From NCBI GenBank assembly GCA_021646465.1, contig SOET01000010.1, positions 1-64,000 on the forward strand: a stretch of DNA of 64,000 nt, read 5' to 3'. The stretch comes from Candidatus Kuenenia hertensis. Lineage in GTDB: Bacteria > Planctomycetota > Brocadiia > Brocadiales > Brocadiaceae. Under the pieces are notes generated by a model. The model did not search any database and had not been told where the DNA came from. It worked only from the letters and a program-made list of their open reading frames with translations. Below, piece after piece: positions 1 through 64,000 of this stretch (its first letter is position 1; every line of letters begins with the position of its first letter). A program made the translations under genes and the position numbers.

Positions 1-47
1 CATCCTATCAACGCTGATGCTAATGTAACTTTTAAAAATTTACGCAT
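1..47 (-). CDS. N-terminus of an exported protein, cut by window edge
   Basis: Reading leftward from an ATG at 47, the first 15 codons give MRKFLKVTLASALIG, a basic start followed by a hydrophobic run, as in a signal peptide. The rest lies outside the window, so the product cannot be named. A strong purine-rich SD (AAAGGAGG) lies at 63-70, about 15 nt from the ATG, longer than usual. A sigma-54-type promoter at 445-460 points at this gene. Confidence 0.5.
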   Translation of the reverse strand, partial: MRKFLKVTLASALIG

Positions 48-444
48 GATACTTTAAACTTTCCTCCTTTCTCGCTTTTCTCGCATGCCACAATCATGTT
101 CGATTGCGCTACAATAAATTTACTCCTCCACCTCGAATCCTTCAAACCACCCCCTTTCCCAAAATCCTAAATCAAACGGTTAAACACTTTTTCACAAAAA
201 AAACTGTAGAATAAAAATCTTCTCCAAAGATTTTTTTGGCAGGTTATTATACTTTATCTACGCTTCAAGTCAATACAAAAAGCGAATAAATTTTATAATT
301 CAGTTATAGATTTTTTCTTTATAAAGCTCAATTTTTCTCGTTTTCCGGTAAAAAAGGTTAAACTTCAGAAGAACGTAAGAAAATTATAAATTTTTTGACA
401 CATTTCAGCCTGATGGCCAACAATTTCAGATCCCTAACCTATGT

Positions 445-460
445 GGCAATCCTCGTGCCA
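445..460 (-). promoter_or_regulatory. Sigma-54 (-24/-12) promoter candidate
   Basis: On the minus strand the sequence reads TGGCACGAGGATTGCC. It has the invariant GG and GC dinucleotides exactly 10 nt apart and matches the RpoN consensus (TGGCACG-N4-TTGC). It lies in a gene-free stretch (48-804) and faces the gene starting at 47, which would give a leader of roughly 390 nt. An NtrC-type sigma-54 activator is encoded at 14291-15637, but a link between the two is only a possibility. I see nothing else identifiable in 48-804. Confidence 0.55.
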
Positions 461-804
461 TTTTGGTTTTTATATTTTACAGCGTTATAATACCTTGAGA
501 AAAGATGGGATAAGGCGGTTGTGCAATTAATACCTAAATTTATTTAAAGACGTGAAATGGTCAGCAAACGACAACAAGAGGCAATATGGGATACAGTAAA
601 AACAATAATGATAACGTGTTATGCCTTGACCACTTATGGTCATTTACTGGCAGGGGTTAGTCATGATTTGATATTTTTCGCCAATTCATAAACCTGTTAT
701 GATTAATCCCGAAAGGAATTTAAGATATACGATTATCGAAAGTAATTAAGAGACTGCGTATTTTATGATTTCAGCTTACATGAATTACACAGCTATTCCT
801 CTTA

Positions 805-1368
805 CTAAAATTTTACTTTCGGAACTTCTTTTTCTGCTTCAGATATCTCAAAATAACTTGCCTCTGCTACACCAACCCGTGCCGCAAAGAATCTGCCAAA
901 AAAACTTTTTATGTAAGTATTAAGTCCTTTTACTGAATCATTATAACGTTTGCGTTCTACGGAAATTCGATTTTCAGAACCTTCCAGTGTATCCTGTAGC
1001 TTAAGGAATGATTCATTTGCCTTGAGATCAGGATACGCTTCCCTGAATGCCAGCAGACGGGAAAGAAAACTTTCGATTTGTGTTGCGGCCTTTGCCTTGT
1101 CGGCAATTGTTCCTGCGCTAAAATATCCTCTACGGGCATCCGCAAGTTTTTCAAAGATTTCTTTTTCGTGCGATGCGTAACCTTTTACCGTTTCCACTAA
1201 ATTAGGAATGAGATCGTACCTTCTTTTAAGTTGTGTATCCACTTGAGACCATGAGTTCTTTACGTTTTCATTCAGCTTTACAACTTTATTATATCCTTTA
1301 ACATACCATGTAATAGCAATGATACCTATAACAACTATAATAGCAATGACAGGTAATATCTTTCTCAT
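805..1368 (-). CDS. LemA family protein
   Basis: 187-residue protein with one N-terminal membrane segment (about residues 5-23) followed by a helical domain containing the LemA signature (NSWSQVDTQLKRRYDLIPNLVETVKGYA). Family length is normally 180-200, so the gene is complete. LemA proteins are membrane-anchored with the bulk outside the cytoplasm; their biochemical role is not settled. The neighbour 41 bp upstream encodes a TPM-domain protein, and LemA plus TPM (YgcG-like) gene pairs are common in bacteria, so the two probably act together in the envelope. Confidence 0.9.
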   Translation of the reverse strand: MRKILPVIAIIVVIGIIAITWYVKGYNKVVKLNENVKNSWSQVDTQLKRRYDLIPNLVETVKGYASHEKEIFEKLADARRGYFSAGTIADKAKAATQIESFLSRLLAFREAYPDLKANESFLKLQDTLEGSENRISVERKRYNDSVKGLNTYIKSFFGRFFAARVGVAEASYFEISEAEKEVPKVKF

Positions 1369-1409
1369 AACCGCCTTCCTCTATTGTAATCTTAATTTAG
1401 AACCCTTTT

Positions 1410-2204
1410 TTACCAATTTCCTGAGGCCCCACCTCCGCCAAACGAACCACCCATTCCACCGCCAAAACTTCCAAACCCCCCGAAACCGCCGTGCCTTCCG
1501 GAGCCCCCCCCTGACCCGCCAAAACCACCCCAATAATAAGGGAAAAACATCATTCTTCGCCGAAACATTCCTCCACCAAACAAAAAAGGTAATATAAAAA
1601 ACATGAAAAACAATGATGAAAACGGACTTTTGCGCCTTTCAGCAACTCTGCGTATTTTTGTGACGTCAGGCATGCCGCTAATTTTGACCCCTTTTTCCTC
1701 TGCAATTTTATCCACCATAACCACCGCTGCCTGAAAAATTCCTTCGCCAAATTGCCCCTTTCTGAAGTTGGGTACCAAAAATGTCCTTCCAAGGGTGCCG
1801 CAATAACTATCAGGCAATATACCCTCAAGCCCGTACCCTATTTCAAATCTATACGCCCGGTCATTTTTTGCTACGACAAGGAGGGCTCCATTGTCCTTAC
1901 CTTCTTGCCCTAATTTCCATTTTGAAGCAAGCTCAATAGCATACATCTCAATGGGAACATTTTCCGTGGTATTTACTGTAAGAACAATCATTTGTGCCCC
2001 GGTTTTTTGTTCCAGTTCCTGTAAATAACCATTCAGCCTGTTTTCTATGTTGGCGTCGATGATATCAGCTTTGTCTTCCACATATCGTTTAGGCACCGGC
2101 ATATCTTGGCCGTGCCCAACAACAGAAAAATGGAGAATAAACAAGACAAAACTGATAAGTGTACAGAAAAGATGTTTTTTATGCATTTTCAAGTTTAAAT
2201 TCAT
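1410..2204 (-). CDS. TPM domain (YgcG-like) membrane protein
   Basis: Signal peptide or first membrane segment (KKHLFCTLISFVLFILHFSV), then a TPM domain of about 140 residues (YVEDKADIIDANIENRLNGYL through GYGLEGILPDS), a second membrane segment (SSLFFMFFILPFLFGG) and a Gly/Ser/Phe-rich tail ending GGGASGNW. That layout is typical of TPM_phosphatase (DUF477) proteins. The frame is open further upstream, but the ATG at 2204 (GGAAAG 4 nt before it) or the ATG at 2186 avoids a long overlap with the upstream gene; I chose 2204 (264 aa). The gene overlaps the end of the nucleotidyltransferase-fold gene by about 26 bp and is followed by lemA. Confidence 0.85.
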   Translation of the reverse strand: MNLNLKMHKKHLFCTLISFVLFILHFSVVGHGQDMPVPKRYVEDKADIIDANIENRLNGYLQELEQKTGAQMIVLTVNTTENVPIEMYAIELASKWKLGQEGKDNGALLVVAKNDRAYRFEIGYGLEGILPDSYCGTLGRTFLVPNFRKGQFGEGIFQAAVVMVDKIAEEKGVKISGMPDVTKIRRVAERRKSPFSSLFFMFFILPFLFGGGMFRRRMMFFPYYWGGFGGSGGGSGRHGGFGGFGSFGGGMGGSFGGGGASGNW

Positions 2205-2949
2205 CAATCTTTCCGGAGAGTGTATCAATTTCATGGTACAATTCTTCGAAAATTTCTTTGAGTTCATCTATGGAAGGATTCAAATCCTTTGCTTTTATCG
2301 CAAGTAATCTTGTAAATGGGTCAATTTTAATATTACAGCAATCCCGTATCGCATCGAGAACGTTGTTTTTTTCTTTTGGAATTTTTTGATCATACAAAAA
2401 GAGGATGCCGCGAAAAATTGGGAAATAGCCGGAAATGATACCTTTAAACAAATCTCTCAAAATTGTTTTATTCCCCATTGCCCTGATATAACCCTGGCAA
2501 ATTTGCTGAAGACTGCTTTTCAATTCGCGTTCACATTGAATCCTGACATCTGCTTTTTCAATTATTATATCTTTCAGGACGTCTTCTCCGTAAGCAAGTT
2601 GGTTGTTGAGCTTCATGTCGAAAAACTCTAAAGGAAATTCGGCCACGGAGCGGTTGATGTAATTTTTTGTCATCAACAGCGGGGCATGTAATTTCTTTTT
2701 ACCGTATCGTTTCCCCAAAGAAGCAATAAAATCAAAAAAAGAGACTTTGATATCTTTCAGAATGATTAATGTATTAATATCGGAATGTTTTAAATCAAAA
2801 TCTTTTGTTATGGCACTGCCAATGAGGTATATCGAAATGATATTTTCTTTTTGATAGGAGAGAATATCGAGAAGGAATGATTCTACATTTTTCTTTGTTT
2901 CTGCAATTAAATCAGAAAGATTGAGTTTTTCCATTGCTCGTTCCTCCAT
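2179..2949 (-). CDS. Nucleotidyltransferase-fold protein, possibly degenerate
   Basis: 256 residues. Near residue 45 a Pol-beta-type nucleotidyltransferase signature is recognisable (LIGSAITKDFDLKHSDINTL): the GS is kept, but the second acid of the usual DxD reads Asn (SDIN). The C-terminal half is helical and HEPN-like in character, which I cannot confirm. With a metal ligand changed it may bind rather than transfer nucleotides. An alternative start is the ATG 15 nt inside. It follows a small coiled-coil gene by 24 bp, suggesting a shared transcript. Substrate is unknown. Confidence 0.6.
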   Translation of the reverse strand: MEERAMEKLNLSDLIAETKKNVESFLLDILSYQKENIISIYLIGSAITKDFDLKHSDINTLIILKDIKVSFFDFIASLGKRYGKKKLHAPLLMTKNYINRSVAEFPLEFFDMKLNNQLAYGEDVLKDIIIEKADVRIQCERELKSSLQQICQGYIRAMGNKTILRDLFKGIISGYFPIFRGILFLYDQKIPKEKNNVLDAIRDCCNIKIDPFTRLLAIKAKDLNPSIDELKEIFEELYHEIDTLSGKIDEFKLENA

Positions 2950-2973
2950 AGATAGCCAGATGTTTTAAATTCG

Positions 2974-3225
2974 CTAATTTTCCCGTTCTTCCAGCTTCTT
3001 ACGCAAAACAATATTTTCTTTTTTCGTTGCTTCTAAATCAAATTGCAAATATCTTATGTTTAACCGTAACGTGTCAAGGGCGTCCTGTAAAATCCAAAAT
3101 GATTTCAGAAGATCTTCACATTTTTCTCCCATTTCACCGTTTATGGTTAAACCGTTTGACTTGGAGAGTTGTTTGATTTCTTCCAGTAGTTTCAACATTT
3201 TAACCTGGAAAGTTTGATCATCCAT
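2974..3225 (-). CDS. Small coiled-coil protein, unknown function
   Basis: 83 residues, nearly all predicted helix with heptad-like leucines (residues 8-20 and 45-80) and a charged C-terminus. A strong SD (GGAGGTG, 7 nt before the ATG) supports it as a real gene. It is first in the leftward group with the nucleotidyltransferase-fold gene and could be its partner; that is inference from position only. I recognise no family. Confidence 0.65.
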   Translation of the reverse strand: MDDQTFQVKMLKLLEEIKQLSKSNGLTINGEMGEKCEDLLKSFWILQDALDTLRLNIRYLQFDLEATKKENIVLRKKLEEREN

Positions 3226-3427
3226 TAAGAAACACCTCCGTGGGGGGGACGCTGCTCGTTACAAGCAGCGAAAAACATTATTTTTATGTAAGATTTATTT
3301 TGGCTGCAATTGCAAGGCAAACTAACTTAAAAAGTAATATAGCGAATGATAAGAGACATTGTATTAAATGTCAAGATTTAAAATGGTTAAGAACGACAAA
3401 TGGTGATATCGGCAATAAAATTTAAAT

Positions 3428-3456
3428 TTGACAATACGGTTTTTTGCCAATATAAT
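3428..3456 (+). promoter_or_regulatory. Sigma-70 promoter of the ahb operon
   Basis: TTGACA at 3428-3433, a 17-nt spacer and TATAAT at 3451-3456: a perfect consensus pair. Expected transcription start is about 3463. This excludes the TTG at 3428 as a start codon of the following gene and gives a leader of about 75 nt. Confidence 0.85.
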
Positions 3457-3538
3457 TCTACTAATTATAAAAGAAATATCATTGCCTCTGAAATTTGCCG
3501 CAATTTTATTGTGGCAATTTTATTTTAAGGAGTTATCG

Positions 3539-4414
3539 TTGGAGTGGGATGAATCGGCAACGTTGCTGCTGGAAAAAGTACCGCCATTTGTGCAGAAAAA
3601 GGTGCGTGATAAGGTGGAATTGCTTGCCCGCGAGCAAGGAAAAGAACTGATTACTGAGGCAGAAGTCATTGCTGCCAGAGAAGCTTTTGCTGGCAATCAG
3701 AATAAACTTCCTCAAATAGAGACTAAAAATGCTGAAAATAGCAAACTCTCCGTCCTCAAAAAATATCAAAAATATTTTGACGCCCAGGGAAATCCCGTTT
3801 TGTACCAGGTTAAATCCTGCAGAGGAGCGGAAGTCAATTGTCCGTTTCTGATTAAAGATTCCGAAGTCTTATCGGGCAAGCTCAGAGAGAAGTTAAAGGA
3901 ATTACATTTCACAGACAGATTAATTGATAAGATTGAAGGAAGAATACTGCCTCATCATACAATGAAACTTGCGGTTTCCGGTTGTCCTAACAGTTGTTCC
4001 CTGCCGCAAATTAAAGATTTTGGAGTCCATGCGGTGGAACCGGTTTTTGTTGACACTGAATCTGAGTGCATTGAATGCATGAAATGCGTCAAAGCTTGCC
4101 GTGAGGATGCAATAACGGTAAAGGATGCGCAGGTAAGTATTGATAAAGAAAAATGTGTTCATTGTGGTATTTGTGCGAGGGTGTGTCCCGTTGGAACAAT
4201 AAAGGCCTCTGAAGTGAAGTACCGCGTAATGATTGGCGGAAAAGTTGGACGCCACCCCAAATTTGCTATAGAGCTGTTTTCACAGGCTGATGAATCTACC
4301 GTGCTAAAGGCACTGGAAGTATGTGCGGAAATGATACTGTCAAGTAAGGAAGAACATCGGTTTAGAACGCTTGTAGAACAACAGGGAATAGAGGAGATAA
4401 AAAGTAAAATATGA
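3539..4414 (+). CDS. PCP_red-type siroheme/4Fe-4S ferredoxin-like protein
   Basis: 291 residues from a TTG start at 3539, chosen because AAGGAG (3527-3532) is 6 nt away and the longer frame runs into the promoter. Residues 1-50 resemble the PCP_red domain of light-independent protochlorophyllide reductase (WDESATLLLEKVPPFVQKKV). Next comes a sulfite/nitrite reductase-like 4Fe-4S half-domain with paired cysteines (CRGAEVNC and GCPNSC), then two ferredoxin clusters (CIECMKCVKAC and CVHCGICARVC). This is far shorter than a full siroheme reductase. The stop overlaps the start of ahbA (ATGA), so the product is translationally coupled to siroheme decarboxylase. A redox or siroheme-handling role is inferred; the substrate is unknown. 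Confidence 0.75.
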   Translation: MEWDESATLLLEKVPPFVQKKVRDKVELLAREQGKELITEAEVIAAREAFAGNQNKLPQIETKNAENSKLSVLKKYQKYFDAQGNPVLYQVKSCRGAEVNCPFLIKDSEVLSGKLREKLKELHFTDRLIDKIEGRILPHHTMKLAVSGCPNSCSLPQIKDFGVHAVEPVFVDTESECIECMKCVKACREDAITVKDAQVSIDKEKCVHCGICARVCPVGTIKASEVKYRVMIGGKVGRHPKFAIELFSQADESTVLKALEVCAEMILSSKEEHRFRTLVEQQGIEEIKSKI

Positions 4415-4878
4415 TATTGTGTGATACAGACAGAAAGATACTCCATAGGTTGCAATCAAATTTACCTCTTGAATCGAGGCCTTTTCTGGCGTTGAGTAAA
4501 GAGCTGGGTATTGATGAAGATACAATAATTGAACGAATAAAATATATGATTGACAACAAATTCGTCAGACGTCTTGCCCCGATAATCAACACCCAGGCCA
4601 TGGGGAGAGAAGCAACACTCGCTGCGATAAAAGTTCCTGAAGACCGTATTGAAGAAGTAAGTGAAATTGTCAATAAATATACCGGCGTATCTCATAATTA
4701 TCTCCGTAAAGGAAAAAATAAAGAGATACCTTATAATATGTGGTTTACCATGTCGGCCAAAGACGATGAAGAACTTCGCAATAATTTACAGGAAATAGAG
4801 GATCGTACGGGGTTAATCGTAAGGAGCATGCCTACGGTAAAGAAATTCAAGATAGGAGTTAAATTTAAAATTTATTAA
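4411..4878 (+). CDS. ahbA: Siroheme decarboxylase subunit A
   Basis: 155-residue Lrp/AsnC-like protein: N-terminal helix-turn-helix (DRKILHRLQSNLPLESRPF) and a C-terminal RAM-like domain with the AhbA/NirDL signature (SHNYLRKG, YNMWFT). AhbA and AhbB together decarboxylate siroheme to 12,18-didecarboxysiroheme, an intermediate to heme b in the alternative pathway and to heme d1 in nitrite reducers. The gene overlaps the upstream Fe-S gene by ATGA and is followed 5 nt later by ahbB. No ahbC or ahbD is in the window. Regulatory DNA binding is less likely than catalysis because the two paralogues sit together. Confidence 0.85.
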   Translation: MILCDTDRKILHRLQSNLPLESRPFLALSKELGIDEDTIIERIKYMIDNKFVRRLAPIINTQAMGREATLAAIKVPEDRIEEVSEIVNKYTGVSHNYLRKGKNKEIPYNMWFTMSAKDDEELRNNLQEIEDRTGLIVRSMPTVKKFKIGVKFKIY

Positions 4879-4883
4879 TACTC

Positions 4884-5354
4884 ATGGAAGATAAAAAAGA
4901 AGATGTAGACCTTAAACTCATAAAATATACCCAGGAAGGCCTTCCGCTTACCAGGACGCCCTATAAGGATATTGGTACTGCCATAGGGATATCAGAGGAA
5001 GAAGTAATTCAACGCCTGAAAAATCTTTTGGAAACAGGGAAAATCAGAAGATTGGCAGCATCGATTGCCCATCGTAAGATAGGTATCAACGCAAATGCCA
5101 TGTGCGTATGGAAGGTCCCCAGCGATCGGGTGGATGAAGTGGGCAAGATTATGGCAAAATTTGAAGAAGTAACTCATTGTTATGAACGCCCCACGTATTC
5201 GGATTGGGAATATAATGTTTTCACCATGATACATGGTTATACCGATGAAGAATGCGAAGCAGTAATAGAAGCAATAAAGAAACAGACAGGGTTAAACGAT
5301 TATGTAGTTTTGTATAGCGAGAAAGAGTTTAAAAAGGTAGGAGTACGGATATAA
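4884..5354 (+). CDS. ahbB: Siroheme decarboxylase subunit B
   Basis: 156 residues, paralogous to ahbA in fold and length: an N-terminal HTH (TRTPYKDIGTAIGISEEEVI) and a C-terminal domain with the AhbB-type signature (THCYERP, WEYNVFTMIHG), whose histidine and tyrosine lie at the siroheme site in the family. It pairs with the preceding AhbA in the decarboxylase. It is the last gene of the operon, with a hairpin and U-run beginning 8 nt after the stop. Confidence 0.85.
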   Translation: MEDKKEDVDLKLIKYTQEGLPLTRTPYKDIGTAIGISEEEVIQRLKNLLETGKIRRLAASIAHRKIGINANAMCVWKVPSDRVDEVGKIMAKFEEVTHCYERPTYSDWEYNVFTMIHGYTDEECEAVIEAIKKQTGLNDYVVLYSEKEFKKVGVRI

Positions 5355-5361
5355 TAAATTC

Positions 5362-5391
5362 AACTGCGTATTTTAGTATATGCAGTTTTTT
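5362..5391 (+). terminator. Intrinsic terminator of the ahb operon
   Basis: Ten-base stem AACTGCGTAT / ATATGCAGTT (one G-U pair) with a 6-nt loop, followed by six T. It lies between the convergent ahbB and PLD-like genes. Confidence 0.75.
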
Positions 5392-5406
5392 GCGTCCCTC
5401 TTCTTT

Positions 5407-6447
5407 TTATTCTACTATCATCCCGTCCTGTATCAGGAAGTGAGAATTAAGGCGTGGACGAGAAACGAGTTTGCCTGTATAGGTAATGATATTTCCCGCC
5501 GAAACATTCATGATTTTTTGGTACATCTGCCAATTAAACAGGACAACAACATCAGCCCTTTCATCGTTGCCTTGATGACTGATTCCCACGCGGTTCCAAT
5601 CCACTCGCCCAATTCCCTTATACACGACCATGCCATCCCAACAAATGTACCTGCCATCGTATTTTTCCCATTGGACTTTTTTCTCAGAACCCGAGAGGAT
5701 GCTTTCTTCGCCAAACAATTTGTTTAATTCCTCAAAGGAGATGTTAACAAAATTTTTGTGAATTTCGTTGGATTCTATTTCTTTTGGCTGTGTGCCGGAA
5801 ATTTTTGTTTTTCCCCCGGCATCAGAGTCTTTTTTGGTATGTTGCTTGTTGTCCTTTGCGCCGGCAGAAAAACCGGAAACGGGAAGAAAGCTAGTATCTC
5901 TCTGCTCATTTCGGCTGAAGAAAATTGATGCATTGTCTCCCTCCGCGAATAATTTATAAAACCTGTTTTTATAAACAAGGGCTTTTTGTTTATTGTAGTA
6001 GAAGGAGACAGAATCGTTCATATTTCTGTTCCGGTATGCCATCCAATTGTAAACGCCCGCAATCAATATCCTGTCGTCAAGTATCACAAAATCCTGGTGC
6101 ATACTATTATCGTGGCTTTTGTTCGGTAATTTTATTATGCGAACGTCAAATCCCTTTTGTATCAATGCTGTTGCTAACGGACCATTTGAGAGGTCATTAT
6201 CATGCATGAGGATAACAACTCTTGTGCGAACACCTCTTGTCTTTACGTTTACCAGGTATTCTTCAATATTCAATGCAGCAAAATCATGGATGCATATATC
6301 CACGCTGTTCTGGGTATATTGTAAAGCTTCCCCCATCCTTTCTCTGATGGTATTGCTTAAATTTTGAGAAGCATGCTCTGCTTGCGTGAATGCGGGCATG
6401 CACCATTGTGCAATAGTGAATAAGATGAATAATGGTAATAAGTTCAT
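5407..6447 (-). CDS. Exported phospholipase D-like protein, altered HKD motif
   Basis: 346 residues with a cleavable-looking signal peptide (residues 1-22). Residues 35-160 follow the single-domain PLD/Nuc pattern: TQNSVDICIHDF, then MHQDFVILDDRILIAGVYNWM. In active relatives the histidine is followed by x-Lys and Asp (HxKxxxxD); here H117 and D124 are kept but the lysine position is Asp119. A low-complexity linker (about 195-230) joins a C-terminal OB-like region (YDGRYICWDGMVVYKGIGRV). The gene abuts the stop of nnrD with no gap. A hydrolase role is doubtful without the lysine; nucleic-acid or lipid binding is possible. Confidence 0.65.
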   Translation of the reverse strand: MNLLPLFILFTIAQWCMPAFTQAEHASQNLSNTIRERMGEALQYTQNSVDICIHDFAALNIEEYLVNVKTRGVRTRVVILMHDNDLSNGPLATALIQKGFDVRIIKLPNKSHDNSMHQDFVILDDRILIAGVYNWMAYRNRNMNDSVSFYYNKQKALVYKNRFYKLFAEGDNASIFFSRNEQRDTSFLPVSGFSAGAKDNKQHTKKDSDAGGKTKISGTQPKEIESNEIHKNFVNISFEELNKLFGEESILSGSEKKVQWEKYDGRYICWDGMVVYKGIGRVDWNRVGISHQGNDERADVVVLFNWQMYQKIMNVSAGNIITYTGKLVSRPRLNSHFLIQDGMIVE

Positions 6448-7320
6448 TTAATTTTCTTGTGCGTGATTGAAAAATGCTTTTGATAAATTATCCAGAATAT
6501 CCGAAGCGGTCATAGATATTTCACCGACAGCGTCTTTTGCATAATCTCCTGCCATACCATGCAAATATACACCCAGCTGTGCCGCCTCAAACGCTGAAAA
6601 GTTTTGTCCGAGAAGGGCGGCGATCATGCCGGTTAATACATCCCCGGAACCGGCAGTAGCCATGCCCGGGTTGCCGGTAGTATTGATATAATATTTTTCA
6701 TTGTTCATGACAATAGTGTTGTTGCCTTTTAAAACCAGGGTTACCTTGTTTCTGGATTGAATGAACCTTTCAGCAATTTCAAAGCGTTTTGACTGTAGTT
6801 CTTTTGCAGAAGAGGTGTTTAAAAGACGTGCCATTTCTCCGGGATGTGGAGTGATTATCATGGGCTGTTTTATTTTGTCCAGGGTTGTAACATCGTCTGC
6901 GAGGGCGTTAATACCGTCTGCATCCAGCACAATGGGACGTTCAAGGTTTTGCAACAACCAAAGTACAAGCCTTTTCGTTTCCGTATACTGTGACAGCCCG
7001 GGGCCAATGGCAACTATGTCAAACCGTTGTGCAAAATCAAGAATATCCTGCCTTCCCATATCCGAAAGGGTTTTTAAATGAGTTTCCGGCAATGGATGAG
7101 TCATAACACAAGTCATCTTTGTTGCAACAATTCCATGCAGACTTTCAGGTATTCCAAGAGTAACGAGGCCTGCACCTGATCGTAATGCCGCTTTACTGCA
7201 TAAGCATGCAGCTCCAGTCATGCCATAAGAACCGGCAAGAACAAAAACCCTGCCAAAGTCCCCTTTGTGGCTCTCAGGTTTTCTGGGAGGTATTTTGGGT
7301 ATACTGATTATCTGTTGCAT
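6448..7320 (-). CDS. nnrD: ADP/ATP-dependent NAD(P)H-hydrate dehydratase
   Basis: 290 residues, a ribokinase-fold YjeF C-terminal domain. Landmarks are KGDFGRVFVLAGSYGMTGA near the start, TPHPGEMARLL in the middle and the nucleotide/catalytic TAGSGDVLTGMIAALLG near residue 225. The enzyme repairs hydrated NADH/NADPH in the cytoplasm. The epimerase half (NnrE) found fused in many bacteria is absent here, so this is the stand-alone kinase-fold form. It directly abuts the PLD-like gene and lies 55 bp after larB. Confidence 0.9.
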   Translation of the reverse strand: MQQIISIPKIPPRKPESHKGDFGRVFVLAGSYGMTGAACLCSKAALRSGAGLVTLGIPESLHGIVATKMTCVMTHPLPETHLKTLSDMGRQDILDFAQRFDIVAIGPGLSQYTETKRLVLWLLQNLERPIVLDADGINALADDVTTLDKIKQPMIITPHPGEMARLLNTSSAKELQSKRFEIAERFIQSRNKVTLVLKGNNTIVMNNEKYYINTTGNPGMATAGSGDVLTGMIAALLGQNFSAFEAAQLGVYLHGMAGDYAKDAVGEISMTASDILDNLSKAFFNHAQEN

Positions 7321-7375
7321 AAAACGTTTCTATCAGGAAACACAAGGTTTCGGGGGAAAAAGATTAAGATAGTCA

Positions 7376-8128
7376 TTATTCCCTTTTACTGTTAATCAGT
7401 GAGGCAACACATGCTGCACCAAATCCATTGTCAATATTTACTACTGCAACACCGGAAGCACAGCTGTTCAGCATTGATAAAAGAGGGGCAACACCGTTAA
7501 AACTTGCTCCATAACCAATGCTTGTGGGAACTCCAATGACGGGGCAATCAACAAGTCCTCCCACCACGCTCGCCAGGGCACCTTCCATTCCCGCTACGAC
7601 AATGATAACGTTGGCCTTTAGCAATTCTCCATGATTTCTCATTAACCGATGAATGCCGGCAACACCAACATCGTACAATGCTTTTACCTTATTCCCCATA
7701 AATTCCGCCGTTATTCTTGCTTCTTCCGCTACAGGAATATCGGAAGTGCCAGCGGTAATAATCATAATGAGTCCTTCGTTTATATTTTCCCTGGTTTTGC
7801 GTATCGTAATTGTTTTTGCCTGTTCGTGGTAAACCGCTTCGGGAAATTTCCTCAATACGGCATTGTAAGTCTCGCTATCTGCCCTTGTTGCCAGCATATC
7901 TTGTCCGCTTTCTACAATATGCGCAACAATCTTTACTACCTGTTCAGGTGTTTTCCCCATGCAAAAGATTACTTCCGGAAAGCCGCAACGAATTTTCCGG
8001 TGAATGTCTACCTTTGCAAAACCCAGTTCCTTGTAAGGAAGTTCTCTTATCTTTCCAAGAACATCGGTTAAAGGTATTTTACCCTCTTTATAATTTTCCA
8101 ACAATCGTTGTATGATGTCAATGTCCAT
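7376..8128 (-). CDS. larB: Nickel-pincer cofactor biosynthesis protein LarB
   Basis: 250 residues. The C-terminal two thirds is an AIR-carboxylase (PurE-like) domain: TAGTSDIPVAEEA, YDVGVAGIHRL, VAGMEGALASVVGGL, PVIGVPTSIGYGASF. LarB carboxylates and hydrolyses nicotinic acid adenine dinucleotide in the first step of nickel-pincer nucleotide synthesis. No larA, larC or larE is visible here, so the target enzyme must lie elsewhere, or the protein serves another pathway. It precedes nnrD on the same strand. Confidence 0.9.
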   Translation of the reverse strand: MDIDIIQRLLENYKEGKIPLTDVLGKIRELPYKELGFAKVDIHRKIRCGFPEVIFCMGKTPEQVVKIVAHIVESGQDMLATRADSETYNAVLRKFPEAVYHEQAKTITIRKTRENINEGLIMIITAGTSDIPVAEEARITAEFMGNKVKALYDVGVAGIHRLMRNHGELLKANVIIVVAGMEGALASVVGGLVDCPVIGVPTSIGYGASFNGVAPLLSMLNSCASGVAVVNIDNGFGAACVASLINSKRE

Positions 8129-8330
8129 ATAAATATTTTCTACTTTTCTGATTCAGATTTAACAAACTATTAAAGTTGTTGGATACATTATCATATTCAT
8201 ACCAAAAACCCTACATAAAAATGATAGATAATTGCTATTGCATTGGATGCATGTACCGGAAGAATATGTAATTTAATTCATTCCTCTTTTTGTCTGTCCA
8301 AAACATGTGTGCGCAAGAAAGCAAATGCAT

Positions 8331-9338
8331 TTAAGGAATAGCCTCGATATGCAATCCTGAAATATCTCCTTCTAAATATTTCCAATAAGCAAGCCCTGCC
8401 ACCATAGCAGCGTTATCGGTACAAAGTTTTATGGACGGATAATATACGGGCACGCGTATTTCCTGCGATGTTTCCTGTAATTTTTCCCTTAACCGTGAAT
8501 TTGCCGCAACCCCCCCGCCAAGTAATATGCTCCGAACGTTATATCTTTTTGACGCAAGCACTGTTTTATGAACAAGAACATCAATAACCGCTTCCTGAAA
8601 ACTTGCCGATATATCAGCAATATCCGTATTGCTCTGTGCTGTTGATTTTGGTCGATTCAGGTCTTGACCTTTAACATAATACAATACGGCAGTTTTCAGT
8701 CCGCTAAAACTAAAATCGAGAGAGTTTTTTTCCAGATATACCCTTGGAAATGGTATTGCCTTGTTGTTTCCTTTTTTTGCTAATTTATCAATAACCGGCC
8801 CTCCCGGATATTCAAGTCCTAAAATTTTAGATACTTTATCAAATGCCTCTCCTGCTGCATCGTCGATGGTTTCTCCCAATACGACATGTTTTGTTTCTTT
8901 TTCCGATAAAAATAAAGTGGTATGCCCTCCTGAAACGACAAGGCTTATCGCAGGATAGGAAACAGCATCATGCTCCAGATTGTTTGCGTATATGTGAGCA
9001 TGCAGATGGTGGATGGCGATTAAGGGAATGTCGAACACCATACTTAACGTCTTTGCCGCGGTAACACCAATCAACAGCGCGCCAATTAATCCCGGAGAAT
9101 TTACAACAGCAATAGCGTTGATATCGGCAAGTTTTACCTTTGCTTCCGTAACAGCGTTGTGAATAATTCCAATAATGGATTCAAGATGCGCACGGCATGC
9201 AATTTCAGGTACTACTCCCCCGAACGGACGATGAAGTTTGTTTTGTGAGAGTATTATGTTCGAAAGGATTTCCCTGCCATTTTTCACAACAGCAACAGAT
9301 GTCTCGTCGCAGGATGTTTCAATTCCTAAAATGAGCAT
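8331..9338 (-). CDS. tsaD: tRNA N6-threonylcarbamoyladenosine transferase subunit
   Basis: 335 residues, full length for TsaD (Kae1). Motifs: ILGIETSCDETSVAVV at the N-terminus, the metal-binding HHLHAH (residues 110-115), VSGGHTTL, and LGGGVAANSRLR near the C-terminus. It transfers the threonylcarbamoyl group to A37 of ANN-decoding tRNAs, together with TsaB and TsaE, which are not in the window. An intrinsic terminator ends 5 nt upstream of its start codon, so its own promoter or read-through must supply transcripts. Confidence 0.95.
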   Translation of the reverse strand: MLILGIETSCDETSVAVVKNGREILSNIILSQNKLHRPFGGVVPEIACRAHLESIIGIIHNAVTEAKVKLADINAIAVVNSPGLIGALLIGVTAAKTLSMVFDIPLIAIHHLHAHIYANNLEHDAVSYPAISLVVSGGHTTLFLSEKETKHVVLGETIDDAAGEAFDKVSKILGLEYPGGPVIDKLAKKGNNKAIPFPRVYLEKNSLDFSFSGLKTAVLYYVKGQDLNRPKSTAQSNTDIADISASFQEAVIDVLVHKTVLASKRYNVRSILLGGGVAANSRLREKLQETSQEIRVPVYYPSIKLCTDNAAMVAGLAYWKYLEGDISGLHIEAIP

Positions 9339-9343
9339 TCCAC

Positions 9344-9366
9344 AAAAAAGCAGGAAAACTTCCTGC
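9344..9366 (-). terminator. Intrinsic terminator between ctpA and tsaD
   Basis: On the minus strand GCAGGAA-gtt-TTCCTGC is followed by six T. It sits 20 nt after the ctpA stop and only 5 nt before the tsaD start. Confidence 0.75.
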
Positions 9367-9385
9367 CTCTAATAAAAATTCATGT

Positions 9386-10687
9386 CTATGGTTGTTTGTC
9401 GGTTTTCATGCCTATTATCACTTCTATCGCCTTTTCGAGTTGCAAATCTTTGTATAGAAGGGATTCTTTTTGTGTATCTTCAGGTTGTGTGTCCTCAGGC
9501 GTCTTACTGATTTTTGCCGCTGACAATTGTACGTGCAATTCCTTCATCTGAGAAAAATCAAGCGGAACTTCTATATCAGGTTCAATTCCTTTTTCATGGA
9601 TGCATTCTCCGCTTGGAGTATAATATTTGGCGGTAGTTAACTTTAAGGCTGCCTTGCCATCGCGGACAGGAATCAGGCTCTGTACGGATCCTTTGCCGAA
9701 TGTTTTCACACCTACCAGTAAACCGCGTTTATTATCCTTTACTGCTCCGGCAACAATTTCAGATGCGCTGGCGCTTCCGTTATTTAACAGTACTACGAGC
9801 GGAAAATTGGGATAGGTGCTGCGCCTGCGAGCACGGTATAAAATGTTTTGGTCGGCATCTCTGCCTCGGGTTGAAACAATAATTCCCTTCTTTAAAAATC
9901 GGTCAGAAACACTCACGGCGGCGTTTAACAATCCTCCCGGGTTAAATCGTAGATCCAATATTAAACCTTCCATTCCTTGCTTTAATAATTCCTTCACTGC
10001 TTTATCAAGATCATCGACGGTATTTTCCTGGAAGTTTATCAGGGCTAAATAGCCAATTTTTTGCTCTTCATCCACTATTTTTGCGCCTCTTATGCTGTTT
10101 ACATGTATTTTTGCACGTTTTATTGCAATATCTACCGGCGTCGTTTCTCCCTCATGCAGGACGGTCAGTGTTGTTGTTGTATCCGGCTTTCCCCTAAGCA
10201 TTCTTATCGCCTCGCGAATGCTTATGTCCTTTGTTGAAATACCATCTACCTTGATAATACGATCTCCTACCAATACCCCTGCCTTGAACGCGGGGGAATC
10301 AAGTATAGGGGTTATTACGGTTAATATCCCATTTCTGACAATTACTTCAATGCCTAACCCTTCAAACTCCCCTTCCGTTTCGATCTTAAGTTCTTCTAAT
10401 TCCTCAGGGCTTATATATTGACTGAAGGGATCCAGTTCGGACAGCATGCCGCGGTATGCGTTCGTAAAAATCGTATTAATATCCAACTCTTCAACATACT
10501 TTTCCTGTAACGCCTTTATTACCTTAACAAATTCTTCAAACTCCTTGTAAATAAAATCACTTGTTTGTTGATTCGTCCTTGTTACTTCGGCAGCTACCTG
10601 CTTTCCCAATATAAATTCGTTCGACGAGATGCCGCCCGCGAAAATTATCGTTGCGGTCAATAGTAAAAGAGAGAGGGCTTTTTTCAT
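9386..10687 (-). CDS. ctpA: C-terminal processing peptidase (S41 family)
   Basis: 433 residues: N-terminal signal or anchor (LSLLLLTATIIFAGG), a PDZ domain at about 110-190 (GLGIEVIVRNGILTVITPI, AGVLVGDRIIKVDG) and a tail-specific protease domain with the Ser-Lys dyad (Ser in NNGSASASEIVAG, Lys in TFGKGSVQ). FNPGGLL is the usual oxyanion region. These enzymes cut the C-termini of periplasmic proteins. AAAGGA precedes the ATG. It runs leftward into a terminator ahead of tsaD. Confidence 0.92.
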   Translation of the reverse strand: MKKALSLLLLTATIIFAGGISSNEFILGKQVAAEVTRTNQQTSDFIYKEFEEFVKVIKALQEKYVEELDINTIFTNAYRGMLSELDPFSQYISPEELEELKIETEGEFEGLGIEVIVRNGILTVITPILDSPAFKAGVLVGDRIIKVDGISTKDISIREAIRMLRGKPDTTTTLTVLHEGETTPVDIAIKRAKIHVNSIRGAKIVDEEQKIGYLALINFQENTVDDLDKAVKELLKQGMEGLILDLRFNPGGLLNAAVSVSDRFLKKGIIVSTRGRDADQNILYRARRRSTYPNFPLVVLLNNGSASASEIVAGAVKDNKRGLLVGVKTFGKGSVQSLIPVRDGKAALKLTTAKYYTPSGECIHEKGIEPDIEVPLDFSQMKELHVQLSAAKISKTPEDTQPEDTQKESLLYKDLQLEKAIEVIIGMKTDKQP

Positions 10688-10959
10688 TTCCTTTAATTCC
10701 TGAAATTATTTATTTATGTGGCAGTGTCATTCCTGTGAATGAAATATTATAAACGGTATTCTTAAAGATAGTTTGACTTTGATTGTCAGGAAAGGCTACT
10801 ACCCGTAATTAACATTATATAATGCAAAAGTATACTGTATATTTATGCTTTTGTAAAAGATTAACGCCTTCATTTGCATCATGATGCGCCCTGCCGTGTA
10901 TTGCTTGTACTTTTCTATGGGGTGAATGATAAAAGAGGAAGGGTTTTGCAGGATAATGG

Positions 10960-11035
10960 TGGTGGGCAGAGACGGGATCGAACCGTCGACACCAGGATTT
11001 TCAGTCCTGTGCTCTACCAACTGAGCTATCTGCCC
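10960..11035 (-). tRNA. tRNA-Phe (GAA)
   Basis: The reverse strand folds as a cloverleaf: acceptor GGGCAGA/TCTGCCC, D arm GCTC/GAGC, anticodon loop CTGAAAA with GAA, variable GTGTC, T arm GACGG/CCGTC around TTCGATC, discriminator A. CCA is encoded (10960-10962). A promoter lies just upstream. Confidence 0.97.
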
Positions 11036-11077
11036 TGTTTATTTTTCTTTTCATGTAAACATCTGTGTAACGGAGAT

Positions 11078-11107
11078 ATTATAGGGCTGAAATGGTCGAT
11101 AAGTCAA
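11078..11107 (-). promoter_or_regulatory. Promoter of tRNA-Phe
   Basis: Minus strand TTGACT, 18-nt spacer, TATAAT, ending 43 nt before the tRNA 5' end. Between here and surE (11108-11300) I see nothing else. Confidence 0.75.
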
Positions 11108-11300
11108 GGTTTTTTATTATGAGTTGAACGGGATCCATAAACAGTTAATTCCATGATGCAGGATTCATGAATGAAGGACTATTTGGAGTTTAGTATGTTG
11201 TTACCTCAGAAACAGAAGAAGCCTTACATACCAAGGAAAAATGGAACCTGATGCCTTAATGGAGCATAATTAACCGCATGAGATAATACTCTGGAAATTA

Positions 11301-12062
11301 TCAATATTTCCAGTCCCACTCTGCAATGGTTTTCTGTAGCTGGTAATCAGTACGGTCATAGCGGAGGGGGGTAATAGAAATATATCCGTCACTGAGCGCA
11401 CTCAGATCGGTTCCTTCCTCTTGGTATTTGGATTTGTCAGTTCCTGTAAGCCAGTAATATGCCCTGCCGCTTGGATCAACGCGTTTCTGAAAGGCCTCTT
11501 TAAAGTCCTGGGTGAATTGCCGTGTTATTTTTATTCCTTTAATACGTTCAGGCGTTATTGCGGGTATATTAACGTTCAAAAGATATCCTTTGGGAAGTTT
11601 GTGGTTCAGGATTTGCCGTATGACGTCTTTTGCCACTTTCGCGGCATTATGGATATCATCATAGTGTTCCGTTATTTCGAAGGAAACTGCTATAGAAGAG
11701 AATCCCATTACCGCTGCTTCTACAGCCGCCGCTACCGTTCCGGAATACAAAATGTGAATGCCCACATTTGCTCCCATATTAAGTCCTGATATGACAACAT
11801 CAGGCCTCTCCCTCATAATCTCATTTATGGCTAATTTTACACAATCTGCCGGAGAACCGTTTACCCCATACCCGATAAATTCATTGTTCATGTGTACCTC
11901 CCGGATACGCAGGGGCTGATTAAAGGTAATGGAATGCCCTACCCCGCTTTGTTCAATATCCGGGGCAACAAGTGTAACCGTTCCCAACTCCTGAATAAAA
12001 TGTTTTAACGAGGCAATTCCCGGTGCATATACGCCGTCATCATTCGTGAGCAAAATCTGCAT
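11301..12062 (-). CDS. surE: 5'/3'-nucleotidase SurE
   Basis: 253 residues, usual SurE length. The N-terminus MQILLTNDDGVYAPGI carries the metal-binding Asp8-Asp9, followed by VAPDIEQSGVGHSIT (nucleotide pocket), VNGSPADCVKLAI and VVISGLNMGANVG. It dephosphorylates nucleoside monophosphates in a metal-dependent way. It stands alone on the minus strand. Confidence 0.95.
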   Translation of the reverse strand: MQILLTNDDGVYAPGIASLKHFIQELGTVTLVAPDIEQSGVGHSITFNQPLRIREVHMNNEFIGYGVNGSPADCVKLAINEIMRERPDVVISGLNMGANVGIHILYSGTVAAAVEAAVMGFSSIAVSFEITEHYDDIHNAAKVAKDVIRQILNHKLPKGYLLNVNIPAITPERIKGIKITRQFTQDFKEAFQKRVDPSGRAYYWLTGTDKSKYQEEGTDLSALSDGYISITPLRYDRTDYQLQKTIAEWDWKY

Positions 12063-12529
12063 ATATTTTTTCCCTTACAAAAAATTGCAGTGTATCCAAG
12101 GATACACGCAATGAATAAAAATGAAGAATTTGTTACTATTATGCCAGATACTTGCGTTTTTTGCGATTAATTTCTGATTAAGATCACTGCGCGATTGATA
12201 TCTGAATTCAGAAGGCTGCGCAGTGCGTAAATGAATTTTGCTCTGACGGTAGAGGAAGGTCTCAAACAATTGGCGACTATTTGTTCGATGGAAGTAAAAG
12301 TAAAGTGTCAAAAGGCGCATTGTCAGAAGATACCACCCCCACGACAACAATTACGGGAGTTATTAGAGGTCATTTGATTGGAACGTTTCTATTCGGGAAG
12401 CTTTTATTTCTAAAATTAATTATAGTTTTATCATTTACTTTTGTTATAAATGGTATTGGATAATGTAACATAATTTTGCCCGCTAGTATTTTATACTTCA
12501 AATAATCTTTTAAAAAAAGGAGCTTTGGT
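12063..12529. other. Gene-free stretch with an inverted repeat
   Basis: 467 bp without a convincing gene. An inverted repeat CACTGCGC (12185-12192) / GCGCAGTG (12218-12225) with a 25-nt gap lies 122 bp upstream of surE. The SD of the next gene is at its right end. Short open frames here lack an SD and family features. Confidence 0.4.
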
Positions 12530-12808
12530 ATGGCTATTGGATATGACGGCAAGCCGTTGACTGGTTATATGGGGGTGTATGGTGATCTTGTAGAAAAATA
12601 TAATGCTAATGACCCCTCGGTAACAAAAGATATTTTTATTCAATTGGTAAAGGATCTCGAAATTTTTCTGGATGCCCATGCGACAGATGGTTTTGGTTCA
12701 AAATCCCCAGTTGAGGGGCAAAGCGCCGGTTTGGGATTTCCGGAGATTACAACGTCTGAGGCACAAGCATTACGTACCAAAATTAAAACCACCATATTAA
12801 AAGATTGA
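12530..12808 (+). CDS. Small protein of unknown function
   Basis: 92 residues beginning MAIGYDGKPLTGYMGVYGDL, with GGAG 7 nt before the ATG. No signal peptide, membrane segment or cysteine; a Gly/Tyr-rich start and a helical, lysine-rich end. Composition and SD support a real gene; I do not recognise the family. It stands alone between surE (opposite strand) and the ankyrin gene (convergent). Confidence 0.6.
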   Translation: MAIGYDGKPLTGYMGVYGDLVEKYNANDPSVTKDIFIQLVKDLEIFLDAHATDGFGSKSPVEGQSAGLGFPEITTSEAQALRTKIKTTILKD

Positions 12809-12896
12809 GTAGTAGGATAGGTTTTTTTTATGACATGTAGAAAGCTGAGGAGAAAGGAATATATTTCCATTGTGTTATAGGGTCTGAAATGATTCA

Positions 12897-13238
12897 TCAT
12901 TCGTCTTCGGACTGTTTCTTTTCCGGGTGGTTGTTTTTTTCTTCTAAAATGATTACTACCGGGAGATGTTTCTTCTTTTTCGCGATGTCCAGTGGCGTAT
13001 CTCCGTATTTCGCCCTGGCATGAACATCCGCTCCGTAAGAAATAAGCGCCTTGACAATAGCTTTTTGCCCCTCGTGCGCCGCCAGATGAAGGGCGGTATA
13101 TTTGTTTTGATACGTAGCAGTTACTAATGATGGATTCGTTTTGAGAAGTTTTTTAACTGTAGTTATGTTTCCTGCTTCAATTTCAATTTGAAGTTTTGTT
13201 TTCTGTAATTTGTTTTGTAAGCCTGAAAAAATTCCCAT
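12897..13238 (-). CDS. Small ankyrin-repeat protein
   Basis: 113 residues with about two ankyrin repeats (NKYTALHLAAHEGQKAIVKALISYGADV and ARAKYGDTPLDIAKKKKHLPVVIIL) and a degenerate repeat before them. It has a charged tail and no signal peptide, so a cytoplasmic protein-binding role is likely. The start lies 15 bp from the target duplication of a MITE (13253), so the MITE may have displaced or altered its promoter. Confidence 0.8.
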   Translation of the reverse strand: MGIFSGLQNKLQKTKLQIEIEAGNITTVKKLLKTNPSLVTATYQNKYTALHLAAHEGQKAIVKALISYGADVHARAKYGDTPLDIAKKKKHLPVVIILEEKNNHPEKKQSEDE

Positions 13239-13260
13239 TTTTTGTTTATACTGTATAAAT

Positions 13261-13529
13261 GTAACTATTCAGCGTAATTTATCAAACTACCTGGGGCGCA
13301 GAGCGCAACTCGTTCCCAAACTCCAGTTTGGGAACGCAACTGCAATGGAAACTCTGTTTCCCGTGAGGGTTTTGATTTAACAAATTATTTAAATTACAAA
13401 CTATTTGAATCCGATAATTTTATTTCCTATCTGTCAATATACAGGCGAGAAACCGGAGTTTCTCGAACAAATGCATTCCCAAACTGGAGTTTGGGAACGA
13501 GCCGTGTAACATTTACGCTGAATAGTTAC
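13261..13529. mobile_element. MITE with 17-bp TIRs and 8-bp target duplication
   Basis: GTAACTATTCAGCGTAA at 13261-13277 recurs inverted, ending at 13529. The element is flanked on both sides by GTATAAAT (13253-13260 and 13530-13537). Inside are four palindromes: CGTTCCCAAACT/AGTTTGGGAACG at 13311-13336, GGAAAC/GTTTCC near 13347, GAGAAAC/GTTTCTC at 13446-13463 and TTCCCAAACT/AGTTTGGGAA at 13476-13497. No coding capacity. The same order of palindromes appears at 59551-59690. Confidence 0.85.
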
Positions 13530-13684
13530 GTATAAATAAGAGAAAAATCAGTTATCGTTGTAGCAACATTCATGGAATATGGCTGCAAAATTACTGGTGA
13601 GTTTAATATTGAAACATTAATAGCGATTCTTTTTTGTTTGTCAAGGGACAACTTATATACACCTTCACGCTGATATCAAATAGC

Positions 13685-14206
13685 ATGAGAAGAAAGTACT
13701 TTATATTTTCTTTCGTTCTGTTCACCGTCTCGTTATTTCTATTACCAACATTATACGGTAATAGAAAACAAGAGGCAACGGTAGTGAGAGTAATAGATGG
13801 AGAAACTTTGCAGGTTCTTTATTATGGGAAAGAAGAGATTTTAAGGCTTATTGGTGTTGATACACCTGAAATCTATCCAAATAAAGAGGCAAGGCGGGAG
13901 GCAAAGAAAACAAAACAGGATGTAAGATCCATTATGATTCAGGGGAAACTGGCTATAAAATTTGTAAAGAAACTTGTGCGAGAAAATGATCCTGTTACCA
14001 TAGAATTTGATGCCCAAAGACGCGATGAACACAGGAAACTTTTAGGATACGTGTATCTGCAAGACGGCACAATGCTCAATGAAATAATAATAAGGGAAGG
14101 TTATGGAAGGCCAAGAATAGAGAAACCGAATACAAGGTATCAGTCGAAGTTTTTAAAGGCATACGATGAAGCGCGAAAGGCAAAGCGGGGATTATGGAAG
14201 TACTGA
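13685..14206 (+). CDS. Thermonuclease-like (SNase) exported protein
   Basis: 173 residues from the ATG at 13685 (frame open further left, but this start gives a proper signal peptide MRRKYFIFSFVLFTVSLF). The rest is a staphylococcal nuclease/OB-fold domain: VVRVIDGETLQVLYYG, the active-site segment LRLIGVDTPEIYP, then DAQRRDEHRKLLGYVYL with the second catalytic Arg region, ending KRGLWKY. It probably hydrolyses nucleic acid outside the cytoplasm, calcium-dependent in the family. Confidence 0.9.
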   Translation: MRRKYFIFSFVLFTVSLFLLPTLYGNRKQEATVVRVIDGETLQVLYYGKEEILRLIGVDTPEIYPNKEARREAKKTKQDVRSIMIQGKLAIKFVKKLVRENDPVTIEFDAQRRDEHRKLLGYVYLQDGTMLNEIIIREGYGRPRIEKPNTRYQSKFLKAYDEARKAKRGLWKY

Positions 14207-14290
14207 AAGTGATACCGGAAGTTCTTGTGGCAAGGCGTACTGCACCTATTAGGAAACTTGGTATAAAGCCGGTTATCACAAAGGCGGTTT

Positions 14291-15637
14291 TTACAAATCA
14301 ATATCGTAAATTTTCATTTTGTTATATAAGGTCTTCAGGGAAATACCCAAGGTTTTCGCCGTAAGGGGTTTATTCCATTTTTTTTCATTCAACACCCGGA
14401 TAATATGATTTTTTTCCACTTCGGAGAGTGCAGCTTCTCCCTTTTTGCTAAGGAGGTCATACGTTCTTCCCAGAATATTGTCGGGCAAATCATCAATGGT
14501 AATAGTATTTCCATCCGCGAGCACAACCGACCGCTCAATAGTATTTTCCAGTTCCCGAATGTTTCCCGGCCAGTCGTAGAGCGTCATCGCGCGTAATGCT
14601 TCAGGCTGCATATCCAGGGGTTGTTCACCTTTACAAAATTTTTGGAGAAAATGCTGAACCAAAGCAGTCAAATCCTCTTTCCTTTTGCGTAACGGGGGGA
14701 GGTGCAGGGTGATTACATTTAAACGAAAATACAAGTCTTCTCTGAATCTGCCTTCCTTAACCTCAAGTGGTAAATTTTTATGTGTTGCCGCAATGATTCT
14801 TGTATCCACGGTAATTACTCTGTTATCGCCAACACGCCGTATTTCACCCGATTGTAAGACACGAAGCAGTTTTGCCTGTGTGTTAACGGTTAATTCACCG
14901 ATTTCATCAAGAAAGAGTGTACCTCCCTCTGCAATTTCGAATAACCCTACCCTGGATTCTGTCGCACCGGTAAAGGCGCCTTTCACATGCCCGAAGAGTT
15001 CGCTTTCCAACAGGGTTTCCTGTAACGTGGCGCAATTGACTATTACAAAGGGTTTGTCTGCTCTCTTGCTGTATTGATGTATCATTTTGGCGGCAAGTTC
15101 TTTTCCCGTACCGCTTTCACCCTGTATCAGTATTGTGGCGTCTGATGGTGCGGTTTTATCTATCATTTTAAATACGGATTTGATTGCTGGGCTGCTTCCT
15201 ATCATTAAAGAAGGTTTTTGTACGTCCTTTACCAGTGTTTTGAGGTGAAAATTTTCCCTGTTTAATTTTCTTTTTTCCAGCGCCCTTTGCAGTAATAAAT
15301 CCAGTTCTTTTAACTGACACGGTTTTGTCAAATAGTCATATGCCCCTAACTTTATGGCCTGAACGGCATTCTCAATAGAACCCTGGCCGGTCAGTATTAT
15401 TATTTCCGTAGTTGGCTCGATGGATTTTATTTTTTTCATGGTCTCAATGCCATTCATTACCGGCATATTCATATCGAGTATTGCAACATCGTAATCCCGT
15501 TCGTTCATATTTTTTATTGTATCATGTCCACTGGAGCAACACGTTACGCTATATCCCATTCGATCGAGTTCTTTAGACATAATGTTTCTAAAGGTATCTT
15601 CATCATCGGTAAACAAAATATTAGGCTTTTTATTCAT
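14291..15637 (-). CDS. Sigma-54-dependent response regulator (NtrC family)
   Basis: 448 residues: receiver domain 1-120 with phospho-acceptor Asp55 (DVAILDMNMP), AAA+ sigma-54 interaction domain about 145-370 with Walker A GESGTGKE, the GAFTGA loop intact (GHVKGAFTGATESRVG) and Walker B GGTLFLDEIG, then a Fis-type HTH at the C-terminus (KPLTAKTLGISLKTLYNKM). It activates RpoN promoters when phosphorylated. The cognate kinase is encoded 7 bp upstream. Targets are not evident; the porin operon just beyond the kinase and the sigma-54 site at 445-460 are candidates by position only. Confidence 0.93.
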   Translation of the reverse strand: MNKKPNILFTDDEDTFRNIMSKELDRMGYSVTCCSSGHDTIKNMNERDYDVAILDMNMPVMNGIETMKKIKSIEPTTEIIILTGQGSIENAVQAIKLGAYDYLTKPCQLKELDLLLQRALEKRKLNRENFHLKTLVKDVQKPSLMIGSSPAIKSVFKMIDKTAPSDATILIQGESGTGKELAAKMIHQYSKRADKPFVIVNCATLQETLLESELFGHVKGAFTGATESRVGLFEIAEGGTLFLDEIGELTVNTQAKLLRVLQSGEIRRVGDNRVITVDTRIIAATHKNLPLEVKEGRFREDLYFRLNVITLHLPPLRKRKEDLTALVQHFLQKFCKGEQPLDMQPEALRAMTLYDWPGNIRELENTIERSVVLADGNTITIDDLPDNILGRTYDLLSKKGEAALSEVEKNHIIRVLNEKKWNKPLTAKTLGISLKTLYNKMKIYDIDL

Positions 15638-15644
15638 ATGGCTA

Positions 15645-17219
15645 TTATCCTGTTCTCATGTCATTGTCCTGCTTTCCCGCTAATGGCAGGGTGATTTCAA
15701 AAACGGCCCCTTTTCCTTCTCCTTCACTGAATACATCAATCCTTCCACTATGCATATCAATGATCCCATAGCAAATGGACAACCCGATTCCTGTGCCTTT
15801 TCCCGTTGGTTTTGTGGTAAAAAACGGGTCAAATATTCTGTCCAGATGTTCAGGATTAATTCCAATACCGGTATCCTTGAAAATGATCTGTACAGTCGTT
15901 TTTTTGGTTTTTGTCTCAATAATAATCTCACCGCCGGTTTCTGTTGCGTGAAAGGAATTTGTAATTAAGTTGATAAAAACTTGTTTTATTTGCTGAGGGT
16001 CTCCGATTATTTCGCAAGGCCTGTCCGATAAATTGATCTGAATTTTCCTTTTCGCCTCATTTGCCGGATACTGATACTGAATGGTAGCAACTGTATCATT
16101 GATAATCTGATTCACGTCTATCCGTTCAAAGTTAGGTTCCGACTGCCGGGAAAAATTGAGCAAGTTCGAGATTATGGATTTACAACGGTATGTTTCATTA
16201 GATATTATTTTTAAATATTCAGAGAAAATTTCCAGTTCTTCTTTGTCCGTGTATTTTCCCTGATGGCTTAAAATGGAGACAAGCCTTTCGTTCAAACCTT
16301 CCGCACAACCTGCAACGGAAGCAAGCGGGTTGTTTATTTCATGGGCCAGTCCCGTAGCAAGGGTTCCTATACTTGCCAATTTCTCGGACTGTACTAACTT
16401 TCGTTGAGTATGCTGCAATTTTTTATATGCCTCTCTGATTTCCAGGGTTTGTTCTTCCACTTTCTGTTCCAGGGTATTGCGCGCTTCTGTTAACTGCCGC
16501 GTTCTGGCGTTAATAATTCGTGCTGCCTTCAGGACTATAAGATAGAGTGCAAAGAATAGTCCCCCCATTGCAGACCCTGTCATAATGGTGGCTTTTTGAT
16601 GTGCCTTTTTTATTTGCTTCTTTAATTCGGACATATCCTGATAAATTTCCAATACACCAACTTGTGCTTTTTTTGTTCCATCTTTATTCATTTCATAAAA
16701 GGGATAATAGCTTTCCAGTAAGGTTTCAGGGACGTGGGTGCCTTTTGAATCTACGGTGCCCGCAAGGCGTAATGCGGATGCGGGTGTACCGTTAATGGCA
16801 GAATCTAATTTTTTATTTTCACCACGATGTATGGCAAACCCGATATGTTCCGATACGGTGCTATAAATAATATTCCCTTCAAGGTCATACAAATACAGTT
16901 TTCTTATATTCAAGCCGTATAAATTCTCTCTTACGGTGTTGTCTAATTTCCTCAATTGCCTTCTATTATTTTCCAGGTCTATATTTTCCGACTTTTTCAG
17001 GGTGGGAATAAGAAAATCTTTGTAAATTTCATAATTTATGTGTGAGATAAAATTATGAGCGTATTTTTCGCTTCGTTTTATGAACTCCTGACTTTCCAGT
17101 CTTGCAAATATTTTTCCGATAACGAAACTCAATATAGCAATGATTGCAAAACTGGTGATGGTGTAATATAAAATTAAATTAAATTTTTCAGGATGTAAAA
17201 TTTTTTTGAATTTCGGCAT
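15645..17219 (-). CDS. Membrane sensor histidine kinase
   Basis: 524 residues: first membrane helix about 13-38, a periplasmic sensor region of about 165 residues, second membrane helix about 207-230, a coiled coil, HisKA with the phospho-acceptor in GLAHEINNPLASV and a HATPase_c domain (QQIKQVFINLITNSFHA, FKDTGIGI, TGKGTGIGLSICYGIIDMH). It partners with the downstream NtrC regulator; such pairs often sense envelope or metal signals, but no ligand can be read here. Confidence 0.93.
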   Translation of the reverse strand: MPKFKKILHPEKFNLILYYTITSFAIIAILSFVIGKIFARLESQEFIKRSEKYAHNFISHINYEIYKDFLIPTLKKSENIDLENNRRQLRKLDNTVRENLYGLNIRKLYLYDLEGNIIYSTVSEHIGFAIHRGENKKLDSAINGTPASALRLAGTVDSKGTHVPETLLESYYPFYEMNKDGTKKAQVGVLEIYQDMSELKKQIKKAHQKATIMTGSAMGGLFFALYLIVLKAARIINARTRQLTEARNTLEQKVEEQTLEIREAYKKLQHTQRKLVQSEKLASIGTLATGLAHEINNPLASVAGCAEGLNERLVSILSHQGKYTDKEELEIFSEYLKIISNETYRCKSIISNLLNFSRQSEPNFERIDVNQIINDTVATIQYQYPANEAKRKIQINLSDRPCEIIGDPQQIKQVFINLITNSFHATETGGEIIIETKTKKTTVQIIFKDTGIGINPEHLDRIFDPFFTTKPTGKGTGIGLSICYGIIDMHSGRIDVFSEGEGKGAVFEITLPLAGKQDNDMRTG

Positions 17220-17392
17220 AAAATAAAAAAAATACTACATAGGAATTATGAAAATTTCGGCAACCAAAATTATGTAAGGAAAGACAAAAATTACCGGTAT
17301 TTTTTATAATTCTAAGTATCGGAAAAAGGTAAAGCAAGGAATAATATTTCCACAAAATTTTGTGTAGTCTTTATTTATATTGCCACTGTTAC

Positions 17393-18547
17393 TTACCATT
17401 GAAATATTGCCTGAACGAACGATTTGCCATGGATGTCTTCTCCGGGCTCATTTTCTACCTCATATTCAAACTTAAACACTACGTGTTCCATGGGAGAATA
17501 ATTTAGGCCAATTGCAACCCGGTCAGCTTCGTTTCCGTCGGTGATATCCCTGTTTGGATCCACAGAGTCAAAACGCACAACTCCTTCAAGATACTTTAAA
17601 TAATCCAGATTAAATGGGTACCGATAGGCGCTTTGAATATAGTACCCATTTCTGTAATAATTCCCTCCATCTTCTGCCTTTTGTTCTACCCGGCTTGCAA
17701 TATATTCTCCCCGGATTTCCCAATTGCCCCTTTTCAATTGAAAATCAGCTCCCAGAAAATCAATATCCAGCTTGCTGTCTTCATCATATTTTCCCCGTGA
17801 ATAAGAACTTCCCACTTCGATTCCAGGAAAGCACTCAAGGGCTATTCTTCCTCCTAACGTTTTGTTGCTATTATTATCCCATAATTCTTGCACATCTTTT
17901 GGTTCAGGTCCTTCCAGTCCGTTCGTGACCGCGAATTCATATTTAAACCGTGTATTCAGCAAAAAAGGAACTGTTCCACAAAGCATTCCGCCAATGTCTG
18001 AATATGTTCCGGGTATGATCCTGATAGATGGCAGGGGGCGGTCCACAAGCTTGTTAAACGGGCCTTCTTCCGCGAATCTCTCGATACCAAAAGGGTACAA
18101 AAATTTGCCTATGCGTAATTGCAATACATCGGTTGCGATATGATAACTAAATTCGAATTTTTCCAACCCATAATTATTGAATCCTTCTTCAATCTCAATT
18201 TCTGATGCAAAAGAGAGTTTTTTTGTTATTTGTTTGCCAATCCAAAGAACGAGTTCATTTTCCTCCAAGAACTCTGACGACGGTTGTTGAGAATCATCAT
18301 CTCTGCCTTTTACGGGAGAAGTGATTTCAAAAAAACCATGGATTTCAAATTTGTTCTCATCGTCTTTTTTGGGAGAAATGGCGTCAACGTCAAAATAAAA
18401 GTCCTCGGGGAAAACTGTGTGTTTTTCTTCCTGGAGTACCGGTAAATCATTGGTGGCAGCGTCTGTTTTCCTTTTTCCCGCATAAATCGTATTTGATAAA
18501 AAAAGAAAGGCAAATAATAGGAAAAATGAGCACAAATACAATTTCAT
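17393..18547 (-). CDS. Outer-membrane porin (phosphate-selective porin-like)
   Basis: 384 residues with a signal peptide (1-23) and alternating amphipathic beta strands to a C-terminal aromatic end (FVQAIFQW), typical of beta-barrels. The middle (LRIGKFLYPFGIERFAEEGPFNKLVDRPL) matches the OprO/OprP-like style in which the plug loop precedes RPLPS. It would form a diffusion channel in the outer membrane. An exported unknown protein is encoded 15 bp upstream, likely in the same operon, and the two-component pair follows downstream. Confidence 0.85.
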   Translation of the reverse strand: MKLYLCSFFLLFAFLFLSNTIYAGKRKTDAATNDLPVLQEEKHTVFPEDFYFDVDAISPKKDDENKFEIHGFFEITSPVKGRDDDSQQPSSEFLEENELVLWIGKQITKKLSFASEIEIEEGFNNYGLEKFEFSYHIATDVLQLRIGKFLYPFGIERFAEEGPFNKLVDRPLPSIRIIPGTYSDIGGMLCGTVPFLLNTRFKYEFAVTNGLEGPEPKDVQELWDNNSNKTLGGRIALECFPGIEVGSSYSRGKYDEDSKLDIDFLGADFQLKRGNWEIRGEYIASRVEQKAEDGGNYYRNGYYIQSAYRYPFNLDYLKYLEGVVRFDSVDPNRDITDGNEADRVAIGLNYSPMEHVVFKFEYEVENEPGEDIHGKSFVQAIFQW

Positions 18548-18562
18548 AGAAAGTATTCAAAA

Positions 18563-19189
18563 TTATTTCTGGATTATGTCAAAGTAGGGAAATGCCTTTA
18601 AAAGCAAAGATTCTACTTCTCCTGCTATTTTATTAAACTCGTATGTATTTGGTTCTTTTGCACCGGTCCCGAGAAAACCAGTGCTGCCAATGGTATTTCG
18701 TAAATCTGCAAATTTTTCAATGATCTCTTTATGCAGTGAAGTAGCATGCCTTTCGTCATAAGCGAGCACATTTCCTGCCAGCAAGGTGGTATAATACTCT
18801 TCTGCTAATCTAAGCCGTACTTTTGCACGGACAAAAATTTTCAGATTTTCTTTTTGATTGTAATAAAACTTTTCCTTTATTGCGAAAAAAACGAGAGTGG
18901 CCATTTGATTGCACAAATTACGGAAATTTTGCTCTTGTAACGTAATGGTAAATAATGGTTTAAAATCGACATTAAATATGGTATTAATGTCATTTATACG
19001 ATCATCAATATTTTCTATTTCGCTGCGTACCATTGACCAATTATCTTGTTTGCCATGAAAAATAATTGTCTTAAAAGACGTAATCAAAGGGTCTTCTTCC
19101 CTTTTGTAACCATAACCATACCCGGATTTTTCGGTTGATAAAACAATACCGGCAAAAAAACACAGAACAATAATGATATATAGTTTCAT
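18563..19189 (-). CDS. Exported protein of unknown function
   Basis: 208 residues from the ATG at 19189 (GGGA 8 nt upstream); the frame is open 12 codons further but this start gives a clean signal peptide MKLYIIIVLCFFAGIVLS. The mature part starts with a Gly/Tyr stretch (SGYGYGYKREEDP) and is then mostly helical. No cysteines suitable for heme are seen. It lies just before the porin gene and is probably cotranscribed with it. Family not recognised. Confidence 0.7.
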   Translation of the reverse strand: MKLYIIIVLCFFAGIVLSTEKSGYGYGYKREEDPLITSFKTIIFHGKQDNWSMVRSEIENIDDRINDINTIFNVDFKPLFTITLQEQNFRNLCNQMATLVFFAIKEKFYYNQKENLKIFVRAKVRLRLAEEYYTTLLAGNVLAYDERHATSLHKEIIEKFADLRNTIGSTGFLGTGAKEPNTYEFNKIAGEVESLLLKAFPYFDIIQK

Positions 19190-19493
19190 CGCGATTTTCC
19201 CTATCCGCATAAATCTGCAAAGCAATATCTAACTGGAATCACGGATATTTAATTTACTTGTCAGTATTCCTGAATAATCATTAGTTCACGAACAACTATC
19301 GTAATAAATATAACATGTTTGCCTGACAATAATAAAATAAGAACTGTTTGCATTCTACGACAAACGTATGGTATATTCCATGAGCTAACGCAAAATGTAT
19401 GGTTGTTCCTCAATTCTCATAAATCTTAATGCAAGACTTTAACAAATACTATTCTCTTTACGATACTCTTTTTTGGGGAGGGAACAAATACTA

Positions 19494-19661
19494 ATGGATA
19501 TTTTAAAACAGGTTGCCGAATTAAAAGAATTTTTGGGAAAGGTTTATTGCTTTATCGAGGATAATGAAGACTCATTTAAGGATGGCGTAGAGGCGGAAGA
19601 AATGAAAAATGGGATTTGGAATTGGATGCAGGAACTGGCGAAATTTTTACCTGAACCGTAA
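19494..19661 (+). CDS. Small acidic helical protein
   Basis: 55 residues from the ATG at 19494, with GGGAGGG about 11 nt upstream. Sequence MDILKQVAELKEFLGKVYC then acidic (EDNEDSFKDGVEAEE) and aromatic (GIWNWMQEL). No family recognised. It precedes the gapA promoter on the same strand. Confidence 0.45.
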   Translation: MDILKQVAELKEFLGKVYCFIEDNEDSFKDGVEAEEMKNGIWNWMQELAKFLPEP

Positions 19662-19726
19662 TCTTTTTGTTGGTAAAAGCACTTTGGATATGCCATATAA
19701 AAGGCAAAACGGGGATTTTTAAATAC

Positions 19727-19755
19727 TTGACAAAACATATTTGTCTGCTTAGAAT
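19727..19755 (+). promoter_or_regulatory. Sigma-70 promoter upstream of gapA
   Basis: TTGACA, 17-nt spacer, TAGAAT, giving a start near 19762 and an untranslated leader of about 88 nt before gapA. Confidence 0.75.
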
Positions 19756-19810
19756 ACTGTGTCTTTTTTCGACAAAAAACCACCTTTTAATGAAAAGTAA
19801 TTGTCAGTGA

Positions 19811-20851
<1,041 letters not shown>

Positions 20852-21021
20852 CGGAAAGTATTTATTCTTTTGTGTAATGAAAAACCGATTCCACACAAAT
20901 TTCGGAATATTTATGTAATCGGTTGATATTCAGTGCTTTCCAGTAAACCTTTAGCAATTCAAAACAGTTTCTCTCCTGAATTATTTCAAAAAAACCTCAT
21001 TTTGCGGCATTTAACATTTAA

Positions 21022-22221
21022 ATGGAAAAACTATTTATAAAAGATTTAGCGGTAAGAAAAAAACGGGTAATGGTACGCACGGATTATAATGTGCCATTAG
21101 ATGAAGAAGGCAATATCACTGATGATACACGAATTCGCGCAACGTTGCCAACCATCAACTATTTATTGGATGAGGATGCAAAAGTAATCATAGCTTCTCA
21201 TTTGGGGAGGCCTGGGGGCAGCGTAAATCCGAAATTCAGTTTGAAACCTGTAGCAAGGCGACTGCAACGTTTTCTTACCGAAAAGGTTAAGGTTACGCTT
21301 GCAGAGGATTGCATTGGAGACGATGTAAAGAGGCAGGTTGAGGCAATGGATTACGGGGATGTACTCATATTGGAAAACTTAAGGTTTCATCCCGGAGAGG
21401 AAAAGAATGATACCGAATTTGCAAAAGAGCTTGCCGGTTTATGTGATGTGTTTGTGCAGGATGCATTCGGGAATTGCCATAGAAAACATGCTTCGATGGT
21501 GGGAATTGTTCGCTATGTCCCTGAGGCGGCTGCCGGATTTCTGCTCAAGAAAGAGTTAGATTATTTTGAAAAATCCGTTAATAATCCTTTGCACCCTGTT
21601 ATTGCCATTTTGGGAGGCGCCAAGGTTTCTGATAAAATAAAGATCATTGAAAATCTTGCTAAAAAGATGGACAAAATCATCGTTGGCGGGGCGATGGCGT
21701 TTACCTTTCTTAAAGCGCAGGGAATACCTGTTGGACAGTCGTTGGTTGAAGACAGTATGATTGAAACGGTAAATAAATTAATGGATTATACAAAGGCGAA
21801 TGGGACAAAATTATACTTGCCGGTGGATTTTGTTGTTGCGGAAAAATTTGACAGAATGGCGGAAACGAAGGTAGTGCCGTTCAAGGAAATACCGGAAAGA
21901 TGGATTGCCCTCGATATTGGCCCTGCAACGACAAAACTTTTTTCCGAAGTATTGCAGGATGCAAAAACAATTTTATGGAATGGTCCTATGGGAGCTTTTG
22001 AAATTGATGCATTTAGCAGGGGAACTTATGCTATGGTTGAACTCGTAACAAGTTCTCACGCTTCTACTATAGTGGGAGGGGGCGATACCGATATGGCTTT
22101 TCATAAATCGGGAAAAACACACGAAGTAACTTTTATTTCAACCGGGGGCGGGGCATTTTTGAAATTATTGGAAGGCGGAGACCTGCCGGGCATAGCATCG
22201 CTTACTGATAAAAAAACGTAA
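21022..22221 (+). CDS. pgk: Phosphoglycerate kinase
   Basis: 399 residues, usual length. Motifs: VMVRTDYNVPLDEEGNITDD at the N-terminus, ASHLGRPGG, VFVQDAFGNCHRKHASMVG, ILGGAKVSDKI and a C-terminal GGGDTDMAF, the adenine-nucleotide loop (xTGGGA follows). It transfers phosphate between 1,3-bisphosphoglycerate and ADP. It lies 170 bp after gapA and 52 bp before rpe; no clear SD at the ATG, but the N-terminus matches the family. Confidence 0.97.
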   Translation: MEKLFIKDLAVRKKRVMVRTDYNVPLDEEGNITDDTRIRATLPTINYLLDEDAKVIIASHLGRPGGSVNPKFSLKPVARRLQRFLTEKVKVTLAEDCIGDDVKRQVEAMDYGDVLILENLRFHPGEEKNDTEFAKELAGLCDVFVQDAFGNCHRKHASMVGIVRYVPEAAAGFLLKKELDYFEKSVNNPLHPVIAILGGAKVSDKIKIIENLAKKMDKIIVGGAMAFTFLKAQGIPVGQSLVEDSMIETVNKLMDYTKANGTKLYLPVDFVVAEKFDRMAETKVVPFKEIPERWIALDIGPATTKLFSEVLQDAKTILWNGPMGAFEIDAFSRGTYAMVELVTSSHASTIVGGGDTDMAFHKSGKTHEVTFISTGGGAFLKLLEGGDLPGIASLTDKKT

Positions 22222-22273
22222 TAGACGGCATTCTTCTTTATTGATAAATTCTGTTCAAATGAAAAGATAAAAA

Positions 22274-22972
22274 ATGCGAAACAAAATTAAGATTTCGGCA
22301 TCAATATTGGCAGCGAATCCTATGCGCTTTGAAGAAGAAATCAAACGCATCGAAGCGGCGGGAATCGATCTCATTCATATCGATGTTATGGATGGCCATT
22401 TTGTTCCCAATATTACTATGGGGCCTTTCATTGTAAAGGGTATAAAGAGCATAACAAAAGTGCCGCTGGACATACATTTGATGATAGAACATCCCGGACG
22501 TTATGTGGAAGCCTTTGCTGAAGCGGCAGAAAGCAACGGAATAATCACATTTCATATTGAAACGGTTCAGAATCCCAAAGAGATTATTACTCAAATCAAA
22601 AATACGGGAATGAAAGTTGGTGTGTCATTGAATCCTGATACGCCGACCGAAATGGTAGAAAACTTTCTGGATCAGGTTGATATGGTATTAGTCATGTCCG
22701 TAAACCCGGGGTTTGCAGGCCAGAAATTTATCCCAAAGGCATTGCCGAAGATTGCAAGACTCCGCAATATAGCGCCGGATAAAATGGATATTCAGGTAGA
22801 TGGCGGCGTTATTCCGGAAAATATTTCTCAGGTGGTAAAGCAAGGGGCAAATGTAATTGTTGCCGCCTCCGCTATTTTTAAAACGAATGATCCCGGTAAT
22901 GCGATTAAATCTTTGAAACAAATTGCCGAACAAACTATAGAAAAAGGTGCGGATAATCTTGTAAATATATAA
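22274..22972 (+). CDS. rpe: Ribulose-phosphate 3-epimerase
   Basis: 232-residue TIM barrel. Catalytic/metal residues sit in ISASILAANPM, HIDVMDGHFVPNITMGP, DIHLMIEHP, MSVNPGFAGQKFIPKAL and QVDGGVIPENI. It interconverts ribulose-5-phosphate and xylulose-5-phosphate. It follows pgk closely, so it is probably cotranscribed with the glycolytic genes. Confidence 0.96.
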   Translation: MRNKIKISASILAANPMRFEEEIKRIEAAGIDLIHIDVMDGHFVPNITMGPFIVKGIKSITKVPLDIHLMIEHPGRYVEAFAEAAESNGIITFHIETVQNPKEIITQIKNTGMKVGVSLNPDTPTEMVENFLDQVDMVLVMSVNPGFAGQKFIPKALPKIARLRNIAPDKMDIQVDGGVIPENISQVVKQGANVIVAASAIFKTNDPGNAIKSLKQIAEQTIEKGADNLVNI

Positions 22973-23184
22973 ATTGTTTTTTACTGAGTTGCTTGCGAAA
23001 AATCATACAAAAAATAGCTTGTTTTTTGGTGAAAAGATTATAAACTATCACTTGGTTTGTGAATGTTTTTTCCTGCATCTCACACAATGCATCTGATATT
23101 TTAAGCAAGAGCCATTAAGAACAAAAAGCAGCGCTCGTTAATATTAAATCGAAAATTCTGTCTTTAAGGGGGTAGTGTATTTCA

Positions 23185-24006
23185 ATGGTATTCTTTAGAA
23201 AAAAGAAAGATATGCCGAATGGTTTGTGGATAAGTTGCGATGGGTGCAAGAACCTGGTATACAAAAAAACCGTTGAAGAAAGCCTTTCTGTATGTCCCGA
23301 ATGTGATTATCATTTTCGCATTTTCAGCAGAGACAGATTGAAATTGCTGCTTGACGAAGATAGTTTTGAAGAATACTGGCCTGATATGACGCCTTGTAAC
23401 CCTTTGAATTTCTTTGATCGCATGTCATATCCGGAAAGGGTTTCTGCAGATCGGCAAAAATCCGGGCTGAAAGAGGCCGCCATTGTTGGAAAAGGAAGTA
23501 TTAACGGCTATGAAACTATGATAGGAATTACCGACCCTGCTTTTATTATGGGAAGCATGGGTTCTGTTGTGGGAGAAAAAATTACAAGAATCACAGAAAA
23601 AGCAATGGAACAACAATTGCCTTTGGTGATTATTTCCGGTTCCGGCGGCGGAGCTCGTATGCAGGAGGGTATTTTTTCTCTCATGCAAATGGCAAAAACA
23701 AGTGCGGCAATCGCAAAATTTCAAAAGGCGGGTGGGCTGTACATATCGATCCTGACCGATCCTTCACTGGGAGGGGTAATGGCAAGTTTTGCCTCATTAG
23801 CAGACATTACGATTGCTGAACCAAAGGCCCTGATTGGCTTTGCTGGTCCCAGAGTTATTCAGGAAACAATAAAACGAACGCTTCCCGGCAATTTTCAACG
23901 GGCGGAGTTTCTGCTTGAACATGGTTTTCTTGATATGATTGTTCATCGAAAAAACATGAAAAATGAAATCTCCAGGTTAATTGAGTATTTGCATGTCAGT
24001 CAGTAA
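23185..24006 (+). CDS. accD: Acetyl-CoA carboxylase carboxyltransferase, beta subunit
   Basis: 273 residues. N-terminal C4 zinc ribbon (CDGCKNLV and CPECDYHF, residues 13-36), then the crotonase-fold carboxyltransferase domain (SGSGGGARMQEGIFSLMQMAK, DPSLGGVMASFASL, IGFAGPRVIQETI). With AccA (52224-53201 here, not linked) it makes malonyl-CoA. AAGGGGG lies 12 nt upstream of the ATG. The tRNA-Asn gene follows after 6 bp. Confidence 0.96.
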   Translation: MVFFRKKKDMPNGLWISCDGCKNLVYKKTVEESLSVCPECDYHFRIFSRDRLKLLLDEDSFEEYWPDMTPCNPLNFFDRMSYPERVSADRQKSGLKEAAIVGKGSINGYETMIGITDPAFIMGSMGSVVGEKITRITEKAMEQQLPLVIISGSGGGARMQEGIFSLMQMAKTSAAIAKFQKAGGLYISILTDPSLGGVMASFASLADITIAEPKALIGFAGPRVIQETIKRTLPGNFQRAEFLLEHGFLDMIVHRKNMKNEISRLIEYLHVSQ

Positions 24007-24012
24007 AAATCT

Positions 24013-24087
24013 TCCCCGGTAGCTCAATGGTAGAGTGGGTGGCTGTTAACCACTAGGTTGTAGGTTCGAATCCTACCCGGGGAGCCA
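24013..24087 (+). tRNA. tRNA-Asn (GTT)
   Basis: Cloverleaf with acceptor TCCCCGG/CCGGGGA, anticodon loop CTGTTAA with GTT, T arm GTAGG/CCTAC around TTCGAAT, discriminator G and encoded CCA (24085-24087). It lies 6 bp after accD and before an intrinsic terminator, so it may be read from the accD transcript. Confidence 0.97.
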
Positions 24088-24100
24088 ATTATAAAAGAAA

Positions 24101-24133
24101 GCCCTTTGGCAATTATGTCAAAGGGCTTTTTTT
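24101..24133 (+). terminator. Intrinsic terminator after tRNA-Asn
   Basis: Stem GCCCTTTG / CAAAGGGC with a 10-nt loop, followed by seven T. Confidence 0.9.
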
Positions 24134-24148
24134 GTATAAAAATAGAAG

Positions 24149-25191
24149 GGTCAGACCTTGACTACAGAATACAATTGACAAGGTTGTAATAATACATTAT
24201 TTTAGTCTGCTATTATGGCACGGCCCTGGAGAATTCAATATACCAATGCAATATATCATATCATGTCAAGAGGCGTTGCTCAGGGAGAGGTATTTTATGG
24301 CAACGAAGACTATCATAAATTTTTGGAGTATCTTAAAAAAACCTCTGAAAAGTTTCAATTAGAGATATTTGCCTTTGTCCTCATGGGAAATCATTATCAT
24401 CTGTTTTTACGCACAAGAGAGGCGAATCTTTCCAGGGCAATGCAATGGTTGCAAACATCTTACAGTATTTATTTTAATCGGAAGTACGGAAGGAGCGGGC
24501 ATCTTTTTCAGGGACGATACAAAAGTATTCTGGTAGGAGAGGAGTCTTACTGGAAAGGGTTAAGTTTCTATATCCATTTGAATCCTGTCCGTGCAGGCAT
24601 TGTAAAGGAATTAGATGATTATAAATGGAGCAGCTACCATGATTATGTGAAGGCAAAAAAAATTTATCATTGGATATCCTGTGATGTGATTTTAAAGGAA
24701 TTCGGGAACGATGAAAAGAAATCAAGGGTTGAATACAGGAAATTAATAAGAGAACAAGCAGGTCAGGAAAAGAAAATCCTGGATGAGGTTAAATGTGGGC
24801 TTATTCTGGGAAGCGAGGAGTTTATTGGTTGGGTGCAAAAGGAATTTATTAATCGCTTCTCTGCAAGGGATGCAGAATTACCGCAGAAAAGGCTGGTCGG
24901 AGATAACGGGATTATAGAAAAGGTATTAGATGAAGTTGCAAAGTATTTTGAAGTAGAACAAAGCCAATTATTACTGAGGAAGAGGCGAGTACCGCAAAAG
25001 GACAGAGATGTATGCATGTACATTTTAAAGGAACACAGTGGATTAGATAATAAGAGGATTGGGGAAGTATTTGGTGTAAGTTTAAGTGCGGTAACAAAAG
25101 CCGCCCTGCGGATAAGTGAACAAATGAAATCAGAAAGAAGATTTAAACAACAGATGGAACAGATTTTAAATTCTATATTCAAGGTCTGACC
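24149..25191 (+). mobile_element. HUH (Y1) transposase element with inverted ends
   Basis: A 13-bp perfect inverted pair, GGTCAGACCTTGA at 24149-24161 and its complement at 25179-25191, extends to about 22 matches of 25. Between them is only the transposase gene, whose stop codon lies inside the right end. The right end is 3 bp from the hsdM start codon. Confidence 0.8.
24215..25189 (+). CDS. REP-associated-type Y1 (HUH) transposase
   Basis: 324 residues. Residues 1-130 are a Y1_Tnp (IS200/RAYT) domain: start MARPWRIQYTNAIYHIMSRG, the HUH metal motif in MGNHYHLFLRT, and the catalytic tyrosine helix AMQWLQTSYSIYFN followed by GRSGHLFQGRYKS. The C-terminal third holds an HTH of DnaA-like character (HSGLDNKRIGEVFGVSLSAVTKAALRI), as in longer members. 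It would nick and join single-stranded DNA at hairpins. Reading frame and motifs are intact, so it may be active. Confidence 0.88.
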   Translation: MARPWRIQYTNAIYHIMSRGVAQGEVFYGNEDYHKFLEYLKKTSEKFQLEIFAFVLMGNHYHLFLRTREANLSRAMQWLQTSYSIYFNRKYGRSGHLFQGRYKSILVGEESYWKGLSFYIHLNPVRAGIVKELDDYKWSSYHDYVKAKKIYHWISCDVILKEFGNDEKKSRVEYRKLIREQAGQEKKILDEVKCGLILGSEEFIGWVQKEFINRFSARDAELPQKRLVGDNGIIEKVLDEVAKYFEVEQSQLLLRKRRVPQKDRDVCMYILKEHSGLDNKRIGEVFGVSLSAVTKAALRISEQMKSERRFKQQMEQILNSIFKV

Positions 25192-25194
25192 TTT

Positions 25195-26793
25195 ATGGCG
25201 AAGAAGAATGGCAACGGAGAAAAAGTAAAATCAATGGAGTCCTGGATATGGGATGCGGCATGCAGTATCAGAGGTGCCGCCGACGCTGCCAAATACAAAG
25301 ACTTTATTCTCCCCTTAATATTTGTAAAAAGATTATGTGACGTATTTGATGATGAAATAAACCGCATTGCGGAAAACCTAAGTAAAAAAAGCGGTGCGGT
25401 GAGCGTGTCGAACCGAACCAAAGCCCTGCAATTGGTTGAACGGGATAAATCATTAGTCCGCTTTTATCTGCCTTTAAAAACGAAAAACCCGGCAAAAGAT
25501 TCTGCATGGGATGCGATCAGAACCTTAAGCGACAAAATCGGCCAGCAGCTTACTGATATTATGCGCTCAATTGCAAAAGAAAATACGGGCTTGCAGGGGA
25601 TTATTAACCGTATCGACTTTAACGCAACTACTCACGGACAGCGCGATATTGACGATGACCGTTTGAGCAAACTCATTGAAAAAATCTCTGAAAAACGGCT
25701 TGGATTGAGAGATGTGGAACCCGATATCATCGGCAGAAGTTACGAATACCTGATACGCAAATTTGCGGAAGGCAGCGGCCAGAGCGCCGGAGAGTTCTAT
25801 ACCCCTGCCGAGGTTGGTTTTATCATGGCCAGAATTATGGACCCGGAACCAGGGATGGAAGTCTATGATCCCACCTGCGGCAGCGGTGGTCTCCTTATTA
25901 AATGCGAACTGGTCATGGAAGAAAAGATGAGGCTCAGGAGCAAAGAGAAATACGCCCCGCTGAAACTTTATGGTCAGGAGTTTACCCCTTCGACGTGGGC
26001 CATGAGTAAAATGAACATGGTTATTCATGACATGGAGGGCGATATTGAAATCGGCGATACGCTGAAAACTCCAAAATTTAAGAGTAAAAACAGGTTGAAA
26101 ACCTTTGACCGTGTAGTGGCAAATCCTATGTGGAATCAGGGACGCGACAGCCTTTCCTATATAAAGGACAACTTTTTTATTAACGATGAAATGGGACGAT
26201 TCCCAGCCGGAAGTTGTGGCGGCAAGATTGACTGGGGTTGGGTTCAGCATATTTACAGCAGTCTCAACGAAACCGGACGAGCGGCTATAGTCCTGGACAC
26301 CGGAGCGGCAAGCCGTGGCAGCGGCAATCAGGGCAATAACAAAGAGAAAGATTGCCGGAAATGGTTTGTGGATAACGACCTTATCGAAGGCGTGATCTAT
26401 CTGCCGGAGAACCTGTTTTACAATACTTCTGCTCCGGGGATTGTGATATTCCTGAACAAGACGAAAAAACACAAAAACAAGATTTATCTCCTGCATGCGG
26501 GTAAAGAGTTCGAGAAAGGCGACCCGAAAAACTTCATTCCTGAAGCGGGTATTGAAAAGATTGCCGAAACATACAAGAAATTCAAGGAAGTGGAAAAATT
26601 TTCACGGCTGGTGAGCAAGGATGAAATTGTAAAGAATGATTACAATATTTCGCCCAGCAGGTATATACATATTACCGATACCGAAACGTACCGACCGATT
26701 GGCGAAATAGTGGAAGAATTGAAAACACTTGAAGAAGAAACGACCCGTATTGATGCCGAATTGAAGGCCATTTTTGAAAAGATGGGGATATGA
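25195..26793 (+). CDS. hsdM: Type I restriction-modification methyltransferase subunit
   Basis: 532 residues: N-terminal helical domain (ESWIWDAACSIRGAADAAKYKDFILPLIFVKRLCD), AdoMet motif I DPTCGSGGLL near residue 225 and motif IV NPMW at 310 (the second Pro of NPPY/F/W replaced by Met). It forms an N6-adenine methylase with HsdS. The ATG is only 3 bp beyond the right end of the Y1 element and no SD is seen, so expression may depend on read-through from the element. A 309-codon antisense frame inside it is a shadow. Confidence 0.95.
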   Translation: MAKKNGNGEKVKSMESWIWDAACSIRGAADAAKYKDFILPLIFVKRLCDVFDDEINRIAENLSKKSGAVSVSNRTKALQLVERDKSLVRFYLPLKTKNPAKDSAWDAIRTLSDKIGQQLTDIMRSIAKENTGLQGIINRIDFNATTHGQRDIDDDRLSKLIEKISEKRLGLRDVEPDIIGRSYEYLIRKFAEGSGQSAGEFYTPAEVGFIMARIMDPEPGMEVYDPTCGSGGLLIKCELVMEEKMRLRSKEKYAPLKLYGQEFTPSTWAMSKMNMVIHDMEGDIEIGDTLKTPKFKSKNRLKTFDRVVANPMWNQGRDSLSYIKDNFFINDEMGRFPAGSCGGKIDWGWVQHIYSSLNETGRAAIVLDTGAASRGSGNQGNNKEKDCRKWFVDNDLIEGVIYLPENLFYNTSAPGIVIFLNKTKKHKNKIYLLHAGKEFEKGDPKNFIPEAGIEKIAETYKKFKEVEKFSRLVSKDEIVKNDYNISPSRYIHITDTETYRPIGEIVEELKTLEEETTRIDAELKAIFEKMGI

Positions 26794-26799
26794 ATATTT

Positions 26800-26824
26800 G
26801 CTGCCTGAGGCTCTCGAAGGCAGC
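26800..26824. repeat. Palindrome upstream of the GIY-YIG gene
   Basis: GCTGCC ... GGCAGC arms around the core TGAGGCTCTCGAA. It lies 6 bp after the hsdM stop and shares its core with palindromes at 27142-27168, 27206-27232 and inside hsdR (28824-28880). Confidence 0.8.
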
Positions 26825-26845
26825 ATAAGAAAATAGATAAAAGAA

Positions 26846-27187
26846 ATGAAAGGCTATATGTACATATTGGAATGTTCAGATGGAAGCTACTACACAGGCA
26901 GTACAAATAATTTGGAATTGCGATTAGCACAGCATCAGGCAGGTGAAGGTGCAAATCATACCAAAAAAAGATTGCCTGTTAAGTTAGTATATTTTGAAGA
27001 GTATGCAAGAATTGATGAAGCATTTTATCGGGAAAAACAAGTGCAGGGTTGGAGCAGAAAAAAGAAGGAAGCGTTGATAAATGGAAAGTCTGAATTGCTC
27101 CCGCAAGTGGCGTTAGCATATCGGGATATTAAAGCCTTATCGGGTGGCTTCGAGAACCTCAGCCACCCTAATGAGCCGAAGTTATAG
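26846..27187 (+). CDS. Small GIY-YIG endonuclease-domain protein
   Basis: 113 residues. Residues 1-85 are a stand-alone GIY-YIG (UvrC/YhbQ-like) domain: MYILECSDGSYYTGSTNNLELRL (the GIY and YIG positions read MYI and YTG), then HQAGEGANHTKKRLPVKLVY and FYREKQVQGWSRKKKEALI. The last about 20 residues (GGFENLSHPNEPKL) are encoded by a palindromic repeat, so the natural C-terminus was probably overwritten. It is inserted between hsdM and hsdS, where type I loci normally have no gene, and is bracketed by palindromes sharing the core CTGAGG-CTCGAAG. A mobile origin is inferred. Confidence 0.85.
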   Translation: MKGYMYILECSDGSYYTGSTNNLELRLAQHQAGEGANHTKKRLPVKLVYFEEYARIDEAFYREKQVQGWSRKKKEALINGKSELLPQVALAYRDIKALSGGFENLSHPNEPKL

Positions 27188-27376
27188 CTCAGCAGACCTT
27201 GCCGAGGGCTGAGGCTCTCGAAGCCAGAGCCCCCCCCCGGCGGGTTCAGGTCTGTGACCTGAATCCTACGTTTCATACGTGACAATTTATCCATGACCTG
27301 TCTGCCGACAGGCAGTAATGTATATATCGCTATTAATCAAATAAACTATTGGGTTCAGATTACAAATCTGAACCCG
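27142..27376. repeat. Cluster of palindromes between GIY-YIG gene and hsdS
   Basis: In order: GGGTGGC/GCCACCC at 27142-27168; GGGCT/AGCCC around the GAGGCTCTCGAAG core at 27206-27232; CAGGT/ACCTG near 27247; CTGTCTGCCGACAGGCAG near 27299; GGGTTCAGAT/ATCTGAACCC near 27352-27376. No gene is visible from 27188 to 27454. The density of different hairpins marks a hot spot for palindromic element insertion. Confidence 0.75.
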
Positions 27377-27454
27377 CAAGGGGGAGTTGAATGTGTTGGA
27401 AGAAGTAATTGGGATTGATAAGTAGTTGAAGACTATTTTTAGGAAGTTGGGGAT

Positions 27455-28726
27455 ATGATGGAAGATTGGAAAGAAACAGACTTGGGTTTAATTCCAAGTG
27501 ATTGGAATGAAGGGGTATTATCAAAATATGCAGAGAAACCACAATACGGTTTTACTGATAGTTCTTCAAACAACGGAAACGTGAAGTTTTTGAGAATAAC
27601 AGATATTACTGATATTGGTGTAAATTGGAATGATGTCCCGTTCTGTAACTGCCATGATATCGATAAATATAAATTAAAAAATGGAGATATTGTTTTTGCA
27701 CGAATTGGAGCAACAACAGGAAAGAGTTACATAATAAAAAACCCACCTTTAGCAGTATTTGCATCGTACTTAATACGAGTTAGAACAAAAAATGATTTGC
27801 TCTCTGATTATCTAATTTATTATTTCAGTTCTGAATATTATTGGAGACAGATTAATTGTCAAAAGGGAACTAATTTAAAAGGCGGGGTAAATGGGTCAAT
27901 TCTTAGCACCTTGAAAATAATTCTCCCCTCCCTTCCCGAACAACACAAAATCGCCTACATCCTCAGTACAGTGCAGAAAGCCATCGAACAGCAGGACAAG
28001 CTTATCTGCACCACCACGGAATTGAAAAAAGCCCTGATGCAGAAACTCTTTACTGAAGGGACGAAGGGTGAAAAGCAGAAGCAAACCGAGATTGGTCTTG
28101 CTCCAGAGAGTTGGGAGGTGGTGGAGTTATCATATGTATGTGAAAAACCACAGTATGGTTTCACAGATAGTGCTTCAACTCAAGGTAATGCGAAATTCTT
28201 GAGGATTACTGATATTACAGAATTCGGAGTTAACTGGAATGATGTACCCTTTTGTAACTGTCCCGATTTTGAAAAATATGAATTGAAAGATGGTGATATT
28301 GTATTTGCACGAATTGGCGCAACTACTGGAAAAAGTTATTTAATATCAAATCCACCTAAAAGTGTTTATGCTTCTTATCTAATTCGTGTTAGGTGTAAAG
28401 ATGAAATTTTACCAGGCTTTTTGATTTACTATTTCGTGTCTGACCAATATTGGAAGCAAATTGATACTACAAAAGGAAATAATTTAAAGGGTGGTGTTAA
28501 TGGCTCTATCCTAAGTAAACTCCTAACGCCAAAACCAAGTATTAAGGAGCAAAAAAGTATATCAGATATGTTTAAAGTACTTGATAATAAGCTGGCATTT
28601 TGCATAAAGAAAAAACAAACCCTCACCGACCTCTTCAAAACCCTTCTCCACGAACTTATGACTGGTCAGCGGAGGGTTCACGAAATAGATTTTGATACAC
28701 AAATACAAGAGGCTGCCCATGCCTAA
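27455..28726 (+). CDS. hsdS: Type I restriction-modification specificity subunit
   Basis: 423 residues with two target-recognition domains (about 18-155 and 215-360), each followed by a conserved coiled-coil spacer (EQHKIAYILSTVQKAIEQQDKLI; EQKSISDMFKVLDNKLAFCIKKKQ). The two TRDs are unusually alike (roughly 70% by eye): both contain EKPQYGFTDS, KFLRITDIT, GVNWNDVPFCNC, GDIVFARIGATTGKSY and LKGGVNGSILS. Normal HsdS proteins have unrelated TRDs and bind an asymmetric bipartite site; near-identical TRDs imply a symmetric bipartite site. The stop overlaps the start of hsdR by 8 bp. Confidence 0.93.
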   Translation: MMEDWKETDLGLIPSDWNEGVLSKYAEKPQYGFTDSSSNNGNVKFLRITDITDIGVNWNDVPFCNCHDIDKYKLKNGDIVFARIGATTGKSYIIKNPPLAVFASYLIRVRTKNDLLSDYLIYYFSSEYYWRQINCQKGTNLKGGVNGSILSTLKIILPSLPEQHKIAYILSTVQKAIEQQDKLICTTTELKKALMQKLFTEGTKGEKQKQTEIGLAPESWEVVELSYVCEKPQYGFTDSASTQGNAKFLRITDITEFGVNWNDVPFCNCPDFEKYELKDGDIVFARIGATTGKSYLISNPPKSVYASYLIRVRCKDEILPGFLIYYFVSDQYWKQIDTTKGNNLKGGVNGSILSKLLTPKPSIKEQKSISDMFKVLDNKLAFCIKKKQTLTDLFKTLLHELMTGQRRVHEIDFDTQIQEAAHA

Positions 28727-31706
28727 ACCTGCCGAACGTAAGAGCGTGCAATCCCGTATTCTGAAATACGCGCAGGATATTGGCTGGACCTTCGTTTCAC
28801 AAAACGAAGCTGAAGCCCGCAGAGGGTTTGCTTCGACAGGCTCAGCAACCCAACCGGGGGCTGAGGCTCTCGAAGTCCCCGCCATCAAAAGAGAGAAAGC
28901 AAAAAACGCCAGTCGTTTTTTTACCGAAATACTTTTTGAAAAAGTAAAAGAGTTGAATCCCAAATATAGCAATACTAAAGAAGAACTCCTGCGGCAATTG
29001 GATTTGCCGCTTCCCACCATTACCGGCAACCGCGATTTTCTCCAATACCTTCAGGGAGTAAGGACATTTTTCAGCAAGGAAGAAGGCAGGGAATTCAACC
29101 TTCATCTGATTGATTATGAAAACCCCGGCAACAACATTTACGAGGTGACTGAAGAATATTACCTCTTCAACGGCCAATATGCCAACCGCGAAGATGTGGT
29201 TTTTCTTATCAACGGTATTCCTGTTCTGGTGATTGAGTGCAAGAACGCGACCAAAGACGAGGCTATTGCCATCGGCACTGATCAGATACGGAGATATCAC
29301 CGCGAAACACCGGAATTTATGGCGCCGGAGCAGATTTTCACTGTAACAGAAAGCATCGGATTCTCATACGGAGTCACCTGGAATACCATCCGCCGGAATA
29401 TTTTTAATTGGAAAAGCGAGAAACGCCGTGGTGAGCTTGTCGAATCCATAGGGAATCTTGAAGCCAAGATAAAGACATTTTGCGACAGGCAACATATCCT
29501 TGACCTTCTCAAAAAGTTTATTCTCTTTGCCGAGCAGAATGAAGAACTGAACAAGTATATTCTGAGGCAGCACCAGAAGGCCGCCGTCGACAAGGTTGTT
29601 GCGCGGGCGCTCGATCACAAAAAGAATCGTGGGCTTGTCTGGCACACGCAGGGAAGCGGTAAAACCTATACTATGATTAAAGCGGCTGAGCTTCTCTTTA
29701 AAGCCCCGCAAGCGGAAAAACCGACCATTCTTCTTTTAATCGACCGTAATGAACTTGAAGATCAGATGCACAAAAATCTTGTTTCGGTTGGCGTTAACAA
29801 TGTGGAATCCGTTGACAGTATTAAGGACTTGCAAAAGCTTTTAAAAAGCGATTACCGGGGCATTATTGTCAGCATGGTTCATAAGTTCCGGGATATGCCT
29901 GCTGAAATGAATATCAGAAAAAATATTTATGTACTCATAGATGAGGCTCACCGTACAACCGGCGGAGATCTGGGCAACTACCTCATGGCCGCTGTTCCCA
30001 ATGCAACCTTTATCGGCTTCACAGGAACGCCGGTTGATAAAACAGTCTATGGCCGCGGAACTTTCAAAACCTTTGGTATTGATGATCAACAAGGGTATCT
30101 GCACAAGTATTCCATTAAAGACAGTATCGAAGACGGAACAACGCTGCCGCTCTTTTACGGCATGGCGCCCAGTGAATTATTGGTGCCAAAGGAGATACTG
30201 GAAAAGGAGTTTTTGGGACTTGCCGAAGCCTACGGCGTAAATGACATTGATGAACTCAACAAAATTTTGGAACGGGCTGTCAATACAAAGAACTTTTTGA
30301 AAGGCAAAAAGCGGGTTGAGCAGGTTGCCGAGTTTGTTGCCAGACATTACAAGGAAAATGTTGAACCACTGGGATATAAAGCATTTCTGGTTGGCGTAGA
30401 CCGCCCTGCCTGTGCCTTATACAAAAAAGCGTTGGACAAATTCCTGCCGCCGGAATATTCGGAAGTCGTATATACAGGCAACAACAACGATACCGAAGAT
30501 TTAAAAGCCTATCACATTGATGATAAGAGAGAGAAGGAAATCAGAAAAAAGTTTGCCAGGATTGACGAACTGCCCAAAATACTCATTGTAACCGAAAAAC
30601 TTCTGACCGGTTATGATGCCCCGATTTTATATGCCATGTATCTGGACAAACCCATGCGTGACCATACCCTGCTCCAGGCCATAGCAAGGGTAAATCGCCC
30701 TTACGAAAATGAAGAGCGGGAAATGGTAAAACCGCACGGTTTTGTGCTCGATTTTGTCGGTATTTTTGAAAATCTTGAAAGGGCCCTGGCATTTGACAGC
30801 GATGAAATAAACGCTATTGTAAAAGACATTCAGTTGTTGAAACACCTTTTTAAATCAAAAATGGAAAAGGATGTACCTCCTTACCTGCAATTGATTAAAC
30901 ATGGCTTTAACGATAAAGATACCGATACCTTAATTGAGTATTTTCGCGACAAATCGAAACGCAAAGAATTCTTCAAGCTTTTTAAAGAAGTAGAGATGCT
31001 TTATGAAATCATTTCACCTGACAAGTTTCTGCGGCCTTACATTGAAACTTACGCAACGCTATCGTCTATCTATCAGGTAGTGAGAAATGCCTATGCAAAG
31101 AGGATTCAGGTTGACAGGCTATTTCAGAAAAAGACAAATGAACTCATACAAAGCAAGGTTGGCGGGACATATCCCACCTTTGATGACGAATACTTTGAGA
31201 TTAATGAAGAGGCGATAGAATATATCATAAGTAAAAACAAGAATGAAAATACGAAGGTCATTAATTTGGTCAAAAATATTGAAAAAATTGCCGATGAAAA
31301 TGCAGACGATCCTTTTCTGGTTGGTTTAAGAGAAAGGGCCGAAGCCGTTGAAGACCGGTATGAAGACAGGCAACTAAGTACACAGGAAGCCATAGATGAG
31401 CTCCGAAGGATTTACGAAGAGGATATTATACGCAGAAAAGAACAAACGGAGAAAGGCTTTGACGGTCTAACATTCTTTGTTTATAAAACTCTGCTTGACA
31501 AGAACATTGAAAATGCAGAAGAAGTAACCAAACAAATCAGGGAAGAGTTTGTTCATCATCCTCATTGGAAAACCAGCGATAAGGAGTTGAGAGAACTACG
31601 TAAAGCAGTCTATTTTGCCGTTCTTTCAGAAGAAGATGATATCGATAAAGCTGCCAACCTGATAGATGACTTGTTTAACCATTTGTTCACTGCATACGGA
31701 TTATGA
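28719..31706 (+). CDS. hsdR: Type I restriction endonuclease subunit
   Basis: 995 residues from the ATG at 28719 (overlaps hsdS by 8 bp; an earlier ATG at 28692 is less likely). N-terminal PD-(D/E)xK nuclease with ECK near residue 172, helicase Walker A HTQGSGKTY near 311, DEAH near 407, motif VI region LLQAIARVNRPYE, then a helical C-terminal domain binding the methylase. It cleaves unmodified DNA with ATP-driven translocation. Residues about 37-54 (FASTGSATQPGAEALEVP) are encoded by two palindromic repeats inserted in frame between EARRG and the KNAS.FF segment. Confidence 0.93.
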   Translation: MPKPAERKSVQSRILKYAQDIGWTFVSQNEAEARRGFASTGSATQPGAEALEVPAIKREKAKNASRFFTEILFEKVKELNPKYSNTKEELLRQLDLPLPTITGNRDFLQYLQGVRTFFSKEEGREFNLHLIDYENPGNNIYEVTEEYYLFNGQYANREDVVFLINGIPVLVIECKNATKDEAIAIGTDQIRRYHRETPEFMAPEQIFTVTESIGFSYGVTWNTIRRNIFNWKSEKRRGELVESIGNLEAKIKTFCDRQHILDLLKKFILFAEQNEELNKYILRQHQKAAVDKVVARALDHKKNRGLVWHTQGSGKTYTMIKAAELLFKAPQAEKPTILLLIDRNELEDQMHKNLVSVGVNNVESVDSIKDLQKLLKSDYRGIIVSMVHKFRDMPAEMNIRKNIYVLIDEAHRTTGGDLGNYLMAAVPNATFIGFTGTPVDKTVYGRGTFKTFGIDDQQGYLHKYSIKDSIEDGTTLPLFYGMAPSELLVPKEILEKEFLGLAEAYGVNDIDELNKILERAVNTKNFLKGKKRVEQVAEFVARHYKENVEPLGYKAFLVGVDRPACALYKKALDKFLPPEYSEVVYTGNNNDTEDLKAYHIDDKREKEIRKKFARIDELPKILIVTEKLLTGYDAPILYAMYLDKPMRDHTLLQAIARVNRPYENEEREMVKPHGFVLDFVGIFENLERALAFDSDEINAIVKDIQLLKHLFKSKMEKDVPPYLQLIKHGFNDKDTDTLIEYFRDKSKRKEFFKLFKEVEMLYEIISPDKFLRPYIETYATLSSIYQVVRNAYAKRIQVDRLFQKKTNELIQSKVGGTYPTFDDEYFEINEEAIEYIISKNKNENTKVINLVKNIEKIADENADDPFLVGLRERAEAVEDRYEDRQLSTQEAIDELRRIYEEDIIRRKEQTEKGFDGLTFFVYKTLLDKNIENAEEVTKQIREEFVHHPHWKTSDKELRELRKAVYFAVLSEEDDIDKAANLIDDLFNHLFTAYGL
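28824..28880. repeat. Two palindromes inserted in frame in hsdR
   Basis: GGGTTTGC/GCAACCC around TTCGACAGGCTCA (28824-28851), then GGGG/CCCC around GCTGAGGCTCTCGAAGT (28856-28880). Both share the core of the repeats around the GIY-YIG gene. The frame stays open, adding about 18 residues. Confidence 0.85.
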
Positions 31707-31707
31707 T

Positions 31708-32091
31708 ATGAATACATGGAAAGACAAAAAAGAATTTAAGTCATGTGTTCACGAATATGCCGGTAAGATGAAAATTGAAGTTAAGGCATTAGCATTACGC
31801 CCCATGAAGAACAAATGGGCGTCATGTTCAACAGACGGAAATCTCAATTTCAATTCAGAATTATTGGATATTGAAAAAGAATTAGGTGAATATGTTATTG
31901 TCCATGAACTCCTTCATTTTAAAATACCAAATCATGGAAAATTATGGAAAAGTCTGATGTCTGCATACCTGGGAGATTGGGAGATGCTGGACAAAAGACT
32001 GAAAGAAAAGAATTCCACTTCCGTTGTCACATCTCCAGATGAAAAAAACGGGCAGGTTTTAAAGAAGAAAAGAAGATTAAAAAAAACATAA
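31708..32091 (+). CDS. YgjP/DUF45-like zinc metallopeptidase
   Basis: 127 residues from the ATG at 31708, one base after the hsdR stop. Contains RPMKNKWASCSTDGNLNFN and the zinc motif HELLH with a downstream third ligand (NHGKLWKSLM), as in the SprT-like YgjP (M48-related) family, in a shortened form. The tail is lysine-rich. This family is often found attached to type I restriction loci; the tight junction with hsdR supports cotranscription. Role there is not established. Confidence 0.88.
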   Translation: MNTWKDKKEFKSCVHEYAGKMKIEVKALALRPMKNKWASCSTDGNLNFNSELLDIEKELGEYVIVHELLHFKIPNHGKLWKSLMSAYLGDWEMLDKRLKEKNSTSVVTSPDEKNGQVLKKKRRLKKT

Positions 32092-32216
32092 ATATGTAAT
32101 ATTATCTTTTTTTACTGGTTGCGAAAACTTGATTCATCTTTATGTATTTTCTGACTTATCAGCATCAGGTATTTAGTTACAACTTGTTTTGATTTTTACA
32201 ATACCAAGCATAATTT

Positions 32217-34394
32217 ATGGACAACAAAAAGGATAGCATCTATCCGGTCTTACATAAATATTTCGGCTATTCAAAGTTCTATCCGCTTCAGGAAGATATT
32301 ATCAGGTGGGTGTTAGGGCGAAAAGACCTCTTTGTCCTGATGCCGACAGGGGGAGGCAAGTCGTTGTGCTATCAATTGCCCGCCCTTCTTTTCGATGGCA
32401 TAACGGTGGTTGTCTCTCCTTTAATTGCCTTGATGAAGGATCAGGTGGACGGTCTTATAGAGAACGGCATTTCCGCTGCCTTTATCAACAGTTCTTTACG
32501 TTCCGATGGGATCGTCACAAGAAAAAAGGAGCTTGCGGAAGGGAAAACAAAGATTCTTTATATTGCCCCTGAAAGGCTTGCCATGCCTGAGTTTATTAGA
32601 TTCCTACAGGGATTAAAGGTTTCTCTCTTTGCAATTGATGAGTCGCATTGTATTTCCGAATGGGGACACGATTTCAGGCCGGAATACCGGCAGTTAAGTA
32701 TGTTGAGGCAGCATTTTCCAAAGACGCCGATTATGGCATTGACGGCCACCGCCACACCTTCGGTACAGAGAGATATAATCGAGCAGTTAAAATTAACCGA
32801 TTACCGCATCTTCACTGCCAGTTTTAACAGAAAAAATCTTTTTTATCAGATCATTCCCAAGGATAATCCCTACCACCAGATTCTCTGTTTTTTAAAGGAA
32901 CGAAAAAAGGAATCGGGCATTGTCTATTGCCAGGGACGCAAAACCGTTGAACACCTGGCAGAGAGTTTACAGAATGATGGATATCGCGCCCTTCCCTATC
33001 ATGCCGGACTCTCTGCGGAGATGAGAACGGAAAATCAGGAACGTTTTATTCGTGAAGACGTAGAGATTATTGTGGCAACTATTGCGTTTGGTATGGGCAT
33101 AGATAAACCGAACATACGTTATGTGATACATTACGATTTGCCGAAAAGCATTGAAGGGTATTATCAGGAAACAGGCCGTGCCGGCAGGGATGGGCTAAAG
33201 AGTGATTGTATTCTGCTCTTCAGTTATGCTGATAAGATGAAGATTGAATATTTTATTCGACAAAAAGAAGATGAAAACGAAAAGCACGTTGCATATAAAC
33301 AGTTACGGGAGATTGTGTCATATTGTGAAAGCAACGTTTGCCGGAGAAGAATATTGCTGGATTATTTCGGGGAGAAATTCTCGGAACATAATTGCGGGAA
33401 TTGCGATCTCTGCCTCAATCCAAAAGAACAATTCGACGGGACTGTTATTGCACAAAAGCTGTTATCATGTGTTTATCGTGTTGGTGAATGCTTTGGCATG
33501 CATTACGTTATCGACGTCCTTCTGGGTTCAAAAAACCAGAAAGTGCTGCAGAATGGTCACACTGCCCTCTCAACATACGGTATCGGAAAGGAATATTCAA
33601 AACCGCAATGGCTGGCATTTTCACGGGAATTAATCCAGTCGGGTTATCTTTCTCTTGATGGTGAAAAATATCCGGTTTTAAAATTGAACAAGCAGAGCCG
33701 TGAGATATTGCTCGGCAGGAAGAAAGTATTCCTGACAAAACCAGAGGAAACACCTTCATTCGCAGTATCAAAAGAAGATACGAATTATGACCAGGCATTG
33801 TATGAACGCTTGAGAGTACTAAGAAAGTCGATTGCAGACCGGGAATCTATGCCGCCGTATATTATTTTCCATGACACGAGTTTAAAGGAAATGTCAACGC
33901 GGTATCCGCAAACGGCGTCTGATTTAGAAAAGATAAGCGGCGTGGGAGAACTGAAATTAAGGAAATATGGCGCTCTTTTTCTCAAGGAAATATGCGATTA
34001 TTGCAGACAGCACGCAGTAATACCAAAACAGGATAATTTCAAGCAGCGGGCATTTGCAGAGAAGCAAACCAGAACACCCACCATTTACGCAACGTTGGAA
34101 CTCTGTAAAAATAATCTTTCGCTTCAGGAAATAGCCGGGAAAAGAGGGCTCGCAACGTCTACGATCTCCACGCATCTTGAAAAACTTATTCTCGGCGGCG
34201 AGGATGTTTCCATAGACAAATTCGTTGATCCGGGAAAGCAGCAACACATCCGGGCGGCAATCGAAAAATTGGGCGTGGAAGCATTAAGCCCTGTGAAAGA
34301 ATTATTAGGGGAAGGATATTCCTACGATGAAATAAAGCTCGTCAGGGCAGAGATGATGTATGCAATGAGAAAAAAAGAAACAGACACTGAATAG
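32217..34394 (+). CDS. recQ: ATP-dependent DNA helicase RecQ
   Basis: 725 residues: Walker A MPTGGGKS (K48), DESH box at 141 in AIDESHCISEWGHDFRPEYR, helicase C domain with QETGRAGRDG, a zinc site (CESNVCRRR...CGNCDLC), RQC winged helix, an HRDC domain (YERLRVLRKSIADRE to ISGVGELKLRKYG) and a C-terminal HTH_40-like region (CKNNLSLQEIAGKRGLATSTISTHLEKL). It unwinds forks and recombination intermediates. It starts 125 bp after the metallopeptidase, without a clear promoter, and ends in a hairpin. Confidence 0.95.
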   Translation: MDNKKDSIYPVLHKYFGYSKFYPLQEDIIRWVLGRKDLFVLMPTGGGKSLCYQLPALLFDGITVVVSPLIALMKDQVDGLIENGISAAFINSSLRSDGIVTRKKELAEGKTKILYIAPERLAMPEFIRFLQGLKVSLFAIDESHCISEWGHDFRPEYRQLSMLRQHFPKTPIMALTATATPSVQRDIIEQLKLTDYRIFTASFNRKNLFYQIIPKDNPYHQILCFLKERKKESGIVYCQGRKTVEHLAESLQNDGYRALPYHAGLSAEMRTENQERFIREDVEIIVATIAFGMGIDKPNIRYVIHYDLPKSIEGYYQETGRAGRDGLKSDCILLFSYADKMKIEYFIRQKEDENEKHVAYKQLREIVSYCESNVCRRRILLDYFGEKFSEHNCGNCDLCLNPKEQFDGTVIAQKLLSCVYRVGECFGMHYVIDVLLGSKNQKVLQNGHTALSTYGIGKEYSKPQWLAFSRELIQSGYLSLDGEKYPVLKLNKQSREILLGRKKVFLTKPEETPSFAVSKEDTNYDQALYERLRVLRKSIADRESMPPYIIFHDTSLKEMSTRYPQTASDLEKISGVGELKLRKYGALFLKEICDYCRQHAVIPKQDNFKQRAFAEKQTRTPTIYATLELCKNNLSLQEIAGKRGLATSTISTHLEKLILGGEDVSIDKFVDPGKQQHIRAAIEKLGVEALSPVKELLGEGYSYDEIKLVRAEMMYAMRKKETDTE

Positions 34395-34419
34395 CGGATA
34401 CACCGCTATATTATTTTTT
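34391..34419 (+). terminator. Intrinsic terminator after recQ
   Basis: ATAGCGG-ATACA-CCGCTAT overlapping the recQ stop codon, followed by a T-rich run (TTATTTTTT). It separates the convergent recQ and phosphoesterase genes. Confidence 0.65.
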
Positions 34420-35640
34420 CCACGTAAATGAAAATGTATCGATTACTTCCAGTTTCTCTTTCACAAATAACGTTTTAAAAGATGCTTCGTCCGGCAATTC
34501 TCCTGTTAAGTCGCATTTTATTCCCACTACTGAACAGTTGAAAATCAAATTTTTTTCATTTTCCGCGAGTACCGTAACATCAAGAAATTGATACGCCGTT
34601 TCAAAAACAGCACACCCAAAATCGTCTAATGGAATTTGTGTGATGTCGCACCCTCCTCTTCCCGACAATTTTGCGCCTCCTCCCCCGGAAACTACATATA
34701 TGGGGAATTGTAAATTCCCTTTCGCATCCGTTTTGCAAATGCGCTGGTAATTATGATCATGTCCGCTTATGACCATAATAATATTATGAGAGGGTTCGTT
34801 AAAGACCTTTGCGTAACGATTCCGAAATCTGGCAAGGAGAGATGTTTCTTCTAAAATATCAAAACAGCCATGAAAGCCGATGGTATAGGGCGGGTAGTGC
34901 GTACAGATAATTTTTGGTCCGCTAAACTCCTCCAATTCACGCAAAAACCACTGATATTGTTCTTTGTCATTGGGCAATGATGAATTTAATGCAATAAATT
35001 TTATTTTGTGTCCGTCTGTTTCTTTGACAAATGAATACCACGATTGATACTGAGCGGTATTTTTGAATATCTCTTTTAAATACGACGAATATTTAGTGGG
35101 TAATCTATCCATAAATTCTCTTTCCAGCACCTGACGGCTTCTCTCTTTTAATTTTTCTTCCGGAATGGAATAAATTTCTCCGAAAATTTCATCCCAAATT
35201 TTCTCTAATGATGCAGTAGTTTCAGTGTGAGAAGAATACGTGTTTTTAGTATTTCTCTCATGATTTTTTAATTTTGGCAGCAGCTCTTTTATCAGCGCAT
35301 CTATTTTTTTGCCAAAAATCAGTTCGTGGTTACCAATAATGGGATAAAAAGGGATCGGGTTGTCTTTTGTGTAATTATTTTTAACAACCTCTGTAAATTT
35401 TTCAAATTCATTGTAGTAAACCATATCCCCGCTAAATAATATAATGTCCGGTACTCGCCCGCTTATAACCTCCGCGATTGCGTTATGTTTTGTTTGCGGT
35501 TTTTCCATTGTGTCAATATTTCCACGAGTGTCACCATACGCAATAAAATGTAATGTCTCTGCGTGTAATTGATGAAAAAATGAAGAAACAATACATAAAA
35601 TAACGATAATGGAAAGAGAGATTTTTTTATGTTTATTCAT
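34411..35640 (-). CDS. Exported metallophosphoesterase
   Basis: 409 residues: signal peptide (KKISLSIIVILCIVSSFFHQLHA) and a calcineurin-like phosphoesterase domain with AYGDTRGN, LFSGDMVYY, IIGNHE, ICTHYPPY and ISGHDHNYQR, i.e. the full metal-ligand set of purple-acid-phosphatase-like enzymes. Acts outside the cytoplasm on an unknown phosphoester. A helical insertion (about 110-180) lies between the GNHE and THYPP motifs. It follows the superoxide reductase gene by about 100 bp on the same strand. Confidence 0.9.
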   Translation of the reverse strand: MNKHKKISLSIIVILCIVSSFFHQLHAETLHFIAYGDTRGNIDTMEKPQTKHNAIAEVISGRVPDIILFSGDMVYYNEFEKFTEVVKNNYTKDNPIPFYPIIGNHELIFGKKIDALIKELLPKLKNHERNTKNTYSSHTETTASLEKIWDEIFGEIYSIPEEKLKERSRQVLEREFMDRLPTKYSSYLKEIFKNTAQYQSWYSFVKETDGHKIKFIALNSSLPNDKEQYQWFLRELEEFSGPKIICTHYPPYTIGFHGCFDILEETSLLARFRNRYAKVFNEPSHNIIMVISGHDHNYQRICKTDAKGNLQFPIYVVSGGGGAKLSGRGGCDITQIPLDDFGCAVFETAYQFLDVTVLAENEKNLIFNCSVVGIKCDLTGELPDEASFKTLFVKEKLEVIDTFSFTWKK

Positions 35641-35738
35641 AGTCTTTGTATGCGAGAAAATTAAAACTGCAATCCAAGGTGAAGGGAAATGAATTGCAGC
35701 CTTAACTTCCTCATTGAATAAATTGCTTTACGACAATG

Positions 35739-36200
35739 TTAAACGGTTACTTCCTTTATGCTTTCCCAAATGCCATGCAAATTACAACGGGTCATAACCC
35801 TCAACGTGGATGATTTGCTCATGGAAACGGGGATAGTTACTTTCGCTTGCGGGCAGAGAGGGGAAAGTTCTATCCGCGAAACCAATTCAATTCCGAGATA
35901 TATCTCGATCCATTGTATATAATGAGTAGGCGTCATGGGGTGCAGGCTGTGTCCTATTTGAATATCCAGGTCAAAAGGCTCTCCTGCTTTTACCGTGCCA
36001 GGCAATTGCACATAAGGGACGTGCCCTTTTTCTTTGGGAGTCATGCTTAACGGAGGATCTTTTACCCTGTTAATATTCTGAAACCAATCAATTTCATCTG
36101 CTTTTGAAAACTTCAGAGAGCCAATAATCGGAGCCATGCCTATTGCAAGGGAAGAAACGCCAATGGTCTTTAAAAACTTCCTTCTGTCAAAATCTCGCAT
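35739..36200 (-). CDS. Tat-exported superoxide reductase (neelaredoxin-like)
   Basis: 153 residues. The N-terminus has a twin-arginine signal (DRRKFLKTIGVSSLAIGMAP). The rest is the single-iron desulfoferrodoxin domain lacking the N-terminal rubredoxin-like part: His60 in EKGHVPYV, His84/87/93 in GHSLHPMTPTHYIQWIEI, Cys139 and His142 in RCNLHGIW, giving the expected 4-His/1-Cys centre. It reduces superoxide to peroxide without making oxygen, which suits an anaerobe; the Tat signal puts it outside the cytoplasm (or in an internal compartment). Close to the SoxY-like immunoglobulin fold, but the iron ligands favour superoxide reductase. Confidence 0.82.
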   Translation of the reverse strand: MRDFDRRKFLKTIGVSSLAIGMAPIIGSLKFSKADEIDWFQNINRVKDPPLSMTPKEKGHVPYVQLPGTVKAGEPFDLDIQIGHSLHPMTPTHYIQWIEIYLGIELVSRIELSPLCPQAKVTIPVSMSKSSTLRVMTRCNLHGIWESIKEVTV

Positions 36201-36497
36201 AGTACTTCCTCCAAAAAATTTTCAACAAATAATATGATTATCAACTAATAATTATTGCATATTACATTTATTTTTAAAAGAATCAAGCCAATTATGGATT
36301 TTTTGTAGAGACTATGAAGATACCGCTATTTTTACCTCTTTAATGTTTTTGGTATATACCCAGCCCACCCGCCCTTTTGCAGTTTTTACCAAAGCAGCAT
36401 TTCCTACTTTACGAAGAAACAAGATAATAGCTTTTATTGTAAAGAAAAAAATGGGATGTGTCAAAACCATGAAAATCCACTCCTTTGCACATTGTAT

Positions 36498-36568
36498 CAC
36501 AAGCATCCTGCTTGTGTTGTTTAACGCTCAAGCTGCCTGCCTGTCGGCAGCAGACAGGGAAGCTTGAG
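36498..36568. repeat. Two adjacent palindromes upstream of lexA
   Basis: CACAAGCA-tcc-TGCTTGTG (36498-36516) and CTCAAGCT ... AGCTTGAG (36527-36568), the latter holding an inner CTGTCGGCAG hairpin akin to one near 27299. The stretch 36201-36586 holds no convincing gene. Confidence 0.65.
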
Positions 36569-36586
36569 TTGCTTTGGATTTATTAC

Positions 36587-36598
36587 TGAGTTAACTCA
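36587..36598. promoter_or_regulatory. Palindromic operator candidate upstream of lexA
   Basis: TGAGTTAACTCA, a perfect 12-bp palindrome 23 bp upstream of the lexA -35 box. LexA usually controls its own gene, so this may be its binding site; it does not match the E. coli or Bacillus consensus. Confidence 0.4.
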
Positions 36599-36621
36599 AT
36601 AACCATTTTTTAAAATTAAAT

Positions 36622-36649
36622 TTGACAAAGTTTCAATAAAAAATATAAT
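36622..36649 (+). promoter_or_regulatory. Sigma-70 promoter of lexA
   Basis: TTGACA, 16-nt spacer, TATAAT. The -10 box ends only 9 bp before the ATG, so the transcript would start at or within a few bases of the start codon; no SD is visible. Confidence 0.75.
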
Positions 36650-36658
36650 GGTAAACAT

Positions 36659-37306
36659 ATGTCCACCAATCAGGAAAAATCAACAAACACTACGTTAACT
36701 AAAAAACAGACGGATTTTCTGGCCTTTTTAAAAGAATATCTTCAGGAGAAAGGCTATCCGCCCACGGTACGCGAGATCATGCACGGGCTGGGGCTTTCCA
36801 GCACCAATATTGTTAAAAAATATCTTGATGTTCTTGCCCGCAAGGGTCACATCAAAAAACAATACAACAGCCCCCGGGCCATTGAAATTGTAGAAACCTC
36901 ACGTCAATATTCTGAAACAAAAGCCATCCCCATTGTCGGAAAGGTCAGAGCGGGGACGCCTCATCCGGCAATAGAAGATATTACGGGATACCTTACGGTA
37001 GACAAAACAATCTGCCGTACCGACAATGCGTTTTTTTTGCAGGTTGAAGGAGACAGCATGATCAACGCCCACATACAGGAAGGCGACCTTGTTTTAGTAA
37101 AACCACAACCGGTTGCCAACAACAGGGAAATCGTGGTTGCCCTCGTAAACGACGAAGCCACGGTCAAAAGATTTTATAAAAAGGGAAATACTCTGGAACT
37201 GCACCCGGAACATCCCACAATGAAGCCGATTGTAGTCAAGGGAGAACAGGATGAAGTTCGCATCGTGGGAAAGGTTACTGCGGTTGTGCGGTTATTGGAA
37301 CAGTAA
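36659..37306 (+). CDS. lexA: LexA repressor
   Basis: 215 residues: N-terminal winged helix (TKKQTDFLAFLKEYLQEKGYPPTVREI, SSTNIVKKYLDVLARKGHI) and a C-terminal S24 autoprotease with cleavage site Ala98-Gly99 (KVRAGTPHP), catalytic Ser133 (EGDSMINAHI) and Lys170 (ATVKRFYK). It represses SOS genes until RecA-stimulated self-cleavage. Promoter geometry predicts a leaderless or nearly leaderless message. Confidence 0.96.
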   Translation: MSTNQEKSTNTTLTKKQTDFLAFLKEYLQEKGYPPTVREIMHGLGLSSTNIVKKYLDVLARKGHIKKQYNSPRAIEIVETSRQYSETKAIPIVGKVRAGTPHPAIEDITGYLTVDKTICRTDNAFFLQVEGDSMINAHIQEGDLVLVKPQPVANNREIVVALVNDEATVKRFYKKGNTLELHPEHPTMKPIVVKGEQDEVRIVGKVTAVVRLLEQ

Positions 37307-37340
37307 CGATGGTTGTAATATCAGGAGTTTTTATAAATGT

Positions 37341-37595
37341 ATGGTTACGGAAATTAATGAAACAGTCAAAGTAGGGGCAATTTTTGGCGATAACAAAAAA
37401 AAGCTCAAACCCGTCTGGTTCGTATGGAGCGGCAGGAAACATACCATTCAGGAAATCACCTACGTCTGGTCGGAAAGAGTGGGAAAGGCAGTGATACACT
37501 ATTTCACCGTTACGGAAGGCGCCAATCTTTTTTCCCTGTCGTACAACGCCGAAACCCTGCTATGGACACTCCATTCCATTGAAACTGCCGGTTAG
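37341..37595 (+). CDS. Small lexA-linked protein (DUF6504-like)
   Basis: 84 residues from the ATG at 37341 (AGGAG 13 nt upstream). Pattern KPVWFVWSGRKHTIQEITYVWSERVG...HYFTVTEGANLFSLSYNAETLLWTLHSIE resembles the small beta-rich proteins found beside lexA, imuB or dnaE2 in many bacteria. It starts 34 bp after lexA and is probably cotranscribed. Biochemical role unknown; family assignment is from memory. Confidence 0.6.
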   Translation: MVTEINETVKVGAIFGDNKKKLKPVWFVWSGRKHTIQEITYVWSERVGKAVIHYFTVTEGANLFSLSYNAETLLWTLHSIETAG

Positions 37596-37748
37596 TTACG
37601 TATTACGTTCAAACATATTCGTGAACAAATACTATTAAGAGGAACAAGGCGGGGAAACAATCTCTTCTTCTCAAAAGAACGAAGAAACTTCTCACTCATC
37701 ACGAAGAGAAAAGGGATAATCCATATGACCGGGGAAGGACTTTTTACT

Positions 37749-37772
37749 GGTTCAATCGTCCCCGATTGAACC
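37749..37772. repeat. Palindrome downstream of the lexA operon
   Basis: GGTTCAATCG / CGATTGAACC with a short centre. A degenerate copy of the left arm and partner lies at about 37856-37880. The stretch 37596-37912 has no gene. Confidence 0.65.
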
Positions 37773-37912
37773 GTAACATTTGATATTTTTCAAAGGCATT
37801 GCTAATTCTCTGCATACACAATGGTTTGAGTACATCTGGCATTTCAAAACTTCTGGTTCAATCTGCAAAATTGAAACAGCATGAACTTCCTGTAATATGG
37901 ACAGCGTGATAA

Positions 37913-38134
37913 TTGAATACTGTGTTTACGTTGGCATGCCAAGTAAAATGTATACAATGTATTCTTATAAAAAAAGAAACGATAATTCCCGTCAGATTAC
38001 CTTCTGAAATAAAAGACATTATTCAATCTCTTACCGATAGTGACGAAAGAACCGTAGGCTGGATGGTACACAAACTTTTAACCGAAGCCCTTGAGGCACG
38101 AAATCTTTTGAAAACAAAACCTAAAGATAAATAA
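37913..38134 (+). CDS. Ribbon-helix-helix-like small protein
   Basis: Up to 73 residues from a TTG; the true start is uncertain. The core (TIIPVRLPSEIKDIIQSLTDSDERTVGWMVHKLLTEALEAR) fits a CopG/Arc-like beta-helix-helix DNA-binding fold. No toxin partner is adjacent. No SD seen. Could be an orphan antitoxin or a regulator. Confidence 0.45.
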   Translation: MNTVFTLACQVKCIQCILIKKETIIPVRLPSEIKDIIQSLTDSDERTVGWMVHKLLTEALEARNLLKTKPKDK

Positions 38135-38220
38135 ACCATCATTTTGCCTGTTTATTGCGAGTTCGAGTTTGTAAGTAGCGATACAATTGTAAACGGGAGC
38201 ATTCCCGAAAGAGATTCTCA

Positions 38221-39420
38221 TTAATGCAAGGGTTTCTTCCCTTCAAGTTTTTTGATTGCTTCTTGTACTTTTGATCTGTCTGTCGGGTTTGTTGCATATT
38301 TAACACAGTTTTGATATTGCCCCAGAGCCTCTTCGGTGTTGCCATTTGCTTCATAGAGAGAAGCAATGGCAAAACCGGATTCAAAATCCGTGGGGTCCAA
38401 GTTCAGCGCTTTTTTAAAGGCATTAATGGATTCTTCTGTTTTATTTTCCAATAGATAGAGAACTCCCAATTGCTTGAAATATTTAAAATGGTTCATGGGG
38501 TATACCGTTATTGCATAATTATAAATGGTTATTGCTTTTGAGAAGTCCTCTTTAATAATGTAAGCACTCGCCAGTTCATGAAAGACGTCAATCCCTAAAA
38601 AGGACAAGTATCTGATGTGTTCTTCATTGCCCGAATCAAATAAACGTATTGCCTCTTCTCCTGTTTTAATCAAGTCGTCGGTTTTTTCAGGGTTTTCCAA
38701 ATAATGGGAAAATAAAGTATAATGTACAACAAACTCATCAGGCATATCAGAGACGAGTTGCAATAATTTGCTTTCTGTTTCCTGATAAGTGAATTTTCCC
38801 TGATGGTAACTTTCGATGATAGTCTCGGCATTTTGTTGTACTTTGTCTGCCTGGCAGACTTCAATGATTTGCTGTGTAAGTTTTTCAAACATTCCCGGAA
38901 TTTTTTCTGCAGATTCGCATTCTCCTACCAATGCGCCAACGGTTTTGTCCTTCATTTCCTGTAGTCGTATTGTTTCTATTTCCCGTGCATTAATTACGTC
39001 GAGATCCGCCCGGAATCTTTCGCCAAATTGAGACAAGCTTCCCTTTATTGCAAAATCCGCATTTAAATGCTTTGTCATTTTTACTACTTTTTCCCATTCA
39101 AAGCTAAAAAAAAGGTCAATAATATCTTTATCGGTGAAATTTGAACCTTTTTCTACATCATCAATTTTATAGAAATTGTGCAAAACTGTTTTTCTCACAT
39201 ATTTGTAAGTACGTTTTGGGTCTATTACTGTAAAAAGGCCGGAACGGATTAACTCGCTTTGGATAATACGTTCTGCCCCCTTAATTTGACTGTTTAATCC
39301 GAGATTATATACAAAAGGGAAAATGACAATCTTATACTTTTGTTCCTGTGCAGGTAAGGCCTGTGCTGAAAAGATAAGAAAGGCAATAATAAATAATAAT
39401 GTATGGATTTTTTTGAACAT
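38221..39420 (-). CDS. Exported TPR protein
   Basis: 399 residues from the ATG at 39420, which gives a signal peptide (MFKKIHTLLFIIAFLIFSAQALPAQ); the open frame extends to 39459, but that part overlaps a terminator. Residues 25-190 resemble a curli-assembly/CsgG-like or TolB-N-like domain (YKIVIFPFVYNLGLNSQIKGAERIIQSELIRSGLFTVID). The C-terminal third has at least three TPRs (ITIYNYAITVYPMNHFKYFKQLGVLYLL; SINAFKKALNLDPTDFESGFAIASLYEANG; ALGQYQNCVKYA). Likely a periplasmic scaffold. Confidence 0.75.
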   Translation of the reverse strand: MFKKIHTLLFIIAFLIFSAQALPAQEQKYKIVIFPFVYNLGLNSQIKGAERIIQSELIRSGLFTVIDPKRTYKYVRKTVLHNFYKIDDVEKGSNFTDKDIIDLFFSFEWEKVVKMTKHLNADFAIKGSLSQFGERFRADLDVINAREIETIRLQEMKDKTVGALVGECESAEKIPGMFEKLTQQIIEVCQADKVQQNAETIIESYHQGKFTYQETESKLLQLVSDMPDEFVVHYTLFSHYLENPEKTDDLIKTGEEAIRLFDSGNEEHIRYLSFLGIDVFHELASAYIIKEDFSKAITIYNYAITVYPMNHFKYFKQLGVLYLLENKTEESINAFKKALNLDPTDFESGFAIASLYEANGNTEEALGQYQNCVKYATNPTDRSKVQEAIKKLEGKKPLH

Positions 39421-39442
39421 TGTTAAAAAATTGTAATGAAAT

Positions 39443-39484
39443 AAAAAAAGCCTGATCATTTGTATTTAATACAAACTAACAGGC
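39443..39484 (-). terminator. Intrinsic terminator after the flgM-like gene
   Basis: Minus strand GCCTG and TTTGTATT pair with AATACAAA and CAGGC to make a long interrupted stem followed by seven T. It separates the flgM-like gene from the TPR gene. Confidence 0.85.
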
Positions 39485-39536
39485 GCCTGCCATTCCAAAT
39501 TAATTTCAACAAATTTCACGCTGAAAAAAAGGTTTT

Positions 39537-39857
39537 TTATGCCTTGTTTTTGAAAGCGTCTATTAACTTATCCGCCACTTCTTCTGCTATTTCGTCTTTT
39601 TCGTAGAACCCTGTTTCCAGTTTTTCTTTCACTTCTTTTATTTTTGCATTCCTTGTATCCGATATTTCATTTACGGCAGTCTTCAGATTTTCAACTTTTT
39701 CTAAAAGAGATCTGGATTCTTGAGAAATGCTAACGGTGTCAAATTTTTTTGGGTCGGTACTTCCCTCTTTTTCTCTTTTTTTAACCGATTTGTTCGCTTC
39801 GTAATGGTTCACCCCAATAATTTTTAGTTTGGATGGGTCATTCGTTATTCTATCCAT
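39537..39857 (-). CDS. flgM: FlgM-like anti-sigma-28 factor
   Basis: 106 residues. The C-terminal part (DTVSISQESRSLLEKVENLKTAVNEISDTRNAKIKEV, LETGFYEKDEIAEEVADKLID) follows the FlgM pattern of a D-x-V-x-I-S box, paired helices and a G-x-Y-x-hydrophobic-hydrophobic-A helix. The N-terminus is polar and disordered, as expected. FlgM binds sigma-28 until the hook is finished. It is monocistronic, with its own terminator, far from any flagellar genes in this window. Confidence 0.75.
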   Translation of the reverse strand: MDRITNDPSKLKIIGVNHYEANKSVKKREKEGSTDPKKFDTVSISQESRSLLEKVENLKTAVNEISDTRNAKIKEVKEKLETGFYEKDEIAEEVADKLIDAFKNKA

Positions 39858-40155
39858 GGTACCTTTCCTTACTGCTCAAGAATAATTTTTTAAATTTAAA
39901 AACTATCTTTTAATTTTATAATCGCTTATTATATCGTGTACGATATGATTATTCAAAACGTATTCTTTATTAACCTTACAAGCTTATTTGCCTACAAAAC
40001 CTAATGTTGATATCGGCAAAAATAAAAAATTATTTAGGTTTTTCATGGGTATTTTTATTTCTATGTAATAACATATTGCTAAAACGACAGTTAGCTATTC
40101 CTTTTCGTGGAACAATTGGATGAAATGTCTAAAGAAATAGACTTTAAGAATATAT
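39858..40155. other. Intergenic stretch upstream of eno
   Basis: No gene. A short dyad ATATCG-tgta-CGATAT at 39931-39946 is the only structure seen; it could be an operator for flgM or eno. Confidence 0.35.
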
Positions 40156-40184
40156 TTGACATAGACTAAAAATTTTGCTATAGA
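40156..40184 (+). promoter_or_regulatory. Sigma-70 promoter of eno
   Basis: TTGACA, 17-nt spacer, TATAGA; start expected near 40191, leader about 67 nt. Confidence 0.75.
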
Positions 40185-40242
40185 GGAATTTGCGTGTTCT
40201 TGGTAATACATAACTTACATTCTATCAATGATATACATATAA

Positions 40243-42065
<1,823 letters not shown>

Positions 42066-43144
42066 AAATGCGAAAAGCGCCTCGCGGAGCATTGCAACGG
42101 CAAGTACAGCGGTAAAAAATATTGCTCTTGATTATATAGCTGAAGGTATTAGCTCTTCTGCTCATTTTATTCAAGCTGAAAATGAAAAAGATGTTCTTGC
42201 CGCAAAGCAAGCCGGTTTATCAGAAGCAATGATTGACCGTTTATGTCTTACGGATAAACGTATCAAAGCAATGGCAGACGGAGTAAGACAAATCATTTAT
42301 CTTGCCGATCCTGTGGGTGAAATCATTCATGGTCATACACGGCCAAATGGTTTGCAGATCAAAAAAATACGCGTTCCAATAGGTGTTATCGTTATTATTT
42401 ATGAATCACGGCCTAATGTGACAGCCGATGCTGCTGCGTTATGTCTCAAAGCGGGGAATGCGGTTATCTTGCGGGGTGGGAAAGAGGCGATTCATTCCAA
42501 CATTGCAATTTATAAGATTATCGTTTCGGCTTTGGAAAAAGCTGGGCTTGATAAGAATTGTATACAACTTATTGAAATTACCAATAGAGAAGCTGTTGAT
42601 TATTTGCTTAAGTCAGACAAATATGTTGACGTCGTTATTCCTCGTGGCGGAGAAACACTTATTCGCACTGTAGTTGAAAAATCTACCATCCCTGTTATCA
42701 AGCATTATAAGGGTGTTTGCCATACGTACGTGGATGAATTTGCAGATCTGAAAATTGCCGGGGAAGTTTGTTTTAACGCCAAGATACAAAGACCTGCGAC
42801 ATGTAATGCAATGGAGACGATGCTGGTACATGAAAATATCGCTTCTGTTTTTTTGCCAAAAATATCGAACAGATTCATTGATTCCGGTGTGCAAATACGG
42901 GGGTGTGAAAAAACATGTACTATTTTAAATAATATAAAATCTGCTACGGATGAAGATTATTTTAATGAATATCTGGACATGATTTTAAACATAAAAATAG
43001 TGAGTTCAATTGATGAGGCTATTTCCCATATAACAACATACGGCTCAGGCCATTCGGATGCGATTATTACCACTAATTATGGTAATGCCATAAAATTTAC
43101 TGAAGAGGTAGATACTGCGGCGGTATACGTTAATGCTTCTACAC

Positions 43145-43558
43145 GTTTTACCGATGGGTATGAATTTGGTATGGGCGCCGAAATTGGTATTAGCACAGAT
43201 AAACTCCACGCCAGGGGGCCTATGGGATTGACAGAACTTACCTCTTATAAATTTGTGATTTTCGGAAATGGCCAGATACGAGGATAATACATCTTTAAAC
43301 ACCTAAATTCATTTCATTATTTATGCAGGGAATTTGGAACCGATTTTTTGTTCAACAGCATGCGGTATTTAGTGAATAAAGCGGCAGGGATATTGAGCAT
43401 GAATACGTATCCTATTTCCTGTTATCACTCAATTTGTGTTGCTAACGAGTTAGAAACTATATTTATGAAGACTTCATATGTCAACATAAATGTTTTTTTG
43501 GTTAATGTGCGCTATACCTGTTTGTTCAAATAAAGAAAACTTGTTAATAACTTGTTAG
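43145..43558 (+). repeat. Direct repeat, copy 1: proA 3' end and downstream
   Basis: Nearly identical to 46996-47411: I count five substitutions and one inserted base up to 43551, then one more inserted base at the right end. The copy runs from codon about 372 of proA through its stop and about 270 bp of non-coding DNA, ending at the heptamer GTTAGGC (43554-43560). A 61-codon frame (43348-43533) is kept in both copies but lacks coding support. Confidence 0.95.
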
Positions 43559-43585
43559 GCAGTAAATCATTAGTACGACAATACA

Positions 43586-43762
43586 ATGACAACTTTTTCA
43601 ATAAACGATGAAGCGATTGACCAACTTATTCAAAAGATTGACAGTTTCGTTTGGACTGATAAAGACGGAGAAATTCGGGAAACACTTCGGCAACAATTTT
43701 GCCATACATACAATAAAGACCGTATTGATAATTTAAAAACAACTACAAACTTCTTAGAGTAA
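43586..43762 (+). CDS. Small protein in first cassette, unknown
   Basis: 58 residues (MTTFSINDEAIDQLIQKIDS ...), acidic and helical. It lies 29 bp before the nuclease gene in the same cassette. No SD is obvious. It may be a partner of the nuclease or the remnant of a longer N-terminus. Confidence 0.4.
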   Translation: MTTFSINDEAIDQLIQKIDSFVWTDKDGEIRETLRQQFCHTYNKDRIDNLKTTTNFLE

Positions 43763-43791
43763 GACAAAAACTAGAGGAAGTAACAAATAGA

Positions 43792-44292
43792 ATGTTTGTA
43801 AGCTATGAATTTGCTGCATTAATTTACCATACATTTCCTAAGGAACAGGAAACTCCAGATAGTGAGCAAACGCCAATAGAAAAACCGGAGGAACAGAAAT
43901 TTGAGGCACTAGAAGTTCAGCATTATCAAAGTTTGCTTCACAGAAACTTTCATCGACTTTTCCCAAAACTGAAATACTTTGACGAAGAGGAGCAAACACC
44001 CAAGAACGGTCAATACGATACTCAAACCATTGGAATTGTGGATATGCTTTGTATCGACGAGAGAGGCGATTTCGTAATCATTGAAATCAAACGACAGGCA
44101 ACAGACAAAACAATTGGACAAATTTTACGGTATATGGGTTGGACAAAAGAGGAACTATGCAAAGAAGGTCAAAAGGTAAAAGGGCTTATTGTTGCCGAGC
44201 GTAAAGACAGTCAACTTGAGTTTGCTTTAAAAGTAATTCCAGACATAAGATTTATGAAACTCGAACTAACAATAAAGCTTGAAGAACAATAA
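43792..44292 (+). CDS. NucS-like PD-(D/E)xK nuclease-domain protein
   Basis: 166 residues. The C-terminal half reads GIVDMLCIDERGDFVIIEIKRQATDKTIGQILRYMGW, with the D...ExK catalytic pattern and the Q-x-L-R-Y-M helix of NucS/DUF91-like nuclease domains. The N-terminal half is polar with a proline/glutamate stretch. Likely acts on DNA; may be a defence nuclease. Downstream is only a weak attC candidate. Confidence 0.7.
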   Translation: MFVSYEFAALIYHTFPKEQETPDSEQTPIEKPEEQKFEALEVQHYQSLLHRNFHRLFPKLKYFDEEEQTPKNGQYDTQTIGIVDMLCIDERGDFVIIEIKRQATDKTIGQILRYMGWTKEELCKEGQKVKGLIVAERKDSQLEFALKVIPDIRFMKLELTIKLEEQ

Positions 44293-44298
44293 AATGCT

Positions 44299-44348
44299 TA
44301 ATAACTTGCTATGCTCTAGATTGCAGCAGATAGATCAATCAGTTACAT
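44299..44348 (+). repeat. Degenerate attC candidate
   Basis: Short imperfect dyad between TAATAAC (44299-44305) and GTTACAT (44342-44348). Fits position and orientation but not the consensus well. Confidence 0.3.
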
Positions 44349-44377
44349 AAACTTTGATTTTCAATTTATAATATAAT

Positions 44378-44815
44378 ATGATGAAAATATATCTTGACAA
44401 TAGTTGTTTCAATCGCCCCTTTGACGACCAGAAGCAACTTCGAATTAAACTTGAAACTGAAGCCAAGTTAGATATCCAAGAACGTATTTCCCAAAAAGAG
44501 ATTGATCTCGCATGGTCTTATATCTTGGATTTTGAAAATGAAGCAAATCCATTTGAACAAAGAAGGCTTGCTATCAGAGGTTGGAAGAACCACACTTCAG
44601 TTGATACAAATGAGACAAAGGAAATAGTTGAAAAGGCTGAAAAGTTTCACCAAATGGGGATTAAAAGCAAAGATTCTATTCATTTGGCTTGCGCTATCTC
44701 TATGCGATATGAATACTTTTTGACGACTGATGACGAATTGATCAAAAAAGCATCAGGCATAAGGGAAATCAAGGTAACTGACCCAATCTCTTTTATAAAG
44801 GAGGTAATAGAATGA
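44378..44815 (+). CDS. PIN-domain toxin-like protein
   Basis: 145 residues (start at the first or second ATG of a pair). PIN fold markers: KIYLDNSCFNRPFDD with the first acid, WSYILDFENEANPF, and the acidic C-terminal half DSIHLACAISMRYEYFLTTDDELIKKA. PIN toxins are Mg-dependent RNases. The stop overlaps the next gene (ATGA), typical of a toxin-antitoxin operon, though here the toxin comes first. Confidence 0.75.
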   Translation: MMKIYLDNSCFNRPFDDQKQLRIKLETEAKLDIQERISQKEIDLAWSYILDFENEANPFEQRRLAIRGWKNHTSVDTNETKEIVEKAEKFHQMGIKSKDSIHLACAISMRYEYFLTTDDELIKKASGIREIKVTDPISFIKEVIE

Positions 44816-45030
44816 TTACAGATACAGAAATAAAAATTAAAGGCATTGAAGCTCTTATCAATACATTGGGAGAGGTAGAGGCTGAGAGATTCATTTCGTT
44901 AGTGATGAGAGAGCCATTTGATTATACTAAGTGGCAAAGGACTCTTTGGCTTGACCGGTCGGTTGCAGAGCTAAGTGCCGCAGCTATGCAATTTAGGGAA
45001 AAATCAAAAATGGAAAAAGAAAGAGAATAG
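44812..45030 (+). CDS. Small antitoxin-like partner of the PIN protein
   Basis: 72 residues: MITDTEIKIKGIEALINTLG, FISLVMREPFDYTKWQRTLW and a charged tail. Translationally coupled to the PIN gene. No ribbon-helix-helix is obvious; assignment as antitoxin rests on position and size. Its stop is the start of an attC site. Confidence 0.6.
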   Translation: MITDTEIKIKGIEALINTLGEVEAERFISLVMREPFDYTKWQRTLWLDRSVAELSAAAMQFREKSKMEKERE

Positions 45031-45153
45031 CCTAACCATTCATTCAACCTGACGCTTAATTTCTTGGCAATGTTAGAATTATAGAATTTGCAATATTTTT
45101 TGCTCGTTATACTTCCTGCACAGTAACGGCGCAGGTTAATTCAAGCGTTATGC
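45030..45153 (+). repeat. attC site 1
   Basis: GCCTAAC (45030-45036) at the left and GTTATGC (45147-45153) at the right; the flanks CATTCATTCAACCTGACGC and GCGCAGGTTAATTCAAGC pair imperfectly, leaving extrahelical bases. Length 124 bp. Confidence 0.8.
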
Positions 45154-45161
45154 AATAAATT

Positions 45162-46134
45162 ATGAATATTCCCGTTTCAGAACTATCAAAAATTTCTCAC
45201 GTTAATAGCTCCGATTTAAAAGGAAGATTCCTTGCGTCTTTAACGTTCTTTTCTCAAAATGAATGGGAAATGTGGGTGCCTGCTGGAGGTGAACTAATAA
45301 GAATGAAGGGCTGGCCTGCTGAGGCATTTTACTTCGCAGAAGAGCCGGAGAAAGAAAGCGATATATATTCTTATTTCCTAAATTTTCTTGCCCAAAGAGC
45401 GAATTTTTCATTCATACAAAAGCCATATTCTGGACTGGTAGACGATTTTTACAACCTATCTGCTGCTTTGGCAAAGCTCGAACATTTTTATAAGCATAAG
45501 GATGAAATAGGCTCTGGTGTGTCTAGGATTGTTGCTACTGAAGTTGAATATATATTCTCGGTGCCGTAGTGTTTTTGATCTGCTTCAGGAAATAATATCG
45601 AAACAGTGGAGCAATGTTAGATTGCTTGATGAAAATATAGAGAAGAGAGAGCTTCCGGAGACTTTTTCCAAGGCAATTCTATTTAAGGGGATTCCGCGAA
45701 CCAAAGGGGAGTTTTCCGAAAGGTTTGGCTTGCCTGAACAGCTAGATGCGTTCTACTGTAGATATACAGATTTTTTCATGTCCTTGCGCACTTTTCGTGA
45801 CAACATAGCACATAGAGGTTCATCTGTTGACACAATTTTTTCTACCGAAAAAGGATTTGCAGTCTCTTCCAAGACCCAGCCATTTTCTGAATATGGCGTT
45901 TGGACTGAAGAGCACCAGCTACCTAATAACTTGTGCTCTTTACGCCCGGCAATTGGATATGTCATTCATCAAACTCTTTTGGCATGTGAAGATTTCAGCC
46001 AAACGATATCTACTGTAATCCAGTTTCCTGAAGAGGTTGTGCCTGGTAAGCACCTATTTATGAGAGGATTTTTTAGTGGTCATCTGATAAGCAACGTAGA
46101 GGCTGTCCAAAATAGTGAGTGGTGGGATGCTTAA
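45162..46134 (+). pseudogene. Frameshifted cassette gene, unknown family
   Basis: Two frames join into one protein of about 320 residues. The first (MNIPVSELSKISHVNSSDLK to EVEYIF) hits a stop at 45567-45569; the second continues in another frame as SRCRSVFDLLQEIISKQW and ends NSEWWDA at 46134. One base missing near 45559 explains it. The C-terminal part has RTFRDNIAHRG, a possible HEPN-like R-x4-H motif. It may be a true pseudogene or a sequencing error. Confidence 0.65.
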
Positions 46135-46199
46135 CAAGGTGCCGCTACGGAAATTTACTCGCTTGCGCTCCTAAATTTCCGCAGAGCACGGCGTTATGC
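46129..46199 (+). repeat. attC site 2
   Basis: GCTTAAC (46129-46135) and GTTATGC (46193-46199). Inner arms GTGCCG/CGGC and CGGAAATTTA/TAAATTTCCG form a clear hairpin. Length 71 bp; overlaps the stop of the preceding gene. Confidence 0.85.
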
Positions 46200-46219
46200 G
46201 ATAAATATAGGAAATAAAT

Positions 46220-46478
46220 ATGCCAACAATATCAATGTTTTTTGGTATAATCGTATCGCTCTACTTTATTGATAACAGGAAGCATAAACATCCACATATC
46301 CATGTAAAATATCAGGATAGCGAAGCAGTTGTTTCAATCCCTGACGGTGAAATTCTTGACGGGGAATTTCCTCCAGCCAAAATGCGATTGGTTTTGGCTT
46401 GGATTGAAATTCACAAAGATGAACTTATGGCTAGCAGTTAGCGGACAGCAACCATTTAAAATTGATCCATTGAGGTAA
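46220..46478 (+). pseudogene. DUF4160 gene, C-terminus frameshifted
   Basis: The open part (MPTISMFFGIIVSLYFIDNR to IHKDELMASS) is a DUF4160 protein with the HPHIHVKY motif, but it stops at 46441. The expected tail (AVSGQQPFKIDPLR, then TAA at 46476-46478) is present in another frame, like the tail of the second copy at 51112-51363. The shift lies near 46430. The DUF2442 partner starts 2 bp after the original stop. Confidence 0.75.
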
Positions 46479-46480
46479 CT

Positions 46481-46759
46481 ATGAATCCAAGAGTGAAAGC
46501 AGTAAAGGCGAAAGATAACTATAAACTTGAGATAACATTTTCCAATGGGGAAGTTGGGGTATATGATTGCAGTACTTTGCTTAATTTCGGGGTATTTTCT
46601 GAGTTGAAAGACAAAATTTATTTTCAGCAGGTAAGGGCTGCGCATGGAACTGTAGTGTGGCCGCATGAGCAAGATATATGCCCTGACACTTTATACTTGG
46701 ATTCTATAAAAATTAAAAAACCGCCTAACAAAATGCTTCAGCCGGGCAGGTTGGGTTGA
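46481..46759 (+). CDS. DUF2442 protein
   Basis: 92 residues: VKAVKAKDNYKLEITFSNGEVGVYDCS, VFSELKDKIYFQQVRAAHGTVVW, DICPDTLYLDS, the usual DUF2442 core. The last about 14 residues (PNKMLQPGRLG) are read from the attC remnant and MITE. DUF4160/DUF2442 pairs are regarded as toxin-antitoxin-like; this copy has lost its intact partner. Confidence 0.8.
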   Translation: MNPRVKAVKAKDNYKLEITFSNGEVGVYDCSTLLNFGVFSELKDKIYFQQVRAAHGTVVWPHEQDICPDTLYLDSIKIKKPPNKMLQPGRLG

Positions 46760-46988
46760 GTGAAACGAAACCCAACATTCTTTGAACGCCATGAACGGTT
46801 GATATTGGAGAGTGGAGAAGGATCGGGTCTCGCTCCTTGATGTTGTAATTATTGATTCCGCCGTGCTAAAAGATGATTAAGCTTTTGCTACCGTAGCAAG
46901 GTTGGGCAGAGGCACGAAGCCCAACAAACGGTTGAATGCTACGAAAGGTTGATGTTGGGTTTCACTTACGTTCAACCCAGTCTACCCG
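46723..46988. mobile_element. Half attC interrupted by a palindromic MITE
   Basis: GCCTAAC (46723-46729) opens an attC whose right half is missing. From 46743 a 246-bp element begins CGGGCAGGTTGGGTTGA and ends at 46988 with a related inverted end (CGGGTAGACTGGGTTGA read backward). It contains GTTGGG/CCCAAC hairpins and no gene. The duplicated proA tail starts 8 bp later. Confidence 0.6.
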
Positions 46989-46995
46989 ACTATCT

Positions 46996-47139
46996 GTTTT
47001 ACCGATGGGTATGAATTTGGTATGGGGCGCTGAAATTGGTATTAGCACGGATAAACTCCACGCCAAGGGGCCTATGGGATTGACAGAACTTACCTCTTAT
47101 AAATTTGTGATTTTCGGAAATGGCCAGATACGAGGATAA
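46996..47139 (+). pseudogene. Duplicated 3' fragment of proA
   Basis: 144 bp matching the last 47 codons of proA, with one extra G near 47027 that shifts the frame of its start; the end ([17 protein letters not shown] to FGNGQIRG, stop) is intact. It has no start of its own and cannot encode a working reductase. Confidence 0.9.
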
Positions 47140-47411
47140 TACATCTTTAAACACCTAAATTCATTTCATTATTTATGCAGGGAATTTGGAACCGATTTTT
47201 TGTTCAACAGCATGCGGTATTTAGTGAATAAAGCGGCAGGGATATTGAGCATGAATACGTATCCTATTTCCTGTTATCACTCAATTTGTGTTGCTAACGA
47301 GTTAGAAACTATATTTATGATGACTTCATATGTCAACATAAATGTTTTTTTGGTTGATGTGCGCTATACCTGTTTGTTCAAATAAAGAAAACTTGTTAAT
47401 AACATTGTTAG
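46996..47411 (+). repeat. Direct repeat, copy 2: proA 3' end and downstream
   Basis: Second copy of 43145-43558, offset about 3.85 kb. It ends at the heptamer GTTAGAC (47407-47413). Between 47412 and 47539 are palindromes (CGCCCCC/GGGGGCG and CCTACCA/TGGTAGG near 47452-47507) and no gene. Confidence 0.95.
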
Positions 47412-47539
47412 ACTCGCGCAATATAACGCTGGTGAGATAAAATAGACGAGTCGCCCCCATAAACCTACCAGCCCCACTTGGTTGGTAGGCTACGCCAGTA
47501 GGGGGCGGCGATGAATTGAAAACTTGTTAAAATAATAAT

Positions 47540-48229
47540 ATGAAGTTTGAACTAAAAAAATACAACATAAACATACCAGACAGTGATTTGCTACATGATA
47601 TTCAGTCCTGTGCAAAAAAGCTTAAGAAAACAAAAATAACAATTGAAGAGTATGACAACTTTGGGAAATTTAGTTCTGCGACTATAAGAAAGAGATTTGG
47701 AAATTGGCATCAGGCTTTAAAAAAAGCTGGTTTGGATTATAAATCAGAATCTCATACTGTCACAAAAGAAGAACTGCTCCAAAACCTTAAATGCGTCTGG
47801 GAACGCTTAGGAAGGCAGCCAACCTATACAGATATTAAATATCCTTTATCGAAGTATTCAACGCGCCCCTATGAAAGAATGTTTGGATCGTGGCAAAAAT
47901 CACTTGAAACGTTTGTGAACTGGGTAAATGAAGGTAGCCAGTTAAATGACTCATTTGAAGCTAATGATTCAATAGAGATCAATGCCGATGAAACAAAAAT
48001 CAAGAGAAGAACTAATCGGAACATTTCTGATAGATTGCGATTTTCTATCTTGCTAAGGGATGGATTCAGATGCCAGTCATGTGGAGAAAGCCCAATTAAA
48101 AACCCAGGAATTGAACTACATGTTGATCACGTAATACCCTGGTCAAAAGGTGGCGAAACCATACCAGAAAATCTACAAACGAAATGTAAGAAGTGCAATT
48201 TGGGTAAAGGTAATGCTTTTAACCAATGA
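47540..48229 (+). CDS. HNH endonuclease with N-terminal HNH_repeat motifs
   Basis: 229 residues. Two homing-endonuclease-associated repeats (ATIRKRFGNWHQALKKAGLD; PYERMFGSWQKSLETFV) precede a C-terminal HNH domain: FRCQSCGESP, LHVDHVIPWSKGGE, PENLQTKCKKCNLGKGNAF, with two CxxC pairs and the catalytic HVDH. Probably a DNA endonuclease, defence or mobility related. It is the sole gene of its cassette. Confidence 0.88.
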   Translation: MKFELKKYNINIPDSDLLHDIQSCAKKLKKTKITIEEYDNFGKFSSATIRKRFGNWHQALKKAGLDYKSESHTVTKEELLQNLKCVWERLGRQPTYTDIKYPLSKYSTRPYERMFGSWQKSLETFVNWVNEGSQLNDSFEANDSIEINADETKIKRRTNRNISDRLRFSILLRDGFRCQSCGESPIKNPGIELHVDHVIPWSKGGETIPENLQTKCKKCNLGKGNAFNQ

Positions 48230-48236
48230 TAAAAAT

Positions 48237-48358
48237 GTCTAACTTCGGCTTCAACCGGATTGCGGGGCATGGCATGATTTTCATGATTTGGTGAATTTGA
48301 ACGTCCGATTTTTATTAACCGTTTTCTTGTCTCGCAGCCAGTTAAGCCGTCGTTCACC
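48237..48358 (+). repeat. attC site 4 (degenerate right heptamer)
   Basis: GTCTAAC (48237-48243) at the left; CGGCTTCAACCGGATTGCG pairs with CGCAGCCAGTTAAGCCG on the right. The right heptamer is GTTCACC, off consensus at one purine. Confidence 0.65.
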
Positions 48359-48415
48359 ATCAAAACAGCATTAAAAATATTGAAATAATCTGTAACAATA
48401 GGTAGTATTCTTTTT

Positions 48416-48718
48416 ATGATTGACTTATTAAAATTAAAACCGAAAATCGAGCGTGTCTGTCGACAATTTCCTATTAAACGACTTGGGATTTTTGGGTCTG
48501 CTTTAACTCAGGATTTTGGGTTGGAAAGCGATGTGGACGTGTTGGTTGTTTTTGATTCCGATGAAAACATCGATTTGTTTGATAAATACTTTGAATTGAA
48601 AGAGCAACTCGAAACAATTTTTGAACGTGAAGTAGATCTCGTTATAGACAAGCCTTTTAGAAATCCGGTTTTCAGAGAATCAGTTGAAAAGACAAAGACT
48701 ATCATTTATGAAAGATGA
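48416..48718 (+). CDS. mntA: MNT-type minimal nucleotidyltransferase (antitoxin)
   Basis: 100 residues with the nucleotidyltransferase signature GIFGSALTQDFGLESDVDVLVVF (GS then DxD, all intact) and EREVDLVIDKP. In HEPN/MNT modules this enzyme AMPylates and neutralises the HEPN RNase. It overlaps hepT by 11 bp. Confidence 0.88.
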   Translation: MIDLLKLKPKIERVCRQFPIKRLGIFGSALTQDFGLESDVDVLVVFDSDENIDLFDKYFELKEQLETIFEREVDLVIDKPFRNPVFRESVEKTKTIIYER

Positions 48719-49046
48719 GATTCGGAAAAACCTTATAGACATTCTTCAGACAGCAGAAGAAATACAGAGATTTACCCACGGAATGAATTTCAAGGAATAT
48801 CAAAACAGCCCCGTCACTCAAAGAGCTGTTGAAAGGGATTTTGAAATTATCGGGGAAGCCCTAAACAGGATTAAAAGAATTGATGAGGAATTGCTTGAAA
48901 GGATTTCCGAGCATTACCGTATTATAGGTTTTAGGAATATCTTGATACATGGCTATGATATCATTGATGAATTGATTGTCTGGAAGGCTGTTGAGAATCA
49001 TTTACCCATTTTAATTAAAGAAATACATGAACTATTAAATGCCTAA
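48708..49046 (+). CDS. hepT: HEPN-domain RNase toxin (HepT-like)
   Basis: 112 residues from the ATG at 48708, which overlaps mntA. Helical HEPN fold with the active-site RNILIHGYD (R-x4-H plus Tyr) near residue 80 and DFEIIGEALNRI in the second helix. Toxin of the MNT/HEPN pair. Both genes look intact, and the module fits exactly between two attC sites. Confidence 0.88.
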   Translation: MKDEIRKNLIDILQTAEEIQRFTHGMNFKEYQNSPVTQRAVERDFEIIGEALNRIKRIDEELLERISEHYRIIGFRNILIHGYDIIDELIVWKAVENHLPILIKEIHELLNA

Positions 49047-49145
49047 CAAGTCGCTGAAGCTGACCTTGAAAACGCTTACCATTTTCGTGGTAATATGAAA
49101 CTCAAAGGTGGGCGTTTTCAAGGCAGCTTATCCTGGGCGTTATGT
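49041..49145 (+). repeat. attC site 5 (best preserved)
   Basis: GCCTAAC (49041-49047) and GTTATGT (49139-49145). The arms CTGAAGCTGACCTTGAAAACG and its partner ending CAAGGCAGCTTATCC pair over about 20 bp, with an unpaired A in the left arm, the extrahelical base expected of attC. Confidence 0.88.
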
Positions 49146-49182
49146 GTAAATAATGTAAGTAAAATGACTCGGCAACGATACA

Positions 49183-49881
49183 ATGAAAAAAGCGATTATT
49201 ATCGGGGCGACATCAGGAATCGGGGAAGAGCTAGCCAAAATCTTCTCTCAAGATAGTTATATTGTTGGGGTAGTAGGAAGAAGATCCCACCTTTTAAAGG
49301 AATTCAAAAGGGAGTATCCTGAAAGTTTTATCAAGTCTATAGATGTTTCAAAAACAGCAGAAGCAATTAACCAACTCAAAGAACTTATTTCCGAAATGGA
49401 CGGTGTAGATATTGTTGTAATTAGTTCAGGAGTAGGATTTATTAATCATGATTTGAAATGGTCTCTGGAAAAAGAAACTATTGGTGTTAATGTTTCTGGT
49501 TTTGCAGCTATGCAACATTTCTTATCAAAAGGTTCAGGACATCTGGTAGGTATATCATCCATAGCTTCAATTAGAGGGGATGGTGATGCTCCTGCCTATA
49601 ATGCATCAAAGGCTTTTGTTTCAAATTATTTGGAAGGATTGAGGAAGAAGGTTTCAACATTAGGTGTACCTGTATGCATAACAGGTATTCAACCTGGTTA
49701 TGTTGGCACCGCGATGGCAAAAGGTGAAGGACTTTTCTGGGTAGCATCCCCAAAAAAAGCTGCACAACAAATTTATACGGCAATTAAAAGGAAAAGAAAA
49801 CATGCCTACATTACAAAACGGTGGAGAGCAATTGGATGGTTGCTGAAATCTATGCCAGAGTTCGTTTACAATAGATTATGA
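49183..49881 (+). CDS. SDR family oxidoreductase
   Basis: 232 residues, classical short-chain dehydrogenase: Rossmann motif GATSGIGEELA, VVISSGVGF in place of NNAG, catalytic Ser in VGISSIASI and YNASKAF (YxxxK). The Arg-rich VGRRSHLL after strand 2 suggests NADP(H). Substrate unknown. A metabolic gene as cassette cargo is not unusual. Intact. Confidence 0.88.
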   Translation: MKKAIIIGATSGIGEELAKIFSQDSYIVGVVGRRSHLLKEFKREYPESFIKSIDVSKTAEAINQLKELISEMDGVDIVVISSGVGFINHDLKWSLEKETIGVNVSGFAAMQHFLSKGSGHLVGISSIASIRGDGDAPAYNASKAFVSNYLEGLRKKVSTLGVPVCITGIQPGYVGTAMAKGEGLFWVASPKKAAQQIYTAIKRKRKHAYITKRWRAIGWLLKSMPEFVYNRL

Positions 49882-49889
49882 ATAAGTGT

Positions 49890-49941
49890 GCGAAACAATC
49901 AAAACCGGCGGATGATAGATAGTCATCAGCGGTAGTTATGT
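49890..49941 (+). repeat. attC site 6 (weak)
   Basis: Right heptamer GTTATGT at 49935-49941 and a hairpin CCG-GATGA / TCATC-CGG inside; the left heptamer GCGAAAC is off consensus. Length 52 bp. Confidence 0.45.
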
Positions 49942-49977
49942 ACAATATAAAAAGGGGTATGTAATTGGGAGTAGCAA

Positions 49978-50207
49978 GTGCGTTATTATTTTGATTGGGA
50001 TCCCAATAAGGCAAAAACAAATCGAAAGAAGCATGGGATTGGTTTTGAGCAGGCATCCACTATTTTTCTTGATCCAGGAATGGTATTCTGTTGGTTGTAG
50101 TCCATACTTTCCAACAGTTGGATGCCGACTGTTGCAGAATTAGAATTATCTCTGCCCGCAAGGCAACCAAAAAAGAGGCAAAACAGTATCAGGAGGAAAA
50201 TAAATGA
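49978..50207 (+). pseudogene. brnT-like toxin gene with internal deletion
   Basis: The start (GTG 49978) reads RYYFDWDPNKAKTNRKKHGIGFEQ..., the BrnT N-terminus. After DPGMVF the frame breaks, and the BrnT C-terminus (LLVVVHTF ... RIRIISARKATKKEAKQYQEENK) resumes in another frame, ending TGA at 50205-50207. The usual middle (about 20-25 residues) is missing, so the toxin is dead. The antitoxin ATG overlaps the stop. Confidence 0.75.
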
Positions 50208-50407
50208 AAAAAGAATACGATTTTTCCAAAGGTGAGAGAGGCAAGTTTTATCGTCCAGACGCAGAATTGTATCTACCCATTTACATTGAGCCTGACACGA
50301 TGGAAGTGCTAAGAAAATTCTCAAAGAAAAAAGGAGTTGACGTGGCAACCATAGTAAATGAGTGGATAAAAAAAGATATATCCATAGTAGAAACAATAAC
50401 AAAATAA
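50204..50407 (+). CDS. BrnA/CopG-type antitoxin
   Basis: 67 residues with a good SD (CAGGAGGA) 8-10 nt upstream. MKKEYDFSKGERGKFYRP is typical of antitoxins paired with BrnT-like toxins, followed by a ribbon-helix-helix-like segment (LYLPIYIEPDTMEVLRKFSKKKGVDVATIVNEWIKKD). It probably represses its own operon. Intact although the toxin gene is broken. Confidence 0.8.
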   Translation: MKKEYDFSKGERGKFYRPDAELYLPIYIEPDTMEVLRKFSKKKGVDVATIVNEWIKKDISIVETITK

Positions 50408-50408
50408 C

Positions 50409-50610
50409 ACATAACCAGTCACTCCACAGGATGCGGTGATACTGCCACCGCACCTGTGAGTTCAAGCGTTCCCGAAGCGCTGCGCGCTTCGGGAACGTCT
50501 CCGCTGAGCAGGAGTGGATTTAATCGTACCCTCGCGCGCTGACTCGCGCTCGGGAACAAATCCACTCGAGACAGACAGCCTTCGGCTGCTGCTCAGCGGA
50601 GACGTTATGT
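50409..50610 (+). repeat. attC site 7 with a large hairpin
   Basis: ACATAAC (50409-50415) and GTTATGT (50604-50610) are exact complements. Inside, CACAGG/CCTGTG, GTTCCCGAAGCG/CGCTTCGGGAAC and CGTCTCCGCTGAGCAG/CTGCTCAGCGGAGACG give nested stems. Length 202 bp, long for attC, as in VCR-like or compound sites. Confidence 0.7.
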
Positions 50611-50637
50611 GACGAAATAAATATAGGAAATGCGTTG

Positions 50638-51096
50638 ATGACCGAAGATAAAATAATTGGATATACAAAAGAAGAATACTACAAAATATCTTTAAAGAAT
50701 GGATTGCCTAAAAGATGCCCGATTCTAAGAGATTGCTGCCGAGCTGTTAAAACTTGATATTTGCTGGGATTTAAACAAAGTGGTATAACATTTGATGAAT
50801 TTTTACATTCAGAGAATCAAAGATGGGATACAGACGTTATGATTAAAGCAATTGAGCAAATATCATATACAATAGCTCCTGAAGCTTTTTATTCGGTAGA
50901 AAATTCTTGTCCTGAAGTAACGTTGTTTGAACCAGAATATTTACCATTTAAGTTTAAGCAATCCGCGTTTGGTGAAGCTATCTACGACAAAGAAACAAAA
51001 CGTTTTAAAGCTGTTCCCAAACATTATAGTGAATGTGCCGAGTTCTCCGAATATTTATTTCATAAAATAGAACATCATAAATTAATGGAAACGTGA
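50638..51096 (+). pseudogene. Cassette gene with in-frame TGA, unknown family
   Basis: One frame of 152 sense codons interrupted by TGA at 50755-50757: MTEDKIIGYTKEEYYKISLK to CCRAVKT, stop, then YLLGFKQSGITFDEFLH to HKLMET. Cys-rich CPILRDCC lies before the stop. The second part could be translated from the TTG at 50761, but no SD is seen. Family not recognised. Confidence 0.55.
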
Positions 51097-51111
51097 TGCC
51101 AACCTATCTCT

Positions 51112-51363
51112 ATGTTTTACGGAATCATTATCAGGATGTATTGTTCTCCGAGAGAACATAACCCTCCGCATGTCCACGCATATTATCAGGACCATAAGGC
51201 TATAATCGATATTCGTTCATGTGAGGTATCAGAAGGTAAGTTGCCTCCAAAACAAACAAAACTTGTTTTGGCATGGGCAGAAATTCATCAGGAAGAACTC
51301 TTGGCTGATAGGGAATTAGCATCGAAAGGCGAACTGCCCTTCCCAATCGAACCTTTAAGATAA
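51112..51363 (+). CDS. DUF4160 protein, second copy, original start lost
   Basis: 83 residues with the HNPPHVHAYYQDHKAIIDI core and complete tail FPIEPLR. An ATG at 51096 (overlapping the previous stop) followed by CCA ACC would give the family start MPTISMF if one T near 51101 were removed; translation now must begin at 51112. Partner of the following DUF2442. Confidence 0.75.
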   Translation: MFYGIIIRMYCSPREHNPPHVHAYYQDHKAIIDIRSCEVSEGKLPPKQTKLVLAWAEIHQEELLADRELASKGELPFPIEPLR

Positions 51364-51374
51364 GGAGAAAATCA

Positions 51375-51635
51375 ATGTATTTGTCGGTAATAAGCGTAAA
51401 ACCGCTAGATGGGTATAAACTTTTGATTAAATTTGAAAATGATGAAGAAAGAATTTTTGATGTATCACCATATTTTGACATAGGTAAATTTGCAGAATTA
51501 AAAGATATTTTCCTGTTTAACACTGTCACAGTTAAGTTTGATTCTATAGAATGGGCAAATCATCTGGATATTGATCCAGAAATGTTGTATGAGAAAAGCG
51601 TAAAAGTAGAAACCCAACACATAACCAATCGCTGA
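51375..51635 (+). CDS. DUF2442 protein, second copy
   Basis: 86 residues; YLSVISVKPLDGYKLLIKFENDEERIFDVSPYF, FAELKDIFLFNTVTV, SIEWANHLDIDPEMLYEKS. AAGGAG precedes the ATG. The last residues (THNR-like QHITNR) are read from the following attC. Divergent from the first copy (46481-46759), so the two pairs were acquired independently rather than duplicated here. Confidence 0.82.
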   Translation: MYLSVISVKPLDGYKLLIKFENDEERIFDVSPYFDIGKFAELKDIFLFNTVTVKFDSIEWANHLDIDPEMLYEKSVKVETQHITNR

Positions 51636-51747
51636 AGCTAACCCCTCTATCATGTGTGGTTTTCACGTTTTTAGATTCTTTGTATGTTTTATTCTTATTC
51701 ATGTATCTCTTTCCGCCAAGCGGGTTAGCTTAGCTCAGTCGTTTCTT
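51619..51747 (+). repeat. attC site 8 (array end, degenerate)
   Basis: ACATAAC (51619-51625) at left; GCTGAAGCTAACCC pairs with GGGTTAGCTTAGCTCAG. The right heptamer reads GTTTCTT, off consensus. No further cassette follows. Confidence 0.6.
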
Positions 51748-52223
51748 CTGTTCTTTCTTGGGTATTTATTCGGTATTTTCTTTTGAGAAGCGGGCTCATC
51801 ATTGTTCTGTAATACACAAGACCCTTTAAATTCAAGTAAAAAACCTTTATTTTCAAAAGACTATATTAATGTCTTAATTATTTTAGGCAAATCGACTTTC
51901 TAAAGAAATGCTATCCATATTAAAATTGTTTTTCATTCCCAAAAACAGATAAAGTAAGAAGTATATTTTTTTTATATTTGCTTGACTTATCGCATAGCAA
52001 AATATAGCATATCAGCGTTAATATGAGTATATTAATACTATATATAGTATGCTGATGAAACAAATCAAAACATCCGGAATAAATCTCTCCTCAATAATTT
52101 TCATAAAACTTGTTTCTCAAGAGAAAAATGGTATAAATTATAGTTTGGTTTTCGTAAACAGGATTTTCAAAAGTCATAAACAAGTTTAGTAATCTTTCAT
52201 TATTTTTATTTGGAATAAATGTT
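51748..52223 (+). promoter_or_regulatory. Gene-free stretch with accA promoter and a dyad
   Basis: TTGACT (51982-51987), 17-nt spacer and TAGCAT (52005-52010) form a plausible promoter. A perfect 16-bp palindrome ATACTATATATAGTAT follows at 52035-52050, well placed for an operator. No gene seen. Confidence 0.5.
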
Positions 52224-53201
52224 ATGGAAAAAATGGCGTTGCGTGAAAGATCTATAGCAGAACTGGAAAATATGATGTTGGAACTTGAACATCGCATAGA
52301 AGATTTGGAGAATGCTTCTTTGAAAGGCGAATCGGAACATGGCGCCGAATTACAGTATCTAAGGGAAGAGCAGGAAAAGATACAAAAGGAAATTTTCTCC
52401 AAATTAACACCTTATGATATCGTGAAACTTGCCAGACATCCCTTGCGCCCACTATCAACAGACTATATAGGCTTTATCGTGGAAGATTTTGTTGAACTCC
52501 ATGGGGATAAACGATTTGGCGATGATAAAGCAATGGTGTGCGGTCTGGGCAAGATCGACCAGGAAAAAGTTTTAATAGTTGGACACAGAAAGGGAAAAAG
52601 TACGAAAGACCGCATTGCATGTAATTTCGGTATGCCCAACCCTGAAGGATACCGAAAGGCATTACTGAAGATGAAACTTGCGGAAAAGTTTCACTTACCT
52701 ATTATTACGTTAATAGACACACCTGGGGCAAATCCGGATATCGGGGCAGAAGAAAGAGGCCAGGCGCACGCTATCGCAGAGAGTATTTATGAGATGTGCC
52801 AGTTAAGAACACCGATAATAAATATTGTCATTGGAGAAGGTGGAAGCGGGGGGGCTTTAGGTATTGGAATCGGTGATAAATTTGCAATTCTCGAGTATGC
52901 TTACTATTCGGTGATTTCTCCTGAGGGGTGTGCTGCAATATTGTGGAAAAATGGAGAAAAAGCGCCGGTAGCCGCCAAATCGTTACAACTAACGGCAAAG
53001 GATTTATTAAATCTGGGCATTGTAGATGAAGTTATACCCGAACCTCTTGGCGCTGCCCATAAAGACCCAGGAAAGACCGCTGAGACGATGAAATCATATT
53101 TACTTAAATATTTACATCAATTAAAAACTATCCCGACCGATACACTTATAGAAAACAGATACAACAGATACCGTAACATAGGTAAGTATTTAGAGATTTA
53201 A
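52224..53201 (+). CDS. accA: Acetyl-CoA carboxylase carboxyltransferase, alpha subunit
   Basis: 325 residues: N-terminal coiled coil (12-60), then the crotonase-fold domain with ELHGDKRFGDDKAMVCGLG, GMPNPEGYRKALLKMKLAEKF, IDTPGANPDIGAEERGQAHAIAESI, GEGGSGGALGIG and ISPEGCAAILWKN. Partners with AccD (23185-24006). No strong SD at either ATG (52224 or 52233). Confidence 0.96.
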   Translation: MEKMALRERSIAELENMMLELEHRIEDLENASLKGESEHGAELQYLREEQEKIQKEIFSKLTPYDIVKLARHPLRPLSTDYIGFIVEDFVELHGDKRFGDDKAMVCGLGKIDQEKVLIVGHRKGKSTKDRIACNFGMPNPEGYRKALLKMKLAEKFHLPIITLIDTPGANPDIGAEERGQAHAIAESIYEMCQLRTPIINIVIGEGGSGGALGIGIGDKFAILEYAYYSVISPEGCAAILWKNGEKAPVAAKSLQLTAKDLLNLGIVDEVIPEPLGAAHKDPGKTAETMKSYLLKYLHQLKTIPTDTLIENRYNRYRNIGKYLEI

Positions 53202-53280
53202 GCAAATTTCCTTATTATAATGTATTTTTCTTATGTGTAGTGTATGGTTTTTTTTGTAATTTGTAATTCTTTCTGCATAC

Positions 53281-55692
53281 CTATAAAGCTTCTTTTTTAA
53301 TCAATTCCATATATTTTTTTGTTTTTACGTGATTTGGATTAATGGTAAGCGCCTCTTTCCATAATTTTACCGCCATCTCTTTATTCCCTCGTTCGTAATG
53401 AACAATTCCCGCATGGAAAAGCGCCTCTGTGTGAGAAGGTTTGATGCGAATGGCCTCTTCGAACTCTTGCAATGCGTTGGCGTTATTACCTTTCCTGAGA
53501 AATACATATCCAAGATTAAAATGAAAATCGGGATTGCCGGGAAGCAAATGAACTGCCTCCTGAAATTCCGTTAGTGCATTCTCCATGTCTCCTTTTTTTG
53601 CGAGAGAAGTTCCAAGGTTATTGTGGGCATAAGGATACGAAGGATCATATTTTATTGCCTGGCGATATTCTTCTATTGCTTTATCTAATAAGCCTTTTTT
53701 GTCATAAAGGGTACCAAGGTTATTATGGGCGTATACCAGTGTCGGGTCAATTGCCAGTGCGGATTGATACGCTTCTGCGGCGAGTTCAAATTGTTTCTGC
53801 GATTCGTAAATATTGCCAAGATTGTAATATGCATCGCTGTTTGATGAATCAAATGTAAGCGCCTTTTTGTATTCGGCAATTGCATGTTCCTGCATACCTC
53901 CTTTATTATACAAGACTCCTAAATTATTATGCACCGCGGCAAAATTGGGATCGATTGCTAAAGCAATATTATATTCATTGAGCGCATCATTATATTTTCC
54001 CTGATCAAAGTATATTTCTCCAAGGTTGTTGTGTGCTTGTTTATAATCTTGTTTTATGCTGAGTGCTTTTTTGTAAGAGGAAATCGCCATGTCCAGCAAA
54101 TTCTTTTTTTTGTAAGCATTTCCCATGTTGTAGTGTACTTCGGCATAACTGGTAAATCCGGTTTCCTGTGATTTTTCTATTGCCTTGTTGAAATACCTGA
54201 GGGCTGTATCGGGGTCGTCTTTTTTATTGTACTGCGTGCCAAGATTATTGTATGTGGTAAAGCTGCAAAGTGGATTTTGAGAAGAATTGTACCAGAGAGT
54301 AAATTCATTTTTCCAGTGTTTGTTGCGGTTTATCGTTATAGCTATGAAAACAAGGAGAACAGGGATGATAAGGATACATTTAATTAATTTTTTTTGGTGA
54401 ATAAGTATGGTTGAAAAAAACATACAGAATCCTATGAATGGCAAATAAAGATAGCGGTCCGCCATAAGGTTGCTTAACGGAAAAATGTTTATAACGGGAA
54501 AGAGAGAAACAAAAAACCACAGTATTGCAAACAACTCAAAACAAAATTTTTCCCGGAGAAGTGGTTGGTGGTTTTTATCACATTGCGGAGTTTTGAAAGG
54601 ATGAAATATAAATATTCTCTTTAAACGGAGGGTAATAACAAAAAGAGAAATGAGAAATAAAAGTGAAATGATAAATGCAATTGACAGAGGAGATGTAATA
54701 TGTAAAACGTGGTAGTCCACATTAAGCTGAAAAGGGATAAAGATGTTAGAAATGTACCTGCCTATTATTTTTGTTGAAGTAAGCAGAGCTGTGAGGAGGC
54801 TTTTTTCAGGGTAATCGATCTTCTCATGGATATTATGTAATACGATAAATCTGAGAACAAGGTAAATAATACTGATTCCTATATAACCAGGAAAGAGAGG
54901 AGAGAGTGTTGTTTTTGGAAAAGTCCTAAAAAGGAGACAAAAGCAAAAAATTAATCCGGGTAAAACAATTGCAGATTCTTTAGAAAGTAATGCCAGGAAA
55001 TAGGTTATCATTGCGGCAATATATAAAGGAATGCTATGTTTGACTGTGGGTATTGGAACCGTTTTCGAAAAGAACGGATGACAGTCTTTTATTTTTGTGA
55101 AGCTTGCAAGAGAACGTGTTTTTTTGTCAGACATCAGAAAAAGTAAAAAAGAGATAAGTACAAAATTGGTTGCAAGCAGGTCTTCTCTGAAACTTATTGC
55201 ATTGACAGTTTCATTTACAATAGGATGTATTATGAACAGCAAGGACGCTAAAAATGCGTGATTAATGTATAATGTACCGTTACCGTTATGGTGTGAAGTG
55301 ATGCGTCCCGATGGATAAGAACCTCTGATTAATAAAGAGAATATAAGAATGTATAGAAGAATCGAATTTGTTGTATGGGATAATATGTTTGTGATATGGT
55401 AACCCGTTGGGTGAGAATGCCAGAGTGAATAATCCACAAAATAAGAAAGTGTTACTATCGGTCTGTATGTTAGTTCTCCGGAATGGGTAAAATAATCATG
55501 GCTAAAAAAGGCGGAAAAGTTACTCCAATCTTCAATAAAATGGTTTTCTATAATTGTGGAATTGTCATCGTAAACAAACTGGTTTGGCAGGCAATTTAAA
55601 TACGTGAGAATTGAAAGGGTGAAAAGGATAAAGATCGGTATAATATGTATGGATGTTTTGCTGTTATATACCACAGAATGCTTTTCCTTCAT
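53281..55692 (-). CDS. TMTC-like membrane protein with C-terminal TPRs
   Basis: 803 residues. The N-terminal about 430 residues have around ten membrane helices and a TMTC/GT-C-type first loop (NQFVYDDNSTIIENHFIEDW with the paired acids, then YRPIVTLSYFVDYSLW). The C-terminal part has about nine TPRs (for example AISSYKKALSIKQDYKQAHNNLGEIYFDQG, AIEEYRQAIKYDPSYPYAHNNLGTSLAKKG). In eukaryotes TMTC proteins are O-mannosyltransferases; a lipid-linked sugar transferase role here is inference. Monocistronic. Confidence 0.82.
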   Translation of the reverse strand: MKEKHSVVYNSKTSIHIIPIFILFTLSILTYLNCLPNQFVYDDNSTIIENHFIEDWSNFSAFFSHDYFTHSGELTYRPIVTLSYFVDYSLWHSHPTGYHITNILSHTTNSILLYILIFSLLIRGSYPSGRITSHHNGNGTLYINHAFLASLLFIIHPIVNETVNAISFREDLLATNFVLISFLLFLMSDKKTRSLASFTKIKDCHPFFSKTVPIPTVKHSIPLYIAAMITYFLALLSKESAIVLPGLIFCFCLLFRTFPKTTLSPLFPGYIGISIIYLVLRFIVLHNIHEKIDYPEKSLLTALLTSTKIIGRYISNIFIPFQLNVDYHVLHITSPLSIAFIISLLFLISLFVITLRLKRIFIFHPFKTPQCDKNHQPLLREKFCFELFAILWFFVSLFPVINIFPLSNLMADRYLYLPFIGFCMFFSTILIHQKKLIKCILIIPVLLVFIAITINRNKHWKNEFTLWYNSSQNPLCSFTTYNNLGTQYNKKDDPDTALRYFNKAIEKSQETGFTSYAEVHYNMGNAYKKKNLLDMAISSYKKALSIKQDYKQAHNNLGEIYFDQGKYNDALNEYNIALAIDPNFAAVHNNLGVLYNKGGMQEHAIAEYKKALTFDSSNSDAYYNLGNIYESQKQFELAAEAYQSALAIDPTLVYAHNNLGTLYDKKGLLDKAIEEYRQAIKYDPSYPYAHNNLGTSLAKKGDMENALTEFQEAVHLLPGNPDFHFNLGYVFLRKGNNANALQEFEEAIRIKPSHTEALFHAGIVHYERGNKEMAVKLWKEALTINPNHVKTKKYMELIKKEAL

Positions 55693-55854
55693 ACTCCTGA
55701 ATAGAAATACATTTTTTTACAATAAATATTTTTATTCATTCAATTATCGCATATCACTTCCTTAATGAAAAGATATAATAGGAAAAAGCAGGTGAATGTA
55801 TTGAACAGAAAAAAAAGACATCAGGTGTATAACAAACATTAATAACAGGGCAAA

Positions 55855-56262
55855 TTAAACGCTTCGCTGTTTGCTTATATAAATACCCATTTCTTTGTCA
55901 AGAAATGTCGTATGACCTGCAAACCACTTGACAAGAAATGATAACATCTTAGCCATATCCCCATTTGATAGTTTTGTTTCCTCCTTTATTTTATTGAGTT
56001 CATTCATTAATTTCTCATGTTCTTTTTTCTGTTCATAGAGATTCGGATATTCATAAGTGATCATCAACAATTCTTCACTCTGAAAATGAAACCGTGCGTA
56101 TTTTAACAACTCATCCAATAATTTTTCTGCTTGGGGATTTTTAACCGAATTGCTGTCTAATTCATAAAGACTATTTATGATTTGTAAAAACTTCTTATGT
56201 TGTACATCTATTTCCTCCAACCCTGTATTGTAATCATCGCACCATTCAAAATTTGCTCCCAT
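55855..56262 (-). CDS. Bacteriohemerythrin, one His ligand replaced
   Basis: 135 residues. Ligand pattern His22, His59, Glu63, His82, His117 and Asp122 of the diiron site is present, but the His expected four residues before His82 reads Gln78 (YEQKKEHEKL instead of xxHKKEHxxF). Hemerythrins bind O2 or NO reversibly. With six of seven ligands, affinity or metal content may differ. It is last in the leftward sensory cluster, 60 bp after the HD-GYP regulator. Confidence 0.85.
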   Translation of the reverse strand: MGANFEWCDDYNTGLEEIDVQHKKFLQIINSLYELDSNSVKNPQAEKLLDELLKYARFHFQSEELLMITYEYPNLYEQKKEHEKLMNELNKIKEETKLSNGDMAKMLSFLVKWFAGHTTFLDKEMGIYISKQRSV

Positions 56263-56322
56263 TGGTATTCTCCTGTTTTAGGCGTCTTTACGTATAAAAT
56301 TTTAGACGTATTTTTACCTTTT

Positions 56323-57456
56323 TTACATGGACGTTATATTTTCAGTTTTGCAATACAATTCATCGGAAAATTTTATCTGAATATATCTCAATTCTTCGTA
56401 CGAATTCTCAAAAGCACTATATACATGCGGGTCAAAGTGCCTGCCGGATTCCTTCTTCATAATAGACATGGTTTCCCTCTCTGAATATGCGGGTTTATAA
56501 GGACGTGCGGCGCGCAACGCGTCATACACATCTGCGATGGCAACTATTCGTGATTCCAAAGGAATCTCATCTCTTATCAAACCGAAGGGGTAACCGTTCC
56601 CATTCCATCTTTCATGGTGGGTTAACGCTATGGTCGAAGCAGTGTCTATCGTAGGATTAACAGTATTTTTATCCGGCATTCCATTCGAATAATAATTGCT
56701 TTTCACGGCATATCGGCTGCTAACTTTATAATCTTGCCGAAGCATCTCCGCCCCTATTGAACAATGGTTTTTCATAAGTTCACGTTCATCCGCAGATAAC
56801 GGACCCTCTTTCAAAAGGATGTTATCAGGAATACCGATTTTCCCTATGTCATGAAGCTGACTGCTTAAAAAAATCGTGTCGGCAAAGTCCTGCTCCATAC
56901 CGAGTTTTTTCGCGATTATCTGACAATAACACCCGACTCTGAAAATATGGTTTCCTGTTCCTGAATCCCTGAATTCCGCCACTCTGCCAAGGCGCCAGAT
57001 TAAGTCCATTTGTGACTCTACCAATGCCTTTGTCCGTTCTTTTACTTTTTGCTCAAGATATCCATTTTTAGTTTTCATCCAGTCCTGGTAGGATTTTATC
57101 CGCAGCATGTTTCTGACGCGCGCCAACAGATCCTCTCTGGAAAAAGGTTTGTTGAGCAAATCAGCGGCCCCAAGATCAAGCGCCTGCGCTTTAAGGTTAA
57201 TTTCATTGGAACTGGTTAAAATAAGCACGGGAAGGTCTTCGATTGATTCCGAATTTCTGATCCTTCCCAGCAATTCTAATCCGTTTATATCAGGCATTAC
57301 AAAGTCCAGGATGGCAAGATGCAAAACTTTGCCCTGAAGAACATCCCACGCCTGTTTCCCGTTTTCCGAGACAACGACTTCGTATCCTTCCTGCTCCAGG
57401 AGGGTAAGAAGCATTTTTCGCATGGATTTACTGTAATCCGCAACAAGGATTTTCAT
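56323..57456 (-). CDS. Response regulator with HD-GYP domain
   Basis: 377 residues: receiver 1-120 (phospho-acceptor Asp51, HLAILDFVMPDINGLELL), a coiled-coil linker, then HD-GYP: SSQLHDIGKIGIPDNIL (HD), KNHCSIGAEML, and HHERWNGNGYPFGLIRDEIPLESRIVAIADVYDALRA (GYP). Such RpfG-like enzymes hydrolyse cyclic-di-GMP when phosphorylated. It follows cheB by 56 bp and probably responds to the same CheA. Confidence 0.94.
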   Translation of the reverse strand: MKILVADYSKSMRKMLLTLLEQEGYEVVVSENGKQAWDVLQGKVLHLAILDFVMPDINGLELLGRIRNSESIEDLPVLILTSSNEINLKAQALDLGAADLLNKPFSREDLLARVRNMLRIKSYQDWMKTKNGYLEQKVKERTKALVESQMDLIWRLGRVAEFRDSGTGNHIFRVGCYCQIIAKKLGMEQDFADTIFLSSQLHDIGKIGIPDNILLKEGPLSADERELMKNHCSIGAEMLRQDYKVSSRYAVKSNYYSNGMPDKNTVNPTIDTASTIALTHHERWNGNGYPFGLIRDEIPLESRIVAIADVYDALRAARPYKPAYSERETMSIMKKESGRHFDPHVYSAFENSYEELRYIQIKFSDELYCKTENITSM

Positions 57457-57512
57457 AGCAACGCTACCTCAATTACACGTTTTTCATGCAAGAAGCCTTT
57501 GTAACATATGTT

Positions 57513-58583
57513 TTATACTTTGCATAATTTAACTACCTCACGGAAAATTTCCTCCAATGGCAAAACCTTGTCAACACCTCCTCTTTTAATCGCCTCATTC
57601 GGCATGCCGAATACCACCGAAGTAGCCTCGTCCTGGGCAATATTCACCGCACCGGCCTCTTTCATCTCCAGCATACCCCTTGCCCCATCATCTCCCATGC
57701 CCGTCATAATCACTCCCACAGCATTTTTGCCTGCATAGCGGGCTGCCGAACGAAAAAGTACATCTACCGACGGGCGATGCCGGCAAACAAGAGGCCCCTC
57801 TTTTATTTCAATATAATATCTCGCACCGCTTCGTTTCAGCAAAATGTGGTGGTTTCCCGGAGCTATCAGCGCCTGCCCCCGAATAACACTATCATCATTT
57901 TTCGCTTCCCTCACCGATATTTTACAAATAGAATCAAGGCGTTTTGCAAAGGCGGCGGTAAAAGTTTCCGGCATGTGCTGCACAATGACAATGCCGGGCG
58001 AATCCAATGGAAGTGCTTCCAGAAACACCCGAAGAGCCTCCGTGCCGCCAGTGGATGCTCCAACCACAACAACCTTTTCGGTAGTCTGCATCATGGCTTT
58101 TGTATTTGGTCTTGTCAGGATTGCATCCGCTGTGAGTTTCGGTTTAACCGTAAGTGCTTTCTTTGGTATGCGCTGTAAGCGGGCAAGGGACGCCGATTTT
58201 ACTGCATCACACACCTTTATGCTGTTTTCCAGGAAAAATTGTTTTGTGCCCATTTTTGGCTTTTCAATAATTCCCACAGCTCCATATTCAAGCGCCTTAA
58301 ATGTAGTTTCGCAATTGTTTCCCGCCAGACTCGAACAGATTACCACCGGTATTGGGTGCTGGCTCATAATTTTTTGCAAAAATGTAATGCCATCCATACG
58401 CGGCATTTCTACGTCCAGAGTTATAACGTCCGGTACCTCATGACGAATTTTTTCTGCGGCGATTATCGGATCAGCGGCAGTTGCCATTACTTCAATATCC
58501 CTGTCGGAAGAAAATATGTCCTGTAATGCCTGACGCACCACGGCAGAATCATCAACGATAAGCACCCGTATCTTCTTTTTCAT
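57513..58583 (-). CDS. cheB: Chemotaxis methylesterase/deamidase CheB
   Basis: 356 residues: receiver with Asp57 ([13 protein letters not shown]), then methylesterase domain with the triad Ser177 (GASTGG), His203 (VQHMPETF) and Asp299 (TGMGDDGA). Removes methyl groups from chemoreceptors. Its start overlaps the cheR stop (ATGA). Confidence 0.96.
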
Positions 58584-59449
58584 CTTTTTTTCATATATAC
58601 GGTTGGCGATACTCTCTCCAAAGGAACATTCATGTTTGTAAGAATTTCTGAATGCCCCAGAAAAAGATAACCTCCCTGGACTAATTGATTACTCAAACGA
58701 TTTATCAATTTCTCCTGCGTATTTCTGTCAAAGTAAATAATAACGTTCCGGCAAAAAATGATGTCCATGTGTCCATCGATTCCAAAATCGCCATCCATCA
58801 GATTTAGTCTTTGAAATGTTACCAGCGATCTTAATTCCGGAATAACTCTCACCAGATTTTTTTCTCTATCCCTGCTTGTCATAAAATATTTTCTCTTTTT
58901 TACTTCAGGCACGGGAAGAATTTTTTCCTGTTCATACACAGCCCTGATGGCAACCTTGAGCATTTTTGTGGAAATATCCGTAGCAAGGATTGAAAAGCGA
59001 AATTCCGGATACTGATTTTTAAATTTGTTCAGGACCATTGCCAGAGTGTAAGGTTCCTCTCCGCTGGAGCACCCGGCGCTCCATACACGAAAATTCCTGC
59101 GAAAGCCGGCTCCATACAATTCCGCAAGTTTTGGCAGAGCATTTTCCAGCAGATAATCAAAACAACCTGGCTCCCTAAAAAATTCGGTCTTATTTGTTGT
59201 TACTGCATCGATCAGGTGAATCATTTCGGACTTGATGCCCTCGGGACTGAACACAAAATCATAATACTCACCGAATGTTTTTATCGCCAGATTACGCAGC
59301 CGCCTTTGCAGCCTTGACTCCAGCATTGTTTTCTTCGAAGTTGTTAATTTTATTCCATAGTCGTCATAAATGAATTTACTAAATCTGGCAAAATCTTTAT
59401 GAGACATGGGCTCCGGAATTATTTCACTCATGAGATTGTTTCTATACAT
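58580..59449 (-). CDS. cheR: Chemotaxis methyltransferase CheR
   Basis: 289 residues (an ATG six codons inside, at 59431, is an alternative start). N-terminal helical domain, then a SAM methyltransferase domain: [58 protein letters not shown] and GYLFLGHSE. Adds methyl groups to receptor glutamates. Coupled to cheB. Confidence 0.96.
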
Positions 59450-59550
59450 GATACTTGTTCACTATCTTCACTGTCATTTTCCCCAACCCAACCTTACTGC
59501 CTATCATTACGTTTAATTAGGCTGCCTTTGGCAACGACTTATAACTGCTT

Positions 59551-59690
59551 GTTCCCAAACTCTGTTTGGGAACATCACGTTGTCGCGAAACTCTGTTTCA
59601 CGGATGTCCCATTAACTGCCGGAAACTTTATCGACCGGTTACGAGAAACAGAGTTTCTCACCTATTACATTCCCAAACAGAGTTTGGGAA
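59551..59690. repeat. Palindrome cluster related to the 13.3-kb MITE
   Basis: GTTCCCAAAC/GTTTGGGAAC (59551-59573), GAAAC/GTTTC near 59586, GAGAAAC/GTTTCTC (59643-59659) and TTCCCAAAC/GTTTGGGAA (59670-59690): the same four hairpins in the same order as at 13311-13497. Terminal inverted repeats are not seen. The gap 59450-59918 between cheW and cheR holds no gene. Confidence 0.75.
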
Positions 59691-59918
59691 CAAGCCGGGA
59701 CTGACGTCACGCCTGTCCCACCTCCCGGCACTCACATCACATCTAATTGTAATTACAACCTTTAGAACAGTATCTACCTGCAAATCCGCATAAAAAAAAT
59801 GGAAATTCCTATACTATTAAATTACTTGTTTTGAAAATCTTCATGTTTAAAGGAGATACCTGGAATTACAAGGACAAGGCGATTCTTAACTTAATAAGAT
59901 ACAATGTCTCTCTATATG

Positions 59919-60452
59919 TTATGACGAAGGAACATTCCCAATGTCTTTGGTTTCTATCAATTGAACTTCATTTGATGGAATTTGCTGCAAAGCTAACTCA
60001 TCCGCTGAAAATACCTTGTTAATATCCAGGATAATGATAAATTGTTCTTCCCGTTTTCCCATGCCAAGGATAAATTCCGTCTTTAATCGGGTACCGATTC
60101 TTGGTGCAGGCTCAATCTGTCCTGGTTCCAGCTCCAATACCTCCCGCACTGAATCAACCAATGCCCCAAGAATAGTTGTTTCCCCATCCAGGGTGATTTC
60201 CATAATAACAATGCATGCCTTTATAGTTTTATCGGCCTTTTCAATCCCGAATTTTTTCCTCATGTCGACTACCGGTACAACGGCACCCCTGAGGTTGATA
60301 ACGCCAAGCATGAACACCGGCGTTCTCGGAACCTTTGTTATTGTGGTAAAATCAAGCACCTCGCGTACCTGTGTTATATTGACCGCAAAGACCTCGGCGT
60401 CTAATACAAATGTTAAAAATTGTGTTGTTTCTGTCAATTCTGTTACACTCAT
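59919..60452 (-). CDS. cheW: Chemotaxis coupling protein CheW
   Basis: 177 residues: FLTFVLDAEVFAVNITQVREVLDF, TKVPRTPVFMLGVINLRGAVVPVVDM, FILGMGKREEQFIIILDINKVF. It links chemoreceptors to CheA. Good SD (GAGGAGAG). It follows the receptor genes; CheA is not in the window and may lie to the right. Confidence 0.95.
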   Translation of the reverse strand: MSVTELTETTQFLTFVLDAEVFAVNITQVREVLDFTTITKVPRTPVFMLGVINLRGAVVPVVDMRKKFGIEKADKTIKACIVIMEITLDGETTILGALVDSVREVLELEPGQIEPAPRIGTRLKTEFILGMGKREEQFIIILDINKVFSADELALQQIPSNEVQLIETKDIGNVPSS

Positions 60453-60524
60453 GTTTCTCTCCTCATATTAATTGTTCTGAAGGAATGCGGGGTTTTGAGG
60501 ATTATTCCTTTTCAATGTCTCTTT

Positions 60525-60597
60525 ATGTAGGTCGGGTTTCTTACCCGACACCTTTCTATTCCAAATTGTTATTTTCGGTAAGAAACCCGACCTACAT
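60525..60597. repeat. Long inverted repeat between receptor gene and cheW
   Basis: A 21-bp perfect inverted repeat (left arm starts ATGTAGGTCGGGTTTCTTAC at 60525) with a 31-nt gap; each arm also contains a GTCGGG...CCCGAC dyad. It could attenuate transcription from the receptor into cheW, or be a small mobile element. Confidence 0.7.
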
Positions 60598-60633
60598 CTT
60601 TTTTATCAAAGACGAAAAAAATGTATTTTTTCC

Positions 60634-62685
60634 TCAATTGCTTGTGGTGTTTTCCACTTTCAATAGAATGTTTTGCGATTTTGCCCCGCCAGATAACCTG
60701 TCCGTTTTTGTTACTGCAATATCTGTTTCGTTTCGCATTGAACGTTGCGCTTTACGGTATTTTACGCTCACACCATCTTCGTCTGTCGGAGCAGAATCTA
60801 TTACCCTATTTCCATTATCTGTTGTCTTGAAAAAGCCAATGGTATCTCTTAAATACTGAGCCTGGCTGGAAAGATTCACCGAGGTAGAAGCTATTTGTTC
60901 CGCAGCCGCAGCATTTTGTTGAATCACCGAGTCCAACTGCTGAATTGACTTGTTAACCTCTTCTACGCCTTTTCCCTGTTCGCTGCTTGCAGCATTAATT
61001 TCCTGAACCAGTTCCGCCGTTTTTTGGATAGCGGGTACCAGTTGCTCCAGCATGTTGCCTGCATTTTCCGCAACCTCCACACTTGACGTGGACAAATGAT
61101 CTATCTGTTCCGCCGCTGTTTGGCTGCGTTCCGCAAGTTTTCTCACCTCAGCAGCCACTACGGCGAATCCTTTACCGTGCTCTCCGGCGCGTGCCGCCTC
61201 AATAGCAGCATTTAATGCCAGGAGATCTGTTTGCCTGGCGATTTCCCTGACAATCGCAATTTTATCGGCAATCTCTTTCATTGCACGCACGGTTTTTGCC
61301 ACTGCGTTACCTCCTTCGCCCGCATCTCCCGCACACTTCTTTGCGATTTTTTCCGTTTGCTGTGCGTTGTCGGCATTCTGCTTAATGATAGAAGACATTT
61401 CATTCATGGAAGAAGACGTTTGTTCCGCAGTGGCAGCCTGTTCTGCCGTTCCCTGCGACATCTGCTCAGAGGAGGAACTCAGTTCAACGCTTTGTGCGGC
61501 AACATTGTCCGCTGCCGATTTGACGTCGTTCACAATCTGGCTGAGATTTTCCGCCATATGTTTAATTGCGGCATACACTCCGGTTGGCGTCCGGTTCTTT
61601 GTCTCAAACTTTATTTTCAAATCACCTTGTGATATTTTCTGCGCTATGTCTTCTATTATCTGTGGCTCGTTGCCAAACATCCGGTATATCCCTTTTATCA
61701 GAAACAATGTCAGGATAAAAACAGCACCAAGCGCCGTCCCGCCAATGATTGAGTACACCATAACACCCTTTCCTGCAGCCGTTACTATTGTATTTGCTAT
61801 TATTTTTATTTTATCCGCCTGAAAGTCTTCAATGTTTTTCAAAACGTTAATCCGTTTTGTCGTGGCTTCAAATACCTCCTGGCCTGAAACTGCGAATTGT
61901 CCTACGTTGGCGTTTTCCAGCAGCAGTTTTCTGATATTTGATACATTTTCCACCACCTGCCCCTTATGGTTCGATTTATAAAATGCCAGAACCTCAGGAG
62001 ACGCCAGATATTCAAAATTCCTCATGAGCCTTTCACTGCCCTTCCATGCCGTCATCCATTCATCCAGATTGGCAGGACTGATTGCCCTGTTTGCCCCCGT
62101 TATTCCTCCCATAACCGCCCTTTCTACTCCCGACAGCTCCTTTGCCGAAATAAAATTTACGTAGGCTGATACGGGATTTGAAACAGAAGGATGGTTTGCT
62201 ATCAGAGTAACATGTTCAAAGGATTGGGTAAAATGCGCATTCATCTCCGTAAAATACCGTATGGTTTCATCCTTATTTATTGAAAGGTTGGTTATCTGAT
62301 TTCTTCTTCCTGAGAGGTCATTAATATCTTTCAAAACGAGGTTCACTGCAGAATCAAACTCGTCACCGTACTGTTTTACGTCAAATGATTTCATGAACTC
62401 ATTGAAAGGAACCATCGCCTTGTCGGTATCGCCCCTCGTAGCAGACAACTCTTCCTCCATTTTTTTGCCTCCGCTTGCCACGTATACTGCGGAAGCGCCG
62501 CGTTCCTTCTGTAATTCATGCAGCAATCTGCTTGCAATAATGATGTATTCGCTTAGTTTGTTTAAACTGTTCGTTTCGGCCTTTATGCGAATTTTATCCC
62601 CAATAACCGTATAAAGGAAAAACCCTGTTACCATGGAAGGCAGTAAGCTTAACAAAATGAGTTTTTTCGTAAGTGATAGTTTCAA
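60634..62685 (-). CDS. NIT-domain methyl-accepting chemotaxis protein
   Basis: 683 residues from a TTG start at 62685, chosen because AAAGGAG lies 7 nt upstream and the longer frame overlaps the previous gene. Membrane helix 5-28, periplasmic NIT-like domain ([57 protein letters not shown]), second helix near 300, HAMP, and the MCP signalling tip ([44 protein letters not shown]). NIT domains are thought to sense nitrate and nitrite. It starts 13 bp after the other receptor gene. Confidence 0.9.
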
Positions 62686-62698
62686 GTAGTATCTCCTT

Positions 62699-64000
62699 TC
62701 AGGAATTTCTGACAAAATCCGCGTCTTCCTCATCTGACCCGTTACCATCCGGTAACCCTAAATCGAGATCAACGCCTCCGCTCTGGCTAACCGCAGCGCC
62801 TTGTCTGTTTACGGCGGCAGCAGGTTTATGCTGGTCGGGTTTCCTGCCTGACAATACTTTTCTTTTCTCTGCTGCAAGGTTTTTGGATTTTGCACTGCCG
62901 TTATTATTTGTTTTAAAGAAGCCGACCGCATCTTCGAGGTATTGTGCCTGTCCTGACAACTCCTCCGCGGTTGAGGCAACCTGTTCCGCGGCGGCAACAT
63001 TTTGCTGAATTACCGTATCCAACTGTTGTATCGCCTTATTGACCTGTTCGACTCCTTTATCCTGTTCGCTGCTCGATGCGCTGATTTCCTGCACCAGCTC
63101 CGCGGTTTTCCTGATATCAGGCACTAATACCGACAGCATTTTACCAGCCTTTTCTGCAACCTCCACGCTGGATGAGGACAAATGATCAATTTGCCCCGCC
63201 GCCGTCTGGCTGCGTTCCGCGAGCTTGCGCACCTCAGACGCCACCACGGCAAATCCTTTGCCGTGTTCTCCGGCGCGTGCAGCTTCTATAGCGGCATTGA
63301 GCGCAAGCAGATCTGTCTGCCGGGCGATTTCCTTAATGATCGATATTTTTTCCGCTATTTCTTTCATGGCCTTTACCGTCTGCTCCACAGCATCACCTCC
63401 TTCTTTTGCGTCTGCAGCTGACTTTCTTGCAATCTTCTCCGTCTGCTGTGCATTATCGGCATTTTGCTTGATGGCAGAAGCCATTTCATCCATGGAAGAA
63501 GACGTTTCTTCAGCGGACGCCGCCTGCTCGGTGGCGCCCTGAGAAAGCTGTTCCGAGCTGGAACTTAGTTCCTGACTGCCCGTCGCGATGTTTTCCGAAG
63601 CTGTTTTTACGTCTCCCACTACTTCACAAAGCTTAATGGTCATATTTTTAATAGCGGCATACACCCCGCTCTCTTTCTTATTATTCGTTTCGAACTGCAT
63701 GGTAAGATCTCCGGACGACACTTTCTGCGCAATATCAACGATTATCTCCGGTTCCCCGCCAAACTGGAGGTAGATTCCCCTTGCTATGAGAAAGCCTACA
63801 AATCCTACAATAAGTCCTGCTATAATACCGGCTATTATAATCGCACGGATTAATCCGTTTACCGGCGCCATTACCTCTTTCTCATCAATTTCTGCCAGCA
63901 AACCCCAGGTGGTGTCACCGATTTGTATGGGAGTATACGCGGAGAGAACAGGATTGCCGTTATAATCAAGAATTACTTTGGTAGCCGTCCTTCCGGAAAC
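62699..64000 (-). CDS. Methyl-accepting chemotaxis protein, N-terminus outside window
   Basis: At least 433 residues; the frame is open to the window edge. Visible N-terminal part ends a Cache-type sensor domain ([33 protein letters not shown]), followed by a membrane helix, HAMP and the MCP signalling domain, almost identical at the tip to the neighbouring receptor. Ends with a short Asp/Asn tail, no CheR-tethering pentapeptide. Tandem with the NIT receptor. Confidence 0.92.

Follow-up and report, generated by a model that had tools for sequence, protein, structure and literature searches.

Small GIY-YIG nuclease genes are paired with TGAG/CGAA hairpins in several bacterial phyla and recur in type I restriction operons

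What accompanies the type I restriction genes of Candidatus Kuenenia hertensis? In the window (the whole stretch of DNA that was analyzed, 64,000 nucleotides long), a gene for a GIY-YIG nuclease lies between hsdM and hsdS, and short palindromes with a shared TGAG/CGAA core occur on both sides of it and inside hsdR (Table 1). The encoded protein is a small, single-domain nuclease that retains its catalytic residues: in an alignment of 17 proteins, Y6, Y16, H30, and E63 of the GIY-YIG domain are invariant, and R26 is nearly so. By sequence, its nearest solved structures are the UPF0213 proteins (YhbQ/YazA; 1ZG2 and 1YWL), which have the same domain. Unlike the window gene, however, yazA of Bacillus subtilis has no such hairpins beside it, so the hairpin trait is not general for the GIY-YIG fold. 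The neighborhood has two further peculiarities. The two target recognition halves of hsdS (27455-28726) are very similar, suggesting a near-symmetric recognition site, and the gap before hsdS (27237-27400) holds additional, unrelated palindromes (GGGTTCAGG..CCTGAATCC, GGGTTCAGATT..AATCTGAACCC, and CCTGTCTGCCGACAGGCAG).

Table 1. Genes and hairpins around the GIY-YIG gene in the window. For cores, + means that CTGAG..CGAAG is read on the + strand.
Feature	Position	Strand	Core position	Description
RAYT-like Y1_Tnp gene	24215-25189			C-terminal DnaA-type DNA-binding domain; 6 bp before hsdM
hsdM	25195..26793	+		Upstream of unit
Upstream hairpin	26799..26825	+	26805-26819 (+)	7-bp stem TGCTGCC/GGCAGCA, core TGAG-GCTCT-CGAA
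GIY-YIG nuclease gene	26846..27187	+		113 aa, PF01541, E 7.8e-19
Downstream inverted hairpin	27142..27168	-	27148-27162 (-)	7-bp stem, core TGAG-GTTCT-CGAA
Third hairpin, in the gap between GIY-YIG gene and hsdS	27207..27225	+	27209-27223 (+)	3-bp perfect stem
hsdS	27455..28726	+		Downstream of unit
hsdR	28719..31706	+		In-frame hairpin pair near 5' end
Hairpin of inverted pair within hsdR	28828..28848	-	28831-28845 (-)	Core TGAG-CCTGT-CGAA
Second core of hsdR pair	28861..28875	+	28861-28875 (+)	Imperfect stem ggggGCT/AGTcccc

A genome-wide census of the core, as the earlier note had proposed, returned seven exact matches to CTTCGA-NNNN-CTCAG in 4.17 Mb. Five of these are the window copies at 26805-28875, and the other two are lone half-sites elsewhere; the 2.1 kb around the GIY-YIG gene hold every other perfect core in the genome. 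The reversed pattern had no match anywhere in the 4.17 Mb, and when up to one mismatch was allowed the window contained six matches, against 0.56 expected and a maximum of three in 100 shuffles. The two hairpins with 7-bp stems flank the gene in inverted orientation, and in DNA folding both beat 200 of 200 shuffles (z = -3.2 upstream and -4.2 downstream); the third hairpin (z = -1.5) was not clearly better than its shuffles. That one palindrome forms the 3' end of the GIY-YIG gene, as had been claimed, is correct, since the downstream hairpin encodes the C-terminal tail of the open reading frame. The palindromes also share a core, although the form first given for it (CTGAG-x-CT-x-TCGAAG) is too strict, the copy at 27148 reading CTGAG-G-TT-C-TCGAAG. 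Chance palindromes were considered as well, and are excluded by the shuffles and by the scrambled cores described below.

The last two cores make up one inverted pair inside the HsdR reading frame, where they add about 13-14 in-frame residues relative to an HsdR that is 59% identical and lacks the pair. A single insertion is thus the simplest account; the in-frame copies noticed earlier are thus real, but they need not represent two events. HsdR relatives on plasmids proved too divergent for dating this event. Elsewhere in the window, at 46750-46776, a solo hairpin with the same core (GTTGGGT-TGAG-TGAAA-CGAA-ACCCAAC) has no GIY-YIG gene near it.

How widespread is the pairing of nuclease gene and hairpin? 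Our main sample comprised the best 80 relatives of the window gene, chosen by protein similarity alone, mostly from Bacteroidota and some from other phyla. With TGAG-N3..12-CGAA enclosed by a stem of 3 bp or more counted as a hairpin, 72 of these 80 loci have one within 500 bp of the gene, whereas each of four scrambled or reversed cores is found near the gene in none or one of the 80. Hairpin density is 5.5/kb within 250 bp of the gene, 1.36/kb between 250 and 500 bp, 0.03-0.09/kb between 1 and 10 kb, and 0.03-0.08/kb if only 2-10 kb is counted, a drop of about 100-fold. The pairing suspected from this one locus is therefore specific, well above chance, and widespread. It also has a polarity: the nearest upstream hairpin is in the + orientation in 43 of 51 loci and the nearest downstream hairpin in the - orientation in 49 of 65. 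In a replicate set of type B loci (window-like units being type A), 16 of 17 had a hairpin.

As a second sample, 28 loci were drawn from 395 surveyed Bacteroidota genomes; here the figure was at first lower, the strict core being present in 14/28. Variants seen there have C-G as the first stem pair and a loop that is itself a hairpin (e.g., GGTCATTGAGTAGCGCGAAGCGCGTATCGAAATGACC). A generalized core (GAG..CGA, stem of at least 5, loop of at most 30), fitted after inspection of these same 28 loci, was present in 23 of them, whereas none of six control cores exceeded 3/28, and it was also present in 71/80 and 16/17 of the earlier sets; the apparently hairpin-less loci of the second sample thus arose largely because the strict core was too strict. 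Among 294 genomes of the window's own phylum, bracketed relatives occur on G070 contig 104 and on G153 contig 20, and G012 contig 10 has a relative with the hairpin on one side only. Overall, 9-12 of 29 own-phylum relatives, mostly 40-56% identical, have a hairpin. In Methylobacterium bullatum (L220, 1430-1860), the GIY-YIG gene is flanked by palindromes of the type CCTCATCCTGAGG..CCTCGAAGGAGG, with a CTGAG/CGAAG core and long loops.

What structure might these hairpins adopt? In 269 cores that were not selected for stems, the outward positions 1-5 can pair in 95, 93, 89, 74, and 60% of cases, compared with 59, 37, 50, 51, and 35% after shuffling. The stems covary: with one hairpin per locus (37 hairpins), the covariation score is 0.536 vs. 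0.150 for shuffled sets, a value reached in none of 500 shuffles and lost when partners are slid. Within 5-nt loops, nucleotides 1 and 4 are complementary in 95% of cases vs. 49% when shuffled. These patterns fit a hairpin whose TGAG/CGAA core forms tandem G.A mismatches within the stem, topped by a short closed apex, which would be C-GNA-G in the 6-nt class. Energy folding of the two best window copies prefers a bulged alternative, so this reading of the apex is provisional. Tandem G.A mismatches and the C-GNA-G apex are motifs of unusually stable single-stranded DNA hairpins, which favors folded single-stranded DNA as the recognized form. Loop class partly tracks the GIY-YIG tree, changing 22 times where shuffling gives 43 changes on average (minimum 36), or 20 against 30 (minimum 24) for the 80 loci only; host phylogeny, which the pattern follows too, may contribute. 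In two type B units (L167 and L171), a longer insert holding a second small hairpin takes the place of the upstream hairpin's loop.

The reading we favor, and hold to be probable, is that the GIY-YIG gene and the TGAG/CGAA hairpins constitute one functional unit. The protein would most likely recognize the hairpin when it is folded in single-stranded DNA and nick that strand there, as is reported for Ssn on NTS. Such strands would become available during lagging-strand replication or when DNA is taken up by transformation; nicks beside hairpins would favor local recombination or gene conversion, and this could carry hairpins, at times together with the gene they bracket, to new sites. Ssn, a Neisseria GIY-YIG nuclease, is reported in work from 2025 to be a site-specific single-strand nuclease that acts on the NTS repeats and has many homologues; the repeat is reportedly palindromic and present in many copies, also around the nuclease gene. 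The likeness lies in a small single-domain GIY-YIG protein and a palindromic repeat family clustered at its gene. The present unit differs from the Neisseria system in its internal-loop GAG..CGA core with covarying stems, in its recurrent hsdM/hsdS location, and in having only five copies in the window's genome rather than many. The element had been called little described. In the papers searched, largely openly licensed ones, we found no description of the pairing and no enzyme named for TGAG/CGAA hairpins; Ssn/NTS is nonetheless a close precedent. What our analysis may add to it are the covarying GAG..CGA hairpins, alleles with and without the gene, and the hsdM/hsdS slot.

Is the unit mobile? 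In Chryseobacterium, about 14 species carry the type B unit at the same orthologous position, mostly with perfect inverted tagged hairpins (TGTCAGGCTGAG..CGAAGCCTT-gene-AAGGCTTCG..CTCAGCCTGACA). The window-like type A unit occurs at about five different sites. Two sites in Chryseobacterium have both gene-bearing and gene-less alleles, the empty sites for which the earlier note suggested looking. At site 1, beside what we take to be a yceI-like gene followed by a short gene, the GIY-YIG gene is intact in three genomes, decayed in two, and absent in five. The gene-less alleles, with flank identity of up to 93%, retain at most one degenerate hairpin, so both gain and loss could account for them. 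At site 2, the gene is present in one genome and reduced to a pseudogene in another; the eight other aligned alleles lack it, most without any hairpin. The unit is thus present or absent at given sites in congeners. Insertion sites are varied, because the nearest neighbors of the 80 genes fall into 74 Pfam families on the upstream side and 75 on the downstream side. The window gene is ~82% identical to its best relatives, which are largely from Bacteroidota, and no more than 56% identical to any other gene of this kind among the 294 genomes of its own phylum, a difference pointing to transfer between phyla. The mobile hairpin-GIY-YIG unit envisaged in the earlier note is consistent with presence and absence at these sites, and the enzyme itself may have a part in moving the hairpins.

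Might the enzyme then be a true transposase, excising or copying both the hairpins and its own gene? Such an activity would account for the inverted tagged ends of type B units, the multiple unrelated sites, the absence of any hairpin from site 2 in most gene-free congeners, and genes ~80% identical across genomes of several phyla. However, we identified no target-site duplication, several hsdM-adjacent copies have no upstream hairpin close to the gene, and GIY-YIG nucleases are not known to have strand-transfer activity. We consider a transposase unlikely.

Many members of the genus Chryseobacterium have tens of copies of the hairpin per genome, vs. five in the window's genome, and one own-phylum genome has up to 183. 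By the strict pattern, the median among 118 genomes of this genus is 41 copies with a close GIY-YIG gene vs. 5 without (P = 2.7e-5, kinship ignored). Palindromes abundant in genomes lacking the gene, which the earlier note would have counted against its proposal, do occur, 21 of the 118 having at least 15 copies yet no close GIY-YIG gene; gene loss leaving a solo hairpin, as seen at one site, can explain some of the 21. A link to the GIY-YIG nuclease would provide a testable account of how these hairpins spread.

Type I restriction genes are the commonest neighbors of the GIY-YIG gene. The nearest upstream ORF encodes HsdM in 8 of 76 cases and HSDR in 2, and the nearest downstream ORF Methylase_S in 5 of 72; for control ORFs 5-9 kb away, the listed families include HSDR twice and HsdM not at all. 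In eight loci (the window, L078, L081, L083, L099, L110, L126, and L141) the gene directly follows hsdM, its start codon overlapping the hsdM stop in several, and wherever the contig continues (six loci) hsdS comes next. Compared between these loci, HsdM proteins mostly share 22-43% identity (65% for one pair) and GIY-YIG proteins 65-83%, which argues that the gene reached the slot after hsdM repeatedly. Targeting, selection, or shared transfer may underlie this recurrence. That unrelated type I systems acquired the gene in the hsdM/hsdS slot more than once suggests that such elements are linked to the evolution of restriction specificity. A bolder extension, which we think quite improbable, is that the GIY-YIG/hairpin elements form a bacterial class found in several phyla, move as a unit, repeatedly occupy the hsdM/hsdS slot, and there drive exchange of the specificity gene; if so, a selfish nuclease would shape which DNA its host restricts. 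We rejected the idea that hsdS generally forms a cassette between hairpins, since two-sided bracketing was found in the window alone. In two loci the GIY-YIG domain shares one open frame with a neighbor, HsdS in L110 and an HsdM-like protein in L061.

The same arrangement could mean that the GIY-YIG protein is not selfish but a part of the restriction system that aids hsdS exchange at hairpins. The position directly after hsdM in eight divergent systems, often with overlapping stop codon, the consistent hsdS downstream (6/6), and the copy that shares an ORF with HsdS would all suit such a role. Most units, however, are located well away from restriction genes, and only the window's hsdS is bracketed on both sides, so we judge this role very unlikely.

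The earlier note had likened the arrangement to RAYT transposases (TnpA-REP), whose genes are accompanied by REP and REPIN hairpins (PMC2817692, PMC3733652). The layout is indeed REP-like, with an enzyme gene bracketed by inverted hairpins and with dispersed copies, solo, paired, and inside genes, but the enzyme is a GIY-YIG protein rather than an HUH tyrosine transposase and the window hairpins lack a GTAG tag at the foot; the analogy survives for how the unit works, not for its family. That the hairpins are themselves REPs of RAYT/TnpA-REP type with the GIY-YIG gene as a hitchhiker, a notion encouraged by their REP-like appearance and by the Y1_Tnp gene ~1.7 kb upstream, is so improbable that we dropped it, as none of the 80 GIY-YIG loci has a relative of the window's RAYT (single query), the hairpins are instead concentrated around the GIY-YIG gene, and the core is unlike the GTAG-tagged REPs of RAYTs (PMC3733652).

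Compared by features only, the hairpins of the favored nuclease-hairpin unit also resemble CGTC-tagged palindromes, which include Neisseria dRS3 and Rickettsia RPE-4/RPE-6 and have no dedicated transposase (PMC3733652). Both are short, lack an HUH transposase, and have copies within genes, and some sampled hairpins have an outward TGTCA/GTCAT tag, as the CGTC-tagged palindromes have theirs; the window hairpins, in contrast, are untagged and have the GAG..CGA core. On pSymB of Sinorhizobium meliloti (L222, 870-1870), a GIY-YIG gene lies amid a different palindrome family (ATCCCTGTG..CACAGGGAT), which suggests that further nuclease-hairpin pairs exist.
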